Shown piece after piece: positions 1 through 64,000 of a DNA stretch of 64,000 bases. A program made the position numbers and the translations under genes. Source of the stretch: Nitrospinota bacterium (GTDB taxonomy: Bacteria > Nitrospinota_A > UBA7883 > JACRGQ01); the NCBI GenBank assembly GCA_029881495.1, contig JAOUMJ010000009.1, forward strand, positions 1 to 64,000. The letters run 5' to 3'. Under the pieces are notes generated by a model. That model ran no database searches. It had not been told where the DNA came from and worked only from the letters and a program-made list of their open reading frames with translations. Within the stretch, counting starts at the first letter, position 1, and each line of letters opens with the position of its first letter.

Positions 1-1
1 T

Positions 2-409
2 TACGCGCGCCTCTACAGCGTAAAGAATGCCGGGCAACGCGCGGAAGAACTTCTAAGACAGGTGGAGCTGTTTGATAGAAAGAACGACCTGGCGAGAACA
101 TTTTCAAGAGGCATGATACAGCGGCTTTCAATCGCGAGGGCGCTGGTAGCCGATCCCGATTTCATTTTCCTCGACGAGCCGTTCACAGGGCTTGACGTAC
201 ATTCGGCAACGGTATTTCGCGACCTCCTGCAGATTCTCCACAAAAGGGAAAAAACGGTACTCATGATCTCGCACGATATAGGGATCTCCCTATCGGTTGC
301 AACAAGGATTGCGATACTCAACGCGGGAAAAATAGTTTACAACGAGCAGGCGTCGGGAAAAGACGTCTCTTCAATGAAAAAAATATATCTGGAAAAGCTG
401 GGCCTATGA
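2..409 (+). CDS. ccmA: Heme exporter ATP-binding protein CcmA (5' truncated by window edge)
   Basis: ABC-transporter ATPase of the CcmAB complex, part of System I cytochrome c maturation at the inner membrane. The reading frame is open from base 2, so the N-terminus with the Walker A motif is outside the window. Visible are the ABC signature region SRGMIQRLSIARAL, the Walker B motif FIFLDEP followed by TGLD, and the switch histidine in ISHD. It overlaps ccmB by ATGA, and the downstream order ccmB-ccmD-ccmC makes ccmA far more likely than another ABC ATPase. Confidence 0.9.
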   Translation, partial: YARLYSVKNAGQRAEELLRQVELFDRKNDLARTFSRGMIQRLSIARALVADPDFIFLDEPFTGLDVHSATVFRDLLQILHKREKTVLMISHDIGISLSVATRIAILNAGKIVYNEQASGKDVSSMKKIYLEKLGL

Positions 410-1089
410 AAGAGTTCTACCAGGTTACTAAAGCGATACTCATGAAGGATATCAAGACGGAACTCCGCTCGCGCGAATTTCTTGGCAACACCTTCATGTT
501 CGCCCTCCTTGTGATAATAATTTTCAACTTCGCATTCAAGCTAACCCCCGTAAATACCCCGGAGCTCGCATCGGGGATACTCTGGATAGCGTTTCTCTTT
601 TCAGGAACACTCGGTCTTGGGAGGTCGTTCCAGGTGGAAAAGGAGAATGAGTGCATCCAGGGGCTCGCCCTTACTCCGGTTGACAGGACTGCCATATACT
701 GGGCAAAAACAGCAGGCAATATGATCTTCCTGGCAACGATACAGATAATCATCATTCCGGTTTTCATAGTCCTCTACAATCACAACGTAATGGAACATCC
801 GCTTGAGATGATTACCGTGATTCTCCTTGGGGACTTCGGTTTCATGGCGCTCGGCACGATCATAGCCGCCATGTCTGTAAACCTGAAGGCGAGAGAACTC
901 CTCCTCCCTGTGCTCCTCCTCCCTCTGCTAGTCCCCCTGATAATATTTGCCGCCTCGGCGACATCGGCGCTAATACATACAGGGAATCTGGATCTCTTTT
1001 ATTCCAGGGCAAAATTGATGGCCGCCTTTGATATCCTGTTTTTTGTTGTATCTTCGCTGGTGTTTGAATATATTGTGGACGAATCATGA
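406..1089 (+). CDS. ccmB: Heme exporter membrane protein CcmB
   Basis: Inner-membrane permease partner of CcmA; the CcmABCD complex loads or releases heme on CcmE. The 227-residue length is normal for the family and about six hydrophobic segments are visible. The N-terminal part (KAILMKDIKTELRSRE) and the segment around FSGTLGLGRSFQVEKENECIQGL (in part) match CcmB. The start overlaps the ccmA stop, and its own stop overlaps the ccmD start, so it is co-translated in the ccm operon. Confidence 0.92.
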   Translation: MKEFYQVTKAILMKDIKTELRSREFLGNTFMFALLVIIIFNFAFKLTPVNTPELASGILWIAFLFSGTLGLGRSFQVEKENECIQGLALTPVDRTAIYWAKTAGNMIFLATIQIIIIPVFIVLYNHNVMEHPLEMITVILLGDFGFMALGTIIAAMSVNLKARELLLPVLLLPLLVPLIIFAASATSALIHTGNLDLFYSRAKLMAAFDILFFVVSSLVFEYIVDES

Positions 1090-1202
1090 GTTACTTGGCA
1101 GGAGCATACGGAATTATCTGGCTGGCGATATTCGTCTACGCCTTCATAATAGACCGCAAGGTCTCCCGACTTGAGCGGGAAATCGAATCCCTTAAAAAAT
1201 GA
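1086..1202 (+). CDS. ccmD: Small heme exporter protein CcmD-like
   Basis: A 38-residue protein with one transmembrane helix (about residues 5-22) followed by a charged tail RKVSRLEREIESLKK, the usual CcmD layout. CcmD helps release holo-CcmE from CcmABC. It is coupled on both sides by ATGA overlaps, with ccmB at 1086 and ccmC at 1199. Sequence conservation in this family is low, so the call rests on size, topology and position. Confidence 0.8.
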   Translation: MSYLAGAYGIIWLAIFVYAFIIDRKVSRLEREIESLKK

Positions 1203-1894
1203 TCCAGGAGATCCTTGATAAACCGGGATTCAGGAAGGGGATAGTCGCTCTTTCCGCATTCCTGATACTCTCGGCTCTCTACCAATCACTCATAGGCGCC
1301 CCCGACGCACAGGGAGAACCGGTAACATACCGGATACTCTACTTTCATGTCCCCACCGCAATTATGAGCTACCTTGGATTTTTCATTACCTTCGTAGGGA
1401 GCATCCTTTACCTGGTAAGAAAGGATATGAGGTTCGACAGGTGGGCGACCGCGGGCGCGGAGCTTGGTATCCTCTTCTGCACCCTCATGCTGTTGACAGG
1501 GATGATCTGGGGGAAGCAGAGATGGGGGGCGTGGTGGCTCTGGGAACCGAGGCTCACAACATCTATGGTTCTCCTCGTAATATATATCGGGTATATGGCG
1601 CTCAGGGGGATGGTGGAAAACGAGGCGACACGCGCGAGATACGCCGCTGTATACGGCATCATAGGATTCGTGGATGTGCCGATAGTTCACTACGCGATAA
1701 AGATGTGGGGGAGCATCATGCACCCTGTAGTGATAAAGGGACCGACTAATCCAGGCATGACCTTCGAAATGCTGATAGCCCTCAGGGTTTCGATGTTCGC
1801 CTTTATAGTGACTTTCATAATGCTCTACCTCCTTCGGTTGAGAGTAGAGACGCTTGACGCGCAGATAAGAAAGATCCGCTCTGACAATTCATAA
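1199..1894 (+). CDS. ccmC: Cytochrome c biogenesis protein CcmC
   Basis: Heme-handling membrane protein that delivers heme to CcmE. The 231 residues hold about six membrane segments. The tryptophan-rich heme loop is present (WGAWWLWEPRLT; most relatives have WD where this one has WE). Candidate heme-ligand histidines flank it, in YFHVPTAIMSY and in the VPIVHYAIK and SIMHPVV regions. It belongs to the CcmC/CcsA/CcmF superfamily; its size and neighbours single out CcmC. No ccmE or ccmF follows within the window, so the rest of the pathway must be elsewhere or upstream. Confidence 0.92.
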   Translation: MIQEILDKPGFRKGIVALSAFLILSALYQSLIGAPDAQGEPVTYRILYFHVPTAIMSYLGFFITFVGSILYLVRKDMRFDRWATAGAELGILFCTLMLLTGMIWGKQRWGAWWLWEPRLTTSMVLLVIYIGYMALRGMVENEATRARYAAVYGIIGFVDVPIVHYAIKMWGSIMHPVVIKGPTNPGMTFEMLIALRVSMFAFIVTFIMLYLLRLRVETLDAQIRKIRSDNS

Positions 1895-1979
1895 GGGATT
1901 TCGCGTATTACTTTGTGATATCATCACAAACTATCCGGCATAAAGCCGACAAAGCTAATACTGGAAATGGAGAATTAAA

Positions 1980-2621
1980 TTGACTGCAATACATATGCAC
2001 TTGGCGTTGAATCATATGCCGCTGGCAGTACTCTTTATGGGGCTTGCGATGTTGACATACGGAATGAGCAAAAGGCATGGCATATACATCAGGCTCGGTT
2101 TCATCTTTTTCGTTGTAGCCGCGGGCTTTACGATCCTTGCATTCGGCACAGGCATAGCCTCCCATGACGTGGCGGAAAGTCTCCCGGGCGTTTCGCATGA
2201 CCAGGTAAAGCCGCACAGGGATGCCGCAAAAATGGCAATGATGGTAATGATGACGCTCGCCGGTCTTATGGTGGTCGGCCATTATGTGCTCGGCTCAAAA
2301 AATGCCCCTCCTCCATGGTTCATGCATTTTTCCTTTATACTCGGTGCCATTACTCTTCTCCTCCTTATGAATGCAGGATTCATGGGTGGACAGATCCGTC
2401 ACCCGGAACTAAGACCGAATTTCAATATAGGTGGACAGGGGATGTTCCTCGAGGGATTGCAAGGCTACCCTCCGGGATATACCGAAGAGGATATCGCCCT
2501 GGATAAACAGAAGAGAATGGAATTCCTCAAACAAGAGAAAGAGAAGGCGGAAAAAGAGGGTATGGGTGAAATGGATCACAGCCAGCACCAGCACGAGGAC
2601 CACTCGCAACATCAGCACTGA
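1980..2621 (+). CDS. DUF2231-like membrane protein with histidine-rich tail
   Basis: Unassigned 213-residue membrane protein with four hydrophobic segments (about residues 12-27, 38-58, 82-102 and 113-135). It starts at TTG behind GGAAATGGAG. The opening MHLALNHMPLAVLFMGLA, the paired membrane histidines and the GIASHD loop resemble the DUF2231 group of predicted redox or heme-related membrane proteins. The C-terminus ends in MDHSQHQHEDHSQHQH, which could bind metal. It lies 85 bp after ccmC and may share that transcript; a role near c-type cytochromes is inference only. Confidence 0.6.
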   Translation: MTAIHMHLALNHMPLAVLFMGLAMLTYGMSKRHGIYIRLGFIFFVVAAGFTILAFGTGIASHDVAESLPGVSHDQVKPHRDAAKMAMMVMMTLAGLMVVGHYVLGSKNAPPPWFMHFSFILGAITLLLLMNAGFMGGQIRHPELRPNFNIGGQGMFLEGLQGYPPGYTEEDIALDKQKRMEFLKQEKEKAEKEGMGEMDHSQHQHEDHSQHQH

Positions 2622-2851
2622 TCCCCCGGAAACTGTTTGGTACATCTTGATTAGTTGGTACATCAAGAGTTCAAAATAGGATGTTCTTCCCAACGGTTGG
2701 CATTAGCCCAGATGAAAGATACGCAACCGGCAGTATGAAACTCCAGTAAATAGCCCACTCGAAATCTTACGCTATCCGAAATATTTTAATCACAAATAAC
2801 TATTATACAAACCGTAGGAAAAGTGGGAAGTGATCCAAATGAAAAGAAGGT

Positions 2852-2887
2852 ATAAAAAAAGGGCGCGGTGTGTAAAACACCGCGCCC
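2852..2887 (-). terminator. Intrinsic terminator of the porin gene
   Basis: A perfect 11-bp stem (GGGCGCGGTGT at 2861-2871 against 2877-2887) with a 5-nt loop. On the minus strand it is followed by a run of seven T. It lies 23 bp past the porin stop. The remaining bases 2622-2851 hold no gene I can support. Confidence 0.9.
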
Positions 2888-2910
2888 TAGAAAACGTTCT
2901 ATAACTTCAA

Positions 2911-4269
2911 TTAGAAGTTGTAGATGAACATTGCGTAGCCCCAGTCGGCTCCGTCAACAGCCTTGCTTCCTTTTCTCTCCTTAACAGCCGCGCCAGGTGT
3001 GAACATCGAGTAACCAACTACAAGCTTGGTCGACTCGGTGAGACCCTTTGCAACAGTTATGTCGATCTCGGAACCGGCATCGGTCTCCTTACACTCTGCG
3101 ATAGGATCATCGTTGGCATCAAAGCACTTGGCGGGCATAAGAGCGCCTGTGCCTACAACGTTAAGCCAGTCGTCGGTTGCCTGTGCAAGTGAGAGCATGT
3201 GGTAGTCAAATTTAATTGTCATACCCATCTGCTTGGTCTCAAGCTTCACAGCGATATCGTTCATGTTGCCCCAGCTGAAGAAATCCATGTGACCGTAGTG
3301 GGCATGGTTCGTGTGGTTAGGGAATACGAACGTACCGTGAGTGTCGGCTGAATCCTTGGCGTCACCGCTACCGGTGTTGTATTCGATTCCTGCCCTGGTT
3401 CCTTCCATCGGGGCGAACCCTGCGGCGATCGACATGGCGGACGCATCCTGCGCAACAATCTTGGAACCATCTGCGCTAACGCCCCAGTCGCCACCCTGAA
3501 GGGCATACTCAATTGTGTAGTCGGCTGGACCCGCTTTACCGGCTACGCGTACACCCATGGTGCTAACGTTCCTGCCACCTGAATATTGTATACCGGTATC
3601 GGCGTCTGGTGCACCTGCATCAGTCATCTCGGTCTGCCACCTGAGGAAGTAGGCATCGAGATTAAGTCCGGCAACTTTCAACATTGCGTAAAGACCATCA
3701 AGATCAACATCAGAAGTGGAATTACCGCTTACATTGTTCTCATCCTGTTTTGCTTTGATGACGTCAACCTGACCGAGGTCGCCAAGATTAACCATCAGTT
3801 TGTAAGCGTCATGCGCGCGGGCGTTGTCCTGCCATCCGAGGTGGCCGAGGAGTCTCTGGCTACCGTAAACCAGCTCCTGCCTACCAGCTTTAAGAGAAAC
3901 TGGGAGACCGGCAAGGTTGTTTACCTGGAAATAAGCCTGATGGATGTCTACAGCTTCACCCTCTCTGCCGTCCGATACGCTGTTGGGCTGTGATGTGCCG
4001 GTCTGCAGATCAAAGCCGTTGCTTTGACCCCAGTATCGTGAATCCTGCAACTGGACAAAACCCATTGCATCATCTCCGCCAGTCTTGAAGTTTACGCGTG
4101 TCCTCTGACCGGTGAACTCCTTATTGTCGGATGTTTTCGCGTTAAAATCGTAGTTGTTCTTCATTTCTGGGCGTACGCGAATCTCACCGCTGATTTCGAC
4201 GTCGCCCGCCATCGCCGGTGTGTAGATCACACATACCGCTAGGCTGATCATGGTTATTAAACGTTTCAT
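2911..4269 (-). CDS. Outer-membrane porin, alginate-export-like beta barrel
   Basis: A 452-residue outer-membrane protein. A signal peptide (MKRLITMISLAVCVIYTPAMA) is followed by a long series of alternating beta-strand segments, and the last residue is Phe (AMFIYNF), the usual assembly signal for outer-membrane barrels. The stretch around VEISGEIRVRPEM, YFQVNNLAG and LKAGRQELVYGSQRLLG is typical of the alginate-export/OprD-like porin group common in deltaproteobacteria and Nitrospinota. The natural substrate cannot be read from the sequence. A strong Shine-Dalgarno (GGGAGG), a near-consensus promoter and a terminator suggest high, monocistronic expression. Confidence 0.85.
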   Translation of the reverse strand: MKRLITMISLAVCVIYTPAMAGDVEISGEIRVRPEMKNNYDFNAKTSDNKEFTGQRTRVNFKTGGDDAMGFVQLQDSRYWGQSNGFDLQTGTSQPNSVSDGREGEAVDIHQAYFQVNNLAGLPVSLKAGRQELVYGSQRLLGHLGWQDNARAHDAYKLMVNLGDLGQVDVIKAKQDENNVSGNSTSDVDLDGLYAMLKVAGLNLDAYFLRWQTEMTDAGAPDADTGIQYSGGRNVSTMGVRVAGKAGPADYTIEYALQGGDWGVSADGSKIVAQDASAMSIAAGFAPMEGTRAGIEYNTGSGDAKDSADTHGTFVFPNHTNHAHYGHMDFFSWGNMNDIAVKLETKQMGMTIKFDYHMLSLAQATDDWLNVVGTGALMPAKCFDANDDPIAECKETDAGSEIDITVAKGLTESTKLVVGYSMFTPGAAVKERKGSKAVDGADWGYAMFIYNF

Positions 4270-4347
4270 TTACCCTCCCGCAAAATGTTAAATAAATCTG
4301 CTTGAGCATCTCCCCTGAGACACCCCTTCTGTCCCTATACGTCGCTG

Positions 4348-4376
4348 ATTATACAACCTTTACATGTGTAATGCAA
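4348..4376 (-). promoter_or_regulatory. Sigma-70-type promoter of the porin gene
   Basis: On the minus strand TTGCAT (-35) and TATAAT (-10) are separated by exactly 17 bp. This is about 80 bp upstream of the porin ATG, leaving a leader of about 70 nt. Confidence 0.75.
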
Positions 4377-4554
4377 AATAACAAATTTAAAAATTTTGTT
4401 TCGTTACATCCTACTTTTCCTTTGAATTAGCCAATAAAAAAGAGTATGTTATATGTTCACGAGGAGTGTGCTTCGGCTTCTCCCTTACTTGAAGGGGAGT
4501 CGGAATTGTTAGATGGTCGCTTAACGGAATCTTTAAAACCTTAGGAGGGGTTCC

Positions 4555-6852
4555 ATGGGTCGAGAAACTAAAGAAAAAGTAGAAACTGATATCGGGGAAA
4601 AACTTACAAAAAGAGATCTGGCAAAATTTGAAGAACTTGTAAAGGAAGCGGGGGCGCAAAGAAAAAGCCTTACTCTCCTCATTGAATACATTCAAAACAA
4701 CATCGAAAACGTGAACCAGAACGTGACCACGATGAAACAGCTTGAAAGCAAAATTCCTTATTTCAAGGAGTTTACCGATAAAATGTCGGGCAAATTCGAG
4801 GAATTACGGAACGTGGAGATTCGCCTTAAAGAGGTGAATTCTGGGATAGAGACAACAAACGAGTCGCTCCACTCAAATAAAAAGATCGCCGACGAGGTCT
4901 CCCTCATGGTTGAACATATCAAGAGCAAGATCAAAGGGCTTGGCCAGCAGAGGCTCCTTGTTGAAAAGGCGAACGAAGAGGCAGGAAAACTCAATATCCT
5001 TCTCTGGGATATGGAAGCGAAGGTTAAAAAGCTTACCGAAGACAACAAGCAGATAAAGAAAACCGAAGGGAGCATCGCGAAACTCGACGAAATGCTCGAC
5101 TCGGTTTCTGCAAAGATGGACGCGGTAAACAACTTCAAATCGATGATGAGCGAATTCGAGGCAAAGAACAGGGAGTTCGCGAAAGCCGCTAAGGAGATGG
5201 ACAACAAGATCCAGCTCCTCCTTGAACAGAAGGAAGAGATGTCCGGTTATACCACCGACATTGAGAAGACACGAGTCATGATGTCTAAACTTCATAACGA
5301 TGCCGACGAGCTGTTGAGGCAGAACGCGGTTATCAACCAGATGAACAAGGACATCGAAGGGCTGACAAGGGATATGAACTCCATCAGGGTAGAGACAACC
5401 CACATCGCCCAGAAGGAAGAGATGGTCAAAAGGGTTGCCACCAAGGTAAGGCAGCTTGAGGAGATGAATTCCGACCTTGAAATAAACTTGGCCCGCGTAC
5501 GCGAGGACAAGGATTCAATAGCCGCTACGGAAGAGAAGATAAACAAACTGAACATCTTCCTTATAGAGTCTATTGGCGGAAAGATGAAGATACTCAAGGA
5601 AGAGATGGGCGCTGTGGAAAACGCCCGAGAAAAAATGACCCGCTTCCAGCGCGATGCCGACGAATTAGACCTGAAAATTCAAAAGTTTAGGGAAGATTTC
5701 AAGGTAAGCGAAGAGGTGGAGAAAAAGCTCTCCAAGGTGGCCGAGCTTAATGAAACCGTGAACTCCCAGATAAACGACCTTTCATCCAGAAGGAACGTTA
5801 TCGACCAGGTAGAAAAGAAGGTTAACGATCTCTCATCGATGGTGATAAACCTCGATGTGAAAATGGAGAGCCAGTTGCAGAGGAAAAACCTTGTTGACAA
5901 GCTCGAAAAGAAACTCGACGGCCTCGACTATCACCTTGAGGACGCTACCCTCAAGGTTGAAAAAGTCGGGAAGAAGATCGAGTTCCTCGAAAACCTCGAC
6001 AAAAAGGTTGAAGACCTGCGCGAGCTAACAAGGGCGGTTGAAGAGAAAATACTCGACATTACACGCGAGAAGAACAGCATCGATACACAGGAGAGAAGGA
6101 TCAACTCCCTTAATTCCAAGCTGACTGTAATCGAGGAATCGGTATCATCCAAGCTTGCTGAACTGCAGGAAGGGCAGTCCCTCCTGAACAACGTAGTCCA
6201 GACAAAGGATGAGATCCTGCCGGTGCTCGAAAAAGTAGATGCTCAGCTGAAGGACCTGAAAGGGAAGAGCGGACTCCTTTCGACAGCGGAAGAAAAGGTA
6301 AATAACGTAAACGAAAAGGTAAAGGATCTCGAAAAGAGACTGCAGACCGTACGCGAGGAAGAGGCTCTCCTGATTGAGACGGAGAAGAAAATAAACTTCC
6401 TCAGGAACCTGGTCGACAAAACGGACAAACAGATCGAACAGGTAAGCAAAGAGGAATCGCTTATACGCAAGTTCCAGGAGGATATCGCCGTTCTTTCAGG
6501 CTCCATAGACGAGCTGAAAACGCAGGAAAAGAAGATCTCCAAACACCAGGATACGTTCAACACGATTTCGGAAAAGATAAGGTCGCTCTCCTCAATGATG
6601 GGAGAGGCGGAATCGAAGATGGATATCCTCTCAACAAGGATGAAACTGATCAACAAGACAGAGCAGAGGCTCAACGACCTCAATATTCTTTCCGAGGACA
6701 TCAAAACCAAGATCAAGGTATTGCAGTCCGAAGAGACGGTTATTGACAAGGCTTCTGAAAAGATCACTCAGCTCAGGTTCCTTCTTGGGGAGCTCGACAA
6801 CAGGTACGGAACACGTGAATCCGCAGCGAGGCCAAAAGTAAGCGAGGCGTAA
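4555..6852 (+). CDS. Long coiled-coil repeat protein, function unknown
   Basis: A 765-residue, almost entirely alpha-helical protein with no signal peptide, membrane segment or ATPase motif, so it is not an SMC protein. A loose repeat of about 31-33 residues recurs, with the pattern I-x-K-x-E-x-K-I-x-x-L-x-x-L, an acidic turn, then K-I-x-x-L; examples begin LINKTEQRLNDLNIL, VIDQVEKKVNDLSSM and LVDKLEKKLDGLDYH. Expression looks strong: AGGAGGGG sits just before the ATG and a terminator follows. A cytoskeletal, spacer or polar-scaffold role is possible, but nothing in the sequence proves it. Confidence 0.75.
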   Translation: MGRETKEKVETDIGEKLTKRDLAKFEELVKEAGAQRKSLTLLIEYIQNNIENVNQNVTTMKQLESKIPYFKEFTDKMSGKFEELRNVEIRLKEVNSGIETTNESLHSNKKIADEVSLMVEHIKSKIKGLGQQRLLVEKANEEAGKLNILLWDMEAKVKKLTEDNKQIKKTEGSIAKLDEMLDSVSAKMDAVNNFKSMMSEFEAKNREFAKAAKEMDNKIQLLLEQKEEMSGYTTDIEKTRVMMSKLHNDADELLRQNAVINQMNKDIEGLTRDMNSIRVETTHIAQKEEMVKRVATKVRQLEEMNSDLEINLARVREDKDSIAATEEKINKLNIFLIESIGGKMKILKEEMGAVENAREKMTRFQRDADELDLKIQKFREDFKVSEEVEKKLSKVAELNETVNSQINDLSSRRNVIDQVEKKVNDLSSMVINLDVKMESQLQRKNLVDKLEKKLDGLDYHLEDATLKVEKVGKKIEFLENLDKKVEDLRELTRAVEEKILDITREKNSIDTQERRINSLNSKLTVIEESVSSKLAELQEGQSLLNNVVQTKDEILPVLEKVDAQLKDLKGKSGLLSTAEEKVNNVNEKVKDLEKRLQTVREEEALLIETEKKINFLRNLVDKTDKQIEQVSKEESLIRKFQEDIAVLSGSIDELKTQEKKISKHQDTFNTISEKIRSLSSMMGEAESKMDILSTRMKLINKTEQRLNDLNILSEDIKTKIKVLQSEETVIDKASEKITQLRFLLGELDNRYGTRESAARPKVSEA

Positions 6853-6879
6853 TCAGGAAAGACTGATAGTTTTCAAGAA

Positions 6880-6909
6880 GGGCTCCTCCAAACGGGAGCC
6901 CTTTTTTTT
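6880..6909 (+). terminator. Intrinsic terminator after the coiled-coil gene
   Basis: GGGCTCC (6880-6886) pairs with GGAGCCC (6895-6901) and is followed by eight T. It lies 27 bp past the stop. Confidence 0.92.
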
Positions 6910-6929
6910 CGGGGAGGAGTTTAGTTTCT

Positions 6930-7784
6930 ATGAGTATAGGTGTAATTGGCGGGAGCGGTCTCTATGCCATGAAGGACCTTAAAATCCTTAAAAAAGAAAA
7001 AGTGACAACCCCTTTTGGCGATCCGTCTGACGAATACGTTATCGGAGAGATTGGCGGGAAAGAGGTAGTATTCCTTCCGAGGCATGGGACCGGGCACAGA
7101 ATTCTTCCGTCTGAGCTGAATTTCAGGGCAAACATATACGGAATGAAAATACTCGGTGTTTCCAAGATACTGTCGGTATCGGCCGTTGGCTCTTTGAAAG
7201 AAGAGATAAAGCCGGGGCATATAGCTTTCCCGGATCAGTTCATTGACAGGACTTTCGCAAGAAACTCCACCTTTTTCGGCAACGGGATAGTTGCGCATGT
7301 TTCTTTTGCGGATCCAATATGCAAAGAGACATTGCAGGTTGTCGCAGAGGCGGCAAAAAGGGCGGGCGCGACCATCCACGTTGGCGGAACTTACATAAAC
7401 ATGGAAGGGCCACAGTTCTCCACAAGGGCGGAATCCCGCATGTACCGGAGCTGGGGGGCCTCGGTAATCGGGATGACAAACCTCAATGAAGCCAAGTTGG
7501 CCAGGGAGGCGGAGATCTGCTATGTGACTATTGCGTTATCCACAGATTACGACTGCTGGTACGAGGAAGAAGAAGATGTTTCGACAGAGGCGATACTGGA
7601 AGTTATCCACAGGAACGTGGCAATGTCGCAGAAGATAATAAAGGAGGCGGTAGGCTCGCTAGGCGAAAGTTGCGGGTTTGGCTGCCATAACATGATGGCA
7701 AATACGATAATGACGGATCCAACGAGGATACCGGATGAAACAAAAAAGAGATTAAATCCTATTATAGGGAAATACATAAAATGA
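6930..7784 (+). CDS. mtnP: S-methyl-5'-thioadenosine phosphorylase
   Basis: Cleaves methylthioadenosine with phosphate to adenine and methylthioribose-1-phosphate, for methionine salvage. At 284 residues it is normal length. Family motifs include [10 protein letters not shown] at the N-terminus, the phosphate-site region [21 protein letters not shown], and the substrate region [27 protein letters not shown] and STDYDCW favour MTAP over purine nucleoside phosphorylase, though some relatives accept inosine. GGGGAGGAG precedes the ATG. It overlaps hemL by ATGA. Confidence 0.93.
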
Positions 7785-9061
7785 CAATTAGTTCTGAATT
7801 ATTTCAAAGCGCAAAAAGGATCATTCCAGGTGGGGTGAATTCACCGGTTCGTGCGTTCAAATCGGTGGGACTTGACCCGATATTTATCAGCTCAGCCAAA
7901 GGGAGCAAGATGACCGATGTGGACGGCAATACCTACATTGACTATGTAGGGAGCTGGGGGCCGATGATAGTCGGCCATGCCAATGATGGCGTCCTGGAAT
8001 CGATATTTGAGACAGCCAGAAAAGGGACTTCATTTGGAGCGCCGACCCTCTTGGAAACAAGGCTAGCTGAACTCGTGGTCAGCTCTGTACCTTCAATTGA
8101 TATGGTAAGGATGGTGAACTCAGGTACCGAGGCTACCATGTCCGCAATTCGGCTTGCCAGGGGGTATACCGACAGGGACCTGATATTAAAATTTGAAGGG
8201 TGCTATCATGGGCATGGAGATTCGCTTCTCGTAAAAGCCGGCTCCGGGGTGGAGACACTCGGGTTACCAGATTCACCTGGCGTACCGGCGGATCTCGCAA
8301 AAAATACCATTACAGTCCCATTTAACAACCTTCCTGAAGTTGAAAAGGCTTTCAAGAAACATAAAGGGAAGATCGCCTGCGTAATTCTTGAGCCGATCGT
8401 AGGGAACATGGGAGTTCTTCCCCCTAAAAAAGATTTCCTTGAGGGGTTGCGAGATCTTTGCAGTGAGCATGGAACAGTCCTGATTTTCGATGAAGTTATG
8501 ACAGGATTTCGCGTAGCACTCGGCGGCGCCCAGGAGCTTTACCGCGTAACTCCGGATCTTACCACTCTTGGCAAGATCATCGGAGGGGGGCTCCCGGTCG
8601 GGGCGTACGGGGGGAAAAGGGAGATAATGGAAAAGATAGCCCCCGCGGGACCGATATATCAGGCCGGCACCCTTTCCGGCAATCCGCTGGCGATGGCGGC
8701 AGGTATCGCTACATTGAACATTCTCAGAATCCCCGGAACCTACAGTATGCTGGAGACCAAGGCGGCAAGGCTGGCAAAAGGGCTCGAAAAAGCGGCGTCG
8801 GAAGCTGGGGTAAAGGTGAAACAAAACAGGGTTGGGAGCATGTTCTCAATGTTCTTTACAGAATCCGATGTGTTCGACTACGAATCTGCGAAAACTTCAG
8901 ATACAGCCAAGTATGCAAAATATTTCGCAGGTATGCTCAAAGAGGGGGTATACCTCGCCCCTTCCCAGTTCGAAGCAGGTTTCATTTCGCTTGCACACAC
9001 TGACGAAGATATTTCCGACACTGTTTCAGCAGCCGAGCGTGTACTAAAGACTCTTTCCTGA
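7781..9061 (+). CDS. hemL: Glutamate-1-semialdehyde 2,1-aminomutase
   Basis: PLP enzyme that turns glutamate-1-semialdehyde into 5-aminolevulinate, the first tetrapyrrole precursor (C5 pathway). The 426 residues match the family. Diagnostic stretches are [16 protein letters not shown] at the N-terminus, [18 protein letters not shown], the YHGHGD motif and [11 protein letters not shown]. The PLP lysine is Lys265 in [18 protein letters not shown]. It is coupled to mtnP by ATGA and followed by a terminator. Heme supply fits the cytochrome genes in the window. Confidence 0.96.
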
Positions 9062-9068
9062 TTATGGG

Positions 9069-9107
9069 AATTGACGGCATTTCCGGAAGGTAGTGCCGTC
9101 AATTTTT
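9069..9107 (+). terminator. Intrinsic terminator after hemL
   Basis: AATTGACGGCA (9069-9079) pairs perfectly with TGCCGTCAATT (9094-9104), and a run of T follows. Confidence 0.88.
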
Positions 9108-9162
9108 AGACATATTTCAGCAATCAAACAGCGCTGCTGTAAGTCCAAATAAAACAAATAGC

Positions 9163-9176
9163 TGACCGAACGGTCA
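9163..9176. promoter_or_regulatory. TetR-type palindrome, site 1
   Basis: TGACCGAACGGTCA, with 6-bp perfect arms and a 2-bp centre, in the AT-rich gap between hemL and truB (9108-9340, otherwise empty). The shape is that of TetR-family operators. Related sites occur at 27161 and 33605. Both flanking genes end here, so its target is unclear. Confidence 0.4.
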
Positions 9177-9340
9177 AGCATGCGTATTATGTTTTGTTGT
9201 GAACTTGGTCGTTATTTTCCGGATTTTCAAAATTTGTGAGTCCCGACAATCCAAATCCTGTTAATATATATAAGAATATAATATATATAAAAGTAAAAGG
9301 CAGGAATTCTTTATTTGAGGTGGACTAACATGAAACTCAG

Positions 9341-10216
9341 CTACTTGGCTCTAACAATACGCAACGGGAAGAGTTGACGTGTTATCTTGTCGAGCCGCCC
9401 AATACCGAAAAATGAACCGTCCGGGCTATAAAGCCTTGCTAAATCAATCTGTTCACCATACCAGTTTATTGATGAGCCGTGGAAGAGGGTCTTTTCGTCA
9501 TTTGAATTCAAATCGTAACGGGTTAGAAAGTCGAGAGGGTAATCGAGCGGAAGTAGCCATTTTGAGCGATCCCTTGGAAACTCTTCCAGAACAGAGAGTT
9601 TTACTGCAGTCTCAATCCTGAAATTGTGAGAGCTTACCCTTGTTAGCGAGCCCATATGGGCCGGGATACCGAGTTCCCTGCCAATATCTTCACAGAATGT
9701 GCGAATGTAGGTGCCGGTGGAGACGGAAGCGGAAAAAACCGCTCGATCCCTGGAAAATTCCAGGAGTTCAACTTTATGTATGGTGACAACCTTAGCCTCC
9801 CTTTCGACCACAATGCCGGCACGGGCCGACTCATATAGTCTTTTCCCTTCAACCAGCTTTGCTGAGTACATTGGGGGAACTTGCTGTATCTCACCTAGGA
9901 ATCCTTGCATTGCGCTTACTAATTTTTCCCTAGTAAGTCCTTCGATCGGCCCCTGAACTGTAACTTTTCCTGTGGCATCTTGAGTATCAGTCTCTGAACC
10001 AAATATGATCTCAGCCTTGTAGGTTTTCGGCGTTCTATCAAAGAATGGAAATAGCTTGGTTCCAAACCCAATTCCAATAGGGAGTACCCCTTCCGCACAG
10101 GGATCCAGGGTTCCAAGGAAGCCCGCTTTCTTAGCGTTCAGGGTCCGTTTTATTCTACCGAGGCACTTGTTGGAGGTTTCCCCAGACTCTTTATAGAAAT
10201 TGATATAACCGTCCAT
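9341..10216 (-). CDS. truB: tRNA pseudouridine(55) synthase TruB
   Basis: Makes pseudouridine 55 in the T-loop of tRNAs. At 291 residues it is normal size. The catalytic aspartate is Asp38 in GFLGTLDPCAEGVLPIG. Further family stretches are KTYKAEIIFGSETDTQD, VPPMYSAKLVEGKRLYE and STGTYIRTFCEDIG. It starts directly after the rbfA stop, in the common ylxP-rbfA-truB order. infB and nusA, which often precede this set, are not here. Confidence 0.95.
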   Translation of the reverse strand: MDGYINFYKESGETSNKCLGRIKRTLNAKKAGFLGTLDPCAEGVLPIGIGFGTKLFPFFDRTPKTYKAEIIFGSETDTQDATGKVTVQGPIEGLTREKLVSAMQGFLGEIQQVPPMYSAKLVEGKRLYESARAGIVVEREAKVVTIHKVELLEFSRDRAVFSASVSTGTYIRTFCEDIGRELGIPAHMGSLTRVSSHNFRIETAVKLSVLEEFPRDRSKWLLPLDYPLDFLTRYDLNSNDEKTLFHGSSINWYGEQIDLARLYSPDGSFFGIGRLDKITRQLFPLRIVRAK

Positions 10217-10621
10217 CTACTCTGGGCTTTCGTCGCTATCGTTACTATTAAGGTCATTTTCACCAGAAATACCCTCTTTTTCCTCAATTTTGTGGAATAT
10301 TCGATTTATATGATCTGCCTCTTCAGGCAGGGTATCGAGAATGAAATGAATGTCTGGAAGCTTTTTGATCCTCATCCGTTTCCCTAGTTGGCTTCGGATA
10401 AATTTAGATGCGCTAACAATACCCTTAAAAGAGTTTTTCCTCTCCAGATCATTCCCAAAGGGGGAGATATATACTTTTGCGTGTTGGAGGTTTTCCGCAA
10501 GATCAACTGCAGTTACGGTAATAAAGCCGATACGTGGGTCCTTAACCTCTTCGCGGATAATCGACGCAATTTCCCTCTGCATCACCCCACGAACCCTTTC
10601 ACTACGTTTAAAAGAGTACAT
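10217..10621 (-). CDS. rbfA: 30S ribosome-binding factor RbfA
   Basis: Small KH-fold protein that helps late 16S rRNA maturation in the 30S subunit. MYSFKRSERVRGVMQREIAS and VKDPRIGFITVTAVDLAENL are typical N-terminal family sequences. The ATG at 10621 is preferred because relatives begin here and AAGGAAAAGG lies upstream; a TTG eight codons earlier is possible. It overlaps the end of ylxP by 14 bp. The acidic tail (about the last 20 residues) is an ordinary lineage-specific extension. Confidence 0.92.
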   Translation of the reverse strand: MYSFKRSERVRGVMQREIASIIREEVKDPRIGFITVTAVDLAENLQHAKVYISPFGNDLERKNSFKGIVSASKFIRSQLGKRMRIKKLPDIHFILDTLPEEADHINRIFHKIEEKEGISGENDLNSNDSDESPE

Positions 10622-10937
10622 TTTCACCTTTTCCTTTAATATCAATCGAGATTTCAGCGTGAGAGACCTCGGCCTCTGTTAGTCCGCCAATAAATTCAAT
10701 AAGATGGGTCAACTGACCTTCAATATATGTTCTGTCGTTCCCGACCGTGGCCGCAGCGATATGTGCAACCTGGTGGACATCAAGTTCGCCGACCTCAGAG
10801 ATGGCAATATTGAAGCGGTGTTTTACCCTGTCCTTTATACGGTTTAAAACGGACCTTTTCCCCTTGAGGGAGCTGTTCCCGCGCAGAACCAGGGTGATGG
10901 AACATGCGCCGATATAAAAACCGCCATTCTTCAGCAA
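10608..10937 (-). CDS. ylxP: YlxP-like DUF503 protein
   Basis: A 109-residue DUF503 protein, the family found next to rbfA in many bacteria and suspected to act in ribosome assembly, with no settled activity. It begins at TTG behind GAGGT. Recognisable parts are the YIGACSITLVLRGNSSLKGKR strand-turn region (in part), RIKDRVKHRFNIAISEVGE and the closing VSHAEISIDI. A 125-bp gap separates it from the upstream tusA-like gene, so it may have its own promoter there. Confidence 0.88.
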   Translation of the reverse strand: MLKNGGFYIGACSITLVLRGNSSLKGKRSVLNRIKDRVKHRFNIAISEVGELDVHQVAHIAAATVGNDRTYIEGQLTHLIEFIGGLTEAEVSHAEISIDIKGKGENVLF

Positions 10938-11062
10938 GGGATACTACCTCGCGACATAGAGAAAAATATATAAAATACCGTGGTAATAGTGTTCAACCTA
11001 ATTGGCTCCTTTGTCAGAATACGATAGCAGTAAGGATTTATTGCGAAAAAATATATATAATT

Positions 11063-11302
11063 CTATTTTTTCTGGAAAACCATTCGCCAATCGGTATCGT
11101 TTATCTTTGTAACTTCTATCACCTTGTTCCCCTCATTCTCCATTGAGCGGGGTACATTCTCTGTTGCAGGGTGATGATCGGTTATTATTTCGAGGATTTG
11201 GCCACTTTCCATCTTTTCAAGTGCCAGTTTCGACCTGACAAAGGTAAAAGGGCAGTGCTCCCCCTTAATATCAACCGTTTTATCTATCTTATATTCGCTC
11301 AT
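11063..11302 (-). CDS. TusA-family sulfurtransferase
   Basis: A 79-residue SirA/TusA-fold protein. The persulfide-carrying cysteine is in GEHCPFTFVRSKLALEKM; many members have CPxP, here CPFT. Such proteins accept sulfur from a desulfurase or persulfide and hand it on. It is the last gene of the sulfur cluster, 11 bp after the DsrH-like gene. Together with the DsrE-like and DsrH-like genes it suggests a relay that feeds the sulfur-carrier protein upstream. Confidence 0.8.
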   Translation of the reverse strand: MSEYKIDKTVDIKGEHCPFTFVRSKLALEKMESGQILEIITDHHPATENVPRSMENEGNKVIEVTKINDTDWRMVFQKK

Positions 11303-11313
11303 AATATATTAAA

Positions 11314-11559
11314 TTATATAGTGACCACTTGGTCAGCTTCAATAATGGCATCCAGAAGACCATCGTAGTTAATGAATTTTTCCGATTTAATGTTCCCGGC
11401 ATATGCATCATTTTCGAGAAAAAAGCATCCTTTTCTATCAAAATTAGAAGGAAACACAGCATTTTGGGCCAATACGGTTTTCTGTCCTTCTCTATCGACC
11501 TTGATTGAGCCCAATAATGATGACTCAGGGTTCCTGATAATCAGCAATCTCTTTTTCAT
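11314..11559 (-). CDS. DsrH/TusB-like sulfur relay protein
   Basis: An 81-residue protein. The C-terminal pattern (FINYDGLLDAIIEADQVVTI) and the small alpha/beta layout resemble DsrH/TusB. A cysteine is present (RKGCFF), but I cannot show that it matches the DsrH active site. It is coupled to the cysM-like gene by ATGA, so the two are probably made together. The identification rests partly on two DsrE-fold genes in the same operon. Confidence 0.55.
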   Translation of the reverse strand: MKKRLLIIRNPESSLLGSIKVDREGQKTVLAQNAVFPSNFDRKGCFFLENDAYAGNIKSEKFINYDGLLDAIIEADQVVTI

Positions 11560-12503
11560 ATTTTAAAATCACCATGGGCAACCGCACAATCCATACAGCT
11601 GTCTGGAAAGATGGTCACAATTATACCTTTATCTATAGATTCGGCCAGTTTCATTGCCGCCGCAAGAGCTGCGCCGGATGAAGTGCCAACAAGCATCCCT
11701 TCCTCCTTTTCGATCCTGGTAACCATATCATACGCCTCTTCCGTTTTTATTGAAACCTTCTCATCGTAGACAGAGGTGTCATAGATACCCGGGATGATTG
11801 AGGAGTCCATATGTTTTAGCCCCTCTATGCCGTGTAGTGATTCAGCTGGTTCAACGGCATAGCATTTGACAGATGAGTTCTTGCTTTTCAGGCCACGCGA
11901 AGTTCCCATGAGGGTGCCTGAAGTTCCGATACCTGCCAGAAAATGGGTGACCTTTCCTTTGGTTTGATCCCATATCTCATTTGCGGTGGTGTCCCTATGG
12001 GCCATCCAGTTAAACGGATTATTGTACTGATCCGGCATGAAGTACTTGTCCGGGTCTTTCAGGTAAATTTCCCGCGCCAAATTTATGGCGCCGTCGGACT
12101 GTTCCATAGGGTCCGAAAGTATCAAGGTGGCATCATACGATGAGGCCATTAAACCTTTGCGCTCTTTGCATACGTTTCCCGGTACCACAAGGTTCACCTC
12201 GAATCCGAGTATCTTTCCGATAAGGGAGTAGGCGACGCCGGTATTTCCGGAGGTCGAATCGAGTAGGACCTTCCCCTTTTTCAGCTTCCCGGATTTGATA
12301 CCCTCCTGGATCATGCGAAGTGCCGGTCGAGCCTTAACCGAGCTTCCGGCATTATACCATTCAGCCTTTGCATAAATTTCTATATCCTTCCCTAGATCTT
12401 TCGTAATATTTTCGATTTTTACCAAGGGAGTGTTCCCGATCCGCTGAAGGATGGATTCATCAAACTTTGTGATTTTAGGTATAGGTGTCATTGTGTGAGC
12501 CAT
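11556..12503 (-). CDS. cysM: CysM-type cysteine synthase (PLP), sulfur-carrier dependent type likely
   Basis: A 315-residue fold-type II PLP enzyme. The PLP lysine is Lys57 in NAGSSVKARPALRMI and the cofactor loop is DSTSGNTGVAYS. The KARPA sequence resembles CysM enzymes that take sulfur from a protein thiocarboxylate instead of free sulfide. The usual C-terminal PDGGERYLST-like end is replaced by FPDSCMDCAVAHGDFKI, bringing a C-x-x-C pair near the active-site end. The neighbouring ThiS-like carrier and MoeB-like activator support the carrier-dependent reading. The acceptor (O-acetyl- or O-phosphoserine) cannot be told. Confidence 0.8.
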   Translation of the reverse strand: MAHTMTPIPKITKFDESILQRIGNTPLVKIENITKDLGKDIEIYAKAEWYNAGSSVKARPALRMIQEGIKSGKLKKGKVLLDSTSGNTGVAYSLIGKILGFEVNLVVPGNVCKERKGLMASSYDATLILSDPMEQSDGAINLAREIYLKDPDKYFMPDQYNNPFNWMAHRDTTANEIWDQTKGKVTHFLAGIGTSGTLMGTSRGLKSKNSSVKCYAVEPAESLHGIEGLKHMDSSIIPGIYDTSVYDEKVSIKTEEAYDMVTRIEKEEGMLVGTSSGAALAAAMKLAESIDKGIIVTIFPDSCMDCAVAHGDFKI

Positions 12504-12514
12504 AATACTGTTTC

Positions 12515-12853
12515 CTAATTAATAATTATGTCCGCATTGTTGATAACTTTTTCGAGTTCGCCACTCAAAAAACTCTCAGGGGTAATATTTTCCAGCTGAA
12601 AGGTATCCCCACCATCTTCAACCAAAAACTTCGCCCCCATTTCGCTGAGCATATTTATATTTTTTGTTATGTCTCTAATGCCGACAGCGGCCTCATCGAG
12701 ATTGCGCAAGGCATTTTTCCCTTTCTCCATAAACACCAGGTTAAGGGAGATATTGCTGTTTATGGTCAATCCTAGGCTCATTCTCAGTTTTTCCGCGAGA
12801 TGGTTGGTCCCGAAGGGATACTCGTTTAAAACCACAAACACTTCTTTTTTCAT
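12515..12853 (-). CDS. DsrE/DsrF-like protein
   Basis: A 112-residue small alpha/beta protein of the DsrE fold: the N-terminal strand VFVVLNEYPFGTN is followed by a helix, then LNLVFMEKG, the layout of TusC/TusD/DsrE/DsrF. It contains no cysteine at all, so it cannot itself carry a persulfide and would have to act as a partner subunit. It lies 11 bp upstream of the cysM-like gene and 13 bp after its DsrE-like neighbour. Confidence 0.6.
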   Translation of the reverse strand: MKKEVFVVLNEYPFGTNHLAEKLRMSLGLTINSNISLNLVFMEKGKNALRNLDEAAVGIRDITKNINMLSEMGAKFLVEDGGDTFQLENITPESFLSGELEKVINNADIIIN

Positions 12854-12866
12854 ATAATATATAAAC

Positions 12867-13181
12867 CTATGTAAGAGCGATATACCTGTCTACATCATAA
12901 ATCATCTTGGAGTGGTCGTATTGGCTACCATAATGAAACTTATCTGACCGCTGAACCTTGAGCTCATCACTGTTATGAGCGCAGACCGTTATTTTTGCGC
13001 CGTCATCGGCAAGCTTCAGGAACTTCTCGTTTGCGGAGTTCAGCACAGCCTCATACATCATGAAGATCTCTACATGAATGCCGCGCTTGAGGGCGGCAGA
13101 TGAGATACCTTCCACGAGTGTACAATCCTGGCTGTTCGGTCCGCCGAAGAGAAGGAACCCTATACTTTTTACTTCACCCAT
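12867..13181 (-). CDS. DsrE-like protein, second copy
   Basis: A 104-residue DsrE-fold protein. The first strand and loop GFLLFGGPNSQDCTLVEGIS, then RGIHVEIFMMYEAVLNS, fit the family. Cysteines occur in SQDC and in ITVCAHN; the second falls near the position of the reactive cysteine in DsrE/TusD. Paired with the cysteine-free neighbour it could form a DsrEF-type heteromer. It starts 3 bp after the moeB-like stop. Confidence 0.6.
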   Translation of the reverse strand: MGEVKSIGFLLFGGPNSQDCTLVEGISSAALKRGIHVEIFMMYEAVLNSANEKFLKLADDGAKITVCAHNSDELKVQRSDKFHYGSQYDHSKMIYDVDRYIALT

Positions 13182-13184
13182 CGC

Positions 13185-13991
13185 CTAGCTCCCGGGCATC
13201 CCGCAGAATTCGACATAATCTATCAACTCTTTAATTGTAGGCTTCTCTCCACAGATCGGACACTTTGGATCCTTCCTGAGATTCAGTTTCCTGAAATCGG
13301 TTTTCAAGGCATCGTATAGAAGGAGCTTCCCTATAAGAGGCTCACCTTCGCCGATTATCAGTTTGATCACTTCGGTCGCCTGCAATGTCCCTACTACTCC
13401 CGGCAATACCCCAAGGACCCCCGCTTCCTGGCAACTTGGGACCATACCCGGTGGAGGGGGTTCGGGATAGAGACATCGGTAGCATGGACCGTCGGGAGTT
13501 TTGAACACTGTTACCTGACCTTCGAATCTGAAGATGGAGCCATGCACGTTTGTTTTTCCGAGAAGGACGCAGACATCATTAACAAGATACCTGGTCGGGA
13601 AGTTGTCGGTACCGTCGACGATTATGTCATAACCTCCGAGGAGTTCCATCGCGTTGCTTGATTCCAGTCTGGTGTTGTGAAGTACAACTTCAACATCAGG
13701 ATTCATGGAGGTCAGCTTGTCACGCGCGGACTCTATCTTTGGCCTGTCGATATCTTTTGTTGTATGGAGGATCTGCCTTTGAAGGTTGGAGCGGTCGACT
13801 ACGTCGAAATCTAGAAGACCTATCTTCCCGACGCCGGCCGCCGCAAGATACAGGGCGATGGGGGAGCCTAGCCCGCCCGCGCCTATGAGGAGCACCCTGG
13901 CCTTCAGGATTTTCTCCTGGCCCACTCCCCCCACCTCCGGGAGGATGATGTGCCTGGCATACCTGTATATCTGGTCTTCGGTAAAATCCAA
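13185..13991 (-). CDS. MoeB/ThiF/HesA-family sulfur-carrier adenylyltransferase
   Basis: E1-like enzyme that adenylates the C-terminal glycine of a ThiS/MoaD-type carrier so that it can be thiocarboxylated. The 268 residues hold the nucleotide loop GAGGLGS (about residues 38-44), the acidic DFDVVDRSNLQRQ stretch and VDGTDNFPTRYL. The zinc cysteines are in CYRC and CPIC. There is no C-terminal rhodanese domain as in MoeZ, so sulfur must come from another donor, plausibly the TusA/Dsr proteins of this operon. Whether it serves cysteine, thiamine or molybdopterin is inferred from neighbours. Confidence 0.88.
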   Translation of the reverse strand: MDFTEDQIYRYARHIILPEVGGVGQEKILKARVLLIGAGGLGSPIALYLAAAGVGKIGLLDFDVVDRSNLQRQILHTTKDIDRPKIESARDKLTSMNPDVEVVLHNTRLESSNAMELLGGYDIIVDGTDNFPTRYLVNDVCVLLGKTNVHGSIFRFEGQVTVFKTPDGPCYRCLYPEPPPPGMVPSCQEAGVLGVLPGVVGTLQATEVIKLIIGEGEPLIGKLLLYDALKTDFRKLNLRKDPKCPICGEKPTIKELIDYVEFCGMPGS

Positions 13992-14003
13992 TTTCGTATT
14001 CCT

Positions 14004-14312
14004 CTAAAAACCTGAAAGGTATCCTTCATGGTCCGCCAAGCCGCCTGCAATCGCAGGGATGATGGAAACAACATCCCCATCCTTAAGCGCGGTCTTGTCG
14101 GAATCGAGAAAACGGATATCCTCTTCGTTCACATATATATTTATAAATTTCCGAAGCTCACCCTCTTCAGAGTAGAGACGTTCCTTAATGCCTGGAAAAT
14201 TCTTTTCGAGGTTTTCTATCGCCTCCTTGATGTTTGCCCCTTCAGCTTCCACTTCAGGTTTTCCACCGGTCACCTTTTGAAGCGGCGTTGGGACCCTAAC
14301 CTTTATCGACAT
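14004..14312 (-). CDS. ThiS/MoaD-type sulfur carrier with masked C-terminus
   Basis: A 102-residue ubiquitin-like sulfur carrier. MSIKVRVPTPLQKVTGG opens the beta-grasp fold and VVSIIPAIAGG ends it. The Gly-Gly that should be adenylated is not terminal: eleven residues follow (LADHEGYLSGF). Carriers of the CysO/QbsE/HcyS type can need trimming by a JAMM protease, and no such gene is in the window. I chose the ATG at 14312 because GGAGGAAAG sits directly before it; an ATG five codons earlier lacks this. Flanked by thrC and the moeB-like gene. Confidence 0.85.
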   Translation of the reverse strand: MSIKVRVPTPLQKVTGGKPEVEAEGANIKEAIENLEKNFPGIKERLYSEEGELRKFINIYVNEEDIRFLDSDKTALKDGDVVSIIPAIAGGLADHEGYLSGF

Positions 14313-14335
14313 CTTTCCTCCATTCAATATTAATC

Positions 14336-15559
14336 CTAGGTTCTAACTTTTTCATATTCATCCAGCCTCGGGTGGATCTCCGGTACCGCCTGAAACTGGT
14401 TGTCGAGTGCTTCGAGAGTTTTTAGCCCGTTCCCCGTCACGCAGAGCACGGTCACCTTCTCCGGGTCGAGCCTCCCCTGATCGAGAAGTTTCTTCGCGGT
14501 AGCAACAACTACACCACCCGCGGTCTCGGTGAATATCCCTTCGTGGTTGGCAAGGAGCTTCATGCCTTCGACCAGTTCCTGGTCGGAAACGTCTTCTCCC
14601 CATCCGCCCGACTCCTTGATAACCTTTATGCCGTAAAATCCGTCGGCGGGATTTCCTATAGCTATGGAGCGGGCGATGGTGTTCGGCTTCTGAGGCTTGA
14701 AGTTCGTCCATCCCTCCTTTACCGCCGTAGTGACAGGGGAGCATCCGGTCGCCTGCGCGCCGAAGATCTTTGTCTTGGCGGAGTCTATGAAGCCTAGCCT
14801 CTCGAATTCCTTTAGCGCCTTGTCGATCTTCGTGATCAGCGATGAACCGGCTATCGGGACGACGACCTGGTCGGGCGCCTTCCAGCCGAGCTGTTCGGCG
14901 ATCTCGTATCCGTATGTTTTCGACCCCTCGCCGTAATAAGCGCGGATGTTTATATTCACGAAAGCTATAGGGTACTTGTCCCCTATCTCGGAACAGAGCC
15001 TGTTCACGTCGTCATAGGAACCTTTTATCTTGATAAGCTTCGGATTGAAAATCTGGGTGGCAACCACTTTACCTGCTTCGAGATCCGCAGGAATAAAGAT
15101 ATGCGCTTCCATCTTCGACTGTGCCGCCAGGGCCGCGACGGAGTTCGCCAGGTTCCCGGTGCTCGCGCAACCGACAGTGCGGAAGCCGAGTTCCGCCGCT
15201 TTCGAGACAGCGCAAGCAACAACCCTGTCCTTGAAGGAGAAGGTCGGGTGGTTTACCGAATCGTTTTTTACGTAAAGATGCTTCATTCCCCACTCTTCGC
15301 CGAGGTTCTTCGCGTGATGAAGAGGGGTGAACCCGACGTTCGGTCCGGATGTCGGCTCCTCGTCCAGAGGGAGGAGTTCCTTGTACCTCCACATGTTCTT
15401 GCCTCGAGACTCGATCACCTTTTTGGTGAGGACTTTGGCTATTGCGTCGTAATCGTAAGCGACTTCCAGCGGGCCGAAACAGAACTCGCAAACGTGGATC
15501 GCTTTCTTCTCGTACTCCTTGCCGCACTCACGGCACCTTAATGCAGTAACGTATCCCAT
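14336..15559 (-). CDS. thrC: Threonine synthase
   Basis: PLP enzyme converting O-phosphohomoserine to threonine. The 407 residues begin with a zinc-ribbon-like segment (C9, C12, C24, C27), as in the archaeal/plant-type family, followed by the PLP lysine Lys110 in HPTFSFKDRVVACAVSKA. The GCASTGNLANSVAALAA loop binds the cofactor. It sits between cysK and the sulfur-carrier gene. ThrC-like enzymes of this kind recur in carrier-dependent sulfur clusters, so a homocysteine-type reaction on O-phosphohomoserine is an alternative. Confidence 0.9.
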   Translation of the reverse strand: MGYVTALRCRECGKEYEKKAIHVCEFCFGPLEVAYDYDAIAKVLTKKVIESRGKNMWRYKELLPLDEEPTSGPNVGFTPLHHAKNLGEEWGMKHLYVKNDSVNHPTFSFKDRVVACAVSKAAELGFRTVGCASTGNLANSVAALAAQSKMEAHIFIPADLEAGKVVATQIFNPKLIKIKGSYDDVNRLCSEIGDKYPIAFVNINIRAYYGEGSKTYGYEIAEQLGWKAPDQVVVPIAGSSLITKIDKALKEFERLGFIDSAKTKIFGAQATGCSPVTTAVKEGWTNFKPQKPNTIARSIAIGNPADGFYGIKVIKESGGWGEDVSDQELVEGMKLLANHEGIFTETAGGVVVATAKKLLDQGRLDPEKVTVLCVTGNGLKTLEALDNQFQAVPEIHPRLDEYEKVRT

Positions 15560-15564
15560 ATCTC

Positions 15565-16470
15565 TTATGCTCCTACCATTGCGTCAGCAAAAAATGAAAC
15601 GACATTTTGTTCCTTTTTCATCCGCGACGCAACATTTAATGAAGCCATCAGCACAGCGCCGGAGGAAACCCCCGCAAGGAGACCCTCCTCTTTCCTTATC
15701 TGCTCGGCCATCGACTGCGCGTCACGGGAGGAGACCTTCTCAACGGAATCGATTATATCCATATTAAGGACAGGGGGAATAAAACCAGCTCCGATGCCGT
15801 TGATGAAATGCATGCCGGGCTGTCCGCCGGAAAGTACGGAAGACTCTGCAGGCTCCACAGCGACGATCTTCACATCGGGATATTTTGCCTTCAGGCTCTC
15901 GCCTACACCGGTTATCGTTCCGCCGGTCCCTACGCCCGAAACGAACGCGTCTATTTTTTTGTTTCCCATCGCCTTAATAATCTCTTTCGCTGTTTTGTTC
16001 CTGTGTATCTCCGGATTGGAAGGATTGTTGAACTGGTCGGGATAAAAGAAACTCTTCTCTTTTTTGCAGAGTTTCAAAACCCTCTCCTTCGCACCTCTCA
16101 ATCCCTTGTCTCCAGATGTAAGCTCTACTTTTGCTCCGAGCTGTTTGAGCATTTTTACCAATACGGTGTTATCGGTATCCGGCATAACTATCACGACGTC
16201 ATACCCGGCGCGCCTTCCAAAGATGGTCAGACTGATACTGCTGTTGCCTGCGGTCGGCTCGATTATCGTGCCGCCAGGTTTCAGCGCCCCTCGGTTTTCG
16301 CCGTCCCTTATCATGTTCAGGGCGATCCTGTCTTTTACGCTTCTGCCCGGATTGCAGTAATCGAGCTTGGCGTAAATGGAAGCGCCGCCGATATTTACAA
16401 GTCGATTGAGCTTCACCATCGGGGTGTTGCCCAAAAGCTCCTCCAGCGAATCGTGTACCATTAAGGCCAT
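15565..16470 (-). CDS. cysK: CysK-like cysteine synthase, atypical substrate loop
   Basis: A 301-residue fold-type II PLP enzyme of the O-acetylserine sulfhydrylase group. The PLP lysine is Lys46 in NPGRSVKDRIALNMI and the phosphate loop is SGVGTGGTITGVG. Two differences from ordinary CysK are visible. The substrate loop TSGNTG is TAGNSS (residues 73-78). The family end (SGERYLST-like) is missing and the protein stops at SFFADAMVGA. It may use another acceptor or sulfur donor. It is the first gene of the sulfur operon, and an IscR/Rrf2-like site lies about 20 bp upstream. Confidence 0.85.
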   Translation of the reverse strand: MALMVHDSLEELLGNTPMVKLNRLVNIGGASIYAKLDYCNPGRSVKDRIALNMIRDGENRGALKPGGTIIEPTAGNSSISLTIFGRRAGYDVVIVMPDTDNTVLVKMLKQLGAKVELTSGDKGLRGAKERVLKLCKKEKSFFYPDQFNNPSNPEIHRNKTAKEIIKAMGNKKIDAFVSGVGTGGTITGVGESLKAKYPDVKIVAVEPAESSVLSGGQPGMHFINGIGAGFIPPVLNMDIIDSVEKVSSRDAQSMAEQIRKEEGLLAGVSSGAVLMASLNVASRMKKEQNVVSFFADAMVGA

Positions 16471-16489
16471 CCTTGGGGTTAATTCTAAT

Positions 16490-16514
16490 AAACCCGACTA
16501 AATGTGTCAAGATT
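16490..16514 (-). promoter_or_regulatory. IscR/Rrf2-type operator between cysK and ispH
   Basis: Read on the minus strand the 25 bp contain CTTGACACATTTAGTCGGGT, agreeing with about 20 of 25 positions of the E. coli IscR type 1 consensus, including GAC, the W-rich centre, AGTC and GGGT. It lies just upstream of cysK and also upstream of ispH, which encodes an Fe-S enzyme. Both targets would suit an Fe-S- or cysteine-sensing Rrf2 regulator. Confidence 0.5.
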
Positions 16515-16660
16515 AATTGGGCTAAATCTGTGTGATCTTATATGGAGATAAATTAAGAGCTGGTATTTAAACTTGAAACTTTAAAACTGATGTAGAGAAT
16601 TTCACCGCAACAGTCATGGAAAATTTGCCAGAGTACAAACCAGGGCATACAATCGACATC

Positions 16661-18379
16661 ATGATCGAAATAAAACTCGCGAAGACTGCCGGCTTCTGCT
16701 GGGGGGTGAAGAGGGCGATAGACCTGACGCTCGAAACATCGCGCAAGAAACAGAAGCCTGTTTACACGCTTGGTCCGCTCATCCACAATCCGCAATTAAT
16801 AGAACTGCTGGAAAGTAAAAAAATACATACAATCAACGGCGTGCAGGGGTTGGACGAATCCGAAGTGATAATCAGGACACACGGGGTTACACCAGGTTTG
16901 CGAAGAGAGATAAAGGATTCGGGGCACAAGATAACCGATGCCACCTGTCCCCTGGTTGCGAGGGTTCAGGGGATGATAAAAAAATATTCCGGACTTGGAT
17001 TTACCATCGTCATTGTCGGCGACGAAGGGCATGCCGAAGTTGTGGGGCTGAAGGGATATTCAAAAACTTCCGTCCATGTGATCGCTGGACCTGACGACGT
17101 TTCAAAACTTCCAGACTGTGAAAAAGTTTTTGTCGTTGCGCAGACGACCTGTGACCAGAAAAAATATCTGGAAGCTGTACAGAAGCTGAAAGAAAAATTC
17201 TCAAACGTCGAAGTGGGGGAGACCATCTGCGAGGCGACATATGAACGTCAGGATGAAGTGCTGAAACTTGCCGACGAAGTCGAAATGATAATTGTTGTCG
17301 GCGGAAAGAATTCCGCCAACACAACGCGTCTTGCCTCCATCGCAAAAGAGAAAGGTGTGAGGGTGCTTCATATCGAAACGGAGAAAGAGATAAGCGAAAA
17401 GGATCTTGAGGGTATAAAGAGCGTTGGGGTAACAGCGGGAGCATCGACACCGAAATGGGTGATCGACAGTGTTATTGAAAAGCTGAAAAGTATTTCAACT
17501 CCCGCATCGGGATTCATCGGGAAGCTTTCCGAAGGGATAAAGTTTCTTGTGAAGAGCAATATCTATTTGTCGGCAGGAGCGGTGTTGCTTGCATATACAA
17601 ATTCCGTTGCGATGGGAATCGAATTGCGTGCAGACATACTATTGATCCCTTTCTCCGGGATACTTTCCACCTATCTTGTATACCAGTTATTGAACTCGTC
17701 ACAACTTGTCTTGAGCAACAGGAAAAAATATCTCTATCATCTGGAATATAAAAATCTCTTCTGGGTTATGGTGGCGGTTTCATTTGTCACAGGTTTTTAT
17801 CTCTCTAACCTGATAGGTGTTGCGGCAGTTATTATCTTCTCGTCTGTCGCACTCTTTGGCGCCATATATGGCTTTAGTGAAATTGGAGAAGGGGGGGTAT
17901 CACGATTATCTCTCTTGAGGGCGATACCTGCTTCCAAAGGGATCTTCTCCGCGCTTGCATGTATTGCCTACACGGTAGCTATTCCATACCTGTCATCCGA
18001 GGAGAAGGTAGTCGTTTTGGTTCCCTTTCTTTTTACACTCGGTGTTGCCTATGTAAGGTCGGTGCTCCATGAGTTGAGGGATGTTTCTGGCGATCAGGTA
18101 TTCGGGAAAGAGGTGATACCGGTTATTCTCGGCGTTGAAAAGGCGGGGCGGATGTTGCTTGGGGTCATTCTGTTTATAGGAGTGGTAATCGTTTACGGGA
18201 TAGTCTCTGGGATACCCTTTGCTCCCTTGCTCGGGATGTCGGCAGGAGCGCTATACCTCCTCTGGTTTTTAGTTTTCGGAAGGGGGAAGGGGTGGCAGGC
18301 ATCGCTTCGCTATGAACTCTTTCTGGATGGCCAGTTCTACATAATCGGAACAGCAACAATAATTGCGGGGTTGATTTAA
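16661..18379 (+). CDS. ispH: IspH (HMBPP reductase) fused to a UbiA-like membrane domain
   Basis: Residues 1-285 are a complete IspH, the [4Fe-4S] enzyme making IPP and DMAPP in the MEP pathway: C13 (GFCWGV), C96 (ATCPLVARVQ), C190 (TICEATYERQ), H42, H74, H124 and E126. Residues about 290-572 add 7-9 membrane helices ending in a UbiA-type second aspartate motif DVSGDQVFGKEVIP (from D474). The first aspartate motif (NDxxDxxxD) is absent; the matching place reads LLNSSQLVLSNRKK. The 5' end is uncertain: ATG at 16661 fits the family N-terminus, an in-frame ATG at 16616 also exists, and neither has a clear Shine-Dalgarno. Confidence 0.88.
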   Translation: MIEIKLAKTAGFCWGVKRAIDLTLETSRKKQKPVYTLGPLIHNPQLIELLESKKIHTINGVQGLDESEVIIRTHGVTPGLRREIKDSGHKITDATCPLVARVQGMIKKYSGLGFTIVIVGDEGHAEVVGLKGYSKTSVHVIAGPDDVSKLPDCEKVFVVAQTTCDQKKYLEAVQKLKEKFSNVEVGETICEATYERQDEVLKLADEVEMIIVVGGKNSANTTRLASIAKEKGVRVLHIETEKEISEKDLEGIKSVGVTAGASTPKWVIDSVIEKLKSISTPASGFIGKLSEGIKFLVKSNIYLSAGAVLLAYTNSVAMGIELRADILLIPFSGILSTYLVYQLLNSSQLVLSNRKKYLYHLEYKNLFWVMVAVSFVTGFYLSNLIGVAAVIIFSSVALFGAIYGFSEIGEGGVSRLSLLRAIPASKGIFSALACIAYTVAIPYLSSEEKVVVLVPFLFTLGVAYVRSVLHELRDVSGDQVFGKEVIPVILGVEKAGRMLLGVILFIGVVIVYGIVSGIPFAPLLGMSAGALYLLWFLVFGRGKGWQASLRYELFLDGQFYIIGTATIIAGLI

Positions 18380-18397
18380 AAAAGGGCTGAGACCGGA

Positions 18398-18413
18398 TGT
18401 TCCACGTGGAACA
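18398..18413. promoter_or_regulatory. parS site 1
   Basis: TGTTCCACGTGGAACA, a perfect 16-bp palindrome matching the universal ParB-binding site (TGTTNCACGTGNAACA). It lies about 330 bp upstream of parA. Confidence 0.95.
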
Positions 18414-18465
18414 TTTATTCTGCGCGGAATTTGAAACAGCTCCTTCCTGCGATCTGCCCAGTAAA

Positions 18466-18481
18466 TGTTCCACGTGGAACA
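18466..18481. promoter_or_regulatory. parS site 2
   Basis: A second identical copy of TGTTCCACGTGGAACA, 68 bp from the first. The rest of 18380-18728 shows no convincing gene; peptides readable through the parS sites are by-products of the palindrome. Confidence 0.95.
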
Positions 18482-18728
18482 CTGCACAAATGCCCATATT
18501 ATCGACGCCAAATCCTTCTTGCAGAAAGGAAGAGCCCTCTCTACAAAAATCCTGATCTTCTATAGTATCCAGAGCTTTTTCCATCCATTTTCGGCCCCTA
18601 CTCCAAAGGATATTTTCGCCTTATATTTCCGGAAACAGCGGATTATTAATTACTTCAGGTTTTGCCCGTAAACAGATTTGATATTTTTGTTGCCGATAAA
18701 AATAACCGCTGGTACACTTCATCCCAAG

Positions 18729-19505
18729 TTGAAATTTACTATTGCCATATCGAATCAAAAAGGTGGGGTTGGAAAAACCACTACTTCAATAAATCTTGGT
18801 GCGTGTCTTGCCATGTCAGGGATGAAAACTCTCATTATTGACCTCGACCCGCAGGCGAACGCAACATCGGGACTAGGATTGCATATTGATTCCGAGTACA
18901 GCATCTATAGAGCATTGATGGGGGAGGGTGCCAGCAACGGCATCATCCGAAGTACAGCAGTCGATAATCTTCAGATAATATCTTCGGACATTAATCTTAT
19001 TGGAGCGGAGATAGAGCTGCTCTCGATGGATAACAGGGAGTTCATGCTGAAAAAGGTTATCGAGTCTATTCCGGACGATTTTGATTTTGTTATTATCGAT
19101 TGTCCCCCTTCCCTTGGGGTATTGACCGTGAACGGGCTGACAGCGGCCAACTCGGTTATCATTCCTCTTCAGACAGAGTACTATGCGCTGGAGGGATTGA
19201 AACAGCTGATGGATACGATCGAAAGGATAAGGGGGTCGTATAATCCTTCGCTGGAAATCGAAGGGGTGCTCTTTACCATGTATGATGGAAGGACTACCCT
19301 TTCCAACCAGGTTGTTCAGGAGGTTCGGTCGCATTACAAAAGCAATATTTTCAAAACGGTCATCCCGAGGAACATTAGGGTTTCGGAGGCTCCGAGTCAC
19401 GGCCTCCCTATTACGATGTATGATGCGAAATCAAAAGGTGCTGACGCGTATATTGATCTGGCGAGAGAGCTTATAACGAAGCACAGGGATATTCTGGAAA
19501 AGTAG
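18729..19505 (+). CDS. parA: Chromosome partitioning ATPase ParA/Soj
   Basis: Deviant Walker-type ATPase that moves ParB-parS complexes on the nucleoid. MKFTIAISNQKGGVGKTTTS holds the Walker A, DLDPQANATSGLG the A' motif and DFVIIDCPPSLG the Walker B. No ATG is available. The TTG at 18729 gives the family's usual N-terminus; another in-frame TTG at 18678 would add 17 unlike residues. The final part RNIRVSEAPSHGLPITMYD is classic Soj. It is followed 16 bp later by parB. Confidence 0.93.
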   Translation: MKFTIAISNQKGGVGKTTTSINLGACLAMSGMKTLIIDLDPQANATSGLGLHIDSEYSIYRALMGEGASNGIIRSTAVDNLQIISSDINLIGAEIELLSMDNREFMLKKVIESIPDDFDFVIIDCPPSLGVLTVNGLTAANSVIIPLQTEYYALEGLKQLMDTIERIRGSYNPSLEIEGVLFTMYDGRTTLSNQVVQEVRSHYKSNIFKTVIPRNIRVSEAPSHGLPITMYDAKSKGADAYIDLARELITKHRDILEK

Positions 19506-19521
19506 AAGAGGAGTAGAGGAT

Positions 19522-20355
19522 TTGTCTACCAGGAAAGCTTTGGGAAAAGGTCTTTCGGCTCTTATGCCGACCCAGGGGGAGGTCGCCTTACGGGTGACCG
19601 AAGTCCCTATCGCACAGATCGTCGCGAACAAGTATCAGCCGAGAACGGTATTCAAGGATGATAAGATCCGGGAGCTTGCCGAATCGATAAAGGAGAACGG
19701 GATCATCCAGCCGATACTTGTGCAGAGGGTGGGTGACAAATATGAGATCATCGCGGGGGAGCGACGTTTCAGGGCTTGCAGGTATTTAAGGAAAGAAACG
19801 ATACCGGCGATAATCAAAAGTGTTCAGAAGAGAGAGTCGCTGGCGCTTGCCCTTGTGGAGAACATCCAGCGCGAAGAGCTCAATCCCATCGAAGAGGCGA
19901 AGGCCTACAAAATTCTGATGGAGGAGTTCACGCTTACCCAGGAAGATGTCGGGAAGAAAGTCGGGCGTGACCGCTCTTCCGTTGCAAACACTCTTCGTCT
20001 CCTGAAACTTCCAAAAGATATCCAGCGAGACATCGAATCCGGCTCATTGACCATGGGGCACGCGAGAGCGATTCTCGCTTGCGAAACAGAACCGGCAATG
20101 ATGGAGATGCGAAAACAGATCTTGAAGTATGGTCTCAACGTGCGTGACGTTGAAGCGAAGGCGAGAAAAAATAAGAGCGCAAAATCGAAATCCAAGTCTG
20201 CATCGCTCGATCCGTTTCTCAGAAATTTTGTTGAGACTATGCAAAAGACATTTTCCACAAAGGTGCATATCAAGCCGAATAAAAAAGGTGGCGGCTTAGT
20301 GACCATAGAATATTATTCGACCGAGGACCTTGAGCGAATAATCGAGAGCATCTGA
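19522..20355 (+). CDS. parB: Chromosome partitioning protein ParB/Spo0J
   Basis: CTP-binding clamp that loads at parS. STRKALGKGLSALMP opens the protein. The CTPase motif is in IIAGERRFRACRYL, followed by NIQREELNPIEEAKAY and the helix-turn-helix TQEDVGKKVGRDRSSVANTL that reads parS. It starts at TTG behind GAGGAGTAGAGGA. The two parS sites upstream of parA make this a chromosomal-type system. gidA/gidB (mnmG/rsmG), which often sit beside it, are not here. Confidence 0.95.
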   Translation: MSTRKALGKGLSALMPTQGEVALRVTEVPIAQIVANKYQPRTVFKDDKIRELAESIKENGIIQPILVQRVGDKYEIIAGERRFRACRYLRKETIPAIIKSVQKRESLALALVENIQREELNPIEEAKAYKILMEEFTLTQEDVGKKVGRDRSSVANTLRLLKLPKDIQRDIESGSLTMGHARAILACETEPAMMEMRKQILKYGLNVRDVEAKARKNKSAKSKSKSASLDPFLRNFVETMQKTFSTKVHIKPNKKGGGLVTIEYYSTEDLERIIESI

Positions 20356-20926
20356 ACCGGCTCCAAAAATTTCTTTCATAATCTATTTCGGCTTCAATCG
20401 ATCTCACCCAAACGTCTATAGCTCTCACTTCTCGTTTGGCGGTTGAGAAATCCGCACTTCTCTATTCGTTCCCTTTCAGCGTGGAGAGGGAGAATAAAGT
20501 TGGGACTCCGAATTGGGATTTGACATGAGCGATAGCCGATTATATATATTACCATACGATATTATATATATTACGATATTCGTTTTATATCTCTCCTCCA
20601 TTTTTTCATAGTTCGTGACAAGCAAACACTATTTTATGTATTCTTGAGTGAGCGGTCTGGTAATAAATCGTAAAGGGGTGGTTCATTGAAATCTGCTGAG
20701 ATTGGATCGGTCGTCTTTCCGGATATGGTGATGTATATCCTATCTCGACATTGGGGAGAAAACTCGGAGGCTTTATTGCGCTCCTGAGAATAGGTATGAT
20801 ACCCCTTTCTGCAGTAATTTTGGGTTCAGGATTCGTAGAGGAGATGGAATAGCATAAGGATCCTGCGAAGGGGAGTTTAACATGTCCGAACTTCGGACAT
20901 CATATTGACGGGAGGCACGACGGAAG
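20356..20926. other. 571-bp non-coding region between parB and the symporter
   Basis: AT-rich in the middle, with TATATATATTAC repeated around 20539-20575. No RNA gene or terminator is recognised. A 33-codon TTG reading frame at 20685-20786, behind AAAGGGGTGG, is possible but weak. The 3' end holds a palindrome listed separately. Confidence 0.5.
20882..20900. promoter_or_regulatory. Perfect palindrome upstream of the symporter
   Basis: ATGTCCGAACTTCGGACAT: 9-bp perfect arms around a single base, 27 bp before the symporter start. A 1-nt loop cannot form a normal hairpin, so an operator for a dimeric regulator is the likelier reading. Confidence 0.55.
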
Positions 20927-22273
20927 GTGATGGGGAGTTTAACTGAAATTACAGGGAGCATAGCCGGTTTCTTCTGGGGGACGCCGATGATTGTTCTTCT
21001 CGGCTTTACCAGTATCTATCTGACCGTTGGAATGCGTTTCATACAGTTCCGAAAACTGTTCCAGGCTTTTAAAATCCTTTACGGTTCAATTAACAGAAGC
21101 GCGGGGAAAAAGGGTGATATCTCCCCCATGCAGGCGCTGACCACCGCCCTGTCCGCGACGGTCGGCACAGGAAATATAGCTGGTGTGGCAACCGCAATAA
21201 CGGCCGGCGGTCCCGGTGCGCTTTTCTGGATGTGGATCATGGGGCTGGTCGGGATGGGGACCAAGTTTGCAGAGATCCTTTTAAGCCTTCAATACAGAGG
21301 GACCGATTCCGAGGGGAGGATGGTCGGCGGGCCGATGTATTACATTGAGCATGGTCTCGGGAGCAGGAAGTTGGCTGTCATGTTCGCGTTATGTGGTGTT
21401 GCCGCATCGTTTGGTCCGGGGAACATGGTGCAGAGCCATTCAATAGCGGTTGCGGTAAAGGATCTCTTTGGCGTGGCGCCACTGTTGACCGGTCTGGTTT
21501 CGGCATTTTGTGTAGCGCTGATAATTTTGGGCGGAATTGTACGCATAGGCCGGGTGACCGAGGCGCTTGTCCCTTTTATGGCGGGATTTTATATTCTTGG
21601 CGGGTTGATCATTTTGATAATGAATATCGCGCAACTCCCGTCGGCTATCTGGCTGATTTTGGAATCTGCTTTCTCGCCGGTTGCGGCGACCGGCGGTTTT
21701 GCCGGGGCAACCGTTAAGGAAGCTCTACGTTTCGGTGTGGCGCGGGGTGTATTTTCAAATGAGGCGGGTTTGGGTTCAGCGCCGATAGCCCACGCGGCCG
21801 CAAAGACCGACAAACCGTCCGAGCAGGCTCTGATAGGAATGCTCGGTGTATTTATAGATACCCTTGTAATATGCAGTATCACCGGACTTGTGATAGTGGT
21901 CACTGGTATGTGGCAGAGCGAATTCAACGGCGCGGAGCTGACTATGAGGGCTTTTGATGCCGGTATGCCGGGGAGCAATTACGGTGGCAAGATTGTCAGT
22001 TTCGGCCTGATACTTTTTGCCTTTACTACCTTTATCGGGTGGTCGTATTACGGATTGCAGTGCGTTGAATATCTCCTCGGCCTGAAGACCGCTCTGGCGT
22101 ACAGATGGGTTTTCGTTGGGGTCATCGTTCTCGGTTCACAGCTGAAGCTCGACCTGATCTGGAATATCGTTGATATTATGGTCGCGATGATGGCAATACC
22201 GAACCTTATCGCGCTTCTGGGAATGAGCCGGATGATCTTCAAGACAGTAAACGACGGGGAGGATTTAAGATAA
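20927..22273 (+). CDS. AGCS-family sodium:alanine/glycine symporter
   Basis: A 448-residue inner-membrane symporter with about eleven helices. MQALTTALSATVGTGNIAGVATAI and GLVGMGTKFAEILLSLQYR (each in part) are the diagnostic AGCS stretches, with GGPMYYIEHGLG and VFSNEAGLGSAPIAHAAA further on. It imports alanine or glycine with Na+; the exact amino acid cannot be told. It starts at GTG 20927 or ATG 20930, behind GGAGG. A palindrome just upstream suggests repression control. Confidence 0.9.
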   Translation: MMGSLTEITGSIAGFFWGTPMIVLLGFTSIYLTVGMRFIQFRKLFQAFKILYGSINRSAGKKGDISPMQALTTALSATVGTGNIAGVATAITAGGPGALFWMWIMGLVGMGTKFAEILLSLQYRGTDSEGRMVGGPMYYIEHGLGSRKLAVMFALCGVAASFGPGNMVQSHSIAVAVKDLFGVAPLLTGLVSAFCVALIILGGIVRIGRVTEALVPFMAGFYILGGLIILIMNIAQLPSAIWLILESAFSPVAATGGFAGATVKEALRFGVARGVFSNEAGLGSAPIAHAAAKTDKPSEQALIGMLGVFIDTLVICSITGLVIVVTGMWQSEFNGAELTMRAFDAGMPGSNYGGKIVSFGLILFAFTTFIGWSYYGLQCVEYLLGLKTALAYRWVFVGVIVLGSQLKLDLIWNIVDIMVAMMAIPNLIALLGMSRMIFKTVNDGEDLR

Positions 22274-22274
22274 T

Positions 22275-22308
22275 CCCCCGATAGTTTTCAGTGAAACGGG
22301 AGGTTTTT
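22275..22308 (+). terminator. Possible imperfect terminator after the symporter
   Basis: CCCCCG pairs imperfectly with CGGGAGG around an inner GTTT/AAAC stem and is followed by five T, directly after the stop. The stem is bulged, so this is weak. Confidence 0.4.
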
Positions 22309-22479
22309 GCCGGAAATTCATTCAAAGGGGGAGATTGTTCCCAAATGCTTTAATACTTTATAATTTTCTCAAGGCAAATGCGTTATAGTTGGTGACAATG
22401 CGCCATGATAGATGGCAATATGGCGACAGGGCATATAAAATAAATAAACAGAGCGAAAGATACTTGGAGACATGACGAA

Positions 22480-23217
22480 ATGGGAATTACCGATTTCCTG
22501 AAAAGGAACACCGGTCCGGATGAAAACACAAAGGCCCATCTGAAGGAAATTTCGATAGGGAATACCGAGATAAATATACATATTGGGAAAGAAAAGACCC
22601 TTTTTTCCAGCACGATAGTTGAATTGGATATGGTGGGTGACGAGATACAATCAATTCTGATCGATACCCTTATCCCGGAATCGGGAAACGAACTCCTGAA
22701 GAAAAATCCTAATATTCTGGTAGCCTATTTTTTTCGCGGAGCATCATACAAATTTGAATGTAAATTCACCGGCATAAGGAAAGGAAAATACGACTCCCTT
22801 AAGCTGTCGGTGCCCACCAAAATTTTGAAAACCGGCGGTCAGAGCTATGAGAGGAGTTCCTTTCGGGCGGCGACGACCATGTTTGCCCCTATTCTGTTCA
22901 CCATAAACGATATAGAGGAAAAGGCTTCCGATATAAGTACGGGGGGGCTGAGTTTCAATACCTTGCAGAACCTGGAGCTCCTTCATGCCACCGGTGAGGA
23001 ATTCGATATTGATCTGAAAATACCCTCCCAGAATGTTGAAATGACGCTAGCCGCAAAGGTCTGCCTCTTTTTGCCCAGGGTGGTTACCGTGAAGAATCAG
23101 CGAAAAAACCGCTGCGCGTTGCAATTCACAAAATTGAGGCTACCGGAGGAGGAGGCTATCTCTCAATACATAATGGAGAGACAGCGCGAAGACCTCCAGA
23201 AAACAAGAGCGGAATAA
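22480..23217 (+). CDS. PilZ-domain c-di-GMP-binding protein (YcgR-like layout)
   Basis: A 245-residue soluble protein with an N-terminal PilZN/YcgR-N-like beta domain (about residues 20-115) and a C-terminal PilZ domain. Both c-di-GMP motifs are intact: R125-S-S-F-R129 and D151-I-S-T-G-G156. YcgR-type proteins slow the flagellar motor or control export when c-di-GMP is high. Flagellar genes exist in this window but are not adjacent, so the target is unknown. The end of the protein is a charged helix. Confidence 0.82.
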   Translation: MGITDFLKRNTGPDENTKAHLKEISIGNTEINIHIGKEKTLFSSTIVELDMVGDEIQSILIDTLIPESGNELLKKNPNILVAYFFRGASYKFECKFTGIRKGKYDSLKLSVPTKILKTGGQSYERSSFRAATTMFAPILFTINDIEEKASDISTGGLSFNTLQNLELLHATGEEFDIDLKIPSQNVEMTLAAKVCLFLPRVVTVKNQRKNRCALQFTKLRLPEEEAISQYIMERQREDLQKTRAE

Positions 23218-23299
23218 TTACTGCTCCTTTTCGGTTTCACTCCTCCTTAATATCTTCGTTTTCTTTCCTTGAGCGGTATTTTCCAAGTAAACTTCGGTT

Positions 23300-25276
23300 A
23301 TGTTAAAAAAACCGTTTTTTACCGTCGCGGTTATCGCGGGGATAATATCCGGCGCGTTTGTTGGGTTCCTCTTTGCCGAATACTCACAACTTCCGGATAT
23401 CAGGGGATTGCAGGAATTCAGGCCGCCGATTGTAAGCAAGGTATATTCGGATGACAACCAGCTTGTCGCGGAGTTCTTCGAGGAGAACAGGAGGCTTCTC
23501 AAATATGAGGATATTCCCAAATCCGCGATAGACGCCGTCCTGGCAATCGAAGATCACAAGTTTTTCAGCCATAAAGGTGTTCGCATCGTCAGTATCCTCC
23601 GCGCCCTTTGGGTCGATATCAAGTCGATGGGTTATGTTCAGGGGGGTAGCACTATCACGCAACAGCTTGCCAAGACGCTATTTCTTACTCCGCAAAAAAC
23701 ATTTTCGAGAAAGGTGGAGGAGTTGCTCATCTCTTTTCAGCTAGAGTTACAGTATACAAAGGAGGAGATATTAACTTTTTATTTCAACCAGATATATTTT
23801 GGCGAGCTGGCATACGGCCTTGAAGCCGCCGCTCAAACCTATTTCGGTCATGAGGCGAAGAGTCTTTCTGTCTCCGAGTCGGCGCTATTGGCGGGACTTC
23901 TAAAGGGGCCTACAATCTATTCCCCATATAAAAACATGGTGGCTGCGGTTTTCCGAAGGAATCTCGTGCTTCGAAGGATGTACGAAGAAAGTTTTATCAA
24001 TGAGATCAATTATAAAATTGCAGTGGCGGAACCTGTAAGTCTTGTTCCGAAAGAGAGGAAAAATATCGCCCCCTATTTTATCGAGGAACTCCGCATGAGT
24101 GTTGAGAAGAAAGTCAGCGGCATCAGGCTTAGAAAGGAAGGATTCGAAATATTTTCAAGCCTTAATATCGAACTTCAGAAAATAGCAGAGAAGGCGGTTG
24201 AGAACGGTTTGCTTGCAATAGAATCAAGGGTAAGAAAGAGAATGGGTGGGGAGTTGCCTGAAAATTATCATCCAGTACAGGCCGCCCTGGTAGCGATTGA
24301 GCCGGCGACAGGTGAGGTAAAGGCTCTAGTCGGTGGAAGAAATTTCGGTGAGAGCGAGTTCAACAGGGCGACAATGGCGCTCAGGCAGCCAGGATCCGCC
24401 TTTAAACCGATTGTATATCTCACCGCACTCGAACAGGGGTATACGGCATCAAGCATTATCATCGATTCACCCGTTATATTTAATGAGGATCAGATAGGGA
24501 TGAGATGGAAACCGGCCAATTACTCGAATAAATTTTACGGCCCGGTCACCATAAAAAGGGCGCTTGCCGATTCTCTCAACGTCGCTACCGTGAAACTCTA
24601 TCTTGACCTTGAAAAAGGGAGTGTGATCGAAATGTCGAAACGGCTTGGAATAGACAGGGAGTTTAAGGATGATCCCACGCTTTCGCTCGGGAGCGGAGAG
24701 GTAACGCTTTTGGAGCTTGTCAACGCATATTCGACTTTCGCCAATTATGGCATCAAAAATAACCCTTCGTTCTTTAGGAACATAAGTTCGGAAAGTGGCG
24801 ATAGGCTTCTTGAATTGGAGAAAACGTTTTTTGAGGCGATATCTCCTCAGAACGCATTTTTGATAACGACATTCCTGAAGGAGGTCGTACGGAGTGGAAC
24901 CGGAAATATCGCTCAGGATGCGGGGGTGAATGTTGCCGCAAAAACAGGGACAACGGACAACTTTACCGATGCGTGGTTCGTGGGATTTTCCCCCGGTCTT
25001 GCTGTCGGCGTATGGGTTGGTTACGACAATGCCGGATCGCTTGGGGAGGGTGAAACCGGGGCGATGGCGGCCGGCCCTATTTGGACCGAGTTCATGTCAT
25101 CCGCCCTGAAGATAATCGGCGATGATCCCTTTGAGATTCCAGAAACGATCATTGCGGTTGATGTAGATATCAAGACCGGGCTTTTGGCAAATCATGAATG
25201 CGGAGTTTCGGAGAGGCAATATTTCATAGTTGGGACGGAGCCTCGCGAGCTCTGCGGTGAAATAAATGGCGAATAA
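23300..25276 (+). CDS. mrcA: Penicillin-binding protein 1A (bifunctional peptidoglycan synthase)
   Basis: Class A PBP with one N-terminal membrane helix. It polymerises and cross-links peptidoglycan in the periplasm. The glycosyltransferase motifs are EDHKFFSHKG, GGSTITQQLAKTLFL and RKVEELLISFQLE. The transpeptidase serine is in RQPGSAFKP (SxxK), with SLN in ADSLNVATVKL and KTG in AAKTGTTDNFTDAWFVG. At 658 residues it is somewhat shorter than E. coli PBP1A and lacks a large inserted OB domain. It is transcribed alone or with the cyclophilins 69 bp downstream. Confidence 0.93.
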   Translation: MLKKPFFTVAVIAGIISGAFVGFLFAEYSQLPDIRGLQEFRPPIVSKVYSDDNQLVAEFFEENRRLLKYEDIPKSAIDAVLAIEDHKFFSHKGVRIVSILRALWVDIKSMGYVQGGSTITQQLAKTLFLTPQKTFSRKVEELLISFQLELQYTKEEILTFYFNQIYFGELAYGLEAAAQTYFGHEAKSLSVSESALLAGLLKGPTIYSPYKNMVAAVFRRNLVLRRMYEESFINEINYKIAVAEPVSLVPKERKNIAPYFIEELRMSVEKKVSGIRLRKEGFEIFSSLNIELQKIAEKAVENGLLAIESRVRKRMGGELPENYHPVQAALVAIEPATGEVKALVGGRNFGESEFNRATMALRQPGSAFKPIVYLTALEQGYTASSIIIDSPVIFNEDQIGMRWKPANYSNKFYGPVTIKRALADSLNVATVKLYLDLEKGSVIEMSKRLGIDREFKDDPTLSLGSGEVTLLELVNAYSTFANYGIKNNPSFFRNISSESGDRLLELEKTFFEAISPQNAFLITTFLKEVVRSGTGNIAQDAGVNVAAKTGTTDNFTDAWFVGFSPGLAVGVWVGYDNAGSLGEGETGAMAAGPIWTEFMSSALKIIGDDPFEIPETIIAVDVDIKTGLLANHECGVSERQYFIVGTEPRELCGEINGE

Positions 25277-25345
25277 GTTAGAATTGAATAATATTTCTAA
25301 AGTATAATTTAGAAACTTTTTGAAGAGTATTTAATAGGAGAGAAG

Positions 25346-25960
25346 ATGAAGTACCGATATTTCTGGATTTTTGCGTTTGTTGGCTGTCTGTTCATTTTTC
25401 CGCAGAACTCATTTTCCGAACAGGTTGGAAAAGCCGGATCAGGCTCGGCGGCTTCCGATGAAGAGCTTGGAACCGGCGAAGAGGTCGCATTCCTAAAAAC
25501 TTCGCTTGGAACTATAGTTATCTCATTTTTTCCAGAAAAGGCCCCAAAACATGTCGAAAACTTCAAAAAACTTGCAAAAAAGGGATTCTATAACGGCACA
25601 TATTTTCACAGGGTGATTCCCGGCTTCATGATCCAGGGGGGAGATCCGAATACCAAGGATGAAGATCGCACAAATGACGGAATGGGGGGTTCCGGGACGC
25701 ACCTTCAGGCGGAGTTCAATGATATCCCTCACAACAGAGGGATCGTTTCGATGGCAAGGAGCAGGGATCCAAATTCGGCAAGTTCTCAGTTTTTCATCAT
25801 GGTCGCCCGTGCCCAGCATCTTGATGGTCAATACTCCGTCTTCGGGCGAGTGAGAAGAGGGATGAAAGTGGTAGACAAGATAGTTAATGCAAAAAAAGAT
25901 CAGTATGATAACCCGGTTGAAAAGGTAATCCTGGAATCGGTCACGATCCAGAAGATGTAG
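25346..25960 (+). CDS. Secreted cyclophilin-type peptidyl-prolyl isomerase
   Basis: A 204-residue cyclophilin with a signal peptide (MKYRYFWIFAFVGCLFIFP, cleavage probably near SFSEQ), so it folds proteins in the periplasm. Core motifs are YFHRVIPGFMIQGGDP, GIVSMARSRDPNSASSQFFI and HLDGQYSVFGRV; the catalytic arginine is in FHRV. A spacer rich in Gly and Ser separates the signal peptide from the domain. A cytoplasmic paralog follows 34 bp downstream. Confidence 0.92.
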   Translation: MKYRYFWIFAFVGCLFIFPQNSFSEQVGKAGSGSAASDEELGTGEEVAFLKTSLGTIVISFFPEKAPKHVENFKKLAKKGFYNGTYFHRVIPGFMIQGGDPNTKDEDRTNDGMGGSGTHLQAEFNDIPHNRGIVSMARSRDPNSASSQFFIMVARAQHLDGQYSVFGRVRRGMKVVDKIVNAKKDQYDNPVEKVILESVTIQKM

Positions 25961-25994
25961 AAAATTCTATAATTTTTAAATTTTAGGCAGGGAT

Positions 25995-26504
25995 ATGGCA
26001 AAAAAGAAAAGTGAAAAACTAACCGACGGTAAAAGCGCTATTTTAAAAACTACACTAGGCGAAATTGAATTGGAGTTTTTACCCGAAAAAGCACCGAAAC
26101 ATGTAGAGAATTTTATTAGCCTCGGGAGCGAAGGTTTTTACGATGGTACCTACTTTCATCGCGTGATCCCCGGCTTCATGATCCAGGGTGGGGACCCCAA
26201 TACCAAGGATGGTGATCGCTCAACCGCAGGATATGGCGGATCCGGCAAAAATGTCGACGCGGAGTTTAACGATACAAAACATGCAAGAGGCATAGTTTCG
26301 ATGGCGAGATCGCAGGACCCGAATTCTGCAAGCTCCCAGTTTTTTATAATGGTTGCGGATTCCCCGCATCTCGATGGACAGTACTCGGCCTTCGGGAGAG
26401 TTACAAAGGGGATGGATGTGGTAGATAAAATTGTTTCATCCGAAAGGGACGACAGGGATAATCCTCTCGAAAGCATATTTATTGAATCAGTGACGATAAA
26501 ATAA
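25995..26504 (+). CDS. ppiB: Cytoplasmic cyclophilin-type peptidyl-prolyl isomerase
   Basis: A 169-residue cyclophilin without a signal peptide. It shares nearly all core segments with the upstream copy (YFHRVIPGFMIQGGDPNTKD, MARSQDPNSASSQFFIMV, HLDGQYSAFGRVTKGMDVV). The pair looks like a tandem duplication in which one copy is exported and the other is not. Confidence 0.92.
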   Translation: MAKKKSEKLTDGKSAILKTTLGEIELEFLPEKAPKHVENFISLGSEGFYDGTYFHRVIPGFMIQGGDPNTKDGDRSTAGYGGSGKNVDAEFNDTKHARGIVSMARSQDPNSASSQFFIMVADSPHLDGQYSAFGRVTKGMDVVDKIVSSERDDRDNPLESIFIESVTIK

Positions 26505-26524
26505 ATACGGGTTCCGATTCCCTT

Positions 26525-26881
26525 TCAATAATGGAGTTCGAGGGTCATTGCCGAAACTTTTTCCTTTTTCAGGATTCCGCCCCACTCGGTAATGGCTTGA
26601 ACTATTTTATCGAAGTGTGTCCCTTTTGGTGACAGAAAGTATTCCACTCTCGGGGGAGCTTCAGGGTAGATAGTCTTTATTATTATCCCTTCCCGCTCCA
26701 GCTCCTTGAGTCTTGTGGAAAGAATTTTCGGGCTGATCCCTTCCAGGGCGTTTTTTAGTTCGTTGAATCGTTTTTTCCCTGAATGTAATTCATGCAGAAT
26801 CTGTATGCTCCACCTCCCTTCCAGTATGGCGACTGCCTTTTTGAAGTTGTCGGTTGAAGTATTTTCGTCTTTTATATCCAT
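26525..26881 (-). CDS. HxlR-family transcriptional regulator
   Basis: A 118-residue winged-helix regulator. AILEGRWSIQILHELHSGKKR, LEGISPKILSTRLKELEREG and the wing PRVEYFLSPKG are the HxlR hallmarks. Some members sense electrophiles through a cysteine near the N-terminus; none is present here. It converges on ppiB, and its promoter region is shared with the FAD oxidase gene on the other strand, which is its most plausible target. Confidence 0.9.
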   Translation of the reverse strand: MDIKDENTSTDNFKKAVAILEGRWSIQILHELHSGKKRFNELKNALEGISPKILSTRLKELEREGIIIKTIYPEAPPRVEYFLSPKGTHFDKIVQAITEWGGILKKEKVSAMTLELHY

Positions 26882-27160
26882 TTGTATTTGTTATTATATT
26901 CCCTGTTTATACCGGTACCAATAAGATACTATCGGCTATTATCACATAAACTTTGCAATTTTTGTCGATTTTTTTCCTGGTTTGATCCGTTCAACTATTC
27001 ATAATCGAACCAGTGACACGCTATTTACTGTATCAATATTTCAAATGTTGCTATTCGATAAATTTTAATTGGGATTTTTCCAAAATATTTTTTGGCGAAT
27101 GGTGCAAAAGCAGATGAACTGTAACATAATTTTTGTATAAATAGGCGTAAATCGAATAAC

Positions 27161-27174
27161 TAACCGTTCGGTCA
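27161..27174. promoter_or_regulatory. TetR-type palindrome, site 2
   Basis: TAACCGTTCGGTCA; on the other strand TGACCGAACGGTTA, one base different from site 1. It lies in the 432-bp divergent region 26882-27313, which is AT-rich and otherwise without a recognisable gene, about 140 bp before the FAD oxidase start. Confidence 0.45.
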
Positions 27175-27313
27175 GCGAATATGCTTATTTTACTGTTTCC
27201 GCTTCGTGTTTCGGGTTTTTTATTTGGCGCTATTTTTTGGGGATTGTTTGATCCTGCAAACTCCGTCCCTAGATATTTTTCTATCGCTCCACCTTTTCAG
27301 CTATTCTTTACCA

Positions 27314-28741
27314 ATGGGCGAGCAAGATTTTTCGACTTTCACAAACTTCACCGACAGCTCCGATTGGTCAAAGCGGATAGGGTCGGCCATATCCGAGATA
27401 CGGTCAAAATGCAGAAGCGCAACCACAGAAAAGAGCGATCTTCTCCTGTATGCCTTCGATGCCACAAAACGTACACACCTTCCGGATTGTGTCGTCTTCC
27501 CGGAGGGTGCTGAAGAAGTTTCGGCAGTCATGAAAATCTGCTCGAAGTACAAAATCCCTGTCACCCCTAGAGGGGCCGGGACCGGTTTTGCCGGTGGCGC
27601 CGTTCCGATATCGGGAGGTGTCGTTCTGGTATTTACGAAAATGAACCGAATATTGAATCTCAACCGTGAGAGTCTTTTTGTGGAAGTTGAACCCGGGATT
27701 GTGAATGCCGAGCTGGGCGCACTCCTTGCCAAGGAGGGGTTGTTCTACCCCCCCGATCCCGCTTCGCTAAAAAGTTCCACTATCGGGGGGAACGTTTCGA
27801 CAGGGGCCGGGGGTCCGAGCGCGGTGAAGTATGGAGTCACCGCGGATTATGTAATGGGATTAACCGCGATCCTCCCGAATGGGGATATAATCGAGACAGG
27901 AATAAAAACCGAAAAAGGTGTAGTTGGGTACAACCTGACAAAACTGCTGGTCGGCTCTGAAGGTACTCTCGGGGTTATCACAAAGATCCGATTGAAGGTG
28001 GTGCCGATACCTGAGAAGGTTTTCACTTCTGCCGTATTTTTTCCGGGGAGAAGGGAAGCGACTGATGCGGCAATTCTGATACTTCAAAAAGGGATCAGGC
28101 CGAGGACACTTGAGTATATTGATAAAACCGCGTTGAATTGTGTAACCGAATTCACCGGTTTGGTTCTCCCTTCCAGAGGGGAGACAATGCTCCTTATAGA
28201 AACCGACGGGAAAGAAGAGAACGCGAAAAGGGAGATGGATGATGTGGAAAAGATCTGTCTCTCCAGCGGTGCTGTAAAATTCGATCTTGCATCTACAAAA
28301 ATTGAGGCCGAGAAACTTTGGGAGATCAGGCGCTCCATCTCCCCTTCACTGCGGAAACTGAGTCCGACCAAAATCAACGAGGATATTACCGTACCGCGGA
28401 ACAGAATTGCCGATCTCATGGAGCGCCTTGATCGGCTATCGGAAAAAAGCGGAATACCAATCGTAAACTTCGGCCACGCGGGGGATGGGAATATTCATGT
28501 GAATGTAATGACGGATCAGAACAAGAAAGACGAATACCGTCTTGCGTTAGAAATAGTGGACGAAATATTCGATATTACGCTTGAACTGGATGGAACCATT
28601 TCGGGGGAACATGGGGTAGGGGTAGCGAAAAAACCTTACATAGCAAAGGAGCTTGGTAGAGGAACCATAGAGATCAGCAAGGCGCTAAAGAAGGCCTTTG
28701 ACCCGGATAATATCCTCAATCCCGGAAAAATCTTCCCTTGA
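27314..28741 (+). CDS. FAD-linked oxidase of the GlcD/D-lactate dehydrogenase family
   Basis: A 475-residue flavoenzyme that oxidises a 2-hydroxy acid such as glycolate or D-lactate. The FAD_binding_4 domain has TPRGAGTGFAGGAVPISGGV and KSSTIGGNVSTGAGG. The C-terminal FAD-oxidase domain has NFGHAGDGNIHVNVM and SGEHGVGVAKK. The ATG at 27314 is preferred because upstream in-frame codons encode an unrelated hydrophobic stretch; no good Shine-Dalgarno is seen. No GlcE, GlcF or iron-sulfur partner gene is adjacent, so the electron acceptor is open. Confidence 0.88.
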   Translation: MGEQDFSTFTNFTDSSDWSKRIGSAISEIRSKCRSATTEKSDLLLYAFDATKRTHLPDCVVFPEGAEEVSAVMKICSKYKIPVTPRGAGTGFAGGAVPISGGVVLVFTKMNRILNLNRESLFVEVEPGIVNAELGALLAKEGLFYPPDPASLKSSTIGGNVSTGAGGPSAVKYGVTADYVMGLTAILPNGDIIETGIKTEKGVVGYNLTKLLVGSEGTLGVITKIRLKVVPIPEKVFTSAVFFPGRREATDAAILILQKGIRPRTLEYIDKTALNCVTEFTGLVLPSRGETMLLIETDGKEENAKREMDDVEKICLSSGAVKFDLASTKIEAEKLWEIRRSISPSLRKLSPTKINEDITVPRNRIADLMERLDRLSEKSGIPIVNFGHAGDGNIHVNVMTDQNKKDEYRLALEIVDEIFDITLELDGTISGEHGVGVAKKPYIAKELGRGTIEISKALKKAFDPDNILNPGKIFP

Positions 28742-28841
28742 CCAGAAATCTGTTTTCCTAAAGTTTTCCTTCCAATTAAATTTTACAGAGCCGATTTGCA
28801 CCCTTCCGTATTAAACTATAGTTAGCAGGAGCGAGCCGGGA

Positions 28842-29843
28842 ATGGCAGCACTGTTTTGCAATCGATTCCCGGATCTCTATCCATGCAGGAGGAGCAGTTT
28901 GGCAAGCGGGCAGGAGAACAAGAAGGAGCGCTTAACTCTGGCGAAGATAATTTCCCTCGACGAATGGAGGGAATCGCGGGGCGAAGGGAACCGCATCAAT
29001 GCTATGCCGTTCAGGCTGATGCGGATGAAGGTAAAGAAGGTAGCCTCCGCCTCGGAAAGGGAGCGTGCTTTCCATGAGCCGGGTGGGAGGGAGTCGACGG
29101 AGCTTGAAAATATCCGTATCGCCAATTATCTAATAACCGTTGCAACGTCGGTAACGGATAAAAAGGAGAAGATACGCCTCGCGGAGGAGGCGATTTCGGT
29201 TTTTCCTCACTGTTCAGCCGCGTTCAATATCCTTGCCCTCGAGAAGGCCAGAGGCGCTGTCGAGAAGTTTGGTTATTTCAAGAAGGGTGTGGATAGCGGG
29301 GAATTTTTCACCCGTACAAATATAGCCGATTTCGGGAAGAAGTATTCTGAACTGGAAAGACATCCATACCTCATCTCATTGAAGGGGGCAGGGGATACCC
29401 TCTGGGAAATGGGGGAGCATGAATCTTCTCTCGGCTATTACTGGAAAGTTATTCGCCTCGACGAAAACGACAAGCTTGGCGCTGTGCAGATCCTTGCCGC
29501 TCGATTGCTGGAGCTTGGGAAGGGGTTTGTCCTGGATAAATTTTTATCTACAAGCTACGGGGATAAAGGTGTTGCGCTCCCTTGGGTAAAGGGGCTTCAC
29601 TATTTTAAAGAGGGTCGTTTCGAGGAGGCGCACGATGAGATTTTGTTTGCCTTGAAGAACTTCCCCGGTGTTTTCCACTATTTATCCGGTGAAAAGGATT
29701 TGCCTAAAAAAATCCCGCCATACGAGGAGATATCGGGCATGATGCTCGATGCATGGGCCGGGTCGTTACTGAAGGAGTTGTGGCACGGTTCACCAGCGGC
29801 TTTGGCATGGCTCAAGGGGATACGGAAAAACCTTCATCATTAA
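28842..29843 (+). CDS. TPR-like protein of the ST7/SEC-C-associated type
   Basis: A 333-residue soluble protein made mainly of helical repeats. The segments RLAEEAISVFPHCSAAFNIL, PYLISLKGAGDTLWEMGEHE and YWKVIRLDENDKLGAVQIL resemble the TPR-like domain seen in ST7-like bacterial proteins. The N-terminal 75 residues are basic and without a recognised domain. Start: ATG after GCAGGAGCGAGCCGGGA. Function unknown; such proteins usually mediate protein contacts. Confidence 0.65.
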   Translation: MAALFCNRFPDLYPCRRSSLASGQENKKERLTLAKIISLDEWRESRGEGNRINAMPFRLMRMKVKKVASASERERAFHEPGGRESTELENIRIANYLITVATSVTDKKEKIRLAEEAISVFPHCSAAFNILALEKARGAVEKFGYFKKGVDSGEFFTRTNIADFGKKYSELERHPYLISLKGAGDTLWEMGEHESSLGYYWKVIRLDENDKLGAVQILAARLLELGKGFVLDKFLSTSYGDKGVALPWVKGLHYFKEGRFEEAHDEILFALKNFPGVFHYLSGEKDLPKKIPPYEEISGMMLDAWAGSLLKELWHGSPAALAWLKGIRKNLHH

Positions 29844-30034
29844 AAAATCGAAAAGATATTCCGGAAATATATCTTTCGCTTACCGATTCAAGTTCAAAGC
29901 AGAAATGTTAAAGCCACAGTTCGCTATTTCACTACACGATATTTTATCTGCACAAATCCGAATTCATATGATTTCGTCTCTATCTTTCTAAGTTTGATAT
30001 CGGCGGGCAGAGGACCGAACAGCCTCTGCTTTCC

Positions 30035-31414
30035 TTAATCATCGTCATCGTGATCGCGGCCCCGCTTGAATAGTCTGAAGTCATGTTCGTCATCGTCATC
30101 GTGTTCCCGGCTTTTTCTTTCGCCTCCTCGACCTTCCCCCTCATGTTCCCTTCCGGTAGGGTGGCATTTCACGCAGTTCGAATAATCCCTTATCCCCTCT
30201 TCGCGATGCTCTCTGGCTACGCTTCTTTCGGTATGGTCGTGACACCCGGAATAGCAGTCATATTTATCAAGGGATACCGGATGGCACGTTTCACATGTAT
30301 TTGTTTTCCTTTTTGAGCGGTGCTGTATGGGGAACCGGTGTTCAAAATCGGCTGGTTTCCATTTTTCCGTGTAGTGGCATTTGCCGCAATTTTCTTTGGT
30401 TGGGAAATGTTTAAGAGTGAGCTTGTGGCAGGAGAGGCAGTCGCTCCGACGGTTCAATTCCCTGTGATCGAATTTAGCCGGCTTCCATTTTTTTGTGCCA
30501 TGACATTTGCCGCAGTTCCCGCTGGTCTGGAAATGTTTAGGCGTCAGTTTGTGGCAGGAGAGGCAGTCGTCTTCAGAGCGGATCTTTCCATGATCGAATA
30601 CAGCCGGTTTCCACTTCTTCGTAGAATGGCATTTGACGCAATCTTCCCTCGATTCCACATGCCGAGCCGGCAACTGGTGACATGTAAAACATGCGGTACC
30701 GGAGGTGAGTGATGAATGGCTGAAAGAAATTGTCTTCCAGTTCTTTGTACCGTGACAAAGTTTGCAGTCATCCTTTGAAGCCATATGTTTTAGCGGCAGT
30801 TTATGGCAAACTTCGCAACTGTCATTACTGCCGAGAGTTTTGTGATCAAAGGAGGTTACCTTCCAGTTCTTGGTTGTATGGCACGCTACGCAGGTAGCCG
30901 TGGTGATGACATGCTTTGCGGTTATCGGATGGCAGGATTGACAGTTCCCGTCCTTGCCGACAACGGCGTGGTCGAATTTAGCGGGTCGCCAGGCATCCAT
31001 CACATGGCAGTTCTTGCAGTCCTGAACCTTGACGGCAGTATGTTTCTCACCGAGGCGGTGGCACTCAAGACAGTTGGTATCCTTGCTGATGTTTTGATGG
31101 GCTTCAACGGTCGTGATCTTGGCTGTCGTCCCCTTATGGTCTGTATGGCATCTCAGACAGCCGTCAGTCTTCAGGTGCCCGGTGAAGATCCCCTTTTTTT
31201 CTCCCCAGGCGGCATTATCGTGGCATTTTGCTGATGTGCAGGAAACTCCGCCCGGCTCTTCGAAGGTCTTATGGCAATCTCCACAATCCTGTATATTCGC
31301 ATGTTTCGCATGAAGGTCACCGGGGGAATAGAACCTGTCCGGGAAGAGGGAGAAGGTAGCAAATATTATCAAACCTAAAAGGGCTATAAGAGAAAGAACC
31401 GATTTTGTATTCAT
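30035..31414 (-). CDS. Multiheme cytochrome c, up to 18 heme sites
   Basis: A 459-residue protein with an N-terminal signal or anchor (about residues 7-24). It has sixteen CxxCH motifs, one C-x4-CH (CTSAKCH) and one C-x3-CH (CYSGCH). A repeat of about 45 residues alternates CLSCHKLTLKHF with CGKCHGTKKWKPAKFDH, which looks like internal duplication. The last 45 residues are highly charged (HDDDD twice). It likely carries electrons in the periplasm. No porin-cytochrome partner is adjacent. Its maturation fits the ccm genes at the window start. Confidence 0.92.
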   Translation of the reverse strand: MNTKSVLSLIALLGLIIFATFSLFPDRFYSPGDLHAKHANIQDCGDCHKTFEEPGGVSCTSAKCHDNAAWGEKKGIFTGHLKTDGCLRCHTDHKGTTAKITTVEAHQNISKDTNCLECHRLGEKHTAVKVQDCKNCHVMDAWRPAKFDHAVVGKDGNCQSCHPITAKHVITTATCVACHTTKNWKVTSFDHKTLGSNDSCEVCHKLPLKHMASKDDCKLCHGTKNWKTISFSHSSLTSGTACFTCHQLPARHVESREDCVKCHSTKKWKPAVFDHGKIRSEDDCLSCHKLTPKHFQTSGNCGKCHGTKKWKPAKFDHRELNRRSDCLSCHKLTLKHFPTKENCGKCHYTEKWKPADFEHRFPIQHRSKRKTNTCETCHPVSLDKYDCYSGCHDHTERSVAREHREEGIRDYSNCVKCHPTGREHEGEGRGGERKSREHDDDDEHDFRLFKRGRDHDDDD

Positions 31415-31765
31415 CCAAATTTTCCTGCGTATTCGAAGTTGTGGTGAAAAGTAATTATTCTTTGCGTCTCTGTTACTTTTACATCAAACATAAATTTCTT
31501 TGCAAGAAAATATGCTTTTCATTTACATAATATTACAAATCGAGAAGATACTCAAAAAAGGTCGGAAAAACTCCAACAATCTGTAAACCCAGGTTTGGTA
31601 TATAAATATCACTTTACCGCAATTTATGTAAATTGCGATTTAAGCAGTTCAGGTAGCCGGTTCATGGATGATCTTTGCAGGGTGGATCATTGCGGTCTGA
31701 TTATATTGGATATCAGAATCAATAACCTAATGTATTTGGGCTGAATTCTACTTATAATACCTCGC
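31415..31765. other. 351-bp divergent region between the cytochrome and trpG
   Basis: AT-rich, with no gene recognised. Its one clear element is the palindrome at 31618-31637. Confidence 0.6.
31618..31637. promoter_or_regulatory. Perfect palindrome upstream of trpG and the cytochrome gene
   Basis: CGCAATTTATGTAAATTGCG: 9-bp perfect arms with a 2-bp centre, between two divergent genes. Likely an operator; the regulator is unknown. Confidence 0.5.
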
Positions 31766-32335
31766 ATGGTTTTGGTGTTGGACAATTACGATTCGTTTAC
31801 CTACAACCTCGTCCAGTACCTTCTGGAACTGGGGGAGGAGGTCAAGGTTTTCAGGAACGATGAAATAACCGTCGATGAGATGGAAGAGATGAAGCCGAAA
31901 GGGATAGTTATCTCCCCCGGTCCATGCACTCCAAAGGACGCGGGTATCTCGATTTCAGTGGTAACCAGGCTCAAAGGGGTATTTCCGATTCTCGGCGTCT
32001 GTCTCGGCCACCAGTCAATATGCCAGGCTTTCGGCGCGGAAATCGTCAAGGCGGATAACCTGATGCATGGCAAGACTTCGCAAATTACCCATGATGGCAA
32101 AGGGATATTCAAAGGGATCCCTTCACCCTTTACAGCCACCAGGTATCATTCACTTGTTGCCCGGCGGGATACCATACCGGACGAGCTGGAGATAACCGCG
32201 ACAGTGACAGGGGAGGATGTCGTCATGGGGGTCAGGCACAGGGAATACAATATTGAGGGGGTTCAGTTCCATCCGGAATCGATTTTGACCGTTGAGGGGA
32301 AATCGATATTGAGGAATTTTCTTGGCAACTGTTAA
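31766..32335 (+). CDS. trpG: Anthranilate/aminodeoxychorismate synthase glutaminase subunit
   Basis: Class I glutamine amidotransferase that supplies ammonia to TrpE or Pab[18 protein letters not shown] opens it; the nucleophile is Cys79 in [16 protein letters not shown]; the catalytic His/Glu are in FHPESILT. The 189-residue length is typical. trpE is not adjacent, and trpG may serve both tryptophan and folate synthesis. trpD follows after 21 bp. Confidence 0.92.
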
Positions 32336-32356
32336 GGCAGTAGGAGGGGAGGAGAT

Positions 32357-33370
32357 ATGGATATAAAAGAGGCTATTTCCAAGGTAGTCGGCGGTGAATC
32401 TTTGTCAGAGGAGGAGATGGTCGAGATCATGGAGCAGATCATGTCCGGTCTCGCTACCCCAGCCCAGATAGGGGCCTTTCTCGTGGCGCTGAGGCTGAAA
32501 GGTGAAACAATTGAGGAGATTGCCGGGGCGGCTATCGTCATGAGGGAAAAAGCGGTGAAGATCGCCCATCCCCATCTTTCGGTCGTCGACACCTGTGGGA
32601 CAGGCGGAGACAGCTCGGGGACCTTCAATATTTCAACTACCGCCGCTTTCATAACAGCCGGTGTCGGTCTGCAGGTGGCCAAACATGGGAACCGCTCGGT
32701 ATCCAGCCAGTCGGGGAGCGCCGATGTGCTGAAATCGCTCGGTGTGAATATCGAGGCCGATGTCGGGAAAGTGGAAAAATCACTCGATAAACATGGCATA
32801 GCTTTCCTCTTCGCGCCGCTACTCCACTCCGCCATGAAGCATGCGATAGGACCGAGAAAGGAGATAGGTATCAGGACCATCTTCAACCTCCTCGGGCCGC
32901 TGACCAACCCAGCGGGGGCCAAACATCAGGTGATAGGGGTGTACTCAGATTACCTCACGGAACCGCTCGCCAATGTCCTGAAAAGGCTCGGAAGCCAGCA
33001 TGTTTTCGTCGTTCACGGTTCGGATGGCCTCGATGAGGCTACCCTCACAGGGCCGACGAAAGTCTCGGAACTGAAAGACGGCGTGGTAAAGAACTGGACA
33101 CTAAATCCCGAGGAGTTCGGCTTTACCCTATGTAAAAGCGAGGATTTAAAGGGGGGGGACCAGAAGGAAAATGCCACTATTACCCTCAATATCCTGAAAG
33201 GTGTGGAGAAGGGGGCGAAAAGGGATATCGCTATCCTAAATTCTGCGCTTGCCATTGTCGCCGGAGAGGGGGCTCCCAATCTGAAAGAAGCTATCGCCCT
33301 GGCAAATAGGTCGGTTGACAACGGAGCGGCACTAAAAAAGCTGGAAGAGCTACGGGAAACCTTTAATTAG
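32357..33370 (+). CDS. trpD: Anthranilate phosphoribosyltransferase
   Basis: Second committed tryptophan enzyme, joining anthranilate to PRPP. Key motifs are DTCGTGGDSSGTFNISTTAA (PRPP/Mg site), KHGNRSVSSQSGSADVLKSLG and FAPLLHSAMKHAIGPRKEIG. At 337 residues it is normal length. GGAGGGGAGGAG stands just before the ATG, so translation should be strong. The rest of the trp pathway is not in the window. Confidence 0.95.
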   Translation: MDIKEAISKVVGGESLSEEEMVEIMEQIMSGLATPAQIGAFLVALRLKGETIEEIAGAAIVMREKAVKIAHPHLSVVDTCGTGGDSSGTFNISTTAAFITAGVGLQVAKHGNRSVSSQSGSADVLKSLGVNIEADVGKVEKSLDKHGIAFLFAPLLHSAMKHAIGPRKEIGIRTIFNLLGPLTNPAGAKHQVIGVYSDYLTEPLANVLKRLGSQHVFVVHGSDGLDEATLTGPTKVSELKDGVVKNWTLNPEEFGFTLCKSEDLKGGDQKENATITLNILKGVEKGAKRDIAILNSALAIVAGEGAPNLKEAIALANRSVDNGAALKKLEELRETFN

Positions 33371-33471
33371 CGTAAAATCATCTGGTTAGCCGATTCCATG
33401 GATGTGAACGGCCTTAATATATTTGTAACCCGCTGAATTATAAGGCGCAATATTTAACGGATGTCAGGCAT

Positions 33472-33505
33472 AAGTTATCCACAGACAAACTGTGGATAAC
33501 TTTTT
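33472..33505 (+). terminator. Terminator-like hairpin built from two inverted DnaA boxes
   Basis: AAGTTATCCACAG (33472-33484) pairs perfectly with CTGTGGATAACTT (33490-33502); loop ACAAA; five T follow. It lies about 100 bp past trpD. Each arm contains TTATCCACA, the consensus DnaA box. Confidence 0.75.
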
Positions 33506-33604
33506 CGAATTCCAAATTTAAAGATAAAAACCGCAAATCTTGATCGTTATTTTCGAAAGATTTTTTCGTTTTATATCAGATTGAAATAATAGGACATATA
33601 ACGC

Positions 33605-33618
33605 TGACCGATTGGACA
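33605..33618. promoter_or_regulatory. TetR-type palindrome, site 3 (degenerate)
   Basis: TGACCGATTGGACA inside CGCTGACCGATTGGACAGC. It shares GCTGACCGA with site 1 and the reverse of site 2, but the right arm has changed. Confidence 0.3.
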
Positions 33619-33974
33619 GCAATATGTCAGTCTAGAATCACGGGCCAGAGGCGCTTTTATTTGAATTTGGATATTACGGCATTCAATATATAATATATAA
33701 TACTATAAAACCGACAAAGATACCCAAATGAAATAGATTTGATATACTCGTAAAATAATCAGTGAGTTAACAATTAAAAGTAGAAGGAACGCCATTCCCG
33801 CCGCCGTTCTGCGGTATATACATCATATCCTACTAAAATACTAGAGATGCTAATACAGGTAGATGCGCCATATACGTATCGATTGCGTAGCAACGTTTTA
33901 GGAAAATGTAACGTATGTGCCTCTACTTCATAAAGTGAAGATAGCTATAGTATTGAAATCTAAAGCATTTTTCG

Positions 33975-33991
33975 TTGGCACGCCAGTTGCA
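33975..33991 (+). promoter_or_regulatory. Sigma-54 promoter of the secreted-peptide gene
   Basis: TTGGCACGCCAGTTGCA matches the -24/-12 consensus TTGGCACG-N4-TTGCA at every fixed base. Transcription should start near 34003, about 60 bp before the ATG. Confidence 0.88.
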
Positions 33992-34061
33992 ACTTATCTA
34001 TCACAAGACATAAGAAAGGCTGAAAAGCACAAACATTAACAAAACATCAGGAGGTTTCAAA

Positions 34062-34226
34062 ATGAGAAAAGTAACTGCTTCAGTATTGGCTCTTGCATTG
34101 GTCGTTGTTCTCGGTGCAGGCGCTTCGCAGGCAATTGAGCTTCGCGGAAAAAATATACTGGTTGGCCAGGACGCATTCAGCTGGATGATTTACAACACCA
34201 GCACGAATCTTTGGGATAAATACTAA
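34062..34226 (+). CDS. 54-residue secreted peptide under sigma-54 control, unknown function
   Basis: Residues 1-24 are a clean signal peptide (MRKVTASVLALALVVVLGAG, cleavage after ASQA); the mature part is 30 residues, ending FSWMIYNTSTNLWDKY, with no cysteine. AGGAGG lies 10 bases before the ATG. A consensus sigma-54 promoter precedes it and a strong terminator follows, so it forms its own transcription unit. The context suggests abundant, conditional production. It could be a signalling peptide, a small envelope factor or a structural peptide. I do not recognise a family. Confidence 0.8.
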   Translation: MRKVTASVLALALVVVLGAGASQAIELRGKNILVGQDAFSWMIYNTSTNLWDKY

Positions 34227-34271
34227 TTCCCAAAGAGCCAGGCTCAACCAAGAAAATAGAATACACAACCA

Positions 34272-34327
34272 GCCGGAACCCTGGAATCGCATCATGACTT
34301 GCACATACGGGTTCCGGCATTTTTTTT
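34272..34327 (+). terminator. Terminator of the secreted-peptide gene
   Basis: GCCGGAACCC (34272-34281) pairs with GGGTTCCGGC (34309-34318), then a T run to 34327. The loop is long (27 nt) but the stem is perfect. Confidence 0.85.
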
Positions 34328-34439
34328 ATAAAGCGTCCTGAATCCGGGACCTCATTCCCCCTTCTCCGCCGAATAGTGCGAGATATTGATTCCCAATCGG
34401 GAGTACTGGTATCCCCACTTTTCCTATAGACTAGGTACA

Positions 34440-35861
34440 ATGAAAAAGACCAAGGTAATTGCCACCCTCGGGCCGGCATCGAACGATTCGTCTACCATTA
34501 AAAAAATGATCCTTTCAGGAGCAGACATCTTTCGGATTAACGGGTCGCATACCCCGAGGGAGAAGATAGGGGGGATCACATCACTTATCCATTCCATTGG
34601 GAAGGAGCTTCAACGACCAGTCGCGGTGATGCTCGATCTTCAGGGCCCAAAGATCAGGGTAGGGGAATTTCCGGGTGGGAGCATGACCCTAAAAAAGGGT
34701 GACAAGGTGATACTCCAGACCACATTGAAAAAGGGGGACGGGACGTTCATACCGGTTCAATATCCCGAGTTCCATAACGACGTTGAGGCAGGATGCCGCA
34801 TACTTCTCGACGACGGCAATCTTGCGCTCAAGGTTATCTCCAAGAAGGGGAAGAGAGTTGCGGCCAAGGTTCTTTTCGGCGGTGTTCTTAAAGACAAGAA
34901 GGGGATAAATCTCCCCGAAGTTTCCATATCGGCGGAACCGATCACCAAGAAGGATTACGGCGATCTCCAGGCGGGGCTGGAAGCGGGGGTCGATTTTGTC
35001 GCCCTCTCCTTTGTGAGGAGCGGCGGCGATATCGCCAAATTAAGAAAGAGGATCAACAGGACCTCGCCATCGGTCGAGATAATCGCGAAGATAGAGCGCC
35101 ACGAGGCGGTTGCAAACATAGCGGAGATAATTTCCGAGGCTGACGGGGTGATGATAGCCCGCGGAGATCTGGGAGTGGAGCTCCCTGCCAGCAGGGTTCC
35201 GGTCATTCAACTCGATATTTTGCAGAGGTGTTTCTATCTTTCCAAGCCGGTGATTGTCGCAACGCAGATGATGGAGTCGATGATCACCAACCGGCGCCCA
35301 ACACGCGCGGAGGTATCGGATGTGGCCAACTCGGTTCGGGCCTACGCCGATGCGGTAATGCTCTCCGCCGAAACAGCGACAGGGAAGTATCCGGTCGAGG
35401 CTGTATCGCAGATGACCGCCGCCGCTCTTGAGATGGAGAGGTACCAGCATTCGAAGCACAGGATACCGCCGTGGGAGTGGAGGCGCGAGATGCTCCCCCC
35501 GACCGATAGGGCGATAGCCTACTCCGCCTGCAGGCTTGCGGAGCTTCTGTCAGCGAACGCTATTATCGCTATCACCGAGTCGGGGCACTCCGTGAAGCGG
35601 GTTGCCTCCCCTCATCCGAACGTGCCGATCTTCGCTTTTACCCGGCACGAGGCGACGATGCGAAAACTTTCGCTGGTGCGTGCGGTCACCGCGTTCCATC
35701 TCGAATTCCAGAACGGATTCTATAAAACAGTTTCCGAGATCTTTAAAATCCTCAAGAAGAAAAGGTTTTTAAAGAACGGCGATAGAGTGGTTATCACGTC
35801 CGGCATACGAATGGGGGTAAAGGGGAGCACAAATCTTTTGGTAGTGGAAGAGGTGAAGTAG
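34440..35861 (+). CDS. pyk: Pyruvate kinase
   Basis: Last step of glycolysis, PEP + ADP to pyruvate + ATP. The 473 residues show KTKVIATLGPAS at the N-terminus, DLQGPKIRVGEF, the catalytic MIARGDLGVELP segment and SAETATGKYPVEAV. The site normally reading RLNFSH here reads RINGSH, so a conserved Phe is Gly. The start at 34440 is chosen because MKKTKVIATLGP is the family N-terminus; an ATG 18 codons earlier adds unrelated residues. The stop is 7 bp from the convergent hydrolase gene. Confidence 0.94.
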   Translation: MKKTKVIATLGPASNDSSTIKKMILSGADIFRINGSHTPREKIGGITSLIHSIGKELQRPVAVMLDLQGPKIRVGEFPGGSMTLKKGDKVILQTTLKKGDGTFIPVQYPEFHNDVEAGCRILLDDGNLALKVISKKGKRVAAKVLFGGVLKDKKGINLPEVSISAEPITKKDYGDLQAGLEAGVDFVALSFVRSGGDIAKLRKRINRTSPSVEIIAKIERHEAVANIAEIISEADGVMIARGDLGVELPASRVPVIQLDILQRCFYLSKPVIVATQMMESMITNRRPTRAEVSDVANSVRAYADAVMLSAETATGKYPVEAVSQMTAAALEMERYQHSKHRIPPWEWRREMLPPTDRAIAYSACRLAELLSANAIIAITESGHSVKRVASPHPNVPIFAFTRHEATMRKLSLVRAVTAFHLEFQNGFYKTVSEIFKILKKKRFLKNGDRVVITSGIRMGVKGSTNLLVVEEVK

Positions 35862-35868
35862 ATATTCC

Positions 35869-37080
35869 CTATTGCGTGTTATCGATGAACCTGTCGATAT
35901 CCTTTATCAGCTTGTCGTAATTCGGATTGAACGTAAGGCGGCGCAAAACATATTTATATTGGTTCATGATCCCGGTTTCGCCGTACCAGATGTCGCGCCC
36001 CCCCTGCCTACATTCCAATAATTTCTTTGGATTTTCCAGATAATGGATACAGTAGGCGTAATCACCGTATCTCCCGTAGTGAGGGTCATCAGGAGGAATT
36101 GTAATGGATACATGGGAGATGTCGGCTATATGCTCATCCGGAAAAAAACTGTTCACCGCGAAAAGGCGTAGATCGCCAAACCTCTGTTTCTTCGGAGATA
36201 CCATATATACATATCCTCTGCTTTTCGGGGATGTCGCGCTTTTTTTGAAAAAGCGTATCGACTCCCATGGGTCGACTGTCGTATCGTCAAGTGAAATGAC
36301 CATGAAAACGGGGGTATCGATCTCCTTCCCGCTCTGAAGAAGCATTTTCACTTTTCTGGTTACTTCGTATACCTGAGCGACTCCATTCATGCTTATTGAT
36401 TCATATTTTGCGTAGTCGGCGTCTTCATGAGTAATCAGCCAACGCTTGTAAAAGGAGACCTTTTCCGCGAGCGGGGTAAATATTGAGTTGATCCTTACCG
36501 CCGGAGAAAAGAGGAATATCCCTTTGAACTCCCCTCTGTGCTTCAGCGCAGAGTGAATGGAAAGGGTGCCCCCTGTGGAGTAGCCTCCGATAAACAAGTT
36601 ATCCACCCTGTTGCGAAGGCGATAGACGCCGTATTCGGTCGCCTTTAGCCATTCCACGTGAGAGGTGTTGATGATATCGGCGGGAACCGTTCCATGTCCG
36701 GGGAGGAGGATCGCCCTAACGAGAAAACAGCGGGAATGAAAATGTTTTGCTATGCTTTTTACAAGGTATGGCGAATCGAGAAATCCATGGATAAGCAGAA
36801 TTCCATTCTTATATTTACCAGGAGCCTCCTGGGCGCATTCTTTACCAGGTAGGAGTTCGAAAGGTGAGACTGCATCCATTATCTTTTCAAAGTTTTCGTC
36901 ATTTAGGTCAGTTCGTGCCTTGGCTATCATCCGCTCACTCTGCTCGATGTACTCCTTAAACGGCTGTTGAGGTTGCGAAGTGAATTTAGTGTTGAGTCCC
37001 GATTTGAAATACTGTTTCGGAGTGGAGGAGCATCCGGCAATGATCAATGCCGTCAGAACAAGGAATGAATAGTACCGCAT
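35869..37080 (-). CDS. Lipoprotein alpha/beta hydrolase
   Basis: A 403-residue lipoprotein: MRYYSFLVLTALIIAGCSS is a lipobox signal (Cys17), so it is anchored in the envelope. Hydrolase features are ILLIHGFLDSPYLVKSI (oxyanion region), the nucleophile elbow GGYSTGGTL, an acid in VISLDDTTVDP and a likely catalytic His in ADISHVSI. The substrate is unknown; esterase- or thioesterase-like. The ATG at 37080 is chosen over an upstream start because of the lipobox. Confidence 0.82.
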   Translation of the reverse strand: MRYYSFLVLTALIIAGCSSTPKQYFKSGLNTKFTSQPQQPFKEYIEQSERMIAKARTDLNDENFEKIMDAVSPFELLPGKECAQEAPGKYKNGILLIHGFLDSPYLVKSIAKHFHSRCFLVRAILLPGHGTVPADIINTSHVEWLKATEYGVYRLRNRVDNLFIGGYSTGGTLSIHSALKHRGEFKGIFLFSPAVRINSIFTPLAEKVSFYKRWLITHEDADYAKYESISMNGVAQVYEVTRKVKMLLQSGKEIDTPVFMVISLDDTTVDPWESIRFFKKSATSPKSRGYVYMVSPKKQRFGDLRLFAVNSFFPDEHIADISHVSITIPPDDPHYGRYGDYAYCIHYLENPKKLLECRQGGRDIWYGETGIMNQYKYVLRRLTFNPNYDKLIKDIDRFIDNTQ

Positions 37081-37202
37081 ACTGTTACATCGGCATTTTT
37101 GGTAAATCACTTGATTACCGAATTGTGATTTGCAGGTTTTATTCAAAGGTTAATTTGGCCCATGTAAATGTTGTGCCAGCAAGTTTAAAAAGAGGGTGTG
37201 TT

Positions 37203-38465
37203 TTACGCTTTGCCCGTGTTGTCGTCCACGAAGTAGAGGAGTGTGCCTCCAGCTATGATGAGGAGACCAGTCGCCATGATGCCGAGCCGTACGCTTCCGG
37301 TGAGAAGGCCGACCGATCCCATCAGTACCGGACCGAGTATCGAGGCGAGTTTTCCAAGCGCGTTGTAGAATCCGAAAAATTCACCTGCCTTCTCAGAGGG
37401 GATGAGTCTGGCAAAAAACGCGCGGGAGAGTGATTGCACACCGCCGATAGCAATTCCGATTGCTCCGGCCAGGAAATAGAACTCCCATGACGAGGACATG
37501 AAGTAGCCCCATATTACCGCGATCGTGTATATGGCAAGGCCGGGGTAGATCCCTTTTTTCGGGCCATATTTTTCACCGATAATTCCGAAGAGATAGGCGG
37601 CGGGAAAGCCTACGAATTGAGTGAGAAGTAGAGCCGATATGAGGGTATCGCTTTTAAGACCGATGTCGATACCGTATGCGACAGCCATTTTATTCACCGT
37701 GTATACCCCATCTATATAGAGCCAGTATGCGAGGAGAAAAACGAAAACTGTTTTATGCTGGCGTATGCTTTTGAACGTTTCTGCCAGATGTTTAAACGCG
37801 CTCTTTACCAGAGCCGCACTGTAAACTACACCTGTCCGCGGCTGTTCCGTTACGAAGAGGAGTAGGGGGATGGAGAATATGGCCCACCATATCGCCACGG
37901 AGGCAAACGACCACTTCACCCCTTCGGATGAATCGGCAAGGCCGAAAGTAGCGGGTGAGAGGACCATCGCTACGTTCAGAGCGAAGAGGAGCCCGCCACC
38001 CAAATAGCCGAGGGAGTAACCGATTGCAGAGACACGTTCCAGTTTATCTTTTGGAGAGACGTCGACTATCAGGGCATCGTAAAAAATGTTTGCGCCGGAG
38101 AATCCGGTGATTGCCATGATGTAGATGAGGAGTGCAATCTGCCAGTTTCCCTTGGCAATGAAAGGGAGCACGCCGGTCATGACTATCGCCATTCCGGCAA
38201 AAGCGAGAAGATGTTTTTTCTTGAACGAGCCTTTGTCGGCGATCGTTCCCAGCACGGGGGCGCATATGGCCACTAGGACGGAAGCGGCTGAATTGGCGGC
38301 GCCGAGCCAAAAAGTGCTCTCCACGGCATCGGCGTCCGCGCTCCAGTACTGTTTGAAAAAGATCGGGAAGAAACCAACTATGACAGTGGTGGAGAAAGCG
38401 GAGTTTGCCCAGTCGTAGAATGCCCACGAGAGCATTTTACGGTTGTCATTCGTGGAAGAGAGCAT
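37203..38465 (-). CDS. MFS transporter of the UMF1 (Atg22-like) family
   Basis: About 420 residues with 12 predicted membrane helices. The N-terminal SWAFYDWANSAFSTTVIVGF and FFPIFFKQYWSADAD are diagnostic of the UMF1 family, relatives of the yeast vacuolar effluxer Atg22. GVQSLSRAFFARLIPSEKAGEFFGFY is another family stretch (in part). The bacterial substrate is not established; amino-acid efflux is a guess. It starts at ATG 38465 or GTG 38471, and lies downstream of typA on the same strand. Confidence 0.88.
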   Translation of the reverse strand: MLSSTNDNRKMLSWAFYDWANSAFSTTVIVGFFPIFFKQYWSADADAVESTFWLGAANSAASVLVAICAPVLGTIADKGSFKKKHLLAFAGMAIVMTGVLPFIAKGNWQIALLIYIMAITGFSGANIFYDALIVDVSPKDKLERVSAIGYSLGYLGGGLLFALNVAMVLSPATFGLADSSEGVKWSFASVAIWWAIFSIPLLLFVTEQPRTGVVYSAALVKSAFKHLAETFKSIRQHKTVFVFLLAYWLYIDGVYTVNKMAVAYGIDIGLKSDTLISALLLTQFVGFPAAYLFGIIGEKYGPKKGIYPGLAIYTIAVIWGYFMSSSWEFYFLAGAIGIAIGGVQSLSRAFFARLIPSEKAGEFFGFYNALGKLASILGPVLMGSVGLLTGSVRLGIMATGLLIIAGGTLLYFVDDNTGKA

Positions 38466-38581
38466 CGACACTTTTAGTCCGTTTTTCCCGGCAGTCCCAA
38501 CATCGCATGATATTACCCGGTCAGGCTCAGGTTGGCAAAAAAGGTTATCGGGCCAAATCGAAAAGGACCCGGATAAAACTG

Positions 38582-40408
38582 CTATGCAGAAGCAGCTACT
38601 TTTTTGCTTCTCTTTCTGTCCTCTTCCTTCAGATGACGTTTCCTGATCCTAAGCGCGTCGGGAGTTATTTCAGCAAGCTCGTCGTCGTTAAGATATTCAA
38701 GGGTCTGCTCCAGCGACAGTATTCTTGGAGGTGTGAGCTTTATCATATCGTCGTTTCCGGCGGCGCGGGTATTGGTAAGCTTTTTTCCTCTGCATACGTT
38801 TACGACCATATCAACCGGTCTGTTGCATTCGCCGACGACCATACCTTCGTAAACATCCACGCCGGGGCCTATGAAGAGTTCGCCCCTGTCGGAAAGTTTT
38901 TCAAGTGAGTAGGCGCTCGTCTTCCCTTCGTCCATGCTGATAAGGACTCCGTTTGAGCGGGAAGGGATCGGCCCTACCCACGGAATGTAGTTATGGAAAG
39001 TATGGGTAATTACGGCGGTTCCCTTGGTTTCGGTTTGCAGTTCACCGTAAATTCCAAGAAGGCCGCGGGCCGGTATCGTGAATTCGAGCCTCTGCCTGTT
39101 ATCCGGCATCGCTTCCATGTTTTTAAGTTCGCCTTTTCTCTTGCCGAATTTTTCTATCACCTTTCCGGCGAAATCTCCATCGACGTCGACAATGGCAAAC
39201 TCCTCAGGTTCAAGTCGTTGCCCATCCTTTATATGCGTGATAACTTCCGGTTTTGACACGGAAAGTTCGTATCCTTCCCTCCGCATCGTTTCGATAAGGA
39301 TGGAGAGATGCAGTTCGCCCCTGCCGGATACCTTGAAAGAATCCCCTTCGGTACCTTTTTCATATTTCAGGGCGAGATTGCTCTTTACTTCCCTTTCGAG
39401 GCGTTCCTGCAGATGCCGGCTGGTAACCTTGTCCCCCGACCTTCCGGCGAATGGGGATGTGTTCGGAGAAAAGTTCATTGAAATGGTCGGTTTGTCTACT
39501 ATGACCGCGGGTAGAGGCTCCGGCATGTGAACATCGGCAAGGGTTTCGCCTATCTCGAATTCCTTGCACCCTGCAAGCATGACAATATCCCCAGCCAGTG
39601 CGAATTCGGCCTCTTTTCTGTTCAGTCCTTCAAACGTAAATATTTTCACAATAGGGGATTTGATTATGTTCCCTTTCAGGTCGATTCTTGCTATCTCCTG
39701 GCCCACCTTTACGGAGCCGCGGTTTATCTTTCCAATAGCCATCCTTCCGAGATAGTCGCTGTATTCGGCTGATGTAATAAGCATCTGGAATGTCCCTTTT
39801 TCATCAACTTCCGGCGGGGCGACCTTTTCCAGTATTGAATCTAGGAGAGGTTCCATGTTTGTTCCCGGTTTTGTATGGTCGAGCATTGCGAAGCCACCTT
39901 TTGCCGAGGAGTAAACTGTGTGGAATTCTAGCTGTTTGTCGTTGGCCCCAAGAGAGCCAAAAAGGTCGAATACCTTGTTCAGCACCCAGTCCGGTCTGGC
40001 ATCGGGCCTGTCGGTTTTGTTAATGACCACTATCGGAGCAAGGCCGAGCTTCAGCGCCTTTTGCAAAACGAATCTTGTCTGGGGCATCGGGCCGTCAACG
40101 GCGTCTACCAGAAGGAGTGCGGAATCCACCATACCAAGAATTCTTTCCACCTCCCCGCCGAAGTCGGAGTGGCCTGGGGTATCAACAATGTTTATCTTCA
40201 CGTTCTTCCACCGTATGGAAGCGTTTTTCGAAAAGATGGTTATTCCGCGTTCCTTTTCAAGGTCGTTTGCGTCCATTACGCGTTCGTTCACTTTTTCGTT
40301 GGCGCGGAAGGTTCCCGATTGTTTCAGAAGGGCGTCGATCAATGTGGTTTTACCGTGATCAACGTGTGCTATTACGCAAATGTTTCTAATCTGTTCCTTA
40401 TGGGACAT
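38582..40408 (-). CDS. typA: Ribosome-associated GTPase TypA/BipA
   Basis: A 608-residue translational GTPase for 50S assembly and stress or cold adaptation. The G1 motif is in AHVDHGKTTLIDALLKQ, switch II in VDTPGHSDFGGEVER and the NKxD motif in VINKTDRPDAR. The BipA-specific C-terminal part includes LFIGPGVDVYEGMVVGE and NDDMIKLTPPRILSLEQTLE. Full length. It follows the hybrid kinase gene by 94 bp. Confidence 0.96.
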   Translation of the reverse strand: MSHKEQIRNICVIAHVDHGKTTLIDALLKQSGTFRANEKVNERVMDANDLEKERGITIFSKNASIRWKNVKINIVDTPGHSDFGGEVERILGMVDSALLLVDAVDGPMPQTRFVLQKALKLGLAPIVVINKTDRPDARPDWVLNKVFDLFGSLGANDKQLEFHTVYSSAKGGFAMLDHTKPGTNMEPLLDSILEKVAPPEVDEKGTFQMLITSAEYSDYLGRMAIGKINRGSVKVGQEIARIDLKGNIIKSPIVKIFTFEGLNRKEAEFALAGDIVMLAGCKEFEIGETLADVHMPEPLPAVIVDKPTISMNFSPNTSPFAGRSGDKVTSRHLQERLEREVKSNLALKYEKGTEGDSFKVSGRGELHLSILIETMRREGYELSVSKPEVITHIKDGQRLEPEEFAIVDVDGDFAGKVIEKFGKRKGELKNMEAMPDNRQRLEFTIPARGLLGIYGELQTETKGTAVITHTFHNYIPWVGPIPSRSNGVLISMDEGKTSAYSLEKLSDRGELFIGPGVDVYEGMVVGECNRPVDMVVNVCRGKKLTNTRAAGNDDMIKLTPPRILSLEQTLEYLNDDELAEITPDALRIRKRHLKEEDRKRSKKVAASA

Positions 40409-40502
40409 ATATGTTGCTCCAATATGATGGTGTCTATACCAATAGTCTAAAAATAATTAATCGGGAAGTATAGCACTTTTTGAAGACGATTGTCGAAAAA
40501 CG

Positions 40503-42152
40503 TTAGATCAGGTATCGCCTTATCCTTGGAATGAAATCGTTGATAACGATCGGTTTTGTAGCGAAGTCGTCGGCGCCCAAGCGTACTACTCTGTCACGTG
40601 TTTCCATATCGGAATTCGAGGTAAGAATTATGACCGGTGTATGGGCTGTATCGGGATTGCTTTTAATGAATTCAAGAACCTTCAGACCGTCCGTCTTCGG
40701 CATCTGCAGGTCGGTTATCACGAGGTTTGGTTTATGTTTGGCAATTTTTTCCATAGCTTCTTCACCGTCATTTGCTTCGAGTACAACAGTGTTCAGGCTT
40801 AATATTCTTCCGCGAAGGAGCGTGCGGATAAATTCCTCGTCATCGACAATAAGTACAACCGGTTTCACTTCAGGCAGTTTCGCGGTAAAAACGCTTCCCT
40901 TTCCAGGTTTGGAATCGATCTCCAGCACACCGCCATGCGCAAGCATGATGTCGTAACTAAGGGGGAGTCCCAGCCCTGTGCCTGTTTCACCGGCTGTACC
41001 TTCTGTTGATGTTTTCCGGTCGTAACTGAAGAGATGATTGATCCTCTCCGGTTGTATGCCGGGCCCGGTATCGGAAACGGCGATTGCGCAAGGATCCCCT
41101 TCCGGCACGAAGATCCTGATGGTATCCCCCTTTGCGCAGAATTTAATAGCGTTGGAAATAAGGTTTTGTATCACTTCCTGAAAAAGGGCTTCATCCGCGT
41201 ATATGCGGGTACGCGTAGGAATTTCATGTTTAAGTATTATCCCCTTTTTCCCGGCGAGAAGTTCCAGATCGTGCGAGACCTTTAACGCAATAATTGAGGC
41301 GTCCAGAAACCGCAGTTTTGGCGATATCTTTCCGCTTTTAATGCGGCTCACGTTGAGAATTTCCTCTATGAGTTTTATCATGCTGTTTCCGCTTTTTATG
41401 GCCCGCGCAACGATATCCCTCGAAAAGTCATCCAAACCTGCGTTTTTGCCATCGTTCAATAGCTCAAGGAATCCGATCATTGTGGAGAGCGGAGAGCGAA
41501 GATCGTGCGCCACCAATGAGATGAATTTATCTTTTAACTTTGTGGCTTCTTCAGCTTCGTTTTTCGCGAGGCGCAATCTTTCTTCGTTTTTTTTCCTTTC
41601 GGTTATATCCCTTATTATCGAGATAACACCTTTTTTGTGTTCCTCGTATTCAACGAAGCTTGATTTGACCTCAACAGGAACGTCATTGCCGTTTTTGCAG
41701 ACAAGTGTTCCCTCAAACAGCGATACACTACCCCCTTGGGCGTCTTTCAATGCTTTATCGGCAAGCTTGTACTGCTCTTTGGCGATGAAGTCGGTAAATT
41801 TTTTCCCTGAAAACTCCTCAAATTCATGCCCGATGATTTGAGCTAACTGCCTGTTCGTTTCGACTATATTTCCATCCGCGTCGGTAAGACATATCCCGTC
41901 CCGCGCGTCATGCACCAGTGTGCGGTATTTGTTTTCGGATACTATCAAGGCGTCTTCCGCTCTTTTTCGCTCTTCTGTAATTGCGGAAAGCTCCTCGGCG
42001 AGCATGTTAAGTCCCGTGAGGATCGCGTCGAGATCGTTTCCTTCATCGGAGGGAATTCCGCGCGCGTCAAGTTCGCCGGCGGCGAGACGGAATATGAGGT
42101 CGAGAATGTTGTCCATTCCCTTTTCCGATAGATGTTTTACCATTTTATCCAT
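40503..42152 (-). CDS. Soluble hybrid histidine kinase ending the STAS-like array
   Basis: 549 residues in order: HAMP-like module (about 8-57, with GELDARG and LNMLAEELS), PAS (about 70-185), HisKA with the phospho-His in FISLVAHDLRSPLSTMIGF, HATPase (NAIKFCAKGD, DTGPGIQP, GETGTGLGLPLS) and a receiver with Asp in LVITDLQMPKTDG. It has no membrane segment, so input must come through protein partners or PAS. The ATG at 42152 overlaps the stop of the last STAS-like gene (ATGGATAA), so it is coupled to the array. The HAMP-like module is also found alone in two mini-genes upstream. Confidence 0.9.
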   Translation of the reverse strand: MDKMVKHLSEKGMDNILDLIFRLAAGELDARGIPSDEGNDLDAILTGLNMLAEELSAITEERKRAEDALIVSENKYRTLVHDARDGICLTDADGNIVETNRQLAQIIGHEFEEFSGKKFTDFIAKEQYKLADKALKDAQGGSVSLFEGTLVCKNGNDVPVEVKSSFVEYEEHKKGVISIIRDITERKKNEERLRLAKNEAEEATKLKDKFISLVAHDLRSPLSTMIGFLELLNDGKNAGLDDFSRDIVARAIKSGNSMIKLIEEILNVSRIKSGKISPKLRFLDASIIALKVSHDLELLAGKKGIILKHEIPTRTRIYADEALFQEVIQNLISNAIKFCAKGDTIRIFVPEGDPCAIAVSDTGPGIQPERINHLFSYDRKTSTEGTAGETGTGLGLPLSYDIMLAHGGVLEIDSKPGKGSVFTAKLPEVKPVVLIVDDEEFIRTLLRGRILSLNTVVLEANDGEEAMEKIAKHKPNLVITDLQMPKTDGLKVLEFIKSNPDTAHTPVIILTSNSDMETRDRVVRLGADDFATKPIVINDFIPRIRRYLI

Positions 42153-42561
42153 TCCTGAATCCTTCCAGCCATTCCAACGCGCTCTTTTCGGAGGTAAAAA
42201 CCTTGGTGGGGATAACGGATTTTCCAAGGGATAAAAAGAGGTTTCCGAATAGGCGGCTTAATGTTGATTGAACCAGATAGGCTGAAGCAATGCCGGCTCT
42301 TGGTCTATCATCTCTTCCAAAATATTTTCGCACGTCCCTTGGAAATGTTTTCATGCTGCGGATATCGATAAGTGCCGGGTAAAGTTTTCCCTTTGATTTC
42401 TCAAAGATAAGTTCGATAAGTTCCCTCAAGTCGCTAACGGTGCCTTCAACATCCTGTTTGACAAGTATTCTAAGGATTCCGTCCTCCTGAAACCAGAAGA
42501 TCGCGATCCTGGTTTTAAAAACCGAAATCCCTTCGGGTGGGGAGATTGAATCATGCGTCAT
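42145..42561 (-). CDS. STAS/SpoIIAA-like array protein 9
   Basis: A 138-residue soluble protein, the copy nearest the kinase. It shares the array pattern: a strand near IFWFQEDGILR, DIRSMKTFPRDVRKYFG in the middle, LFGNLFLSLGK and the ending VFTSEKSALEWLEGFRNG. The mid motif has T where most copies have S. It overlaps gene 8 by ATGA and the kinase by 8 bp. The fold suggests an anti-sigma-antagonist-like partner; this is inference. Confidence 0.75.
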   Translation of the reverse strand: MTHDSISPPEGISVFKTRIAIFWFQEDGILRILVKQDVEGTVSDLRELIELIFEKSKGKLYPALIDIRSMKTFPRDVRKYFGRDDRPRAGIASAYLVQSTLSRLFGNLFLSLGKSVIPTKVFTSEKSALEWLEGFRNG

Positions 42562-42971
42562 TTAAAGACCTCCAGCCATTCGATCGCTTTTTCTTCAGAT
42601 GTAAAGAGTCGTATAGGGTGGTTTGGCCTGTTGAAACCGATAAAGAAATTCCCTATCAACATAGATACTTTGGAACCTCCAAGCAGAGCGGCGGCAACTA
42701 AGGAAACGGCGCGTCCTTCGTTTTGATAAATGTTGCGCGCACTCTTCGTAATCGATCGTATATTGCGTCCATCGACTAGAATAGGGCATCTTTTATTTTC
42801 CTCAATATTCATCTGATTAATGAAGGAAAGCATCGCTTCCACGTTTTCCTTCGCCGTGTCTTCGGTCTCCTCCGCGCTGGGCAAAAAAGTCTGGCGTAAA
42901 ATTCCATCTTCGCCAAGTGAAATGTTGGACGTTTTGGTGAGTATGTCCGGCAATTTATTCTTGTTTTTCAT
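42558..42971 (-). CDS. STAS/SpoIIAA-like array protein 8
   Basis: A 137-residue paralog. The middle motif is VDGRNIRSITKSARNIYQNE (I to G in the DIR motif), and the ending is MLIGNFFIGFNRPNHPIRLF then EEKAIEWLEVFK. It is one of the more divergent copies. ATGA overlaps join it to copies 7 and 9. Confidence 0.75.
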   Translation of the reverse strand: MKNKNKLPDILTKTSNISLGEDGILRQTFLPSAEETEDTAKENVEAMLSFINQMNIEENKRCPILVDGRNIRSITKSARNIYQNEGRAVSLVAAALLGGSKVSMLIGNFFIGFNRPNHPIRLFTSEEKAIEWLEVFK

Positions 42972-43390
42972 ATGAATCCTTTCAACCAGTGTACCGCCTC
43001 CAGCTCGGAAGTAAAAATGCGAAAAGGCAATGTGGGTTTATTGAATTTCAGAAAAAAGTTTCCAATAACTTTTGTGGCTGGGGATGACGTTAGCAGTGCT
43101 ACCGAAGACCCGAAATTGGCTACTTCCTCCCCCGCATAATATTCACGCGCTTCCCTTGTGATTGATTTCAGTTGGCGGATGTCTATCAGCACCGGGCGTT
43201 TTATCCCTCCGCTTGCCTTCCAGACAGTCGCTACATTTTCCCTTGCGTGTTCAATCCTTTCCTCGGCTCCCTTGTGGTCTACCATCCAGATTATTCCGTT
43301 TTCGTCGAGCCAGATGTCGACTGTGTCGGTAACATGCTTGTCATAAGTTGTCATATCGGTATTAGTTGTTGCTGCCGGATTTAAGTTCAT
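42968..43390 (-). CDS. STAS/SpoIIAA-like array protein 7
   Basis: A 140-residue paralog: DIWLDENGIIWMVDH, then VLIDIRQLKSITREAREYYA and VIGNFFLKFNKPTLPFRIF, ending ELEAVHWLKGFI. It is close to the array consensus. The start at 43390 overlaps the end of the HAMP-like mini-gene by 29 bp; an in-frame ATG at 43354 is possible but has no Shine-Dalgarno. Confidence 0.78.
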   Translation of the reverse strand: MNLNPAATTNTDMTTYDKHVTDTVDIWLDENGIIWMVDHKGAEERIEHARENVATVWKASGGIKRPVLIDIRQLKSITREAREYYAGEEVANFGSSVALLTSSPATKVIGNFFLKFNKPTLPFRIFTSELEAVHWLKGFI

Positions 43391-43565
43391 TTTTTGCCTT
43401 TAGTTCTTCTATAAGCATGTTGAGAGCGGTAATTACGGCGTCAAGTTCGTCCCCCCTGGAAGAGGTATTGCCGCGAACATCGTAATTGCCGCTAGCAATA
43501 TTGAATATCAGCATGTATATCTCCTCAAGTTTGGGATTGTTTGATATTCTTGTCTTATATTTCAC
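43362..43565 (-). CDS. Stand-alone HAMP-like mini-protein H2
   Basis: A 67-residue protein starting at GTG behind AGAGGA, two bases after the stop of array gene 6. The core LIFNIASGNYDVRGNTSSRG and DELDAVITALNMLIEELKAK match the N-terminal module of the array's kinase and of many PAS-kinases, where it forms a HAMP-like helical pair. Having no catalytic part, it may be an adaptor or a competitor for the kinase dimer. Finding it as a separate cistron between STAS-like genes is unusual. Confidence 0.72.
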   Translation of the reverse strand: MKYKTRISNNPKLEEIYMLIFNIASGNYDVRGNTSSRGDELDAVITALNMLIEELKAKNELKSGSNN

Positions 43566-43567
43566 TT

Positions 43568-43963
43568 TTAAATTCCTCTCAGCCAGATTAGCGCGTCTTT
43601 CTCCGACGTAAAGAGTTTGATAGGGTATGTGGTCCTGTTGACCCTCATGAAGAAATTTCCTATTAGCCTGGTAAGTGGAGAGTCGACCAGTATGGCGCAA
43701 GCTTTGGTTATTTTGCTGGCTTCTTCCCCCGCGTAATATTCGCGCGCTTCCCTTGAAATCGAACTCATGCCTCTGCAATCTATCAGGGCGAGAGTTTTGC
43801 TGCCTCCGCAGAGTTCCGCGCAGGCGGCGATATTTTCAATAGCATCGGAAAGGCTCTCTTTTGAGTTCGGAAGGTTTACTCGGCGGCCGATGCCGTCGTC
43901 GCCAAGCCACTGCCTGGCGGTACGGGTAGTTATTATTCGGCTGTTGACGTTATTCATGTTCAT
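43568..43963 (-). CDS. STAS/SpoIIAA-like array protein 6
   Basis: A 131-residue paralog. RQWLGDDGIGRRVNLPNSKE, LIDCRGMSSISREAREYYAG (I to C in the DIR motif, K to S before the Ser) and LIGNFFMRVNRTTYPIKLF, ending DALIWLRGI. It is 31 bp after copy 5 and 2 bp before H2. Confidence 0.77.
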   Translation of the reverse strand: MNMNNVNSRIITTRTARQWLGDDGIGRRVNLPNSKESLSDAIENIAACAELCGGSKTLALIDCRGMSSISREAREYYAGEEASKITKACAILVDSPLTRLIGNFFMRVNRTTYPIKLFTSEKDALIWLRGI

Positions 43964-43994
43964 CCAGAGATATGTCTTTTAATCTTTTTCGTTT

Positions 43995-44375
43995 TCATAT
44001 GAAAAATCCCTTCAGCCACCCTGTTGCATCATTTACGTTTTGAAAAATCTTCAGCGGGTAGCTCGGTTTGTTAAGTCCTAGAAAGAAATTCCCTATGACA
44101 CGCGTTGTGGACGATTCGACAACTAGCGCCACTGCGTTACCCACGCGAGGCCTGTCGTCACTTGCGAAATATTGCCGAGCTTCCCTCGATATGGATTTAA
44201 GTTTGCGTATATCGATGCATACAGGCAATATTTCCCCGCCCCTGATTTTCAAAATGGTGCTGATTATCTCCTCTGCGTCCGCCAGGTCAACCTCGGCGTT
44301 TTCGTTTATATTTACGCGGCTGATATTGTTTTCATCTATACAGATGCAACTGACGCGCGTATTTATCGTATTCAT
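43995..44375 (-). CDS. STAS/SpoIIAA-like array protein 5
   Basis: A 126-residue paralog: INTRVSCICIDENNISRVNI, VCIDIRKLKSISREARQYFA and VIGNFFLGLNKPSYPLKIF, ending DATGWLKGFFI. Its ATG overlaps the stop of a truncated paralog fragment (ATGA), which suggests duplication at this spot. Confidence 0.77.
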   Translation of the reverse strand: MNTINTRVSCICIDENNISRVNINENAEVDLADAEEIISTILKIRGGEILPVCIDIRKLKSISREARQYFASDDRPRVGNAVALVVESSTTRVIGNFFLGLNKPSYPLKIFQNVNDATGWLKGFFI

Positions 44376-44452
44376 TGTTTTCTGGGTAGTTGGTTGCTAA
44401 ATTCATTAATCTGAATCACCGATACCCTTGTTTCAATTTGAAAGTCCCTCAT
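44372..44452 (-). pseudogene. Truncated array paralog, 26 codons
   Basis: An open frame MRDFQIETRVSVIQINEFSN plus six residues. The part IETRVSVIQINE is close to the N-terminal strand of copy 5 (INTRVSCICIDE) and copy 4 (IQTRIASIWLGN), then similarity stops. Its TGA overlaps the ATG of copy 5. I read it as the 5' remnant of a duplicated copy; it could instead act as a coupling leader. Confidence 0.5.
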
Positions 44453-44461
44453 ATGATTATC

Positions 44462-44653
44462 CTATTTTTCAGTTTCCTGTTTTGCTTTAAGTTCTTCAGC
44501 CAGCATATTAAGGCCGGTGATAATTGCATCCAGTTCGTCCCCTTTGTTGGATACTTCTGCGCGAGATTCCAGATCACCTTCGGCAAGGTTCATAATGAGG
44601 TCGATTATCCGGTTGAAGCGGGGGTCATTCTGATTTATTTTTTCCATCTTCAT
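44462..44653 (-). CDS. Stand-alone HAMP-like mini-protein H1
   Basis: A 63-residue protein: RIIDLIMNLAEGDLESRAEV then DELDAIITGLNMLAEELKAK, the same module as H2 and the kinase N-terminus. The ATG at 44653 overlaps the stop of array gene 4 by ATGA; an ATG seven codons earlier lies inside that gene. It is closer to the kinase module than H2 is (both read GLNMLAEEL). Confidence 0.75.
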   Translation of the reverse strand: MKMEKINQNDPRFNRIIDLIMNLAEGDLESRAEVSNKGDELDAIITGLNMLAEELKAKQETEK

Positions 44654-45057
44654 TTGAGGAAGCCTCCCAGCCATTGGAGCGCCGCGTTCTCGGTGTAAAA
44701 CAGTTTTGTAGGGATATTCGGTCTGTCAATTTTCAGGAAAAAATTTCCGATAGCTGATGTCAGCGGGGAGCCGACCAGAATGGCGCATGCCGGCCCCAGT
44801 TCCTGGGCGATGGATGCGTAATGCCTTCGCGCTTCACGGGTCGTGGATTTTATGTTTCTGATATCCGCAAGCGCGGGGTGTATTTTTTCAGGCGATAATT
44901 TCTTTACGGCGGATGAAAAGGCCTGGGCGTCCTCCAAGGTTTCATTTGAGTCAGGGCGGTTTACACAGCGGATTATCCCGTCATTACCAAGCCAAATGGA
45001 CGCTATGCGCGTTTGGATGACTTCGGACGCAATGTTCATGGTATTTTCAGTTGTCAT
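44650..45057 (-). CDS. STAS/SpoIIAA-like array protein 4
   Basis: A 135-residue paralog: ASIWLGNDGIIRCVNRPDSN, LADIRNIKSTTREARRHYA and AIGNFFLKIDRPNIPTKLF, ending NAALQWLGGFLK. ATGA overlaps join it to copy 3 upstream and H1 downstream. Confidence 0.78.
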   Translation of the reverse strand: MTTENTMNIASEVIQTRIASIWLGNDGIIRCVNRPDSNETLEDAQAFSSAVKKLSPEKIHPALADIRNIKSTTREARRHYASIAQELGPACAILVGSPLTSAIGNFFLKIDRPNIPTKLFYTENAALQWLGGFLK

Positions 45058-45464
45058 TTCATAAATCCTTTAAGCCATTTCATTGCCGACGCTTCGGTAT
45101 GAAAAAGTCTGGCAGAAAAATCTGGCTTATTGATTTTCAGGAAAAAATTACCGATGGCGGAGCTCATCGGAGAGCCGACCAAAATTGCGCAGGCAAGACC
45201 GATATATTTTCCTTCCTTCGCGAAATATGCGCGCACCTCGTGATTTGTCTTTTTCACGTTTCTGATATCAATTAGCCCGACGGAATTGCCGCCTGGAGCA
45301 AATTTTTTCAAGGCGTCGATAAATTCCTTCGCATCATCCAGCGTCTGCTCCTCCCCGGGGAGAAATTGCGACCAGACGATGCCGTAGTCGTCGCTCCAGA
45401 TTTTCCATACGCGAGTTTTTACTACCTCTTGCGTATCTTTTTCCTGGGCGGAATGAGGACTCAT
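45054..45464 (-). CDS. STAS/SpoIIAA-like array protein 3
   Basis: A 136-residue paralog: VWKIWSDDYGIVWSQFLPGE, LIDIRNVKKTNHEVRAYFAK and AIGNFFLKINKPDFSARLF, ending SAMKWLKGFMK. The mid Ser is replaced by Lys (KKT). Its ATG overlaps the stop of small ORF s2. Confidence 0.77.
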   Translation of the reverse strand: MSPHSAQEKDTQEVVKTRVWKIWSDDYGIVWSQFLPGEEQTLDDAKEFIDALKKFAPGGNSVGLIDIRNVKKTNHEVRAYFAKEGKYIGLACAILVGSPMSSAIGNFFLKINKPDFSARLFHTEASAMKWLKGFMK

Positions 45465-45601
45465 TGCATGCGCCTTTCAACTATTTCTCTTTTGATGGTT
45501 AGCGTTTTTGATATTGTAAAAATATTCTCTAACAAACATCCTTCAGATTTTGCCCGTTTAAAGATCTCGTTGGCAAATACCATCGCAGTATTCATTTCCA
45601 T
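45461..45601 (-). CDS. Small coupled ORF s2, 46 residues, unknown
   Basis: The start ATG overlaps the stop of array gene 2 (TGATG) and its TGA overlaps the ATG of array gene 3 (ATGA). The frame exactly fills the gap between two array genes. The product is probably helical and basic at the end (LTIKREIVERRMQ), with one cysteine. No family recognised. The exact coupling is the main evidence that it is translated. Confidence 0.5.
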   Translation of the reverse strand: MEMNTAMVFANEIFKRAKSEGCLLENIFTISKTLTIKREIVERRMQ

Positions 45602-46005
45602 CATTCCATCCCCAAGAGCCAGTCGGAGGCTTTTTCTACGCTGTGAAAAAGCTTGACCTTATAAAGAGGGGTGTTTACCCGAATGAACATATTGCCGATT
45701 ACCGCGGTTATGGGAGAGCCTACAAGAATAGCGCACGCGCCTCCGTTGGCCGCCTCGAAAACCTCCTTGCTTGCGTAATAGTCGCGTGTCTCCTTGTCTG
45801 TAGATTTAAGCCCCCTGATATCTATAAGAGTATGGTGTTTTTCATTGCCGGTGATAGATCTTATCGCCGATATCATTTCCCTGGCATTTTCAATCCGTTC
45901 TACGACTCCTTCTAATACCGTGTACCTGATTATCCCGTTATCATCTCTCCAGACCTTTCCGTTTCTGAGAACGATTTCAGTTTTTTCAGTTGAACCATTC
46001 AGCAC
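45601..46005 (-). CDS. STAS/SpoIIAA-like array protein 2
   Basis: A 134-residue paralog starting at GTG: GKVWRDDNGIIRYTVLEG, LIDIRGLKSTDKETRDYYAS and VIGNMFIRVNTPLYKVKLF, ending KASDWLLGME. It overlaps the end of small ORF s1 by 7 bp. Confidence 0.76.
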   Translation of the reverse strand: MLNGSTEKTEIVLRNGKVWRDDNGIIRYTVLEGVVERIENAREMISAIRSITGNEKHHTLIDIRGLKSTDKETRDYYASKEVFEAANGGACAILVGSPITAVIGNMFIRVNTPLYKVKLFHSVEKASDWLLGME

Positions 46006-46124
46006 GATAATTTCACCCTTCCGGATTCAAAATTATTTCTGGCAGACTGTTCATATGACTTCGAATCTTTCATGTCATGTTGTTTGGATTGTATCTTCTG
46101 ACTGGAGGTCATGCGAAACTTCAT
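45999..46124 (-). CDS. Small coupled ORF s1, 41 residues, unknown
   Basis: The ATG overlaps the stop of array gene 1 (TAATG) and the frame ends 7 bp inside array gene 2. The product is polar and rich in K, S and Q (MKFRMTSSQKIQSKQHDMKD and on), probably disordered. No family recognised. It may be a genuine micro-protein or a coupling device that carries ribosomes to gene 2. Confidence 0.45.
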   Translation of the reverse strand: MKFRMTSSQKIQSKQHDMKDSKSYEQSARNNFESGRVKLSC

Positions 46125-46510
46125 TATATGAACCCTTTCAGCCATGAAATTGCGGAGGATTCGGATGAAAATAGTCTGAGCGGGAAAATCGTCTTGTTGA
46201 TCCGCATATAGAAATTCCCGATTACTTTTGTTAGCGGGGAGCCGACGAGGATTGCGCACGCTTTGGTTACCTCAGCGGTTTCCGGTCCGGAGTAGTATTC
46301 TCGCGCGTTTTTGGTAATCGATTTGATATTTCTGATATCTACCAGCGCGACCCCTTTTTTTCCATCCATCAACCTTGCTCCAGCGGCGATATTTTCCATG
46401 GCGTCCTTCAATGCTTCTTCGGCGCCAGGGTGGCTTTCCATCCTGATGATTCCGTCATCTCCCAGCCAAATTCTTGTTGTGCGGCAGTGAACGTCAACAG
46501 CTACCATCAT
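46124..46510 (-). CDS. STAS/SpoIIAA-like array protein 1 (first of operon)
   Basis: A 128-residue paralog: TRIWLGDDGIIRMESHPGAE, LVDIRNIKSITKNAREYYSG and VIGNFYMRINKTIFPLRLF, ending SAISWLKGFI. It is the 5'-most gene of the array. The 252 bp upstream (46511-46762) separate it from a divergent membrane-protein gene and should hold the operon promoter, which I could not define with confidence. Confidence 0.77.
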   Translation of the reverse strand: MMVAVDVHCRTTRIWLGDDGIIRMESHPGAEEALKDAMENIAAGARLMDGKKGVALVDIRNIKSITKNAREYYSGPETAEVTKACAILVGSPLTKVIGNFYMRINKTIFPLRLFSSESSAISWLKGFI

Positions 46511-46762
46511 ATTTTGAGGTTCCGTTTGTTTCTCACTATCGAAATGATAAGTATATTGCCTGATTAAGCATGCAAATGTTACATATTGTTTCAGAATGCT
46601 GTAAGGAACCTCTCCTCTCTTTCTTATAATATAGTTGCATTTTAGCAGTTTAGGAAGATTTAGGCATCCTGAGATTCATTTTGGGAAAAGAGGGAATTCG
46701 GTTACAATCTCTTAATACTACTTAAATTTTCACCTATTAACCTTTTTCAGGAGAAAACAGCA

Positions 46763-47299
46763 TTGGAAAAACTTGATATCGAATCGGTTAGGTGGGGGCT
46801 TGTTCTTGCGTTACTGAGCATACTCATGGGGGTTTACCTCGGAATACATTTCGGGAAGAGCGAAGATGACATCAAGAGTTACTTGAAAGTAAAGGCCGCC
46901 GCCTCGACACATTTCGCCGACGATGAAGCGAAAATAGAAAATGCTGTCGCTGACGGCTGGAAATATCTCAAGCGTTCGCATGAACATTTCCAGGGCTTGG
47001 GCGCGATATCGATCGGGCTTATGTTTGTCATTGCGGGGAGCTGGCTTAAACCACTTTTTAAAACGCTTTTATCCATTGGTGTCGGTTTGGGAGGTTATAT
47101 TTATCCCCTTTTCTGGTACTTGGTGGCCTACAGCGTTCCGGAGGTGGGGAAGCATGCCGCAAAGGAATCACTCGCTTTTATGGCGCAGTTCGGTGCGGGT
47201 CTTTTCACGGTTTCGTTTTTCTGCGTGTTCCTCGTGGTTCTTCTGTACGCGATTTTCCGGGATGATCTGCCGTCCTTTGTAGAGCCGCTCAGGGAATAG
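46763..47299 (+). CDS. Membrane protein, unknown function
   Basis: A 178-residue protein with four membrane helices (about residues 10-30, 78-95, 100-125 and 140-165) and a soluble loop (about 33-75) containing HFADDE and LKRSHEHFQG. It starts at TTG behind AGGAG. No family recognised; the His residues at the membrane edges hint at metal or heme binding but prove nothing. It is divergent from the STAS-like array. Confidence 0.65.
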   Translation: MEKLDIESVRWGLVLALLSILMGVYLGIHFGKSEDDIKSYLKVKAAASTHFADDEAKIENAVADGWKYLKRSHEHFQGLGAISIGLMFVIAGSWLKPLFKTLLSIGVGLGGYIYPLFWYLVAYSVPEVGKHAAKESLAFMAQFGAGLFTVSFFCVFLVVLLYAIFRDDLPSFVEPLRE

Positions 47300-47323
47300 T
47301 TTCCGGTTATTTTCAAATTCATA

Positions 47324-47350
47324 GCCTCCGCCACAGGGCGGAGGTATTTT
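47324..47350 (+). terminator. Terminator between convergent membrane-protein genes
   Basis: CCTCCGCC (47325-47332) pairs with GGCGGAGG (47337-47344), loop ACAG, then TATTTTT. Confidence 0.8.
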
Positions 47351-47351
47351 T

Positions 47352-48428
47352 CTAAAAGAGAGCCGCTTTTAAAGTCTCTATTGCTGTGCTTGAGAGTCCG
47401 GCCATTACAGGGGCAAAGAGGATCGTTATATTTGCGAACGATTCTTTGAGTGAAATGAACACCCCGTTCTCCTTTAGCCATTGAGTTCTATGCTCGGGAG
47501 TGCCAGCGGGATTTTCCAGATAGTAGATGGAGTCCCCCCTCAATTCGAAAATATATGTTGCGGGGACATACATGGAAAGCAAAAGCATGGTGTAAAAGAA
47601 ACCCTTTACCGAAGTGTGTGCGTTAACTATTTCGGTCATCGCTTTTGCGTAGTTTCCGGAGATGAACATCTGTGAGGGGAGTGACGCGATCCATCTGTCC
47701 GCGAAATATATAGCCGCTACTCCAGCTACAAGAAGTGAAGCGCCAAGGTAGAGGAGAACCATCAGTCTTTTTCTCTGGATCCTCAGGTGTTCGATGATCC
47801 TGCTGTTGTCACCGTCGGTTTTTATAAGAACGGCGCAAAAGGCCGAAATAAGAAGAAATATCGCGAAGATCGAAATGCCAGACTGCAGTCTATTGATCAT
47901 CTGTACGTTGACCTGCGAATATTTTTCAAGAGTGGACAGAAGGTTTTCGATAAGCGCGTATGATCTATAGGTTTGGGAATTTACATAAAAAAGAACAATC
48001 CCCGGCACCAGGATAAGCAAGAAGGCAAGGCGAGGTCTGCTGATGTCTGCCTCTGCCAGGGAGGCGTGGATAAAAATACAGCTGACAAAAATCGTTGTAA
48101 TGAAAAAGAAGGTGACCGTAAGTTCAGAGAAATAGTATAGAAGGCGGTTTTTAAACTCTGTCGCGATTATCTCCGGGTCGGTTGCGAATTTTGCGAAGGT
48201 TGGTATGTCAATATCGTTGCCTATATTTGCCAATCTGAAGGATGGATCTGCAAGATTTATCGCCGAGGTAAAGATTGCATCAAGGATGAAGACCGTGATC
48301 GCGCCGAGCGCCGGGAGAAACATAACCGGCTGTCTGGAACAAAATGAATATAGTGATTTGAGCTGTTTCAATATGTTAATTCCCGGTACAGAAAAAAAAA
48401 GAATTCCCCAGCGACCCGCAGGCAACAC
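47352..48428 (-). CDS. Polytopic membrane protein, unknown function
   Basis: A 358-residue protein with about seven or eight membrane helices and a periplasmic-looking loop (residues about 60-100, NLADPSFRLANIGNDIDIP). I recognise no family. The start is uncertain: the first ATG follows no clear Shine-Dalgarno and a later start is possible. It converges with the preceding gene. Confidence 0.6.
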   Translation of the reverse strand: MLPAGRWGILFFSVPGINILKQLKSLYSFCSRQPVMFLPALGAITVFILDAIFTSAINLADPSFRLANIGNDIDIPTFAKFATDPEIIATEFKNRLLYYFSELTVTFFFITTIFVSCIFIHASLAEADISRPRLAFLLILVPGIVLFYVNSQTYRSYALIENLLSTLEKYSQVNVQMINRLQSGISIFAIFLLISAFCAVLIKTDGDNSRIIEHLRIQRKRLMVLLYLGASLLVAGVAAIYFADRWIASLPSQMFISGNYAKAMTEIVNAHTSVKGFFYTMLLLSMYVPATYIFELRGDSIYYLENPAGTPEHRTQWLKENGVFISLKESFANITILFAPVMAGLSSTAIETLKAALF

Positions 48429-48624
48429 ACGGTGAAAATTATACCGAAAAGTGATTAATCTAGCAACTATGCAAAAATAGCAGTATTTTATAAATCTGAA
48501 TTCATTGATAAAAGGGGAGTTCTTTTGAGTTTTAACGGTTTTGTATTCGTGCCGATACTGCGAGGAAACAGCTTTACTATTGAAAAAATAGAATTTATAC
48601 TTTCATAAACGTTAGAGGTATATA

Positions 48625-49401
48625 TTGAAGAAAAGTTATTCACAGCCCCCGGTAGGTTTAAAACTAGGTACGAAGGAAGCGGACGTCCTTATCGAGGAAT
48701 ATACTCCGCTGGTCAAGTTTATTTCACACAGGATAGCTGTACGCCTCCCCCCGCACATTGAGCTGGATGATCTGATAAGCGCCGGCGTCATGGGGCTGAT
48801 AGATGCTATCGGAAAATTCGATCCTACCAAGGAGACCCAGTTCAAAACATACGCCGAAATAAGGATACGCGGCGCTATCCTGGACGAATTGCGCGCGCTG
48901 GACTGGGTACCGCGTTCCGTCCGCCAGAAAGGTACGGAGATCTCAGGCGCATATGCCATTGTTGAACAGCGTCTCGGGCGCCCTGCCGAGGATCATGAGG
49001 TTGCGGCGGAGCTAGGATTTACGCTAGAGGATTTCCACAAGCTTCTGGCCGACTCACAGGCGATGCCGATACTCTCCATAGAAGAGCTGGGCGGTGTAAA
49101 CAAGGATGGCGAGAAGCGGGACATCATGGAGATAATCGCCGGGTCTACCGATAACGATCCCCAGATACTTGCAAGGCTCAATGAGGTTCGAACGATCATC
49201 GCTCGCGCCATAGACCAGCTCCCCGAAAAGGAGAGGCTCCTTGTTTCACTCTACTATTACGAAGAGCTTACAATGAAAGAGATAGGGGAGGTTTTGGGTA
49301 TTACCGAATCCCGCGTATCACAGCTCCACACACGCGCCGTGATGAGGCTGAGGGGCAAACTTCTGAAATACATCAGCGATGATGACGACCTGCGCGATTA
49401 G
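48625..49401 (+). CDS. fliA: FliA/WhiG-type sigma-28 factor
   Basis: A 258-residue sigma-70-family factor of the flagellar type with regions 2, 3 and 4. LIEEYTPLVKFISHRIAVRL and LDDLISAGVMGLIDAIGKFD form region 2, TYAEIRIRGAILDELRALDW follows, and KEIGEVLGITESRVSQLHTR is the region 4 helix-turn-helix. It directs late flagellar and motility genes. It starts at TTG behind AGAGG. It stands alone here, without flhF/flhG or flgM. Confidence 0.92.
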   Translation: MKKSYSQPPVGLKLGTKEADVLIEEYTPLVKFISHRIAVRLPPHIELDDLISAGVMGLIDAIGKFDPTKETQFKTYAEIRIRGAILDELRALDWVPRSVRQKGTEISGAYAIVEQRLGRPAEDHEVAAELGFTLEDFHKLLADSQAMPILSIEELGGVNKDGEKRDIMEIIAGSTDNDPQILARLNEVRTIIARAIDQLPEKERLLVSLYYYEELTMKEIGEVLGITESRVSQLHTRAVMRLRGKLLKYISDDDDLRD

Positions 49402-49506
49402 CCAGGTTTTTCCTTTTTCTTTCTCCGATCTTCCCACGCAACATGACTTCCCGGGGCCGGTGATTTCCCTTCTCATGCCGAGCGGGATAGCCTTCATATA
49501 ACGATA

Positions 49507-50160
49507 ATGGAACGCTTCCCGATAGATAAAGTCGTGAATATCCTTCGCGAGGAGATCCCGAAGTACAAGGAGCCGATAGTCGGGAAGTACGCGAAGGAGC
49601 GCTCCCCGTTTAAGGTGCTGATATCAACTCTTCTATCTCTCCGCACGAAGGATCAGACCACTGCCCCGGCATGCGACAGGCTTTTCGCCGTGGCAGATTC
49701 ACCGGAGAGACTGGCGGCGCTCCCGCCATCGAAAATAGAGAAGCTCATCTACCCGGTAGGTTTCTACAAGGTGAAGGCGCGGACAGTGATATCGGTTTGC
49801 CGGGTACTTCTCGAAAAATATGACGGCCGGGTGCCCGATTCACTCGACGAGCTTTTGACCATCAAGGGGGTAGGGCGGAAAACCGCCAATCTCGTAGTTA
49901 CGCTGGGGTATGGGAAGCCGGGTATCTGCGTGGATATCCACGTCCACAGAATTTCAAACAGGTGGGGGTACATCAAGACCGCCGTGCCGGACGAATCTGA
50001 GTTTGAGCTGAGGAGGATCCTCCCGAAAAAGTTCTGGATCGAATACAACGACCTTCTCGTTACATACGGCCAGAATCTTTGCGTCCCGGTCTCTCCGTTC
50101 TGTTCGCAATGCAGGATAGAGCGGTATTGCAAAAAGGTCGGGGTAAAGAGCAGAAGGTGA
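49507..50160 (+). CDS. nth: Endonuclease III
   Basis: Base-excision repair glycosylase/AP lyase for oxidised pyrimidines. The helix-hairpin-helix with catalytic Lys is LLTIKGVGRKTANLVV; the catalytic Asp is in CVDIHVHRISNRWG. The [4Fe-4S] cluster has four cysteines (C-x6-C-x2-C-x5-C in CVPVSPFCSQCRIERYC). At 217 residues it is normal length. Fe-S proteins of this sort depend on the supply that an IscR-like regulator would monitor. Confidence 0.95.
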   Translation: MERFPIDKVVNILREEIPKYKEPIVGKYAKERSPFKVLISTLLSLRTKDQTTAPACDRLFAVADSPERLAALPPSKIEKLIYPVGFYKVKARTVISVCRVLLEKYDGRVPDSLDELLTIKGVGRKTANLVVTLGYGKPGICVDIHVHRISNRWGYIKTAVPDESEFELRRILPKKFWIEYNDLLVTYGQNLCVPVSPFCSQCRIERYCKKVGVKSRR

Positions 50161-50252
50161 AGCAAAACAGCTTCAAAATTACAAAGCCGGAATTAGCATG
50201 CAGGTTTTCAAATTTTAGGTTTATCATAAAGTGATAAAGGTCGGAGTTGTTC

Positions 50253-50720
50253 ATGATTGATTACTACAGGATATTGGGTCTAAAGCCGGGCGCCTCGCTT
50301 GGTGAAATAAAGAAAGCGTATCACAGGTATGCCTTTCATTTTCATCCCGACAGGAACAAGGAGAAGGGGGATCTTTTCCTTGTTGTAAGAGAGGCTTATG
50401 ACAAGCTTCTTCATATGGCTGGCGACGACGAGGAGAAAGTGAAAAAGGGAGAGCGGTCCCCTGGTAAAACGGAAAAAGAGCCGCATCATGTGGTTTCCAA
50501 GAAACCGAAAAAAGCGGTTCACAACATGTCGTTTGTCAGGGAGAAAATAAAGAAAAGAGCCTCGGTGAATTTTTACAAGCACCGCGTTCAGAAGGTTATC
50601 CTCGAGCATAAGCAGTGCGTTGTCTGCCGGGGTTATGGCGTTGTGGAGAACAGGTTTCATCTCGCGGAGAACTGCGAAATCTGCGGCGGTACAGGCAACC
50701 ACAAGGCGATCCTGAAATAA
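50253..50720 (+). CDS. J-domain protein with zinc-finger-like tail
   Basis: 155 residues. An N-terminal J domain (MIDYYRILGLKPGASLGEIK, HPD in FHFHPDRNKE) stimulates a DnaK-type chaperone. After a lysine-rich linker come two CxxCxGxG-like repeats, CVVCRGYG and CEICGGTG, resembling half of the DnaJ zinc finger. It lacks the substrate-binding C-terminal domain of DnaJ. The ATG at 50253 has GGAG eight bases upstream; an upstream TTG is less likely. Confidence 0.82.
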   Translation: MIDYYRILGLKPGASLGEIKKAYHRYAFHFHPDRNKEKGDLFLVVREAYDKLLHMAGDDEEKVKKGERSPGKTEKEPHHVVSKKPKKAVHNMSFVREKIKKRASVNFYKHRVQKVILEHKQCVVCRGYGVVENRFHLAENCEICGGTGNHKAILK

Positions 50721-50755
50721 TCAGCGACACTTCACGTTCACTTTCAGCCTGTTTT

Positions 50756-51661
50756 TCACTCACCTTTGAGGTAGGAGATATTTTCCCTGCTAAACCGTAG
50801 AGGTTCTATCCCGAAAGATTTGATGTATTTCGTTTCGGGTACGACGTTCCCCTCCACCAGCATATCCGTCTGGTCCACCGTTGCGGGGAAGTGTGAAAAC
50901 CGCCCAAGTAGCGAGACCACGGGGCGAACGAGACCGTAAGGAACTGGGAGTTTTATCCGCCGGTTGATACCCGCCCCGTCGCAGATCATATCGAGCAGTG
51001 TGCGATAGTTGAACCTGTCACGCCCCCCCAGATGGTAAATATTCTCCCCGAAGCCTCCGTTCTCCACTGCAAGGGAAAATACCCTCGCAACGTCCGTTAC
51101 ATGAACAGGCTGCATCTCGTAGCGGCCATTACCGAACAGTACGGCGACCGGGGAGCTTTTTAGGACGCCTAGCATCTGTGTGCAGAATTCGGTTGCGCCT
51201 GCTGGCGGTTTGCCGAAGATTAACGATGGCCGGAATATCGTCAGTGAGAGGCGAGTCGACATTAAAAATTCCTCACCTCTAGCCTTGCTGGACTGGTAAT
51301 TTGAAACGCCGTTCATTCTCGCGCCGTTCGCGCTCATCTGAACCCATCTCGAAACACCCGACCTTTCCGCTTCGTAGGCAAGGTTCTTTACCGCTTCGAA
51401 ATGGAACCTTTCGTACGTTATCCCTCTAGCAGGAAATTCGCGGATTATCCCCACAAGGTTGATAACGGCGTCGCAATCGGCGGTTTTTCCGGCGATGCTT
51501 TCGGGATGAAGAAGGTCGCCCGAAACGGTTTCTACCCCTTCGCTCTTCGGGAAGCGGCTCGTATTCCTCACCAGAAGGCGAACGTTATGTCCCCGGTTGA
51601 GCAGTTCGGCAACCAGGTAGGAGCCGACGAAACCGGTTCCCCCCGCGATGAAAATTTTCAT
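50756..51661 (-). CDS. NDUFA9-like SDR-family epimerase/oxidoreductase
   Basis: A 301-residue Rossmann-fold protein. FIAGGTGFVGSYLVAELL is the NAD(P)-binding loop; INLVGIIREFP and YQSSKARGE (a Y-x-x-x-K variant) follow. The profile resembles the complex I NDUFA9-like atypical SDR group. The substrate is unknown; some relatives are involved in quinone or lipid metabolism. Confidence 0.8.
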   Translation of the reverse strand: MKIFIAGGTGFVGSYLVAELLNRGHNVRLLVRNTSRFPKSEGVETVSGDLLHPESIAGKTADCDAVINLVGIIREFPARGITYERFHFEAVKNLAYEAERSGVSRWVQMSANGARMNGVSNYQSSKARGEEFLMSTRLSLTIFRPSLIFGKPPAGATEFCTQMLGVLKSSPVAVLFGNGRYEMQPVHVTDVARVFSLAVENGGFGENIYHLGGRDRFNYRTLLDMICDGAGINRRIKLPVPYGLVRPVVSLLGRFSHFPATVDQTDMLVEGNVVPETKYIKSFGIEPLRFSRENISYLKGE

Positions 51662-51740
51662 ATATTTTCCTGGAGTATAATGTGTAAACAGCTTTTATTT
51701 ATTTTAGCACCGTAAAGGGTTAAAATCTCACCGAGGGACT

Positions 51741-52460
51741 ATGGAAACAAACGAAAGACAGAATACAACCAGCAACGATATTGTGGATATAGTCGGGCTC
51801 CTCGAATCGGGCTGGCAGATATACAGGAAGAGCTGGAAAAAGTTTTCGGGAGCGTCGTTCCTTTTTCTCCTGATATTCATCGGCGCTTCGCTCATTCACG
51901 ATTTCATCGGCCTTCTTTTCATGGGGCCGATGACCGCTGGAATTTTTCTTTTCACCGGCGAAATGATCGCGGGGAAAGATCCGCAGCCGTCGAGAGTGTT
52001 CGAAGGGTTCAGGTGGTTTTTGCCGTCGGCGATCGCGAATCTGGTGATCTCGGTTTTTGTCATTCTCGGTCTCTGGCTTCTTCTCATTCCAGGTTTCGTG
52101 TTTGGTGGGTGGTATCTTCTCACATACCTGTTCATCATCGACCGGGGATTTGATTTCTGGAGCGCAATGGAATCGAGCCGGAGAGTCGCGTTTCGGGACA
52201 TGCTCGGGATGACGCTCTTCTATGTAGCGCTAGGGGCGATCAACGTAATCGGCGCCTTGCTCTTCGGAATCGGGATACTGATTACCTTCCCTGTTACGAC
52301 GATAGCGACCTATCTCGCCTATGAGAAGATGGTAGGGGTGGAGAGTATCGGCAAAGGAGAAGAGCCTACCACGATGCCCGGTTCGGGTGAGACAAATTTT
52401 GCGGAACCTGTAGCAGAAACTAAGAGCAAGGCCGAGGGAGAAGAACAACCGGGGCAGTAG
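51741..52460 (+). CDS. Membrane protein, unknown function
   Basis: A 239-residue protein with about five to six membrane segments (residues 40-200) between a polar N-terminus and a Glu/Lys-rich tail. The DRGFDFWSAMESSRR stretch is conserved in a broad class of uncharacterised bacterial membrane proteins. Its stop codon TAG lies inside the tRNA-like fragment that follows, so the C-terminal residues may be an accident of that junction. Confidence 0.6.
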   Translation: METNERQNTTSNDIVDIVGLLESGWQIYRKSWKKFSGASFLFLLIFIGASLIHDFIGLLFMGPMTAGIFLFTGEMIAGKDPQPSRVFEGFRWFLPSAIANLVISVFVILGLWLLLIPGFVFGGWYLLTYLFIIDRGFDFWSAMESSRRVAFRDMLGMTLFYVALGAINVIGALLFGIGILITFPVTTIATYLAYEKMVGVESIGKGEEPTTMPGSGETNFAEPVAETKSKAEGEEQPGQ

Positions 52461-52503
52461 CTCAGTTGGGAGAGCGCAGCGTTCTCAATGCTGAGGTCAG
52501 GAG
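52451..52503 (+). pseudogene. 5' fragment of a tRNA gene (anticodon CTC, Glu)
   Basis: GGGGCAG (acceptor), TA, a D-arm GCTC/GAGC, an anticodon stem CAGCG/TGCTG around TTCTCAA (anticodon CTC) and AGGTC are all tRNA-like. After about 52503 the T-arm (GTTCGA) and the 3' acceptor half (CTGCCCC) are missing. I see no matching 3' half nearby. A P-loop kinase gene follows, so it may mark an integration or deletion boundary. Confidence 0.6.
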
Positions 52504-52573
52504 ACCGAGCGAGAGTGACCGTTTATTCCATGTATTTCCATTATTAAAGATGGATCTATAAATTAATCTTGTC

Positions 52574-53074
52574 TTACTCTTTTTCAGGGACTTTGATTGC
52601 GTGGCGAAGCTCCTCTTCAGAAGGTGTTTCAAAAATGGTTTCGCAAAAATCAAACTGACCCCTTGTAACAGTAAGGGAGTAGGTATCCCCTTTATCCTTA
52701 TTTCGAGCTGATACACGTTCCCACCTGGTAACTACATTTACTTGAAGATAATGAAGCTGTGGCATTGATCCAAATTCTTGGAGCGCGTTAATAAACTTTT
52801 TCCTCTGAGCCAGCGCAAAAAAACCAAGGTCCAAAACGATTTCAATTTTAAGTTTAATCAGCTCTTTGCATAAATAAAGAATTTGTGTTTCGCAACGGTT
52901 AACTCTCTCAATCATCCATTGGTATTCAATTGGGTCCTGTATATCTGGACCGTATAGATTTTGCATCCATTCATCAATGGAAAACCGGGCTGCCCCAATG
53001 TTTTTTGCCAGTTCAAAAGAGTATGTAGTTTTGCCGGAGCCGGTAGGCCCGCATATCAGGTGCACTCTAGTCAT
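52574..53074 (-). CDS. AAA_33/zeta-toxin-like P-loop kinase
   Basis: A 166-residue P-loop protein. VHLICGPTGSGKTTYSFELA is the Walker A; SIDEWMQNLYG follows as in zeta-toxin/chloramphenicol-phosphotransferase-like kinases. VLDLGFFALAQRKKF is the Walker B-like region and RWERVSARNKDKG a possible lid with Arg. The target could be a small molecule, RNA or peptide. It lies beside a tRNA fragment and looks acquired. Confidence 0.75.
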   Translation of the reverse strand: MTRVHLICGPTGSGKTTYSFELAKNIGAARFSIDEWMQNLYGPDIQDPIEYQWMIERVNRCETQILYLCKELIKLKIEIVLDLGFFALAQRKKFINALQEFGSMPQLHYLQVNVVTRWERVSARNKDKGDTYSLTVTRGQFDFCETIFETPSEEELRHAIKVPEKE

Positions 53075-53204
53075 AAAATATTTCCTTTAAAGGGAAATCC
53101 GTTTGCCTGCCGTGATTCTATTTAAGGTATTTAGGATTATAAACAAAGCACACACAATATATAGCAAATAATAGTGATTGGCTGTTCGTTTAAAGAGGGG
53201 GGTA

Positions 53205-53236
53205 GTTTAGGGCGGGATGGGGGACCCGCCCTAAAC
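53205..53236. repeat. 12-bp perfect inverted repeat
   Basis: GTTTAGGGCGGG pairs with CCCGCCCTAAAC around an 8-nt loop. It is about 50 bp after fliE but has no T run on that strand, so it is a hairpin of unknown role, possibly an mRNA 3' end. Confidence 0.6.
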
Positions 53237-53284
53237 TTTATATTGAGGGTGGCAGTTAAGTGTGCTTATTGACTTTGATTTCTA

Positions 53285-53584
53285 TTAAATATTCGTCCTC
53301 ATGATCTCCTGGTACGCTTCTATCGCCTTGTTGCGTATCTGCAACGTCATTCTAAAGGCGAGGTCGGCCTTGGAGATGTTGATCATCGTTTCGTGTATGT
53401 TCTTGTTCCTCCCAGATGCGAGGTCTTCCACCGCGCGGTCGGCGTTTATCTGGAGGTCGTTTACTTCCTGCAGAGAATCTTTCAGTACGTCACCGAAACT
53501 CTGCCCGCTCACTTTTTGTTCTCCCGGAGCGGGGAGTTTCAGGTGCTCGCCTAGAGGTTTGAAGGAATCAACTCTCAAATTCAT
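53285..53584 (-). CDS. fliE: Flagellar hook-basal body protein FliE
   Basis: A 99-residue FliE, linking the MS ring and the proximal rod. QSFGDVLKDSLQEVNDLQIN, HETMINISKADLAFRMTLQI and the ending IRNKAIEAYQEIMRTNI (17 residues, family hallmark) are clear. It is 9 bp after flgB on the same transcript. Confidence 0.93.
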   Translation of the reverse strand: MNLRVDSFKPLGEHLKLPAPGEQKVSGQSFGDVLKDSLQEVNDLQINADRAVEDLASGRNKNIHETMINISKADLAFRMTLQIRNKAIEAYQEIMRTNI

Positions 53585-53593
53585 TTTCTATTC

Positions 53594-54013
53594 CTACCTT
53601 GTTTCCGTGACAGCGGCCCTGATTATCCCGCCGCGTTTAGTCATCACTGTAATTGCCGCGTCGTACGCGATCTTTGTTTCTGAAAGGGTCGTTACTTCCT
53701 TGTCGAGGTCTACGTTGTTACCGTCTATCCTCCCCTGCGAAAAATCAATGGTCAGCTCCGGTTCCATCGAATTGAAATCCGGCTGTTGCGGGGAGATATG
53801 CTTTGAATGCGTAGCTTTTATCTGCAGAAAATCGGTAGAGGTGACGCTTTGAAGGATGCTTTCAAACTCGACGCTCTTCGCCTTGTAGCGGGGGGTCTCG
53901 GCATTGGCAATATTTGCCGCCGTCATAGCCGCTTTCTGCGAGTTGAAATCGAGGCTCTTCTTTACGACTTTCGGAGCCCTGTCACTAAATAGCAAATTGT
54001 TTATAAAACTCAT
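53594..54013 (-). CDS. flgB: Flagellar basal-body rod protein FlgB
   Basis: A 139-residue proximal rod protein. NSQKAAMTAANIANAETPRY carries the conserved rod-protein motif (ANNIANxxTP-like, here ANIANAETPRYKAK). GNNVDLDKEVTTLSETKIAY is typical of FlgB and the end is shorter than that of FlgC. In most genomes flgC lies between flgB and fliE; here it does not. AGAGG precedes the ATG and a sigma-54 promoter lies just upstream. Confidence 0.9.
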   Translation of the reverse strand: MSFINNLLFSDRAPKVVKKSLDFNSQKAAMTAANIANAETPRYKAKSVEFESILQSVTSTDFLQIKATHSKHISPQQPDFNSMEPELTIDFSQGRIDGNNVDLDKEVTTLSETKIAYDAAITVMTKRGGIIRAAVTETR

Positions 54014-54035
54014 AATTACCTCTGCCCGCTAATAG

Positions 54036-54052
54036 AGCAACAACTATGCCAA
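54036..54052 (-). promoter_or_regulatory. Sigma-54 promoter of flgB-fliE
   Basis: On the minus strand TTGGCATAGTTGTTGCT fits TTGGCAYR-N4-TTGCW exactly. The predicted start is about 12 nt before the flgB ATG. Sigma-54 control of rod genes is common in polar flagellates. Confidence 0.8.
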
Positions 54053-54163
54053 GTTAAAGCGGTATATAAATCAATGAGATAGAGGTTTATGGCTATATAT
54101 CAGGTGACAGAATTTCCTCAAATTTGCGGACAAACCGTCAAAATGTGGTCGCTATCAAGGAGT

Positions 54164-55519
54164 TCAGATAATCAGATGTAAAAGGAGTCCTGCGAAAGAG
54201 AAGTAGATAATCAGCGAAGAAATATCGACCAGGGTGAGGACTATCGGTCCCGCGCCGAGCACGGGGTCGAGTTTCAGTTTTTGCAGAAGTATCGGGATGA
54301 GCGTACCTATGGTCGATGCGGCGCACATAGCGAAGAAGAGGGATAGACCAACGATTATCCCAAGTCCGGGATTTTGGTTCAGCCCCCACGCGATGAAGCC
54401 TATAAGTGTTCCGCAAAAGGTTGCCATAGCGAGGCCGACCCAGAACTCCTTGATGATGAATTCAAACATTCCGTCAGGGTCAACCTTGCCGAGCACGAGG
54501 CCCCTTACGACGATAGCCGAGCTCTGTGTGCTGACGTTTCCGCTCATGCCGGTGATAACCGGGATGAAAGCGGCGAGCGCGATGACATGCACCAGGGGGG
54601 CACCCATCATTCTGATTATCCCCGCCATCAGTATCCCCCCAGAGAGGGAAGAGACAAGCCACGGGAGGCGGTATCTTGCGGCGTTGATCCATGACCCGTA
54701 TTCAAACTCCTCGTCGTTCGTACCTGCCATTTTCAGAAAATCTTCCGTACTCGCTTCGGTGATAACATCGAGCACGTCGTCGTGGAGAATTCGTCCCAGC
54801 AGTTTTCCGTTTTCGTCGGTAACCGCAAGGGAGATGAGGTCGTATTTCATAAAGGTGTTCGCAACCGCCTCCTCGTCGGCGGTGACTGTCACGGATATCG
54901 GATTCTTATCCATAATTTCACGAATGGCGATCTCCGGTTTGTAGAGCGCGAGTTTGCTGAGCGGAACAATGCCGACAAGTTTTTCTTCCCGATCGGTGAC
55001 GAAAATAAAGTGGTACTCTTCTATCTCTTCGATCTTTGACCTTATAAGCTCGACTGCGTCGCCACATGTCTGGTCTTCCCGCAGGGAAACCATCTCGGTC
55101 TGCATTATTCCTCCCGCTGTCTCCTCGTGGTACTGCAGGAGGTGGCGCACTTCATGGGAGTCCTCCACCGGAAGGTTATCAAGAACTTTGACAGCCTCTT
55201 CCTCCGGCAGGTCTGCCACGAAGTCGGCCGCGTCGTCGGAATTCATCTCGCTCACGATGCCGGTGAGCTGTTCCGTGCTCAGTTTTTCGGTTAAGAGCTC
55301 GCGTGATTCATCGGTGAGGTCTATCAGAATTTCGGAAGCTACTTCTTTCGAGAGTACGTTGAAAAGCTTTACGGACTCATCCTCTTCAAGATGCTTCTCT
55401 ATGATCTCAACGATATCGCCCGGATGTAGCTCCGCAACCAGCGAGCGGAGTTTTTCAGGGCGGTCAAGATTCGCGATAAGGATTGCGATATTGTCGTCAT
55501 TGATCTCAAAGTCCGCCAT
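54164..55519 (-). CDS. mgtE: Magnesium transporter MgtE
   Basis: A 451-residue channel: an N-terminal superhelical domain (residues about 1-130), tandem CBS domains (about 135-255) and five membrane helices. The pore motif is FIPVITGMSGNVSTQSSAIV. Mg2+ sensing by the acidic N domain (SDDAADFVADLPEEEA) gates the pore. Full length. Confidence 0.95.
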   Translation of the reverse strand: MADFEINDDNIAILIANLDRPEKLRSLVAELHPGDIVEIIEKHLEEDESVKLFNVLSKEVASEILIDLTDESRELLTEKLSTEQLTGIVSEMNSDDAADFVADLPEEEAVKVLDNLPVEDSHEVRHLLQYHEETAGGIMQTEMVSLREDQTCGDAVELIRSKIEEIEEYHFIFVTDREEKLVGIVPLSKLALYKPEIAIREIMDKNPISVTVTADEEAVANTFMKYDLISLAVTDENGKLLGRILHDDVLDVITEASTEDFLKMAGTNDEEFEYGSWINAARYRLPWLVSSLSGGILMAGIIRMMGAPLVHVIALAAFIPVITGMSGNVSTQSSAIVVRGLVLGKVDPDGMFEFIIKEFWVGLAMATFCGTLIGFIAWGLNQNPGLGIIVGLSLFFAMCAASTIGTLIPILLQKLKLDPVLGAGPIVLTLVDISSLIIYFSFAGLLLHLII

Positions 55520-55749
55520 TGGTTGATTATATTCCTTGCCAGCCTCTTAAATACAGCGGAAAAGAGAAAGGGACAGGTGCAATGAGGTAGTAATATCAAT
55601 ATGTTGCGCGCAGAAAGCGGGATATATAAATTTAAATATGCATAGGTTTGGCAACGCGTTCGTCATGTTGGCAAATATTATCGCTTTACTATGTGGTGCG
55701 GTACGTTGTAGAATTCCTGTTTTTATATCGAAATGGAGACCATAAAGAC

Positions 55750-55992
55750 ATGGCAATGATATGTGAAGTATGCGGAAAAGGGCCGATGTTCGGCAACAAC
55801 GTCAGTCACGCGCATAACGTGACGAAGAGGCGTTTCAATCCGAACCTTCAGTCCGTTCGCGCACTTGTGGATGGAACTGTAAGGAAGATGAAGGTTTGCA
55901 CCAACTGCATTAAAAGCGGGAAGGTGACAAAGGCTCCGAAACGCGTTATTCCTCTGAAGGTTGCTACGGAGAAGACCGCCGCAAAAAGCTGA
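55750..55992 (+). CDS. rpmB: 50S ribosomal protein L28
   Basis: 80 residues. [20 protein letters not shown] and [20 protein letters not shown] are the L28 signature; CEVC and CTNC form a zinc ribbon of the C+ type, so growth will depend on zinc supply. It is alone here, not beside rpmG. Confidence 0.96.
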
Positions 55993-56218
55993 CCCTCAAA
56001 AAAGTTCATACCAGAAACGGGTAGACCCCCATATTTCCCTATACAGAGCGTATGGGGTACGTCTCCCATTTCCCTCCCATGAAACAGAGATAGATCCTTC
56101 CCGAATGCCTTTTAAAACAGGCGAGGGAAGTGATCTGATCTGTATTGTCTAAGCTATTTCATACGGATGAAAAGGGGTTGAAGGGAGCGTTATATCTACT
56201 CGGGAGCGTGGCGTGCTT

Positions 56219-56533
56219 TTATATCACTTTTACTTCAAGGCCGAACCGGGAGAGGTAGTAGGTCATCAGCGCGGCGATGTTTTTCCGGTTGATGGAGTAG
56301 TAGATCTCTTTCCCCTCCCTTTTGGTCTCAATGACGCCCGATTTTTTCAGCACGGCGAGGTGATGGCTCACCGACGGCTGTTTCATGGAGAAGTGGGTGC
56401 ATATCTCCGATACGTTCATTCTCCGCTCCAGGAGGAGTTCTAGGATCTTCATCCTGTGCTTGTCGGCAAACCCTTCAAAGAACGCGCGTATCTGCGTGTC
56501 GATTTTCTTTTCAGTCTCTTTGATCTTTGCCAC
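56219..56533 (-). CDS. ArsR-family winged-helix regulator
   Basis: A 104-residue protein. KQPSVSHHLAVLKKSGVIET is the recognition helix-turn-helix and KREGKEIYYSINRKN the wing. The metal-site motif ELCVCDL is not there; only NVSEICTHF carries one Cys. It could sense something other than metal. A poly-charged N-terminus (MAKIKETEKKIDTQ) precedes the domain. No adjacent target gene is evident. Confidence 0.88.
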   Translation of the reverse strand: MAKIKETEKKIDTQIRAFFEGFADKHRMKILELLLERRMNVSEICTHFSMKQPSVSHHLAVLKKSGVIETKREGKEIYYSINRKNIAALMTYYLSRFGLEVKVI

Positions 56534-56674
56534 GTCGGATATGATACCAGAAGGGATGAGGCTTGTTACAGTTCCATTCCTCTTTCGGTTTTTTTGATAA
56601 CTCCGACATCCTTCTCATTTCATACGCATTATGTGAATACGCCCCAGGCAAAAGCCTCTGCTACCAAGTAGGAG

Positions 56675-58027
56675 CTACTTCAGTTTGCTGGAGAGGGTGT
56701 TGCGGTTTATGCCGAGTAATTTCGCGGCGGCTATCTTGTTCCCCTTCGTTTTTTCGAGCGCCTTCCTTATCAGTTTCCCTTCAACCTCTTCCACGACGCG
56801 TTTGTAGATACTCTCTCCCCCTTTTTCGATCTCGCGCGCAAGCCAGACATCCAGTTCGGCGGGGGATTCCTCTTCCGGCGGTGAAAAGCTGGAGGGGAGA
56901 AGTATGTCATCGTCGGTCATTACGATCGCGCGAGTTATCGTGTTCTGCAGTTGGCGTACGTTGCCCGGCCACGCCCTTTGCGAAAGTTCATAGAGCGCGG
57001 TATCTGATATTTTCTTCCCTTCGCCGAATTTTTTCGTGAAGTAGCGAGCCAGTATTTCTATATCCTCGATCCGTTCACGAAGCGGGGGTACCTTTATCGA
57101 GATGACATTCAGGCGGTGATAAAGATCTTCGCGGAACTCGTTCTTCTCCACCATTTTCTTAAGAGGTTTGTTGGTCGCGGCGATGAACCGCACGTCGACT
57201 TTGTCAAAGTCATTTCCTCCGACGGGGGTGATCTTCCCCTCCTCAAGGAAGCGGAGAAGTTTTGCCTGCATGTTGAGCGGGGTGTCGCCTATCTCATCCA
57301 TGAAGAGCGTTCCGCCGTGCGCTTCGCGCAAACGCCCCGGCCTCTCCCTGTCGGCACCGGTGAACGCGCCTTTAACATGTCCGAAGAGCTCGCTTTCGAT
57401 AAGGTCCTTCGGAACGGCGGCGCAGTTCAGCGTGACGAACGGTTTTCCGGTCCTGTCGGAAAATTCGTGGACGTTGCGCGCGACAAGCTCCTTGCCGCTT
57501 CCGCTTTCGCCGGTGACGAGGACTGTGAATTTGGATGAAGCCGCTTTTCCGATCTTTTTGTAGAGCTTCTGCATCGCGGGGCTGTTGCCGATTATCTCGT
57601 AGTCGGTCTCGTCGACCGGCCTTGTGTAGGGATCGAGTTTGGAGGATGAGATGAGGAGCCTTCTCTGCTCCAGCCGGTTCAGGATCTCTTCTATCTCTTT
57701 CAGGTCGAAAGGCTTGACGAGGTATTCAAAGGCCCCTTTTCTCACGGCGCGGATGGCGTTCTTCATCGTCGATTCTGCGGTCATTACCACGCTTGTCCCT
57801 TTGGCGCCTTGCTGTTTTATCCATCCAAGCAGGTCGAGACCGTTTCCGTCGGGCAGACGGATGTCGAGGAAGTGTAGTTGGTAATGGGTTGCTTTCAGGG
57901 CGGTCTTCGCGTCCTCAACTCTTTCTACAGCATCGACGCTGAATCCTCTGCCGGTGAGGAATTTCGAGAGGACGAAGCGTATCGACGATTCATCTTCGAC
58001 TATCAGTATTCTGCCGGCGTTTGGCAT
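56675..58027 (-). CDS. NtrC-family sigma-54 response regulator
   Basis: 450 residues: receiver with phospho-Asp55 (LDIRLPDGNG), AAA+ domain with Walker A GESGSGKE (173-180), the sigma-54 contact GAFTGA, Walker B FMDEIG, and a C-terminal Fis-type HTH (GNKIAAAKLLGINRNTLSSK). It activates sigma-54 promoters such as the two seen in this window. No histidine kinase is adjacent; the cognate kinase must be elsewhere. Confidence 0.94.
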   Translation of the reverse strand: MPNAGRILIVEDESSIRFVLSKFLTGRGFSVDAVERVEDAKTALKATHYQLHFLDIRLPDGNGLDLLGWIKQQGAKGTSVVMTAESTMKNAIRAVRKGAFEYLVKPFDLKEIEEILNRLEQRRLLISSSKLDPYTRPVDETDYEIIGNSPAMQKLYKKIGKAASSKFTVLVTGESGSGKELVARNVHEFSDRTGKPFVTLNCAAVPKDLIESELFGHVKGAFTGADRERPGRLREAHGGTLFMDEIGDTPLNMQAKLLRFLEEGKITPVGGNDFDKVDVRFIAATNKPLKKMVEKNEFREDLYHRLNVISIKVPPLRERIEDIEILARYFTKKFGEGKKISDTALYELSQRAWPGNVRQLQNTITRAIVMTDDDILLPSSFSPPEEESPAELDVWLAREIEKGGESIYKRVVEEVEGKLIRKALEKTKGNKIAAAKLLGINRNTLSSKLK

Positions 58028-58429
58028 TTAGTCTTTCGAGTCGGAGGGATCCTCGCGTGATTCATGCCCCGGTAGAAGTTTTGAGCCTGACGATTTGGCG
58101 GATGTTTCGGCATGTTCATCTTCGATCTCATCCTGGATAGGTTCAGGCGGGATCTTTTTGAAATTGAGAAGTTCCTCGTCCTGCTGTTTTATGCGCCTGC
58201 TGAGTTTTTTGATCGTATGTCTCAGTTTAATCTGTTCTACAAGGGTGACCAGGGCGGTAATGATCGAGCCTATCGCGGCGGCACCGAGCACCGCGAAAGA
58301 AAACGGCATCGGCCCGATGGTTTTATCAAGGTAATATTTGATGATGACGCTTGGCTCCATATTCTGGAGAGCGAACAGAACCAGTACTATCAGGATAGCA
58401 AGTGCGAATAAAAATTTCAGTGCAACCAC
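58028..58429 (-). CDS. LapA-domain membrane protein
   Basis: A 133-residue protein with two N-terminal membrane helices (about 5-22 and 42-62) and the LapA/DUF1049 pattern LVLFALQNMEPSVIIKYYL. A coiled coil (KLRHTIKKLSRRIKQQDEEL) and an acidic tail follow. It is directly upstream of the NtrC-type gene on the same strand, ending at its start. In E. coli LapA helps control LPS synthesis; here the role is open. Confidence 0.78.
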   Translation of the reverse strand: MVALKFLFALAILIVLVLFALQNMEPSVIIKYYLDKTIGPMPFSFAVLGAAAIGSIITALVTLVEQIKLRHTIKKLSRRIKQQDEELLNFKKIPPEPIQDEIEDEHAETSAKSSGSKLLPGHESREDPSDSKD

Positions 58430-58485
58430 AAATTTCCCTCCATGTGGTTATCAGCGGGATACATATTGACCGAACCGGGAAAATT

Positions 58486-59001
58486 TCACCCCTTTTTCTT
58501 TCCGGTTCCAGAATCGCCTTTGCCACCTTTGGGCTCTGATTTTGTTTCTCCCTTGGGAGGCTCTATATCATCCTCATCCCGTTCTTTGCTTTTTTCTTCC
58601 TTTTTTGGGGCTTCCTTGCGTGCTGCGGAAGGCTTTGAGACTGGTTCATCTTCCTTCGAAAGGGCGCTTTTCGTTTTTTCCCATACGGAGGAAACTTCGG
58701 TTGCCATTACATCGCGCTCCGAAGCGGCCTGGATTTTCAGCGACTCAAGTAGTTCGTTGATCTTTTCGATTTCCGAATCAATACCGTTAATTTCTTCGAT
58801 AATCATTTTTATCTGGTCGTTTTCAGCATTGACAGGCTGAGATGCCGCCAAAAGGTTGAATGCATTCTGTCCCAGCCGTGTGAAGGCATCCTCTTTTTTG
58901 TTCTTGAAACTCACCTCTCGCAGTTTTAAAAGGACTATATCCTTCTGTTCCTTTGTCTGTCCAAGAAGCAAGCCGCCTATTTTTTTAACGTCTTCCCACA
59001 T
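58486..59001 (-). CDS. Coiled-coil protein with low-complexity tail, unknown
   Basis: 171 residues. A coiled-coil N-terminal half (residues about 10-105) is followed by a Lys/Glu/Gly-rich, probably disordered tail (EAPKKEEKSKERDEDD and on). No family recognised. It lies between the next unknown gene and the lapA-like gene on one strand, likely in one transcript. Confidence 0.6.
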   Translation of the reverse strand: MWEDVKKIGGLLLGQTKEQKDIVLLKLREVSFKNKKEDAFTRLGQNAFNLLAASQPVNAENDQIKMIIEEINGIDSEIEKINELLESLKIQAASERDVMATEVSSVWEKTKSALSKEDEPVSKPSAARKEAPKKEEKSKERDEDDIEPPKGETKSEPKGGKGDSGTGKKKG

Positions 59002-59013
59002 GATATTTTTCTC

Positions 59014-59463
59014 CTATTCCTGTAGGGTCTTCAGGAGGTCTTGAGCCTCGCTTTTGAGCTTGATGATCTTTTCGAGCTTTTCAGGATTTGCCACAAATTT
59101 CGATTCGGCATCCTCCAGCAGTCCTATGGTCTTGATAACCTCTTTTTCAAGGTGTCTGAAATCAGCGATGGTCGCTTGAGAGGCGACTGATTTTGTTAAA
59201 GTATCAGCCGTTGGCAGACCCTTTACATCCCCGGTATTATAAAAATATGCCCCGGCCATCGCAAGAACCAGAATCCCGGCTATCAAAAGAACGGTAAAAT
59301 TTATGCTATCTGAAGATGACCTTTCTTCAAGGTCATCCCCCGGACGCACGGAGTAAACCGGCCTGTCGTAGGTGGTTTTTTTCTCCCGCGGCGGATTATT
59401 TTTCCCGACAGTTCCCTGAGGCGGCAGATCTACATATCCGTAATCTTCGCTTTCACTTGCCAT
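59014..59463 (-). CDS. Single-span membrane protein, unknown
   Basis: 149 residues with the ATG at 59463 (MASESEDYGYVDLPPQGTVG); an upstream in-frame ATG is less likely. There is one membrane helix (about residues 57-76), a charged cytoplasmic N-terminus, and a C-terminal coiled coil (FRHLEKEVIKTIGLLEDAES). Unknown function; it forms a run with the two following genes. Confidence 0.6.
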   Translation of the reverse strand: MASESEDYGYVDLPPQGTVGKNNPPREKKTTYDRPVYSVRPGDDLEERSSSDSINFTVLLIAGILVLAMAGAYFYNTGDVKGLPTADTLTKSVASQATIADFRHLEKEVIKTIGLLEDAESKFVANPEKLEKIIKLKSEAQDLLKTLQE

Positions 59464-59687
59464 AGCGTTTATATTACAGTAAAAAACAGGTTCTTTCACT
59501 GATTTAATATTCGCTCTGCCGACAAAAAAAAGCTTGGAATTTTCTGGGTTTTAACAAAATTTTCGCCAATACCGAAAAAATCATTTCAGTTTTGTAAGCG
59601 TTTATTGAATCGACTTTTCGCGCGGCTTCTCTAAAATAATATGAAAAAACCGCTTTTTTGCGCGGCAGGTTGATATCAAATGCAATA

Positions 59688-59704
59688 GGTATTAAACTAA
59701 TACC
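59688..59704. promoter_or_regulatory. Short inverted repeat upstream of the 59729 gene
   Basis: GGTATTAAACTAATACC: 6-bp perfect arms around 5 nt. Possible operator in the divergent promoter region; weak. Confidence 0.3.
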
Positions 59705-59728
59705 AATTAATTGACAGGAGGCAGGCAA

Positions 59729-60142
59729 ATGGCTAGCAACCCAGACAGGGAAATGGAGAAACTTTCCAGGGCTATCGTAGAGGCGATACTTGCGTCTGAT
59801 GATGTAAAAAAGTCTCTCGAGAAACTTCAGCACGTCGATAGCAGTACCTATAAAAGTTTGATGGTCTTCATGCTCCGTCTTGATTCGCTGTCGGATTTCA
59901 GAAATAAGCTCTCTTCGGATATTTCAGATATGGATGAGATGCCGGATCTTGAAATGGAGAAGGGGGATGAGATCGCCATTCCAAAAAAGAGGAAAGTGCG
60001 AAAAAGCGCCGACAAGGTGTTCCTCCCGGATATCATTGACGGAAGGATCATCTCCGGTAGCGAAAAGAAATTCCTCGATTTCCTCGCGGACAATTTCGAT
60101 CAGGATACCTGGCTCAGGGAACACGGTCTGACCCTGGACTGA
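59729..60142 (+). CDS. Small acidic protein, unknown
   Basis: 137 residues. AGGAGG stands about 8 bases before the ATG, so the start is firm. Helical, acidic, soluble; KRKVRKSADKVFLPD in the middle is basic. No family recognised. Confidence 0.6.
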   Translation: MASNPDREMEKLSRAIVEAILASDDVKKSLEKLQHVDSSTYKSLMVFMLRLDSLSDFRNKLSSDISDMDEMPDLEMEKGDEIAIPKKRKVRKSADKVFLPDIIDGRIISGSEKKFLDFLADNFDQDTWLREHGLTLD

Positions 60143-60285
60143 GAGCCCCCCTCAGGTTCGCAATTCACTACCCCGCCATGCAGGATAATTGCGTTTAAAT
60201 ATCTCCCTCTATGGCGGGTTGCCAGTTCTTGAAATTGTTATATGGTATGTTTTGGGAATCTCGCATCTCCGTTGCGCAGAGGGGA

Positions 60286-62112
60286 TCAGCCTAATGCCAA
60301 TTTTATTTTTGAAATAATCGCCTGTTCCGTGAACGGTCTCCTGACAATGTCGGTACTAAGCCCGGACAAGGTAGTCTCTCCGATCTCGTCTTCACCCTGC
60401 TCGGCCAGTATTAAAATCAGCACGTCACGAAATTCGTGGTTTTTTTTCGCCTGCTCAAGAAATACATATCCAGATTCGGTGGCAACAGGGTAATCGACGA
60501 AAACAAGGTCCGGGCGTCTCTCCTTGACGGTGCCGAACGCCCTTGAGCAGTCGTCCATTTCAATAACGTCAACTTCTTCAACTGCAAGAATGTCCGCAAT
60601 GAATTTTCTGGATTCGGCATTTTTACTTATTATTATCGCAAACGGTTTCCTGTCGGGTATGACGATCCTGAAAACACTCCCCTGGCCAAGAACAGACTCA
60701 ACTTCCAGATCTCCGCTATGCGCTTTTGTTATGTCTTTGCAGAGCGGGAGGCCAAGTCCTGTTCCTGTTTCGCCGGCAGTTCCGGCGGTAGAGGTCTTTT
60801 CCTCGTAGTTGAAGAGATTTTTACGCCTGTTTTCTTCTATTCCTATCCCGGTATCTGAAACGGCGATGACCTGCATCCCGCTTCTGCCCGGCTCAAGAAA
60901 TATCTTTATCGTATCCCCGCGCTTGCAGAATTTGATGCTGTTTACGAGCAGGTTCTCTATGACCTGCTGTAAAAGGGCGGGATCACCAAATATCCTCGCG
61001 CCATGCGGGATATCTATCTTCAAAGATATTCCTTTCATCGCCGCGGGATCGCTTATCGTAAAGTTTATCTTCAGTACCATCTGGTACAGGTTGAAGAAAC
61101 GCATTTCAGGTCTTAATATCCCTGTCTTTATTCTGTTGATGTTCAAGAGATTTTCAGTAAGTTCCAGCATGTTTTTGGTGATTGAAATGGAGTTCGCAAG
61201 GAATTTCTCCGTCTCCGCTTCGTTGCGGTTCTCTCCGACCATCCTGAGGTATGAAAGGAGCGTGCTGAGAGGCGCGCGGAGATCGTGGGCGACAAGAGAT
61301 ACGAATTTGTCCCTTAGTTTGGTGGCCTGTTCGGCGTTCTCTTTGGCGGCCCATAGCTGAAGCTCAGCTTTTTTTCTTTCAGTGATATCTGTAAAGGCTC
61401 CTATCTGGCCTGTCTGTTTTCCTTCGGAATTGAATACCGGCCCGCCTGACACGACGACTTCCCTTTTGCTTCCGTTTCTTCCAACCAGCGTCACCTCATA
61501 GCTGGAGATTATCCCCATCTCCCTTTTTTTGCTCTCTTCATTTATCCTTTCGAGGCTTCCGATTGTGAAGAAGGAGTGGAAGGTCTCGTTTTGCAGCTCT
61601 TCAGGGCTTTCTATCTCCAGCATTTCGCACATGACGTCGTTCACATATACGGTGTAACCATCAGTCGTTACGTTCCAGATGCCTATCGGGGCATGGTCCG
61701 CGAGCGCCTTGTACATCTGCTGGCTGTCTATGAGCGATGCTTCTGTCGCTCTGCTTTCAACCGCGAACTGGATGGAGTGGTGGAGGAGAGGGGGTGTGAG
61801 CATCCCTAGCACCAGGTAGTCGGATACCCCCATTTTTCTGGCGGCCAATTCGCGGCTGGTATCCTGTTTTTCAACGATCATCAGCGTAGGGATTTTCTGG
61901 TGCTCTCTTGTGAGCTTTTTCAGCATCGTGAATTCCTGTTTGCCGTCGACGAAATTCAGGATGATCAGTCCGACCCCATCAAGGTCGGGTTCCTTTGAGA
62001 AATCCTTGTAGGTGCGAATTCCGAGTTCGTAGGCTCCCTTTTTCATTTTCTTGAAAAGGGATGCTATCTTTCCATGTGCCAGTACAGTTTTTTCCAACAG
62101 AATAATTTTCAT
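60286..62112 (-). CDS. Hybrid histidine kinase with receiver-like domains at both ends
   Basis: 608 residues: an N-terminal receiver-like domain (about 1-120) with Asn in place of the phospho-Asp (LIILNFVDG), PAS (about 130-245), HisKA with His in FVSLVAHDLRAPLSTLLSY, HATPase (NSIKFCKRGD, DTGIGIEE, GETGTGLGLPLC), and a C-terminal receiver with Asp in LVFVDYPVATESGYVF. The kinase core is closely similar to that of the array kinase at 40503. No membrane helix. Output is probably by phosphorelay to a separate protein. Confidence 0.88.
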   Translation of the reverse strand: MKIILLEKTVLAHGKIASLFKKMKKGAYELGIRTYKDFSKEPDLDGVGLIILNFVDGKQEFTMLKKLTREHQKIPTLMIVEKQDTSRELAARKMGVSDYLVLGMLTPPLLHHSIQFAVESRATEASLIDSQQMYKALADHAPIGIWNVTTDGYTVYVNDVMCEMLEIESPEELQNETFHSFFTIGSLERINEESKKREMGIISSYEVTLVGRNGSKREVVVSGGPVFNSEGKQTGQIGAFTDITERKKAELQLWAAKENAEQATKLRDKFVSLVAHDLRAPLSTLLSYLRMVGENRNEAETEKFLANSISITKNMLELTENLLNINRIKTGILRPEMRFFNLYQMVLKINFTISDPAAMKGISLKIDIPHGARIFGDPALLQQVIENLLVNSIKFCKRGDTIKIFLEPGRSGMQVIAVSDTGIGIEENRRKNLFNYEEKTSTAGTAGETGTGLGLPLCKDITKAHSGDLEVESVLGQGSVFRIVIPDRKPFAIIISKNAESRKFIADILAVEEVDVIEMDDCSRAFGTVKERRPDLVFVDYPVATESGYVFLEQAKKNHEFRDVLILILAEQGEDEIGETTLSGLSTDIVRRPFTEQAIISKIKLALG

Positions 62113-62414
62113 ATCATTCCAGAGCTTTCAACATACATTCAGTTCACAAGCTTCTGCAAAGGCATCACGGTGAATTGTCGTGCAGTTATAGTCGATTTCC
62201 GGTTCCCCCCGTATCTATAGTAATTCCGCATCTTAGCAGATTGTTGATTTGAAAAAAAAGCGGACTGTTTCAGGGTACCTTTTATAAGTGGTGGATATCG
62301 GCTGTAATTTGTTCTTGTTGCGCGTGGTTTGGTTATTAAATAGACTAGCCTGAACCGGCGGAAACGGATTTTGCGAATGTTGCCGGTATTGTTCCATTTT
62401 TCAGGAGAAGATCC
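62113..62414. other. 302-bp divergent region between the hybrid kinase and pheA
   Basis: No gene, RNA or hairpin recognised. The pheA Shine-Dalgarno (AGGAG) is at its 3' end. Confidence 0.5.
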
Positions 62415-63488
62415 TTGACTGATATAAAAGGCTACCGGGTGAAGATAGACGAGCTCGACAGGAAGATTGTCGAACTTCTGAATGCGCGCGCCGAAATGGC
62501 GGTGGAGATAGGCAACATAAAGTCGCAGGAAGGAAAGGAGGTCTACGACGCCAAGCGGGAAGTAGAGGTGATGAAAAACCTCAAAAAGGCGAACAGGCTG
62601 ATCCCCGATGAGTCGTTGCGCTCCATCTATCGTGAAATTATTTCCGCTTCAAGGTCGCTTGAGAAGAGGGATGTAGTCGCTTTTCTCGGGCCGGAAGGGA
62701 CCTTTTCGCACGAAGCCGCGATTACGGTTTTCGGCAGTTCCTGCGAGTTCTTGCCGGTCTCCGATTTCGAGACGATTTTCAGCGAAGTGGAGAAGGGGAA
62801 CGCCATGTTCGGCGTTATTCCGGTTGAAAACTCCATAGAGGGGATCGTCCCCCGCACGCTTGACCTCCTTGCGGAATCGAATCTCCTCATATCGGCGGAA
62901 ATATCGATCAAGGCGAACCAGAATCTCGTCTCGAAGGAGAAGAGCATTTCGTCGGTTAAAAAGCTCTTTTCGCATCCTCAGCCGCTGGGTCAGTGCAGGA
63001 AATTCATCCTCAAAAACCTTCAGGGGGTGGAGGTAAAGGAGACTCCCAGCACGTCTGCCGCCGCGAAGCTGGCCTCGAAAACGAAAAACTCAGCCGCGCT
63101 GGCGTCTTTGACCGCTTCCCGTATCTACGGCCTTAATGTGCTGAAGCGCAATGTGCAGGATCATTCAAACAGCATGACCAGGTTCCTGGTGGTGTCGCGG
63201 CTCCCCTCAGGGAAGCCCGCCGAAGGGGTAAGGACCAGAACGTCAATAGCGTTCAAGCTGAAAAACAAGCCAGGTGAGCTTTACCGCGTGCTGGGGATTT
63301 TCGAGAAAAACAGTATTAACCTCACGAAGATCGCCTCCCGCCCGGTGCCGAGCGATACATGGGGCTACGTTTTTTATCTTGATTTCGAGGGGCACAGGGA
63401 TGAGAAAATCACCGCTTCCGCACTTGATGAACTGGCGCAGATCGCCGATGACCTGAAAATATTCGGTTCGTACCCGATGGAGCAATAA
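62415..63488 (+). CDS. pheA: Bifunctional chorismate mutase/prephenate dehydratase
   Basis: 357 residues from TTG behind AGGAG: chorismate mutase (about 1-85, RVKIDELDRKIVELLNARAE), prephenate dehydratase (about 88-270, FLGPEGTFSHEAA, VIPVENSIEG, TRF in SMTRFLVVS) and an ACT domain (about 278-355). The phenylalanine-sensing ESRP motif reads ASRP, so feedback control may differ. A hisC-type aminotransferase follows 13 bp later. Confidence 0.95.
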   Translation: MTDIKGYRVKIDELDRKIVELLNARAEMAVEIGNIKSQEGKEVYDAKREVEVMKNLKKANRLIPDESLRSIYREIISASRSLEKRDVVAFLGPEGTFSHEAAITVFGSSCEFLPVSDFETIFSEVEKGNAMFGVIPVENSIEGIVPRTLDLLAESNLLISAEISIKANQNLVSKEKSISSVKKLFSHPQPLGQCRKFILKNLQGVEVKETPSTSAAAKLASKTKNSAALASLTASRIYGLNVLKRNVQDHSNSMTRFLVVSRLPSGKPAEGVRTRTSIAFKLKNKPGELYRVLGIFEKNSINLTKIASRPVPSDTWGYVFYLDFEGHRDEKITASALDELAQIADDLKIFGSYPMEQ

Positions 63489-63501
63489 GAAGAGGATGGA
63501 T

Positions 63502-64000
63502 ATGAAAGAGGAACTGAAGCGTCTTGTACCGCGTTATATATGCGATATAAACCCCTACGAACCCGGCAAGCCGATCGAAGAGGTGGAGCGGGAACTCGGG
63601 ATAAAAAATTCGCTAAAGATGGCGAGCAATGAAAACCCTCTGGGGCCGTCGCCAAAGGCGGTAGCGGCGCTTAAAAAGGTAGCCGGCAAGGTTCACTACT
63701 ACCCGGAGGGAGGCTCTCCCTACCTTCTTGCGAGCCTGGCAAAAAAGCTCTCCGTGGAGCCGGGGGAGATAGTGTTCGGAAACGGGTCCAACGAGGTGAT
63801 AGAGCTCCTCATGCGCTGTCTCGTGACAAAAGGGGACAACATAGTCGCAAGCAGGCACGCTTTCCTTGTATACAGGCTGATAGCCCAGGGGATGGGAGCG
63901 GAGACGCTGGAAGCGGAACCTTCGGAAAATCTGGGTCACGACCTCGATGCGATGGCAAGGCTCGTGAACGATAAAACGAAGATAATATTCGTGGCGAATC
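63502..64000 (+). CDS. hisC: Histidinol-phosphate/aromatic aminotransferase (3' truncated by window edge)
   Basis: The N-terminal 166 residues of a fold-type I PLP aminotransferase. YEPGKPIEEVERELG and KMASNENPLGPSPKAV are typical HisC. The PLP lysine lies beyond the window. Next to pheA it may transaminate phenylpyruvate or prephenate rather than histidinol phosphate. ATG 63502 has AGAGG six bases upstream; an ATG two codons earlier has none. Confidence 0.9.
   Translation, partial: MKEELKRLVPRYICDINPYEPGKPIEEVERELGIKNSLKMASNENPLGPSPKAVAALKKVAGKVHYYPEGGSPYLLASLAKKLSVEPGEIVFGNGSNEVIELLMRCLVTKGDNIVASRHAFLVYRLIAQGMGAETLEAEPSENLGHDLDAMARLVNDKTKIIFVAN

What the first reader, a model, noticed from the sequence alone, without database searches (positions are those of the whole stretch)
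40503..46510. Nine tandem STAS-like paralogs coupled to one soluble hybrid kinase
Nine genes (copies at 46124, 45601, 45054, 44650, 43995, 43568, 42968, 42558, 42145) encode the same 126-140 residue protein with pattern DIRxxKSIxREARxYxA, IGNFFLxxNKP and WLKGF. They run in one direction into a hybrid histidine kinase with no membrane or ligand-binding sensor beyond PAS. Most junctions are ATGA-type overlaps. STAS-like proteins act as partner-switch components, so the copies may be alternative inputs or a scaffold for one kinase. I know of no described system with this gene number and order.
Basis: partly seen in the sequence, partly recalled or inferred. Interest (0 to 1): 0.88.

Follow-up and report, generated by a model that had tools for sequence, protein, structure and literature searches.

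The report
Nine-copy DUF7793 array feeding HAMP kinase
A bacterium carries an operon of nine diverged copies of a small protein of unknown function, two tiny free-standing HAMP proteins and one soluble hybrid kinase; relatives elsewhere show that this small protein is regularly encoded just before HAMP-headed regulators of very different kinds, so the pair looks like an undescribed, portable input module for bacterial signalling.

Summary
In detail: nine intact, same-strand paralogs precede one soluble hybrid histidine kinase. All nine are Pfam DUF7793 (PF25056); the fold is SpoIIAA/STAS-like. The operon reads DUFx4-HAMP, DUFx2-HAMP, DUFx3-HAMP-PAS-HisKA-HATPase-REC.

The new result is comparative. 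In 18 loci of 15 other genomes (Bacteroidota, Calditrichota), one or two DUF7793 genes lie directly upstream of a protein that starts with the same soluble HAMP but ends in different outputs: AraC-type DNA-binding domain, sigma-54 activator, HisKA, HisKA_2, HisKA_3 or hybrid kinase. In 297 whole genomes, 12 of 14 proteins with this HAMP sit just behind a DUF7793 gene. DUF7793+HAMP is therefore probably a portable input pair, and the window holds its most expanded form seen here (largest other cluster: three).

Partner switching is not supported: no Ser/Thr kinase or phosphatase in the operon and no fixed phospho-serine. A recent decaying amplification is excluded. Binding of DUF7793 to HAMP, the signal and the output are inferred, not shown.

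The parts
46124..46510 (-). DUF7793 copy 1 (c1), 128 aa
   Evidence: PF25056 104.4 bits; sister of c6 in the tree, support 100/92
45601..46005 (-). DUF7793 copy 2 (c2), 134 aa, GTG start
   Evidence: PF25056 77.9 bits
45461..45604 (-). 47-aa ORF between c2 and c3, 4-base overlaps at both ends; function unknown
   Evidence: no Pfam match; no relative in the loci held
45054..45464 (-). DUF7793 copy 3 (c3), 136 aa
   Evidence: PF25056 90.4 bits; sister of c4, 97/93
44650..45057 (-). DUF7793 copy 4 (c4), 135 aa
   Evidence: PF25056 98.3 bits
44462..44653 (-). Free-standing HAMP microprotein h1, 63 aa, 4-base overlap with c4
   Evidence: PF00672 31.7 bits against cut-off 25; whole-genome search finds this HAMP type only in this array; AlphaFold2 helix 11-24 / connector / helix 40-62, pLDDT 89; best PDB match Af1503 HAMP, rmsd 1.5 A
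44372..44452 (-). 26-aa ORF resembling the first residues of a DUF7793 copy; leader or remnant
   Evidence: MRDFQIETRVSVIQINEF... against c5 MNTINTRVSCICIDEN
43995..44375 (-). DUF7793 copy 5 (c5), 126 aa
   Evidence: PF25056 104.7 bits
43568..43963 (-). DUF7793 copy 6 (c6), 131 aa
   Evidence: PF25056 93.5 bits; PF11964 SpoIIAA-like 18.5 bits, below its cut-off of 25
43362..43565 (-). Free-standing HAMP microprotein h2, 67 aa, GTG start, overlaps c7 by 29 bases
   Evidence: PF00672 24.5 bits, just under cut-off 25; 48-49% identical to h1
42968..43390 (-). DUF7793 copy 7 (c7), 140 aa; the copy that was folded
   Evidence: PF25056 101.1 bits; AlphaFold2 pLDDT 90.8, pTM 0.82
42558..42971 (-). DUF7793 copy 8 (c8), 137 aa
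   Evidence: PF25056 83.9 bits; PF11964 20.3 bits, below its cut-off of 25
42145..42561 (-). DUF7793 copy 9 (c9), 138 aa, overlaps the kinase start by 8 bases
   Evidence: PF25056 84.4 bits
40503..42152 (-). Soluble hybrid histidine kinase, 549 aa: HAMP-PAS-HisKA-HATPase_c-REC; H-box VAHDLRSPL and REC site ITDLQMPK present
   Evidence: Pfam; third copy of the HAMP; sequence read

Best explanation
The locus is an expanded form of a portable two-part input module. DUF7793 is a small cytoplasmic SpoIIAA/STAS-like protein. It most likely docks on a soluble HAMP domain that heads the downstream regulator and shifts the HAMP dimer between its signalling states, so that DUF7793 takes the place of the missing transmembrane or ligand-binding sensor. 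In the window, nine diverged DUF7793 proteins are alternative or co-assembling inputs that converge on the HAMP of one hybrid kinase. The two free-standing HAMP microproteins are probably duplicated receiving HAMPs without an output; they may act as decoys, adaptors or hetero-dimer partners that bind DUF7793 copies or the kinase HAMP and tune the input. Kinase output then goes from His to REC, probably onward to an Hpt or response regulator encoded elsewhere. Shown by computation: family, fold, operon anatomy, age, and the DUF7793-HAMP linkage across genomes. Inferred: physical binding, direction of effect, ligand, role of the free HAMPs, output.
For: Linkage: 18 loci in 15 other genomes have DUF7793 directly upstream of a HAMP-headed protein. 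HAMP profile over 297 whole genomes: 12 of 14 proteins hit lie just behind DUF7793, 7 of these 12 not used to build the profile; the exceptions are one AraC-type paralog and one membrane chemoreceptor. Genome co-occurrence p about 1e-11; about 1e-5 by my arithmetic when the five genomes that gave profile rows are left out. Output swap: L012 and L058 have near-identical DUF7793 and the same HAMP start, but one ends in a sigma-54 activator (Pfam) and the other in a kinase region (sequence). Other outputs: AraC, HisKA, HisKA_2, HisKA_3, hybrid kinases. The window's three HAMPs are the only ones of this type in its genome and all lie in the array. Array copies sit in the tree with the HAMP-linked copies, away from most of the unlinked ones. 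Numbers of DUF7793 and HAMP covary, Fisher p 0.019. In 23 of 25 linked HAMPs the glycine of the canonical DExG motif, which couples HAMP to transmembrane input (PMC3570549), is D or E. A known analogue in logic: CvnF accessory proteins accompany histidine kinases without a sensor domain and one of them stimulates its kinase (PMC13343842).
Against: No binding data; the fused DUF-HAMP fold could not be run. Many DUF7793 genes in other genomes have no such HAMP nearby, and one HAMP-AraC paralog has no DUF7793. The two single DUF7793 genes of the same genome have no HAMP within their fetched flanks. The HAMP profile was partly built from linked loci. Loci of one lineage are not independent, so the p-values are too small. 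Nothing shows that all nine copies are expressed together.
Confidence: 0.6

Rival explanations
1. Stressosome-like or partner-switch system: the nine STAS-like proteins co-assemble or are phosphorylated on Ser/Thr and exchange partners, sequestering a regulator.
For: SpoIIAA/STAS fold. Several paralogs of one STAS protein is what the stressosome has in RsbR paralogs (PMC6760441 and PMC9237128 abstracts). S/T at the start of helix 2 in six of nine copies.
Against: No Ser/Thr kinase of the RsbT/RsbW type and no PP2C phosphatase among the operon genes. That helix-2 residue is D, N or P in c2, c3, c9 and varies across the family, as expected of an N-cap. The copies have no N-terminal sensor domain as RsbR has. 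The recurring partner in other genomes is a HAMP protein.
Confidence: 0.13
2. Lipid- or ligand-carrying SEC14-like role: DUF7793 copies bind different nonpolar ligands and the kinase reads ligand-loaded forms, or the copies have a carrier function unrelated to the kinase.
For: Two proteins of the related fold family were shown in open and closed forms with a nonpolar cavity and were proposed to bind ligands at membranes (PMC2954212). 2q3l is the best fold match. Unlinked DUF7793 genes lie next to unrelated enzymes.
Against: Does not explain the repeated junction with HAMP-headed regulators. No cavity was tested on the model. May be compatible with the best explanation as its sensing step.
Confidence: 0.15
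3. Neutral gene amplification: an ordinary DUF7793-kinase pair whose upstream gene multiplied, with no function in the number.
For: Only this genome among 24 of its phylum has the family, so it was probably acquired and amplified in one lineage. A 26-aa ORF may be a remnant copy.
Against: All nine intact at 27-54% identity, synonymous sites saturated (pS 0.61-0.85) while pN is 0.31-0.53: long selection on each. Base composition like the surroundings. Free HAMP genes kept too.
Confidence: 0.1

Closest known systems
Pfam DUF7793 (PF25056); solved member 3bl4 (Arth_0117, Arthrobacter sp. FB24)
   Same: All nine copies are members; profile match to 3bl4 E 1.4e-24
   Different: The family has no described function (no paper naming DUF7793 found); nowhere else seen here in nine tandem copies
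SpoIIAA-like / SEC14-like proteins (PF11964; 2q3l, 2ook; PMC2954212)
   Same: Same fold, same size, no fixed phospho-serine
   Different: Matches only weakly by sequence (best 20.3 bits against cut-off 25)
Soluble and poly-HAMP receptors (Aer2; PMC3570549)
   Same: HAMP without membrane anchor; tandem HAMPs in some relatives (L014, L060, L061, L102)
   Different: HAMP-only proteins of 63-67 aa; D/E instead of the DExG glycine; a separate small protein as presumed input
CvnF accessory proteins of actinobacterial G-protein systems (PMC13343842)
   Same: Stand-alone small protein beside a kinase without sensor domain, acting as modulator or input
   Different: CvnF is a GAF protein and is modelled on DHp/HATPase, not on HAMP; one accessory protein in the system studied; the signal there passes to a small GTPase
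Stressosome RsbR/RsbS/RsbT and SpoIIAA/SpoIIAB partner switches
   Same: STAS-type fold, several paralogs
   Different: No Ser/Thr kinase or phosphatase in the operon, no sensor domains on the copies; partner is a HAMP histidine kinase

Membership tests
DUF7793 (PF25056) | Whole-protein match over the curated cut-off (26 bits) | tested here: met
   77.9-104.7 bits for all nine
DUF7793 (PF25056) | SpoIIAA/STAS-type alpha/beta fold | tested here: met
   AlphaFold2 of c7 only, pLDDT 90.8; Foldseek matches 2q3l, SpoIIAA 1tid/1h4z, STAS 4xs5
HAMP (PF00672), for h1, h2 and the kinase N-terminus | Profile match and helix-connector-helix | tested here: met
   h1 31.7 bits (cut-off 25), h2 24.5, just under; kinase N-terminus by homology to h1, no Pfam HAMP hit of its own; h1 model matches Af1503 HAMP
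HAMP (PF00672), for h1, h2 and the kinase N-terminus | Parallel dimeric four-helix bundle | not testable with these tools
   Only single chains could be folded
Hybrid histidine kinase | HisKA with His, HATPase_c, REC with Asp | tested here: met
   Pfam hits; H-box and REC Asp readable in the sequence
STAS partner-switch / stressosome | Cognate GHKL Ser/Thr kinase and PP2C phosphatase in the operon | tested here: not met
   None among operon genes and next neighbours; the rest of the genome was not searched
STAS partner-switch / stressosome | Conserved phospho-serine/threonine at the start of helix 2 | tested here: inconclusive
   S/T in six of nine copies, D/N/P in three; mixed across the family
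STAS partner-switch / stressosome | Large oligomeric assembly | not testable with these tools
   Needs experiment

The most novel reading that the evidence does not exclude
DUF7793 plus a soluble DEx[D/E]-type HAMP is an undescribed, phylum-crossing input module for kinases and transcription factors, and this genome has turned it into a multi-input integrator: nine DUF7793 receptors compete or co-assemble on three HAMPs, two of them free microproteins, that together set one kinase.
Probability: 0.4. Interest if true: 0.82.

Novelty: new variant of a known kind. Interest (0 to 1): 0.64.

Why it matters
It gives a testable function to a family of unknown function (DUF7793, with a structure in the PDB since 2007): input protein for soluble HAMP domains. 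It would explain how soluble HAMP regulators without sensor domains receive signals, and the nine-copy array with free HAMP proteins is a natural case for studying many-to-one signal integration.

Tried and rejected
Classical partner switch: rejected as the leading idea (see rivals). Recent amplification: rejected by divergence and saturation. Recent horizontal import: base composition is like the surroundings; distribution still points to an old acquisition. Empty-site test: TypA neighbours are not conserved in the family, so no insertion site could be read. Recurrent neighbours of unlinked DUF7793 genes: none worth naming. HAMP in viral contigs: none. Plasmids: five Arthrobacter/Paenarthrobacter records with single distant relatives. 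Alignment A5 contained a row typed in error and was discarded; A6 replaced it before any search. Literature: nothing on DUF7793 or on a STAS-HAMP-AraC combination; one search gave two papers holding STAS, HAMP and soluble kinase terms, neither on this pairing judging by title and abstract. Only open-access papers were searchable.
Full report
WHAT IS THERE. I call them c1 (46510) to c9 (42145). They are followed by a hybrid histidine kinase, best start ATG 42152, end 40503: a HAMP-like N-terminus, PAS, HisKA, HATPase_c, REC. Pfam matched no other sensor. The operon has 7 four-base overlaps in 13 junctions once small genes are counted; the widest gap is 118 bases between c1 and c2.

Reading the DNA between copies shows two free-standing genes for 63 and 67 aa proteins, h1 (44653-44462) and h2 (43565-43362); h1 is 49% identical to h2 and 46% to the kinase's N-terminus. 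They are HAMP domains: h1 31.7 bits against cut-off 25, h2 24.5. The h1 model is helix-connector-helix with pLDDT 89 and its best PDB matches are Af1503 HAMP structures at 1.5 A (E-values weak, as expected for 63 residues). A search of the whole genome with the three sequences finds only these three places. The array is therefore DUFx4-HAMP, DUFx2-HAMP, DUFx3-HAMP-kinase. A 47-aa ORF between c2 and c3 fits with four-base overlaps at both ends and has no known relative; a 26-aa ORF before c5 looks like the first residues of a DUF7793 copy.

AGE AND SELECTION. Copies are 27-54% identical, synonymous differences are saturated or nearly so (pS 0.61-0.85) and exceed non-synonymous ones (pN 0.31-0.53) in every pair. 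c1-c6 and c3-c4 are supported sisters. The amplification is old and every copy has been kept. Two single DUF7793 genes lie elsewhere in the genome. None of the other 23 genomes of the phylum, 10 of them of the same family, has DUF7793 at all. Composition is like the surroundings. Synteny next to TypA is not conserved, so an empty site could not be read.

FOLD. AlphaFold2 of c7 with 18 aligned sequences gives pLDDT 90.8, pTM 0.82. Foldseek finds SpoIIAA-like 2q3l, SpoIIAA (1tid, 1til, 1h4z), STAS proteins and, lower, SiaC. By sequence the family is represented in the PDB by 3bl4, an uncharacterized Arthrobacter protein. The published SpoIIAA-like relatives lack the phospho-serine of SpoIIAA and can open a nonpolar cavity (PMC2954212). 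In the array the residue at the start of helix 2 is T or S in six copies and D, N or P in c2, c3 and c9. Only c7 was folded; the other eight rest on the profile match.

THE COMPARATIVE RESULT. I fetched about 45 regions around DUF7793 genes from other genomes. They fall in two classes. In 18 loci of 15 genomes, DUF7793 (one or two genes) lies directly upstream of a protein that begins with the same soluble HAMP. Outputs differ: PAS plus AraC-type DNA-binding domain (eight loci), hybrid kinases (L013, L060, L061), HisKA-type or similar kinases (L058, L070, L100, L102), HisKA_2 (L051), HisKA_3 (L014), sigma-54 activator (L012) (Pfam was run on L012-L014, L051, L059-L061, L070, L071, L073, the rest are by similarity to those or to the window kinase). 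L012 and L058 share an almost identical DUF7793 and HAMP start but end in different output domains, so DUF7793 plus HAMP travels as the constant part. The other class has no such HAMP nearby and sits next to unrelated genes. In the tree most unlinked copies form a supported group (100/98) and the window copies lie with linked ones, though the dividing fork itself is weak.

CONTROL. A HAMP profile (A6) run over 297 whole Bacteroidota genomes gave 14 proteins: 12 directly behind a DUF7793 gene, including seven that did not contribute to the profile. The exceptions are an AraC-type paralog (G097:C12) and an ordinary membrane chemoreceptor (G087). Nine of ten HAMP-positive genomes are among the 18 DUF7793-positive ones (p about 1e-11; about 1e-5 by my arithmetic for the five genomes that gave no profile row). 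These figures ignore relatedness. In 23 of 25 linked HAMPs the canonical DExG glycine is D or E; it is K in the unlinked AraC-type paralog and G in the chemoreceptor. In published work DExG couples HAMP to transmembrane input (PMC3570549), so its loss fits a different kind of input. Loci with two DUF7793 genes tend to have two HAMPs (Fisher p 0.019; few and related loci).

HOW RARE IS THE ARRAY. In the genomes searched with the DUF7793 model (several hundred distinct genomes, about 30 with the family) the largest other cluster is three genes, not linked to HAMP (G029:C387). The sample covers few phyla, so larger arrays may exist.

MECHANISM. The best reading is that DUF7793 acts on the HAMP of its neighbour and so serves as a separate sensor or modulator subunit, comparable in logic, not in parts, to CvnF beside sensorless kinases (PMC13343842). 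Nine copies then offer nine inputs or a mixed assembly, and free HAMPs could bind copies or pair with the kinase HAMP. Shown: anatomy, families, fold of one copy, age, genomic linkage. Inferred: binding, sign of regulation, ligands, role of the free HAMPs, downstream target. Partner switching, carrier function and neutral amplification are weighed as rivals.

VERDICT. Real and interesting, less for the number nine than for the DUF7793-HAMP pairing it led to. New variant of a known kind (accessory-protein control of a histidine kinase).

Noticed in passing
G000:C17:32093-32431 and G000:C10:66360-66692 (L004, L006): Two further single DUF7793 genes of the same genome, close to the array copies in the tree, with no HAMP of this type near them; possible trans-acting partners of the array kinase.
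   Followed up: partly
45461-45604: 47-aa ORF with four-base overlaps to c2 and c3 and no detectable relative or Pfam match.
   Followed up: partly
44372-44452: 26-aa ORF resembling the N-terminus of a DUF7793 copy; leader peptide or remnant of a tenth copy.
   Followed up: no
L041:5954-6754 (G029:C199): Two DUF7793 domains fused in one 267-aa protein; genomes G027, G028 and G029 carry 9-15 scattered DUF7793 genes, mostly without HAMP partners.
   Followed up: no
L012:1036-4333 and L058:1521-4449: Near-identical DUF7793 and HAMP start joined to a sigma-54 activator in one genome and to a kinase in the other: a recent output swap.
   Followed up: partly
L106:5044-6000 (G097:C12): HAMP-PAS-AraC-like paralog without a DUF7793 neighbour; K at the position that is D/E in DUF7793-linked HAMPs.
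   Followed up: partly
60289-62127: A second PAS hybrid kinase (PAS-HisKA-HATPase_c-REC) in the window without a DUF7793 neighbour or this HAMP.
   Followed up: no

Follow-up and report, generated by a model that had tools for sequence, protein, structure and literature searches.

The window, a stretch of 64,000 nucleotides from a Nitrospinota bacterium, carries from 46510 down to 40503 on the minus strand a run of nine DUF7793 genes (S1–S9), two mini-genes (H1 and H2) and one hybrid histidine kinase gene, and it raises the question of why the short module at the head of this kinase is encoded twice more as a gene of its own. The genes that a preliminary description called STAS-like belong to DUF7793 (PF25056): all nine in the array score over the cut-off (9/9), and two further members lie elsewhere in the genome. 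The parts of the array are the following:

46124 to 46510, minus strand: S1, DUF7793 (PF25056)
45601 to 46005, minus strand: S2, DUF7793 (PF25056)
45054 to 45464, minus strand: S3, DUF7793 (PF25056)
44650 to 45057, minus strand: S4, DUF7793 (PF25056), upstream of H1
44654 to 44673, minus strand: ribosome-binding-site-like GGGAGG for H1, within the codons of the S4 C-terminal WLxGF motif
44462 to 44653, minus strand: H1, predicted free-standing HAMP domain, 63 aa, ATG start (PF00672, AlphaFold2, Foldseek)
43995 to 44375, minus strand: S5, DUF7793 (PF25056), STAS fold in the AlphaFold2 model
43568 to 43963, minus strand: S6, DUF7793 (PF25056; also a weak SpoIIAA-like match, PF11964), upstream of H2
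43566 to 43585, minus strand: ribosome-binding-site-like GAGAGG for H2, within the codons of the S6 C-terminal motif
43362 to 43565, minus strand: H2, predicted free-standing HAMP domain, 67 aa, GTG start (PF00672 just under cut-off; module match)
42968 to 43390, minus strand: S7, DUF7793 (PF25056)
42558 to 42971, minus strand: S8, DUF7793 (PF25056)
42145 to 42561, minus strand: S9, DUF7793 (PF25056), directly upstream of the kinase
40503 to 42152, minus strand: array hybrid kinase, 549 aa, HAMP module-PAS-HisKA-HATPase_c-REC (Pfam profiles)
41970 to 42125, minus strand: N-terminal HAMP module of the kinase (52% identical to H1 over 52 residues)

The kinase gene is taken here to start at ATG 42152, which replaces the TTG at 42227 proposed earlier; the reading frame of S9 extends into it. 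Overlaps of 4 nt occur at S3-S4, S4-H1 (with the H1 start lying over the S4 stop), S7-S8 and S8-S9, and H2 overlaps S7 by 29 nt. Both mini-genes are translationally coupled with DUF7793 genes, as the preliminary description claimed, with two small corrections: H2 starts 2 nt past the end of S6 without overlap, and H1, at a distance of 86 nt from S5, is coupled on its upstream side only. Ribosome-binding-site-like sequences of several array genes, H1 and H2 among them, were located by eye within the WLxGF codons of the preceding DUF7793 gene, and both mini-genes are presumably translated. Between S2 and S3 lies an ORF of 47 aa with 4-nt overlaps at both ends and no match to any family.

This tight packing, including the overlaps at S4-H1 and H2-S7, would suit a function of H1 and H2 as mere coupling spacers, whose translation would chiefly keep ribosomes moving between successive DUF7793 genes, and the 47-aa ORF between S2 and S3 fits such a function as well. 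However, other S genes are coupled directly, spacer-free, and H1 and H2 have kept the signature positions of a HAMP domain; we regard the spacer function as improbable.

Both mini-genes are predicted, from sequence and from a model of H1, to encode free-standing, soluble HAMP domains. H1 scores 31.7 bits against the Pfam HAMP profile (PF00672; cut-off 25), whereas H2 (24.5 bits) and the module of a Margulisiibacteriota locus, L019 (24.1 bits), fall just under it, so that by Pfam alone only H1 strictly counts as a HAMP domain. The earlier assignment of H1 and H2 to the N-terminal module of the kinase stands: H1, H2 and the kinase N-terminus are the only good matches to the module genome-wide (E 7.5e-36, 6.8e-14 and 4.8e-12; the next at 0.43), and H1 is 49% identical to H2 and 46% identical to the kinase N-terminus. 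The genome has 17 HAMP matches; the 15 others lie in open frames of 210-871 aa, and H1 and H2 are the only mini-genes. An AlphaFold2 model of H1 based on 29 aligned modules (mean pLDDT 92.4, pTM 0.76) shows the helix-connector-helix fold of HAMP, with helices at residues 11-24 and 40-62. When this model was compared with the PDB by Foldseek, the first 25 matches were all HAMP-containing structures; the predicted fold is that of Af1503/Aer2-type HAMPs, Af1503 giving the best matches (probability 1.00, E 0.08, TM 0.71), and no match reached E 0.001, as is usual for such a short chain. By eye, a short polar stretch and no transmembrane helix precedes the first helix in either protein, and chains of 63 and 67 aa with such a start leave no room for a membrane segment. 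Rather than a poly-HAMP chain, a single HAMP unit is present in each of the two mini-gene products and in the array kinase.

Work on HAMP domains, which are in general dimeric four-helix bundles, has for the most part treated them as connecting a membrane helix to an output. Canonical HAMPs, in the account given in parts of PMC3570549, couple to membrane segments and carry a DExG motif, and divergent ones keep one glycine and form chains; H1 and H2, by contrast, are single, apparently soluble and acidic at the DExG glycine. The canonical DExG motif at the start of AS2 is absent from these modules: the glycine position is acidic in 29/29 aligned modules (D in 26, E in 3), and the N, L, E and E of an LNxLxEE stretch are invariant across the 29. 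Modules of loci found through DUF7793 are, by eye, acidic at this position in 27 of 28 distinct sequences, the profile used to detect modules having been built from the first sequence set; the 15 ordinary HAMPs of the window's genome have, again by eye, Gly in 13 cases and E and Q in one each. The module thus represents a HAMP subtype that is recognized by an acidic residue in place of the DExG glycine and by an LN..EE signature, and whose coding sequence in most cases comes right after a DUF7793 gene. According to passages of PMC3570549, DExG tells membrane-linked HAMPs and soluble poly-HAMPs apart and mirrors their mode of input; on that account, a HAMP class that is acidic there and has a soluble partner would represent a further input type.

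Among the outcomes that the preliminary description had named as speaking against its proposal is that H1 and H2 are remnants of lost kinases, with related sequence continuing out of frame. In most loci the module does head a long enzyme, and frame-broken enzymes do occur in draft genomes, at loci L026 and L101. Yet nothing kinase-like follows H1 (in its 86 nt), H2 or the L019 module in any of three frames beyond what shuffled sequences give (112, 52 and 131 of 300 shuffles score as well); the same three-frame test, as a positive control, detects the DUF7793 gene S7 behind H2. In pairwise comparisons of H1, H2 and the kinase module, synonymous sites have reached saturation (pS 0.74-0.82) and few changes replace an amino acid (pN 0.24-0.32), with 27-28 of 42 codons differing at position 3 versus 6-12 at position 2; these pairwise values average over lineages, and a very recent loss of function would escape them. 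H1 is also the top-scoring module among the 66 genomes searched. Together with the ribosome-binding-site-like sequences and a 63-aa counterpart behind a DUF7793 gene in Margulisiibacteriota, these results lead us to reject kinase debris as the origin of the mini-genes, an idea that is largely refuted and to which we give hardly any credence.

What H1 and H2 may do is suggested by the company that the module keeps. The H1/H2/kinase alignment, which contains no DUF7793 information, was used to scan GTDB genome contigs and returned 29 loci, spread over some ten phyla (Actinomycetota, Bacteroidota, Alphaproteobacteria, Myxococcota, Gemmatimonadota, Acidobacteria, Aminicenantes, Bipolaricaulota, Calditrichota, Margulisiibacteriota and Oligoflexia), and in 23 of them a DUF7793 ORF lies directly upstream, its end falling between 4 nt beyond and 229 nt short of the point where the module is first detected. 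As for the six exceptions, the contig ends 357 nt away from L026 and 200 nt away from L037, a divergent DUF7793 gene lies about 1.4 kb off at L039, and L030, L032 and L044 have the module without a neighbouring DUF7793 gene. DUF7793 scores over the cut-off in 24/25 genomes searched of this module-first set, as opposed to 1/60 relatives of the window, the one being the window's own genome. In the reverse direction, DUF7793 searches of two phyla gave matches in 28/282 and 20/345 genomes, and the module lies downstream at 15/27 and 16/27 of the loci fetched for a DUF7793 profile match, some of which share a genome or overlap; no module is present at 23 of these 54 loci. Of the 66 genomes searched for modules, 40 had been picked by DUF7793 alone, and 28 of these contain a module match at E 0.001, in some cases a weak one. 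Draws from other phyla, in each of which one match comes from the very genome whose locus led to the choice of phylum, contain the module at E 1e-5 in 2/297 genomes (phylum of L016) and 1/100 (phylum of L022), and at E 1e-4 in 5/247 (phylum of L027), four of them weak; a search of viral and plasmid sequences gave no module match.

The association of the module with DUF7793 is strong, not exclusive, and lends strong comparative support to the earlier proposal that the module links STAS-like proteins to the kinase, a link that is seen in gene order and co-occurrence and that would have its physical counterpart in binding. Distances among DUF7793 proteins correlate with those among modules (mirror trees; r 0.66 over 55 pairs, with 0.11 as the best of 1000 permutations and 0.43 for distant pairs), a correlation for which shared descent accounts as well as binding does. 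DUF7793 was found in 0/59 other genomes of the window's relatives and in 0/23 others of its phylum (the two sets overlap), so that its vertical history cannot be traced; gain by transfer in the window's lineage is plausible.

Behind the constant DUF7793-HAMP head, outputs vary: in the examples annotated with Pfam they are a histidine kinase with receiver (L016), histidine kinases (L020 and L027), GGDEF-EAL proteins (L017 and L029), a PAS-AraC protein (L033) and a PAS sigma-54 activator (L041). The enzymes of L020, L027 and L073 begin with a tandem of two modules. At least two modules occur at 4/9 loci with at least two DUF7793 genes versus 0/44 loci with one (Fisher p 4e-4; a post hoc count over related, non-independent loci, in which the window is one locus), and from this pattern H1 and H2 may be the in-trans counterpart of tandem modules. 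In L170, an 811-aa ORF, two SpoIIAA-like stretches, hydrophobic segments, PAS and a histidine kinase are joined in one chain; the second SpoIIAA-like stretch is also recognized as DUF7793 (31.4 bits; cut-off 26), and between the SpoIIAA-like and PAS/kinase parts lies a divergent HAMP-like stretch (FEKVIKVLGQFTAGNF ... DEYDQILLHARVLGSELRHSTVSSD), identified by eye and not reported as HAMP by any profile. This chain is evidence that DUF7793 and kinases of this type are functionally linked, not evidence of the exact contact.

The DUF7793 proteins themselves have a STAS-like fold as judged from the model of S5 (pLDDT 93, pTM 0.87), whose PDB matches are mostly STAS/SpoIIAA-like (2q3l, 4qtp, SpoIIAA of 1tid and RsbS), with SiaC (6kkp) matching weakly (TM 0.46); 3BL4, a solved and uncharacterised member, matches the family profile at E 1.9e-29. 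A tree of 69 DUF7793 domains unites S1, S2, S3, S4, S6 and S7 in one group (83/90), joins S5 and S9 to L016 (98/97) and gives S8 a separate, weakly supported position, which points to growth of the array partly by local duplication and not by one simple tandem burst. By eye, S/T is common, not fixed, before helix 2, at the site of the phosphorylatable Ser of SpoIIAA/RsbV. Module-linked and solitary DUF7793 proteins differ (0/300 relabellings reach the observed value), R64 being present in 58% versus 7% and R67 in 96% versus 64%, figures that rest on coarse labels and that we do not count as support; the differences are not concentrated in helices 2 and 3, the docking face of SiaC type (Mann-Whitney p 0.80), which weighs against the docking reading proposed below. 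No function for DUF7793 is on record in the places searched, and the word DUF7793 appears in no paper of the literature searched, which covers only a minority of subscription journals; what is new about the family here is its link to HAMP.

Two known systems suggest how such a link could work. SiaC has a partner kinase, SiaB; no SiaB-type kinase gene is found among the ORFs of the array, in which the sole kinase is the hybrid one. RsbT is not a STAS protein, in which it differs from DUF7793, and we know of no free-standing gene for the RsbU linker. In Pseudomonas aeruginosa, the SpoIIAA-like SiaC binds the helical stalk of the cyclase SiaD through helices 2 and 3 and promotes its active dimer, as set out in parts of PMC8457831; in the case of RsbU, binding of the soluble partner RsbT brings order to the dimeric helical linker, and exchangeable linkers across phosphatases, kinases and cyclases have been proposed (both in passages of PMC12143880). 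Like SiaC-SiaD, the array combines small SpoIIAA-like proteins with a presumably dimeric output enzyme, and like RsbT-RsbU, as described in those passages, it would have a soluble partner act on a dimeric helical element of that enzyme. The SiaC system differs in that SiaC belongs to another family and has a regulatory Thr; in the DUF7793 case a HAMP domain would take the part of the docking element, the outputs vary, and docking modules are also encoded free-standing.

By analogy with both systems, we propose that a DUF7793 protein docks on the dimeric HAMP bundle heading the output enzyme and shifts its conformation, much as SiaC does on the SiaD stalk; gene order and the L170 chain are what suggest such docking on the helical dimer of the enzyme. 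In the window, one hybrid kinase would then receive input from nine diverged DUF7793 proteins. As small HAMP dimers, H1 and H2 would bind DUF7793 proteins by the face that the kinase module would also use, and DUF7793 proteins bound in this way would be buffered, or contested with the kinase, in a form of partner switching. The most speculative points are which DUF7793 protein might pair with which module, and whether kinase activity would go up or down on binding. That H1 and H2 are expressed and selected free-standing copies of the docking module by which DUF7793 proteins reach output enzymes is a reading that we hold at about even odds.

The search for stand-alone modules near STAS-like genes in other genomes, which the preliminary description had called for, found one. 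At L019, in Margulisiibacteriota, a 127-aa DUF7793 gene is followed after 3 nt by a 63-aa module gene and then by a convergent gene, an independent case from another phylum and the only clean free-standing module outside the window among the genomes searched. Beyond H1, H2 and L019, no clean one turned up in 66 genomes chosen for module or DUF7793, nor in 297, 74, 100 and 247 genomes of the phyla of L016, L019, L022 and L027; clean cases total three, two of them in the window. Short frames at L026 and L101 were rejected as frame-broken enzymes, and a 181-aa frame at L043 was rejected as it continues, by eye, into PAS-like sequence.

L019 also bears on two further readings of the mini-genes. 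H1 and H2 resemble the kinase module (46-52% identity for H1), HAMP domains are generally dimeric four-helix bundles, and other loci with several DUF7793 genes (L020, L027 and L073) carry extra modules in tandem within the kinase chain; H1 and H2 might therefore, in line with the pairing that the preliminary description also considered, form mixed dimers or stacked bundles with the kinase HAMP and alter its dimer directly, with DUF7793 merely nearby. At L019, however, no second module match was found in the genome (whose completeness is not given), and the tie that holds across phyla is to DUF7793, not to a second HAMP; we consider mixed dimers unlikely, at perhaps one chance in a handful. Alternatively, DUF7793-H1 and DUF7793-H2 could be complete two-protein complexes directed at some target other than the array kinase: the pair at L019 stands alone, with a convergent gene behind it, and the two further DUF7793 genes of the window's genome lie away from any module, whereas H1 and H2 belong to one tightly packed gene run with the kinase. 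This other target seems to us slightly less likely still than mixed dimers, and we retain free-standing copies of a docking module as the preferred reading.

Searches of the same literature for free-standing HAMP proteins and for HAMP together with STAS brought up no description of this pairing. More broadly, and tentatively, since we rate it as possible though less likely than the docking role itself, DUF7793 together with the acidic HAMP may constitute a general and so far undescribed bacterial input cassette: a further class of HAMP, in which a soluble STAS-like protein would provide the signal that otherwise comes from a membrane helix or an adjacent HAMP, and which would be mounted on kinases, c-di-GMP enzymes and transcription regulators, with free-standing HAMPs of the H1/H2 type as in-trans partner-switch modules by which many DUF7793 inputs would be weighed by one kinase. 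With a soluble acidic HAMP class whose members mostly follow a STAS-like gene, docking of a protein would be added to the inputs of HAMP domains, and DUF7793, a family with a solved structure (3BL4), would gain a testable role. H1 and H2 would serve as very small natural HAMP proteins for direct measurement of input, and the array is a small-scale example in which many inputs may come together at one kinase.

Small ORFs are found within the minus-strand array, which comprises nine genes for DUF7793 (a STAS/SpoIIAA-like family; S1-S9), the HAMP-type mini-genes H1 and H2, and one hybrid kinase:

45604-45461, minus strand: 47-aa ORF between S2 and S3, overlapping by 4 nt at each side
44452-44372, minus strand: 26-aa ORF between H1 and S5, overlapping the S5 start by 4 nt

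The 47-aa ORF matched nothing in Pfam or NCBIfam; the array may thus contain a third mini-gene here, besides H1 and H2. The 26-aa ORF is similar to the beginning of S5 (IETRVSVIQINE vs. INTRVSCICIDE; 0/300 shuffles); it could encode a leader peptide or be a DUF7793 copy that has been truncated. Our AF2 model of S5 superposes poorly on PDB 3bl4, a solved DUF7793 member (TM 0.37, rmsd 15), though identity is 28%; the mismatch would be explained if 3bl4 had crystallised as a dimer with swapped strands or domains.

Elsewhere in the window lie:

62112-60286, minus strand: second hybrid kinase, similar to the array kinase
31414-30035, minus strand: 459-aa protein with many CxxCH-like motifs, read by eye

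The two kinases share 38% identity over 493 residues; the second one has an N-terminus unlike that of the array kinase and lacks the HAMP module. The 459-aa protein is, judging from its sequence, likely a multihaem cytochrome.

Arrays also occur in a Bipolaricaulota genome (L022, 5340-7971; six DUF7793 genes) and an Aminicenantes genome (L027, 1916-3633; four); in both, a single enzyme bearing one or two modules follows the DUF7793 genes. At two other loci, L086 and L088, the large frame downstream of DUF7793 contains no HAMP module, and begins with a shared ADLSLFVRLFEELDVAVAIW-like N-terminus, possibly a second docking type.

The window's own genome carries further DUF7793 genes, at loci L008 and L010, with no module adjoining:

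C17:32093-32431 (genome contig): DUF7793 gene, one of the pair
C10:66360-66692 (genome contig): DUF7793 gene, one of the pair

These genes could provide additional inputs to the array kinase.
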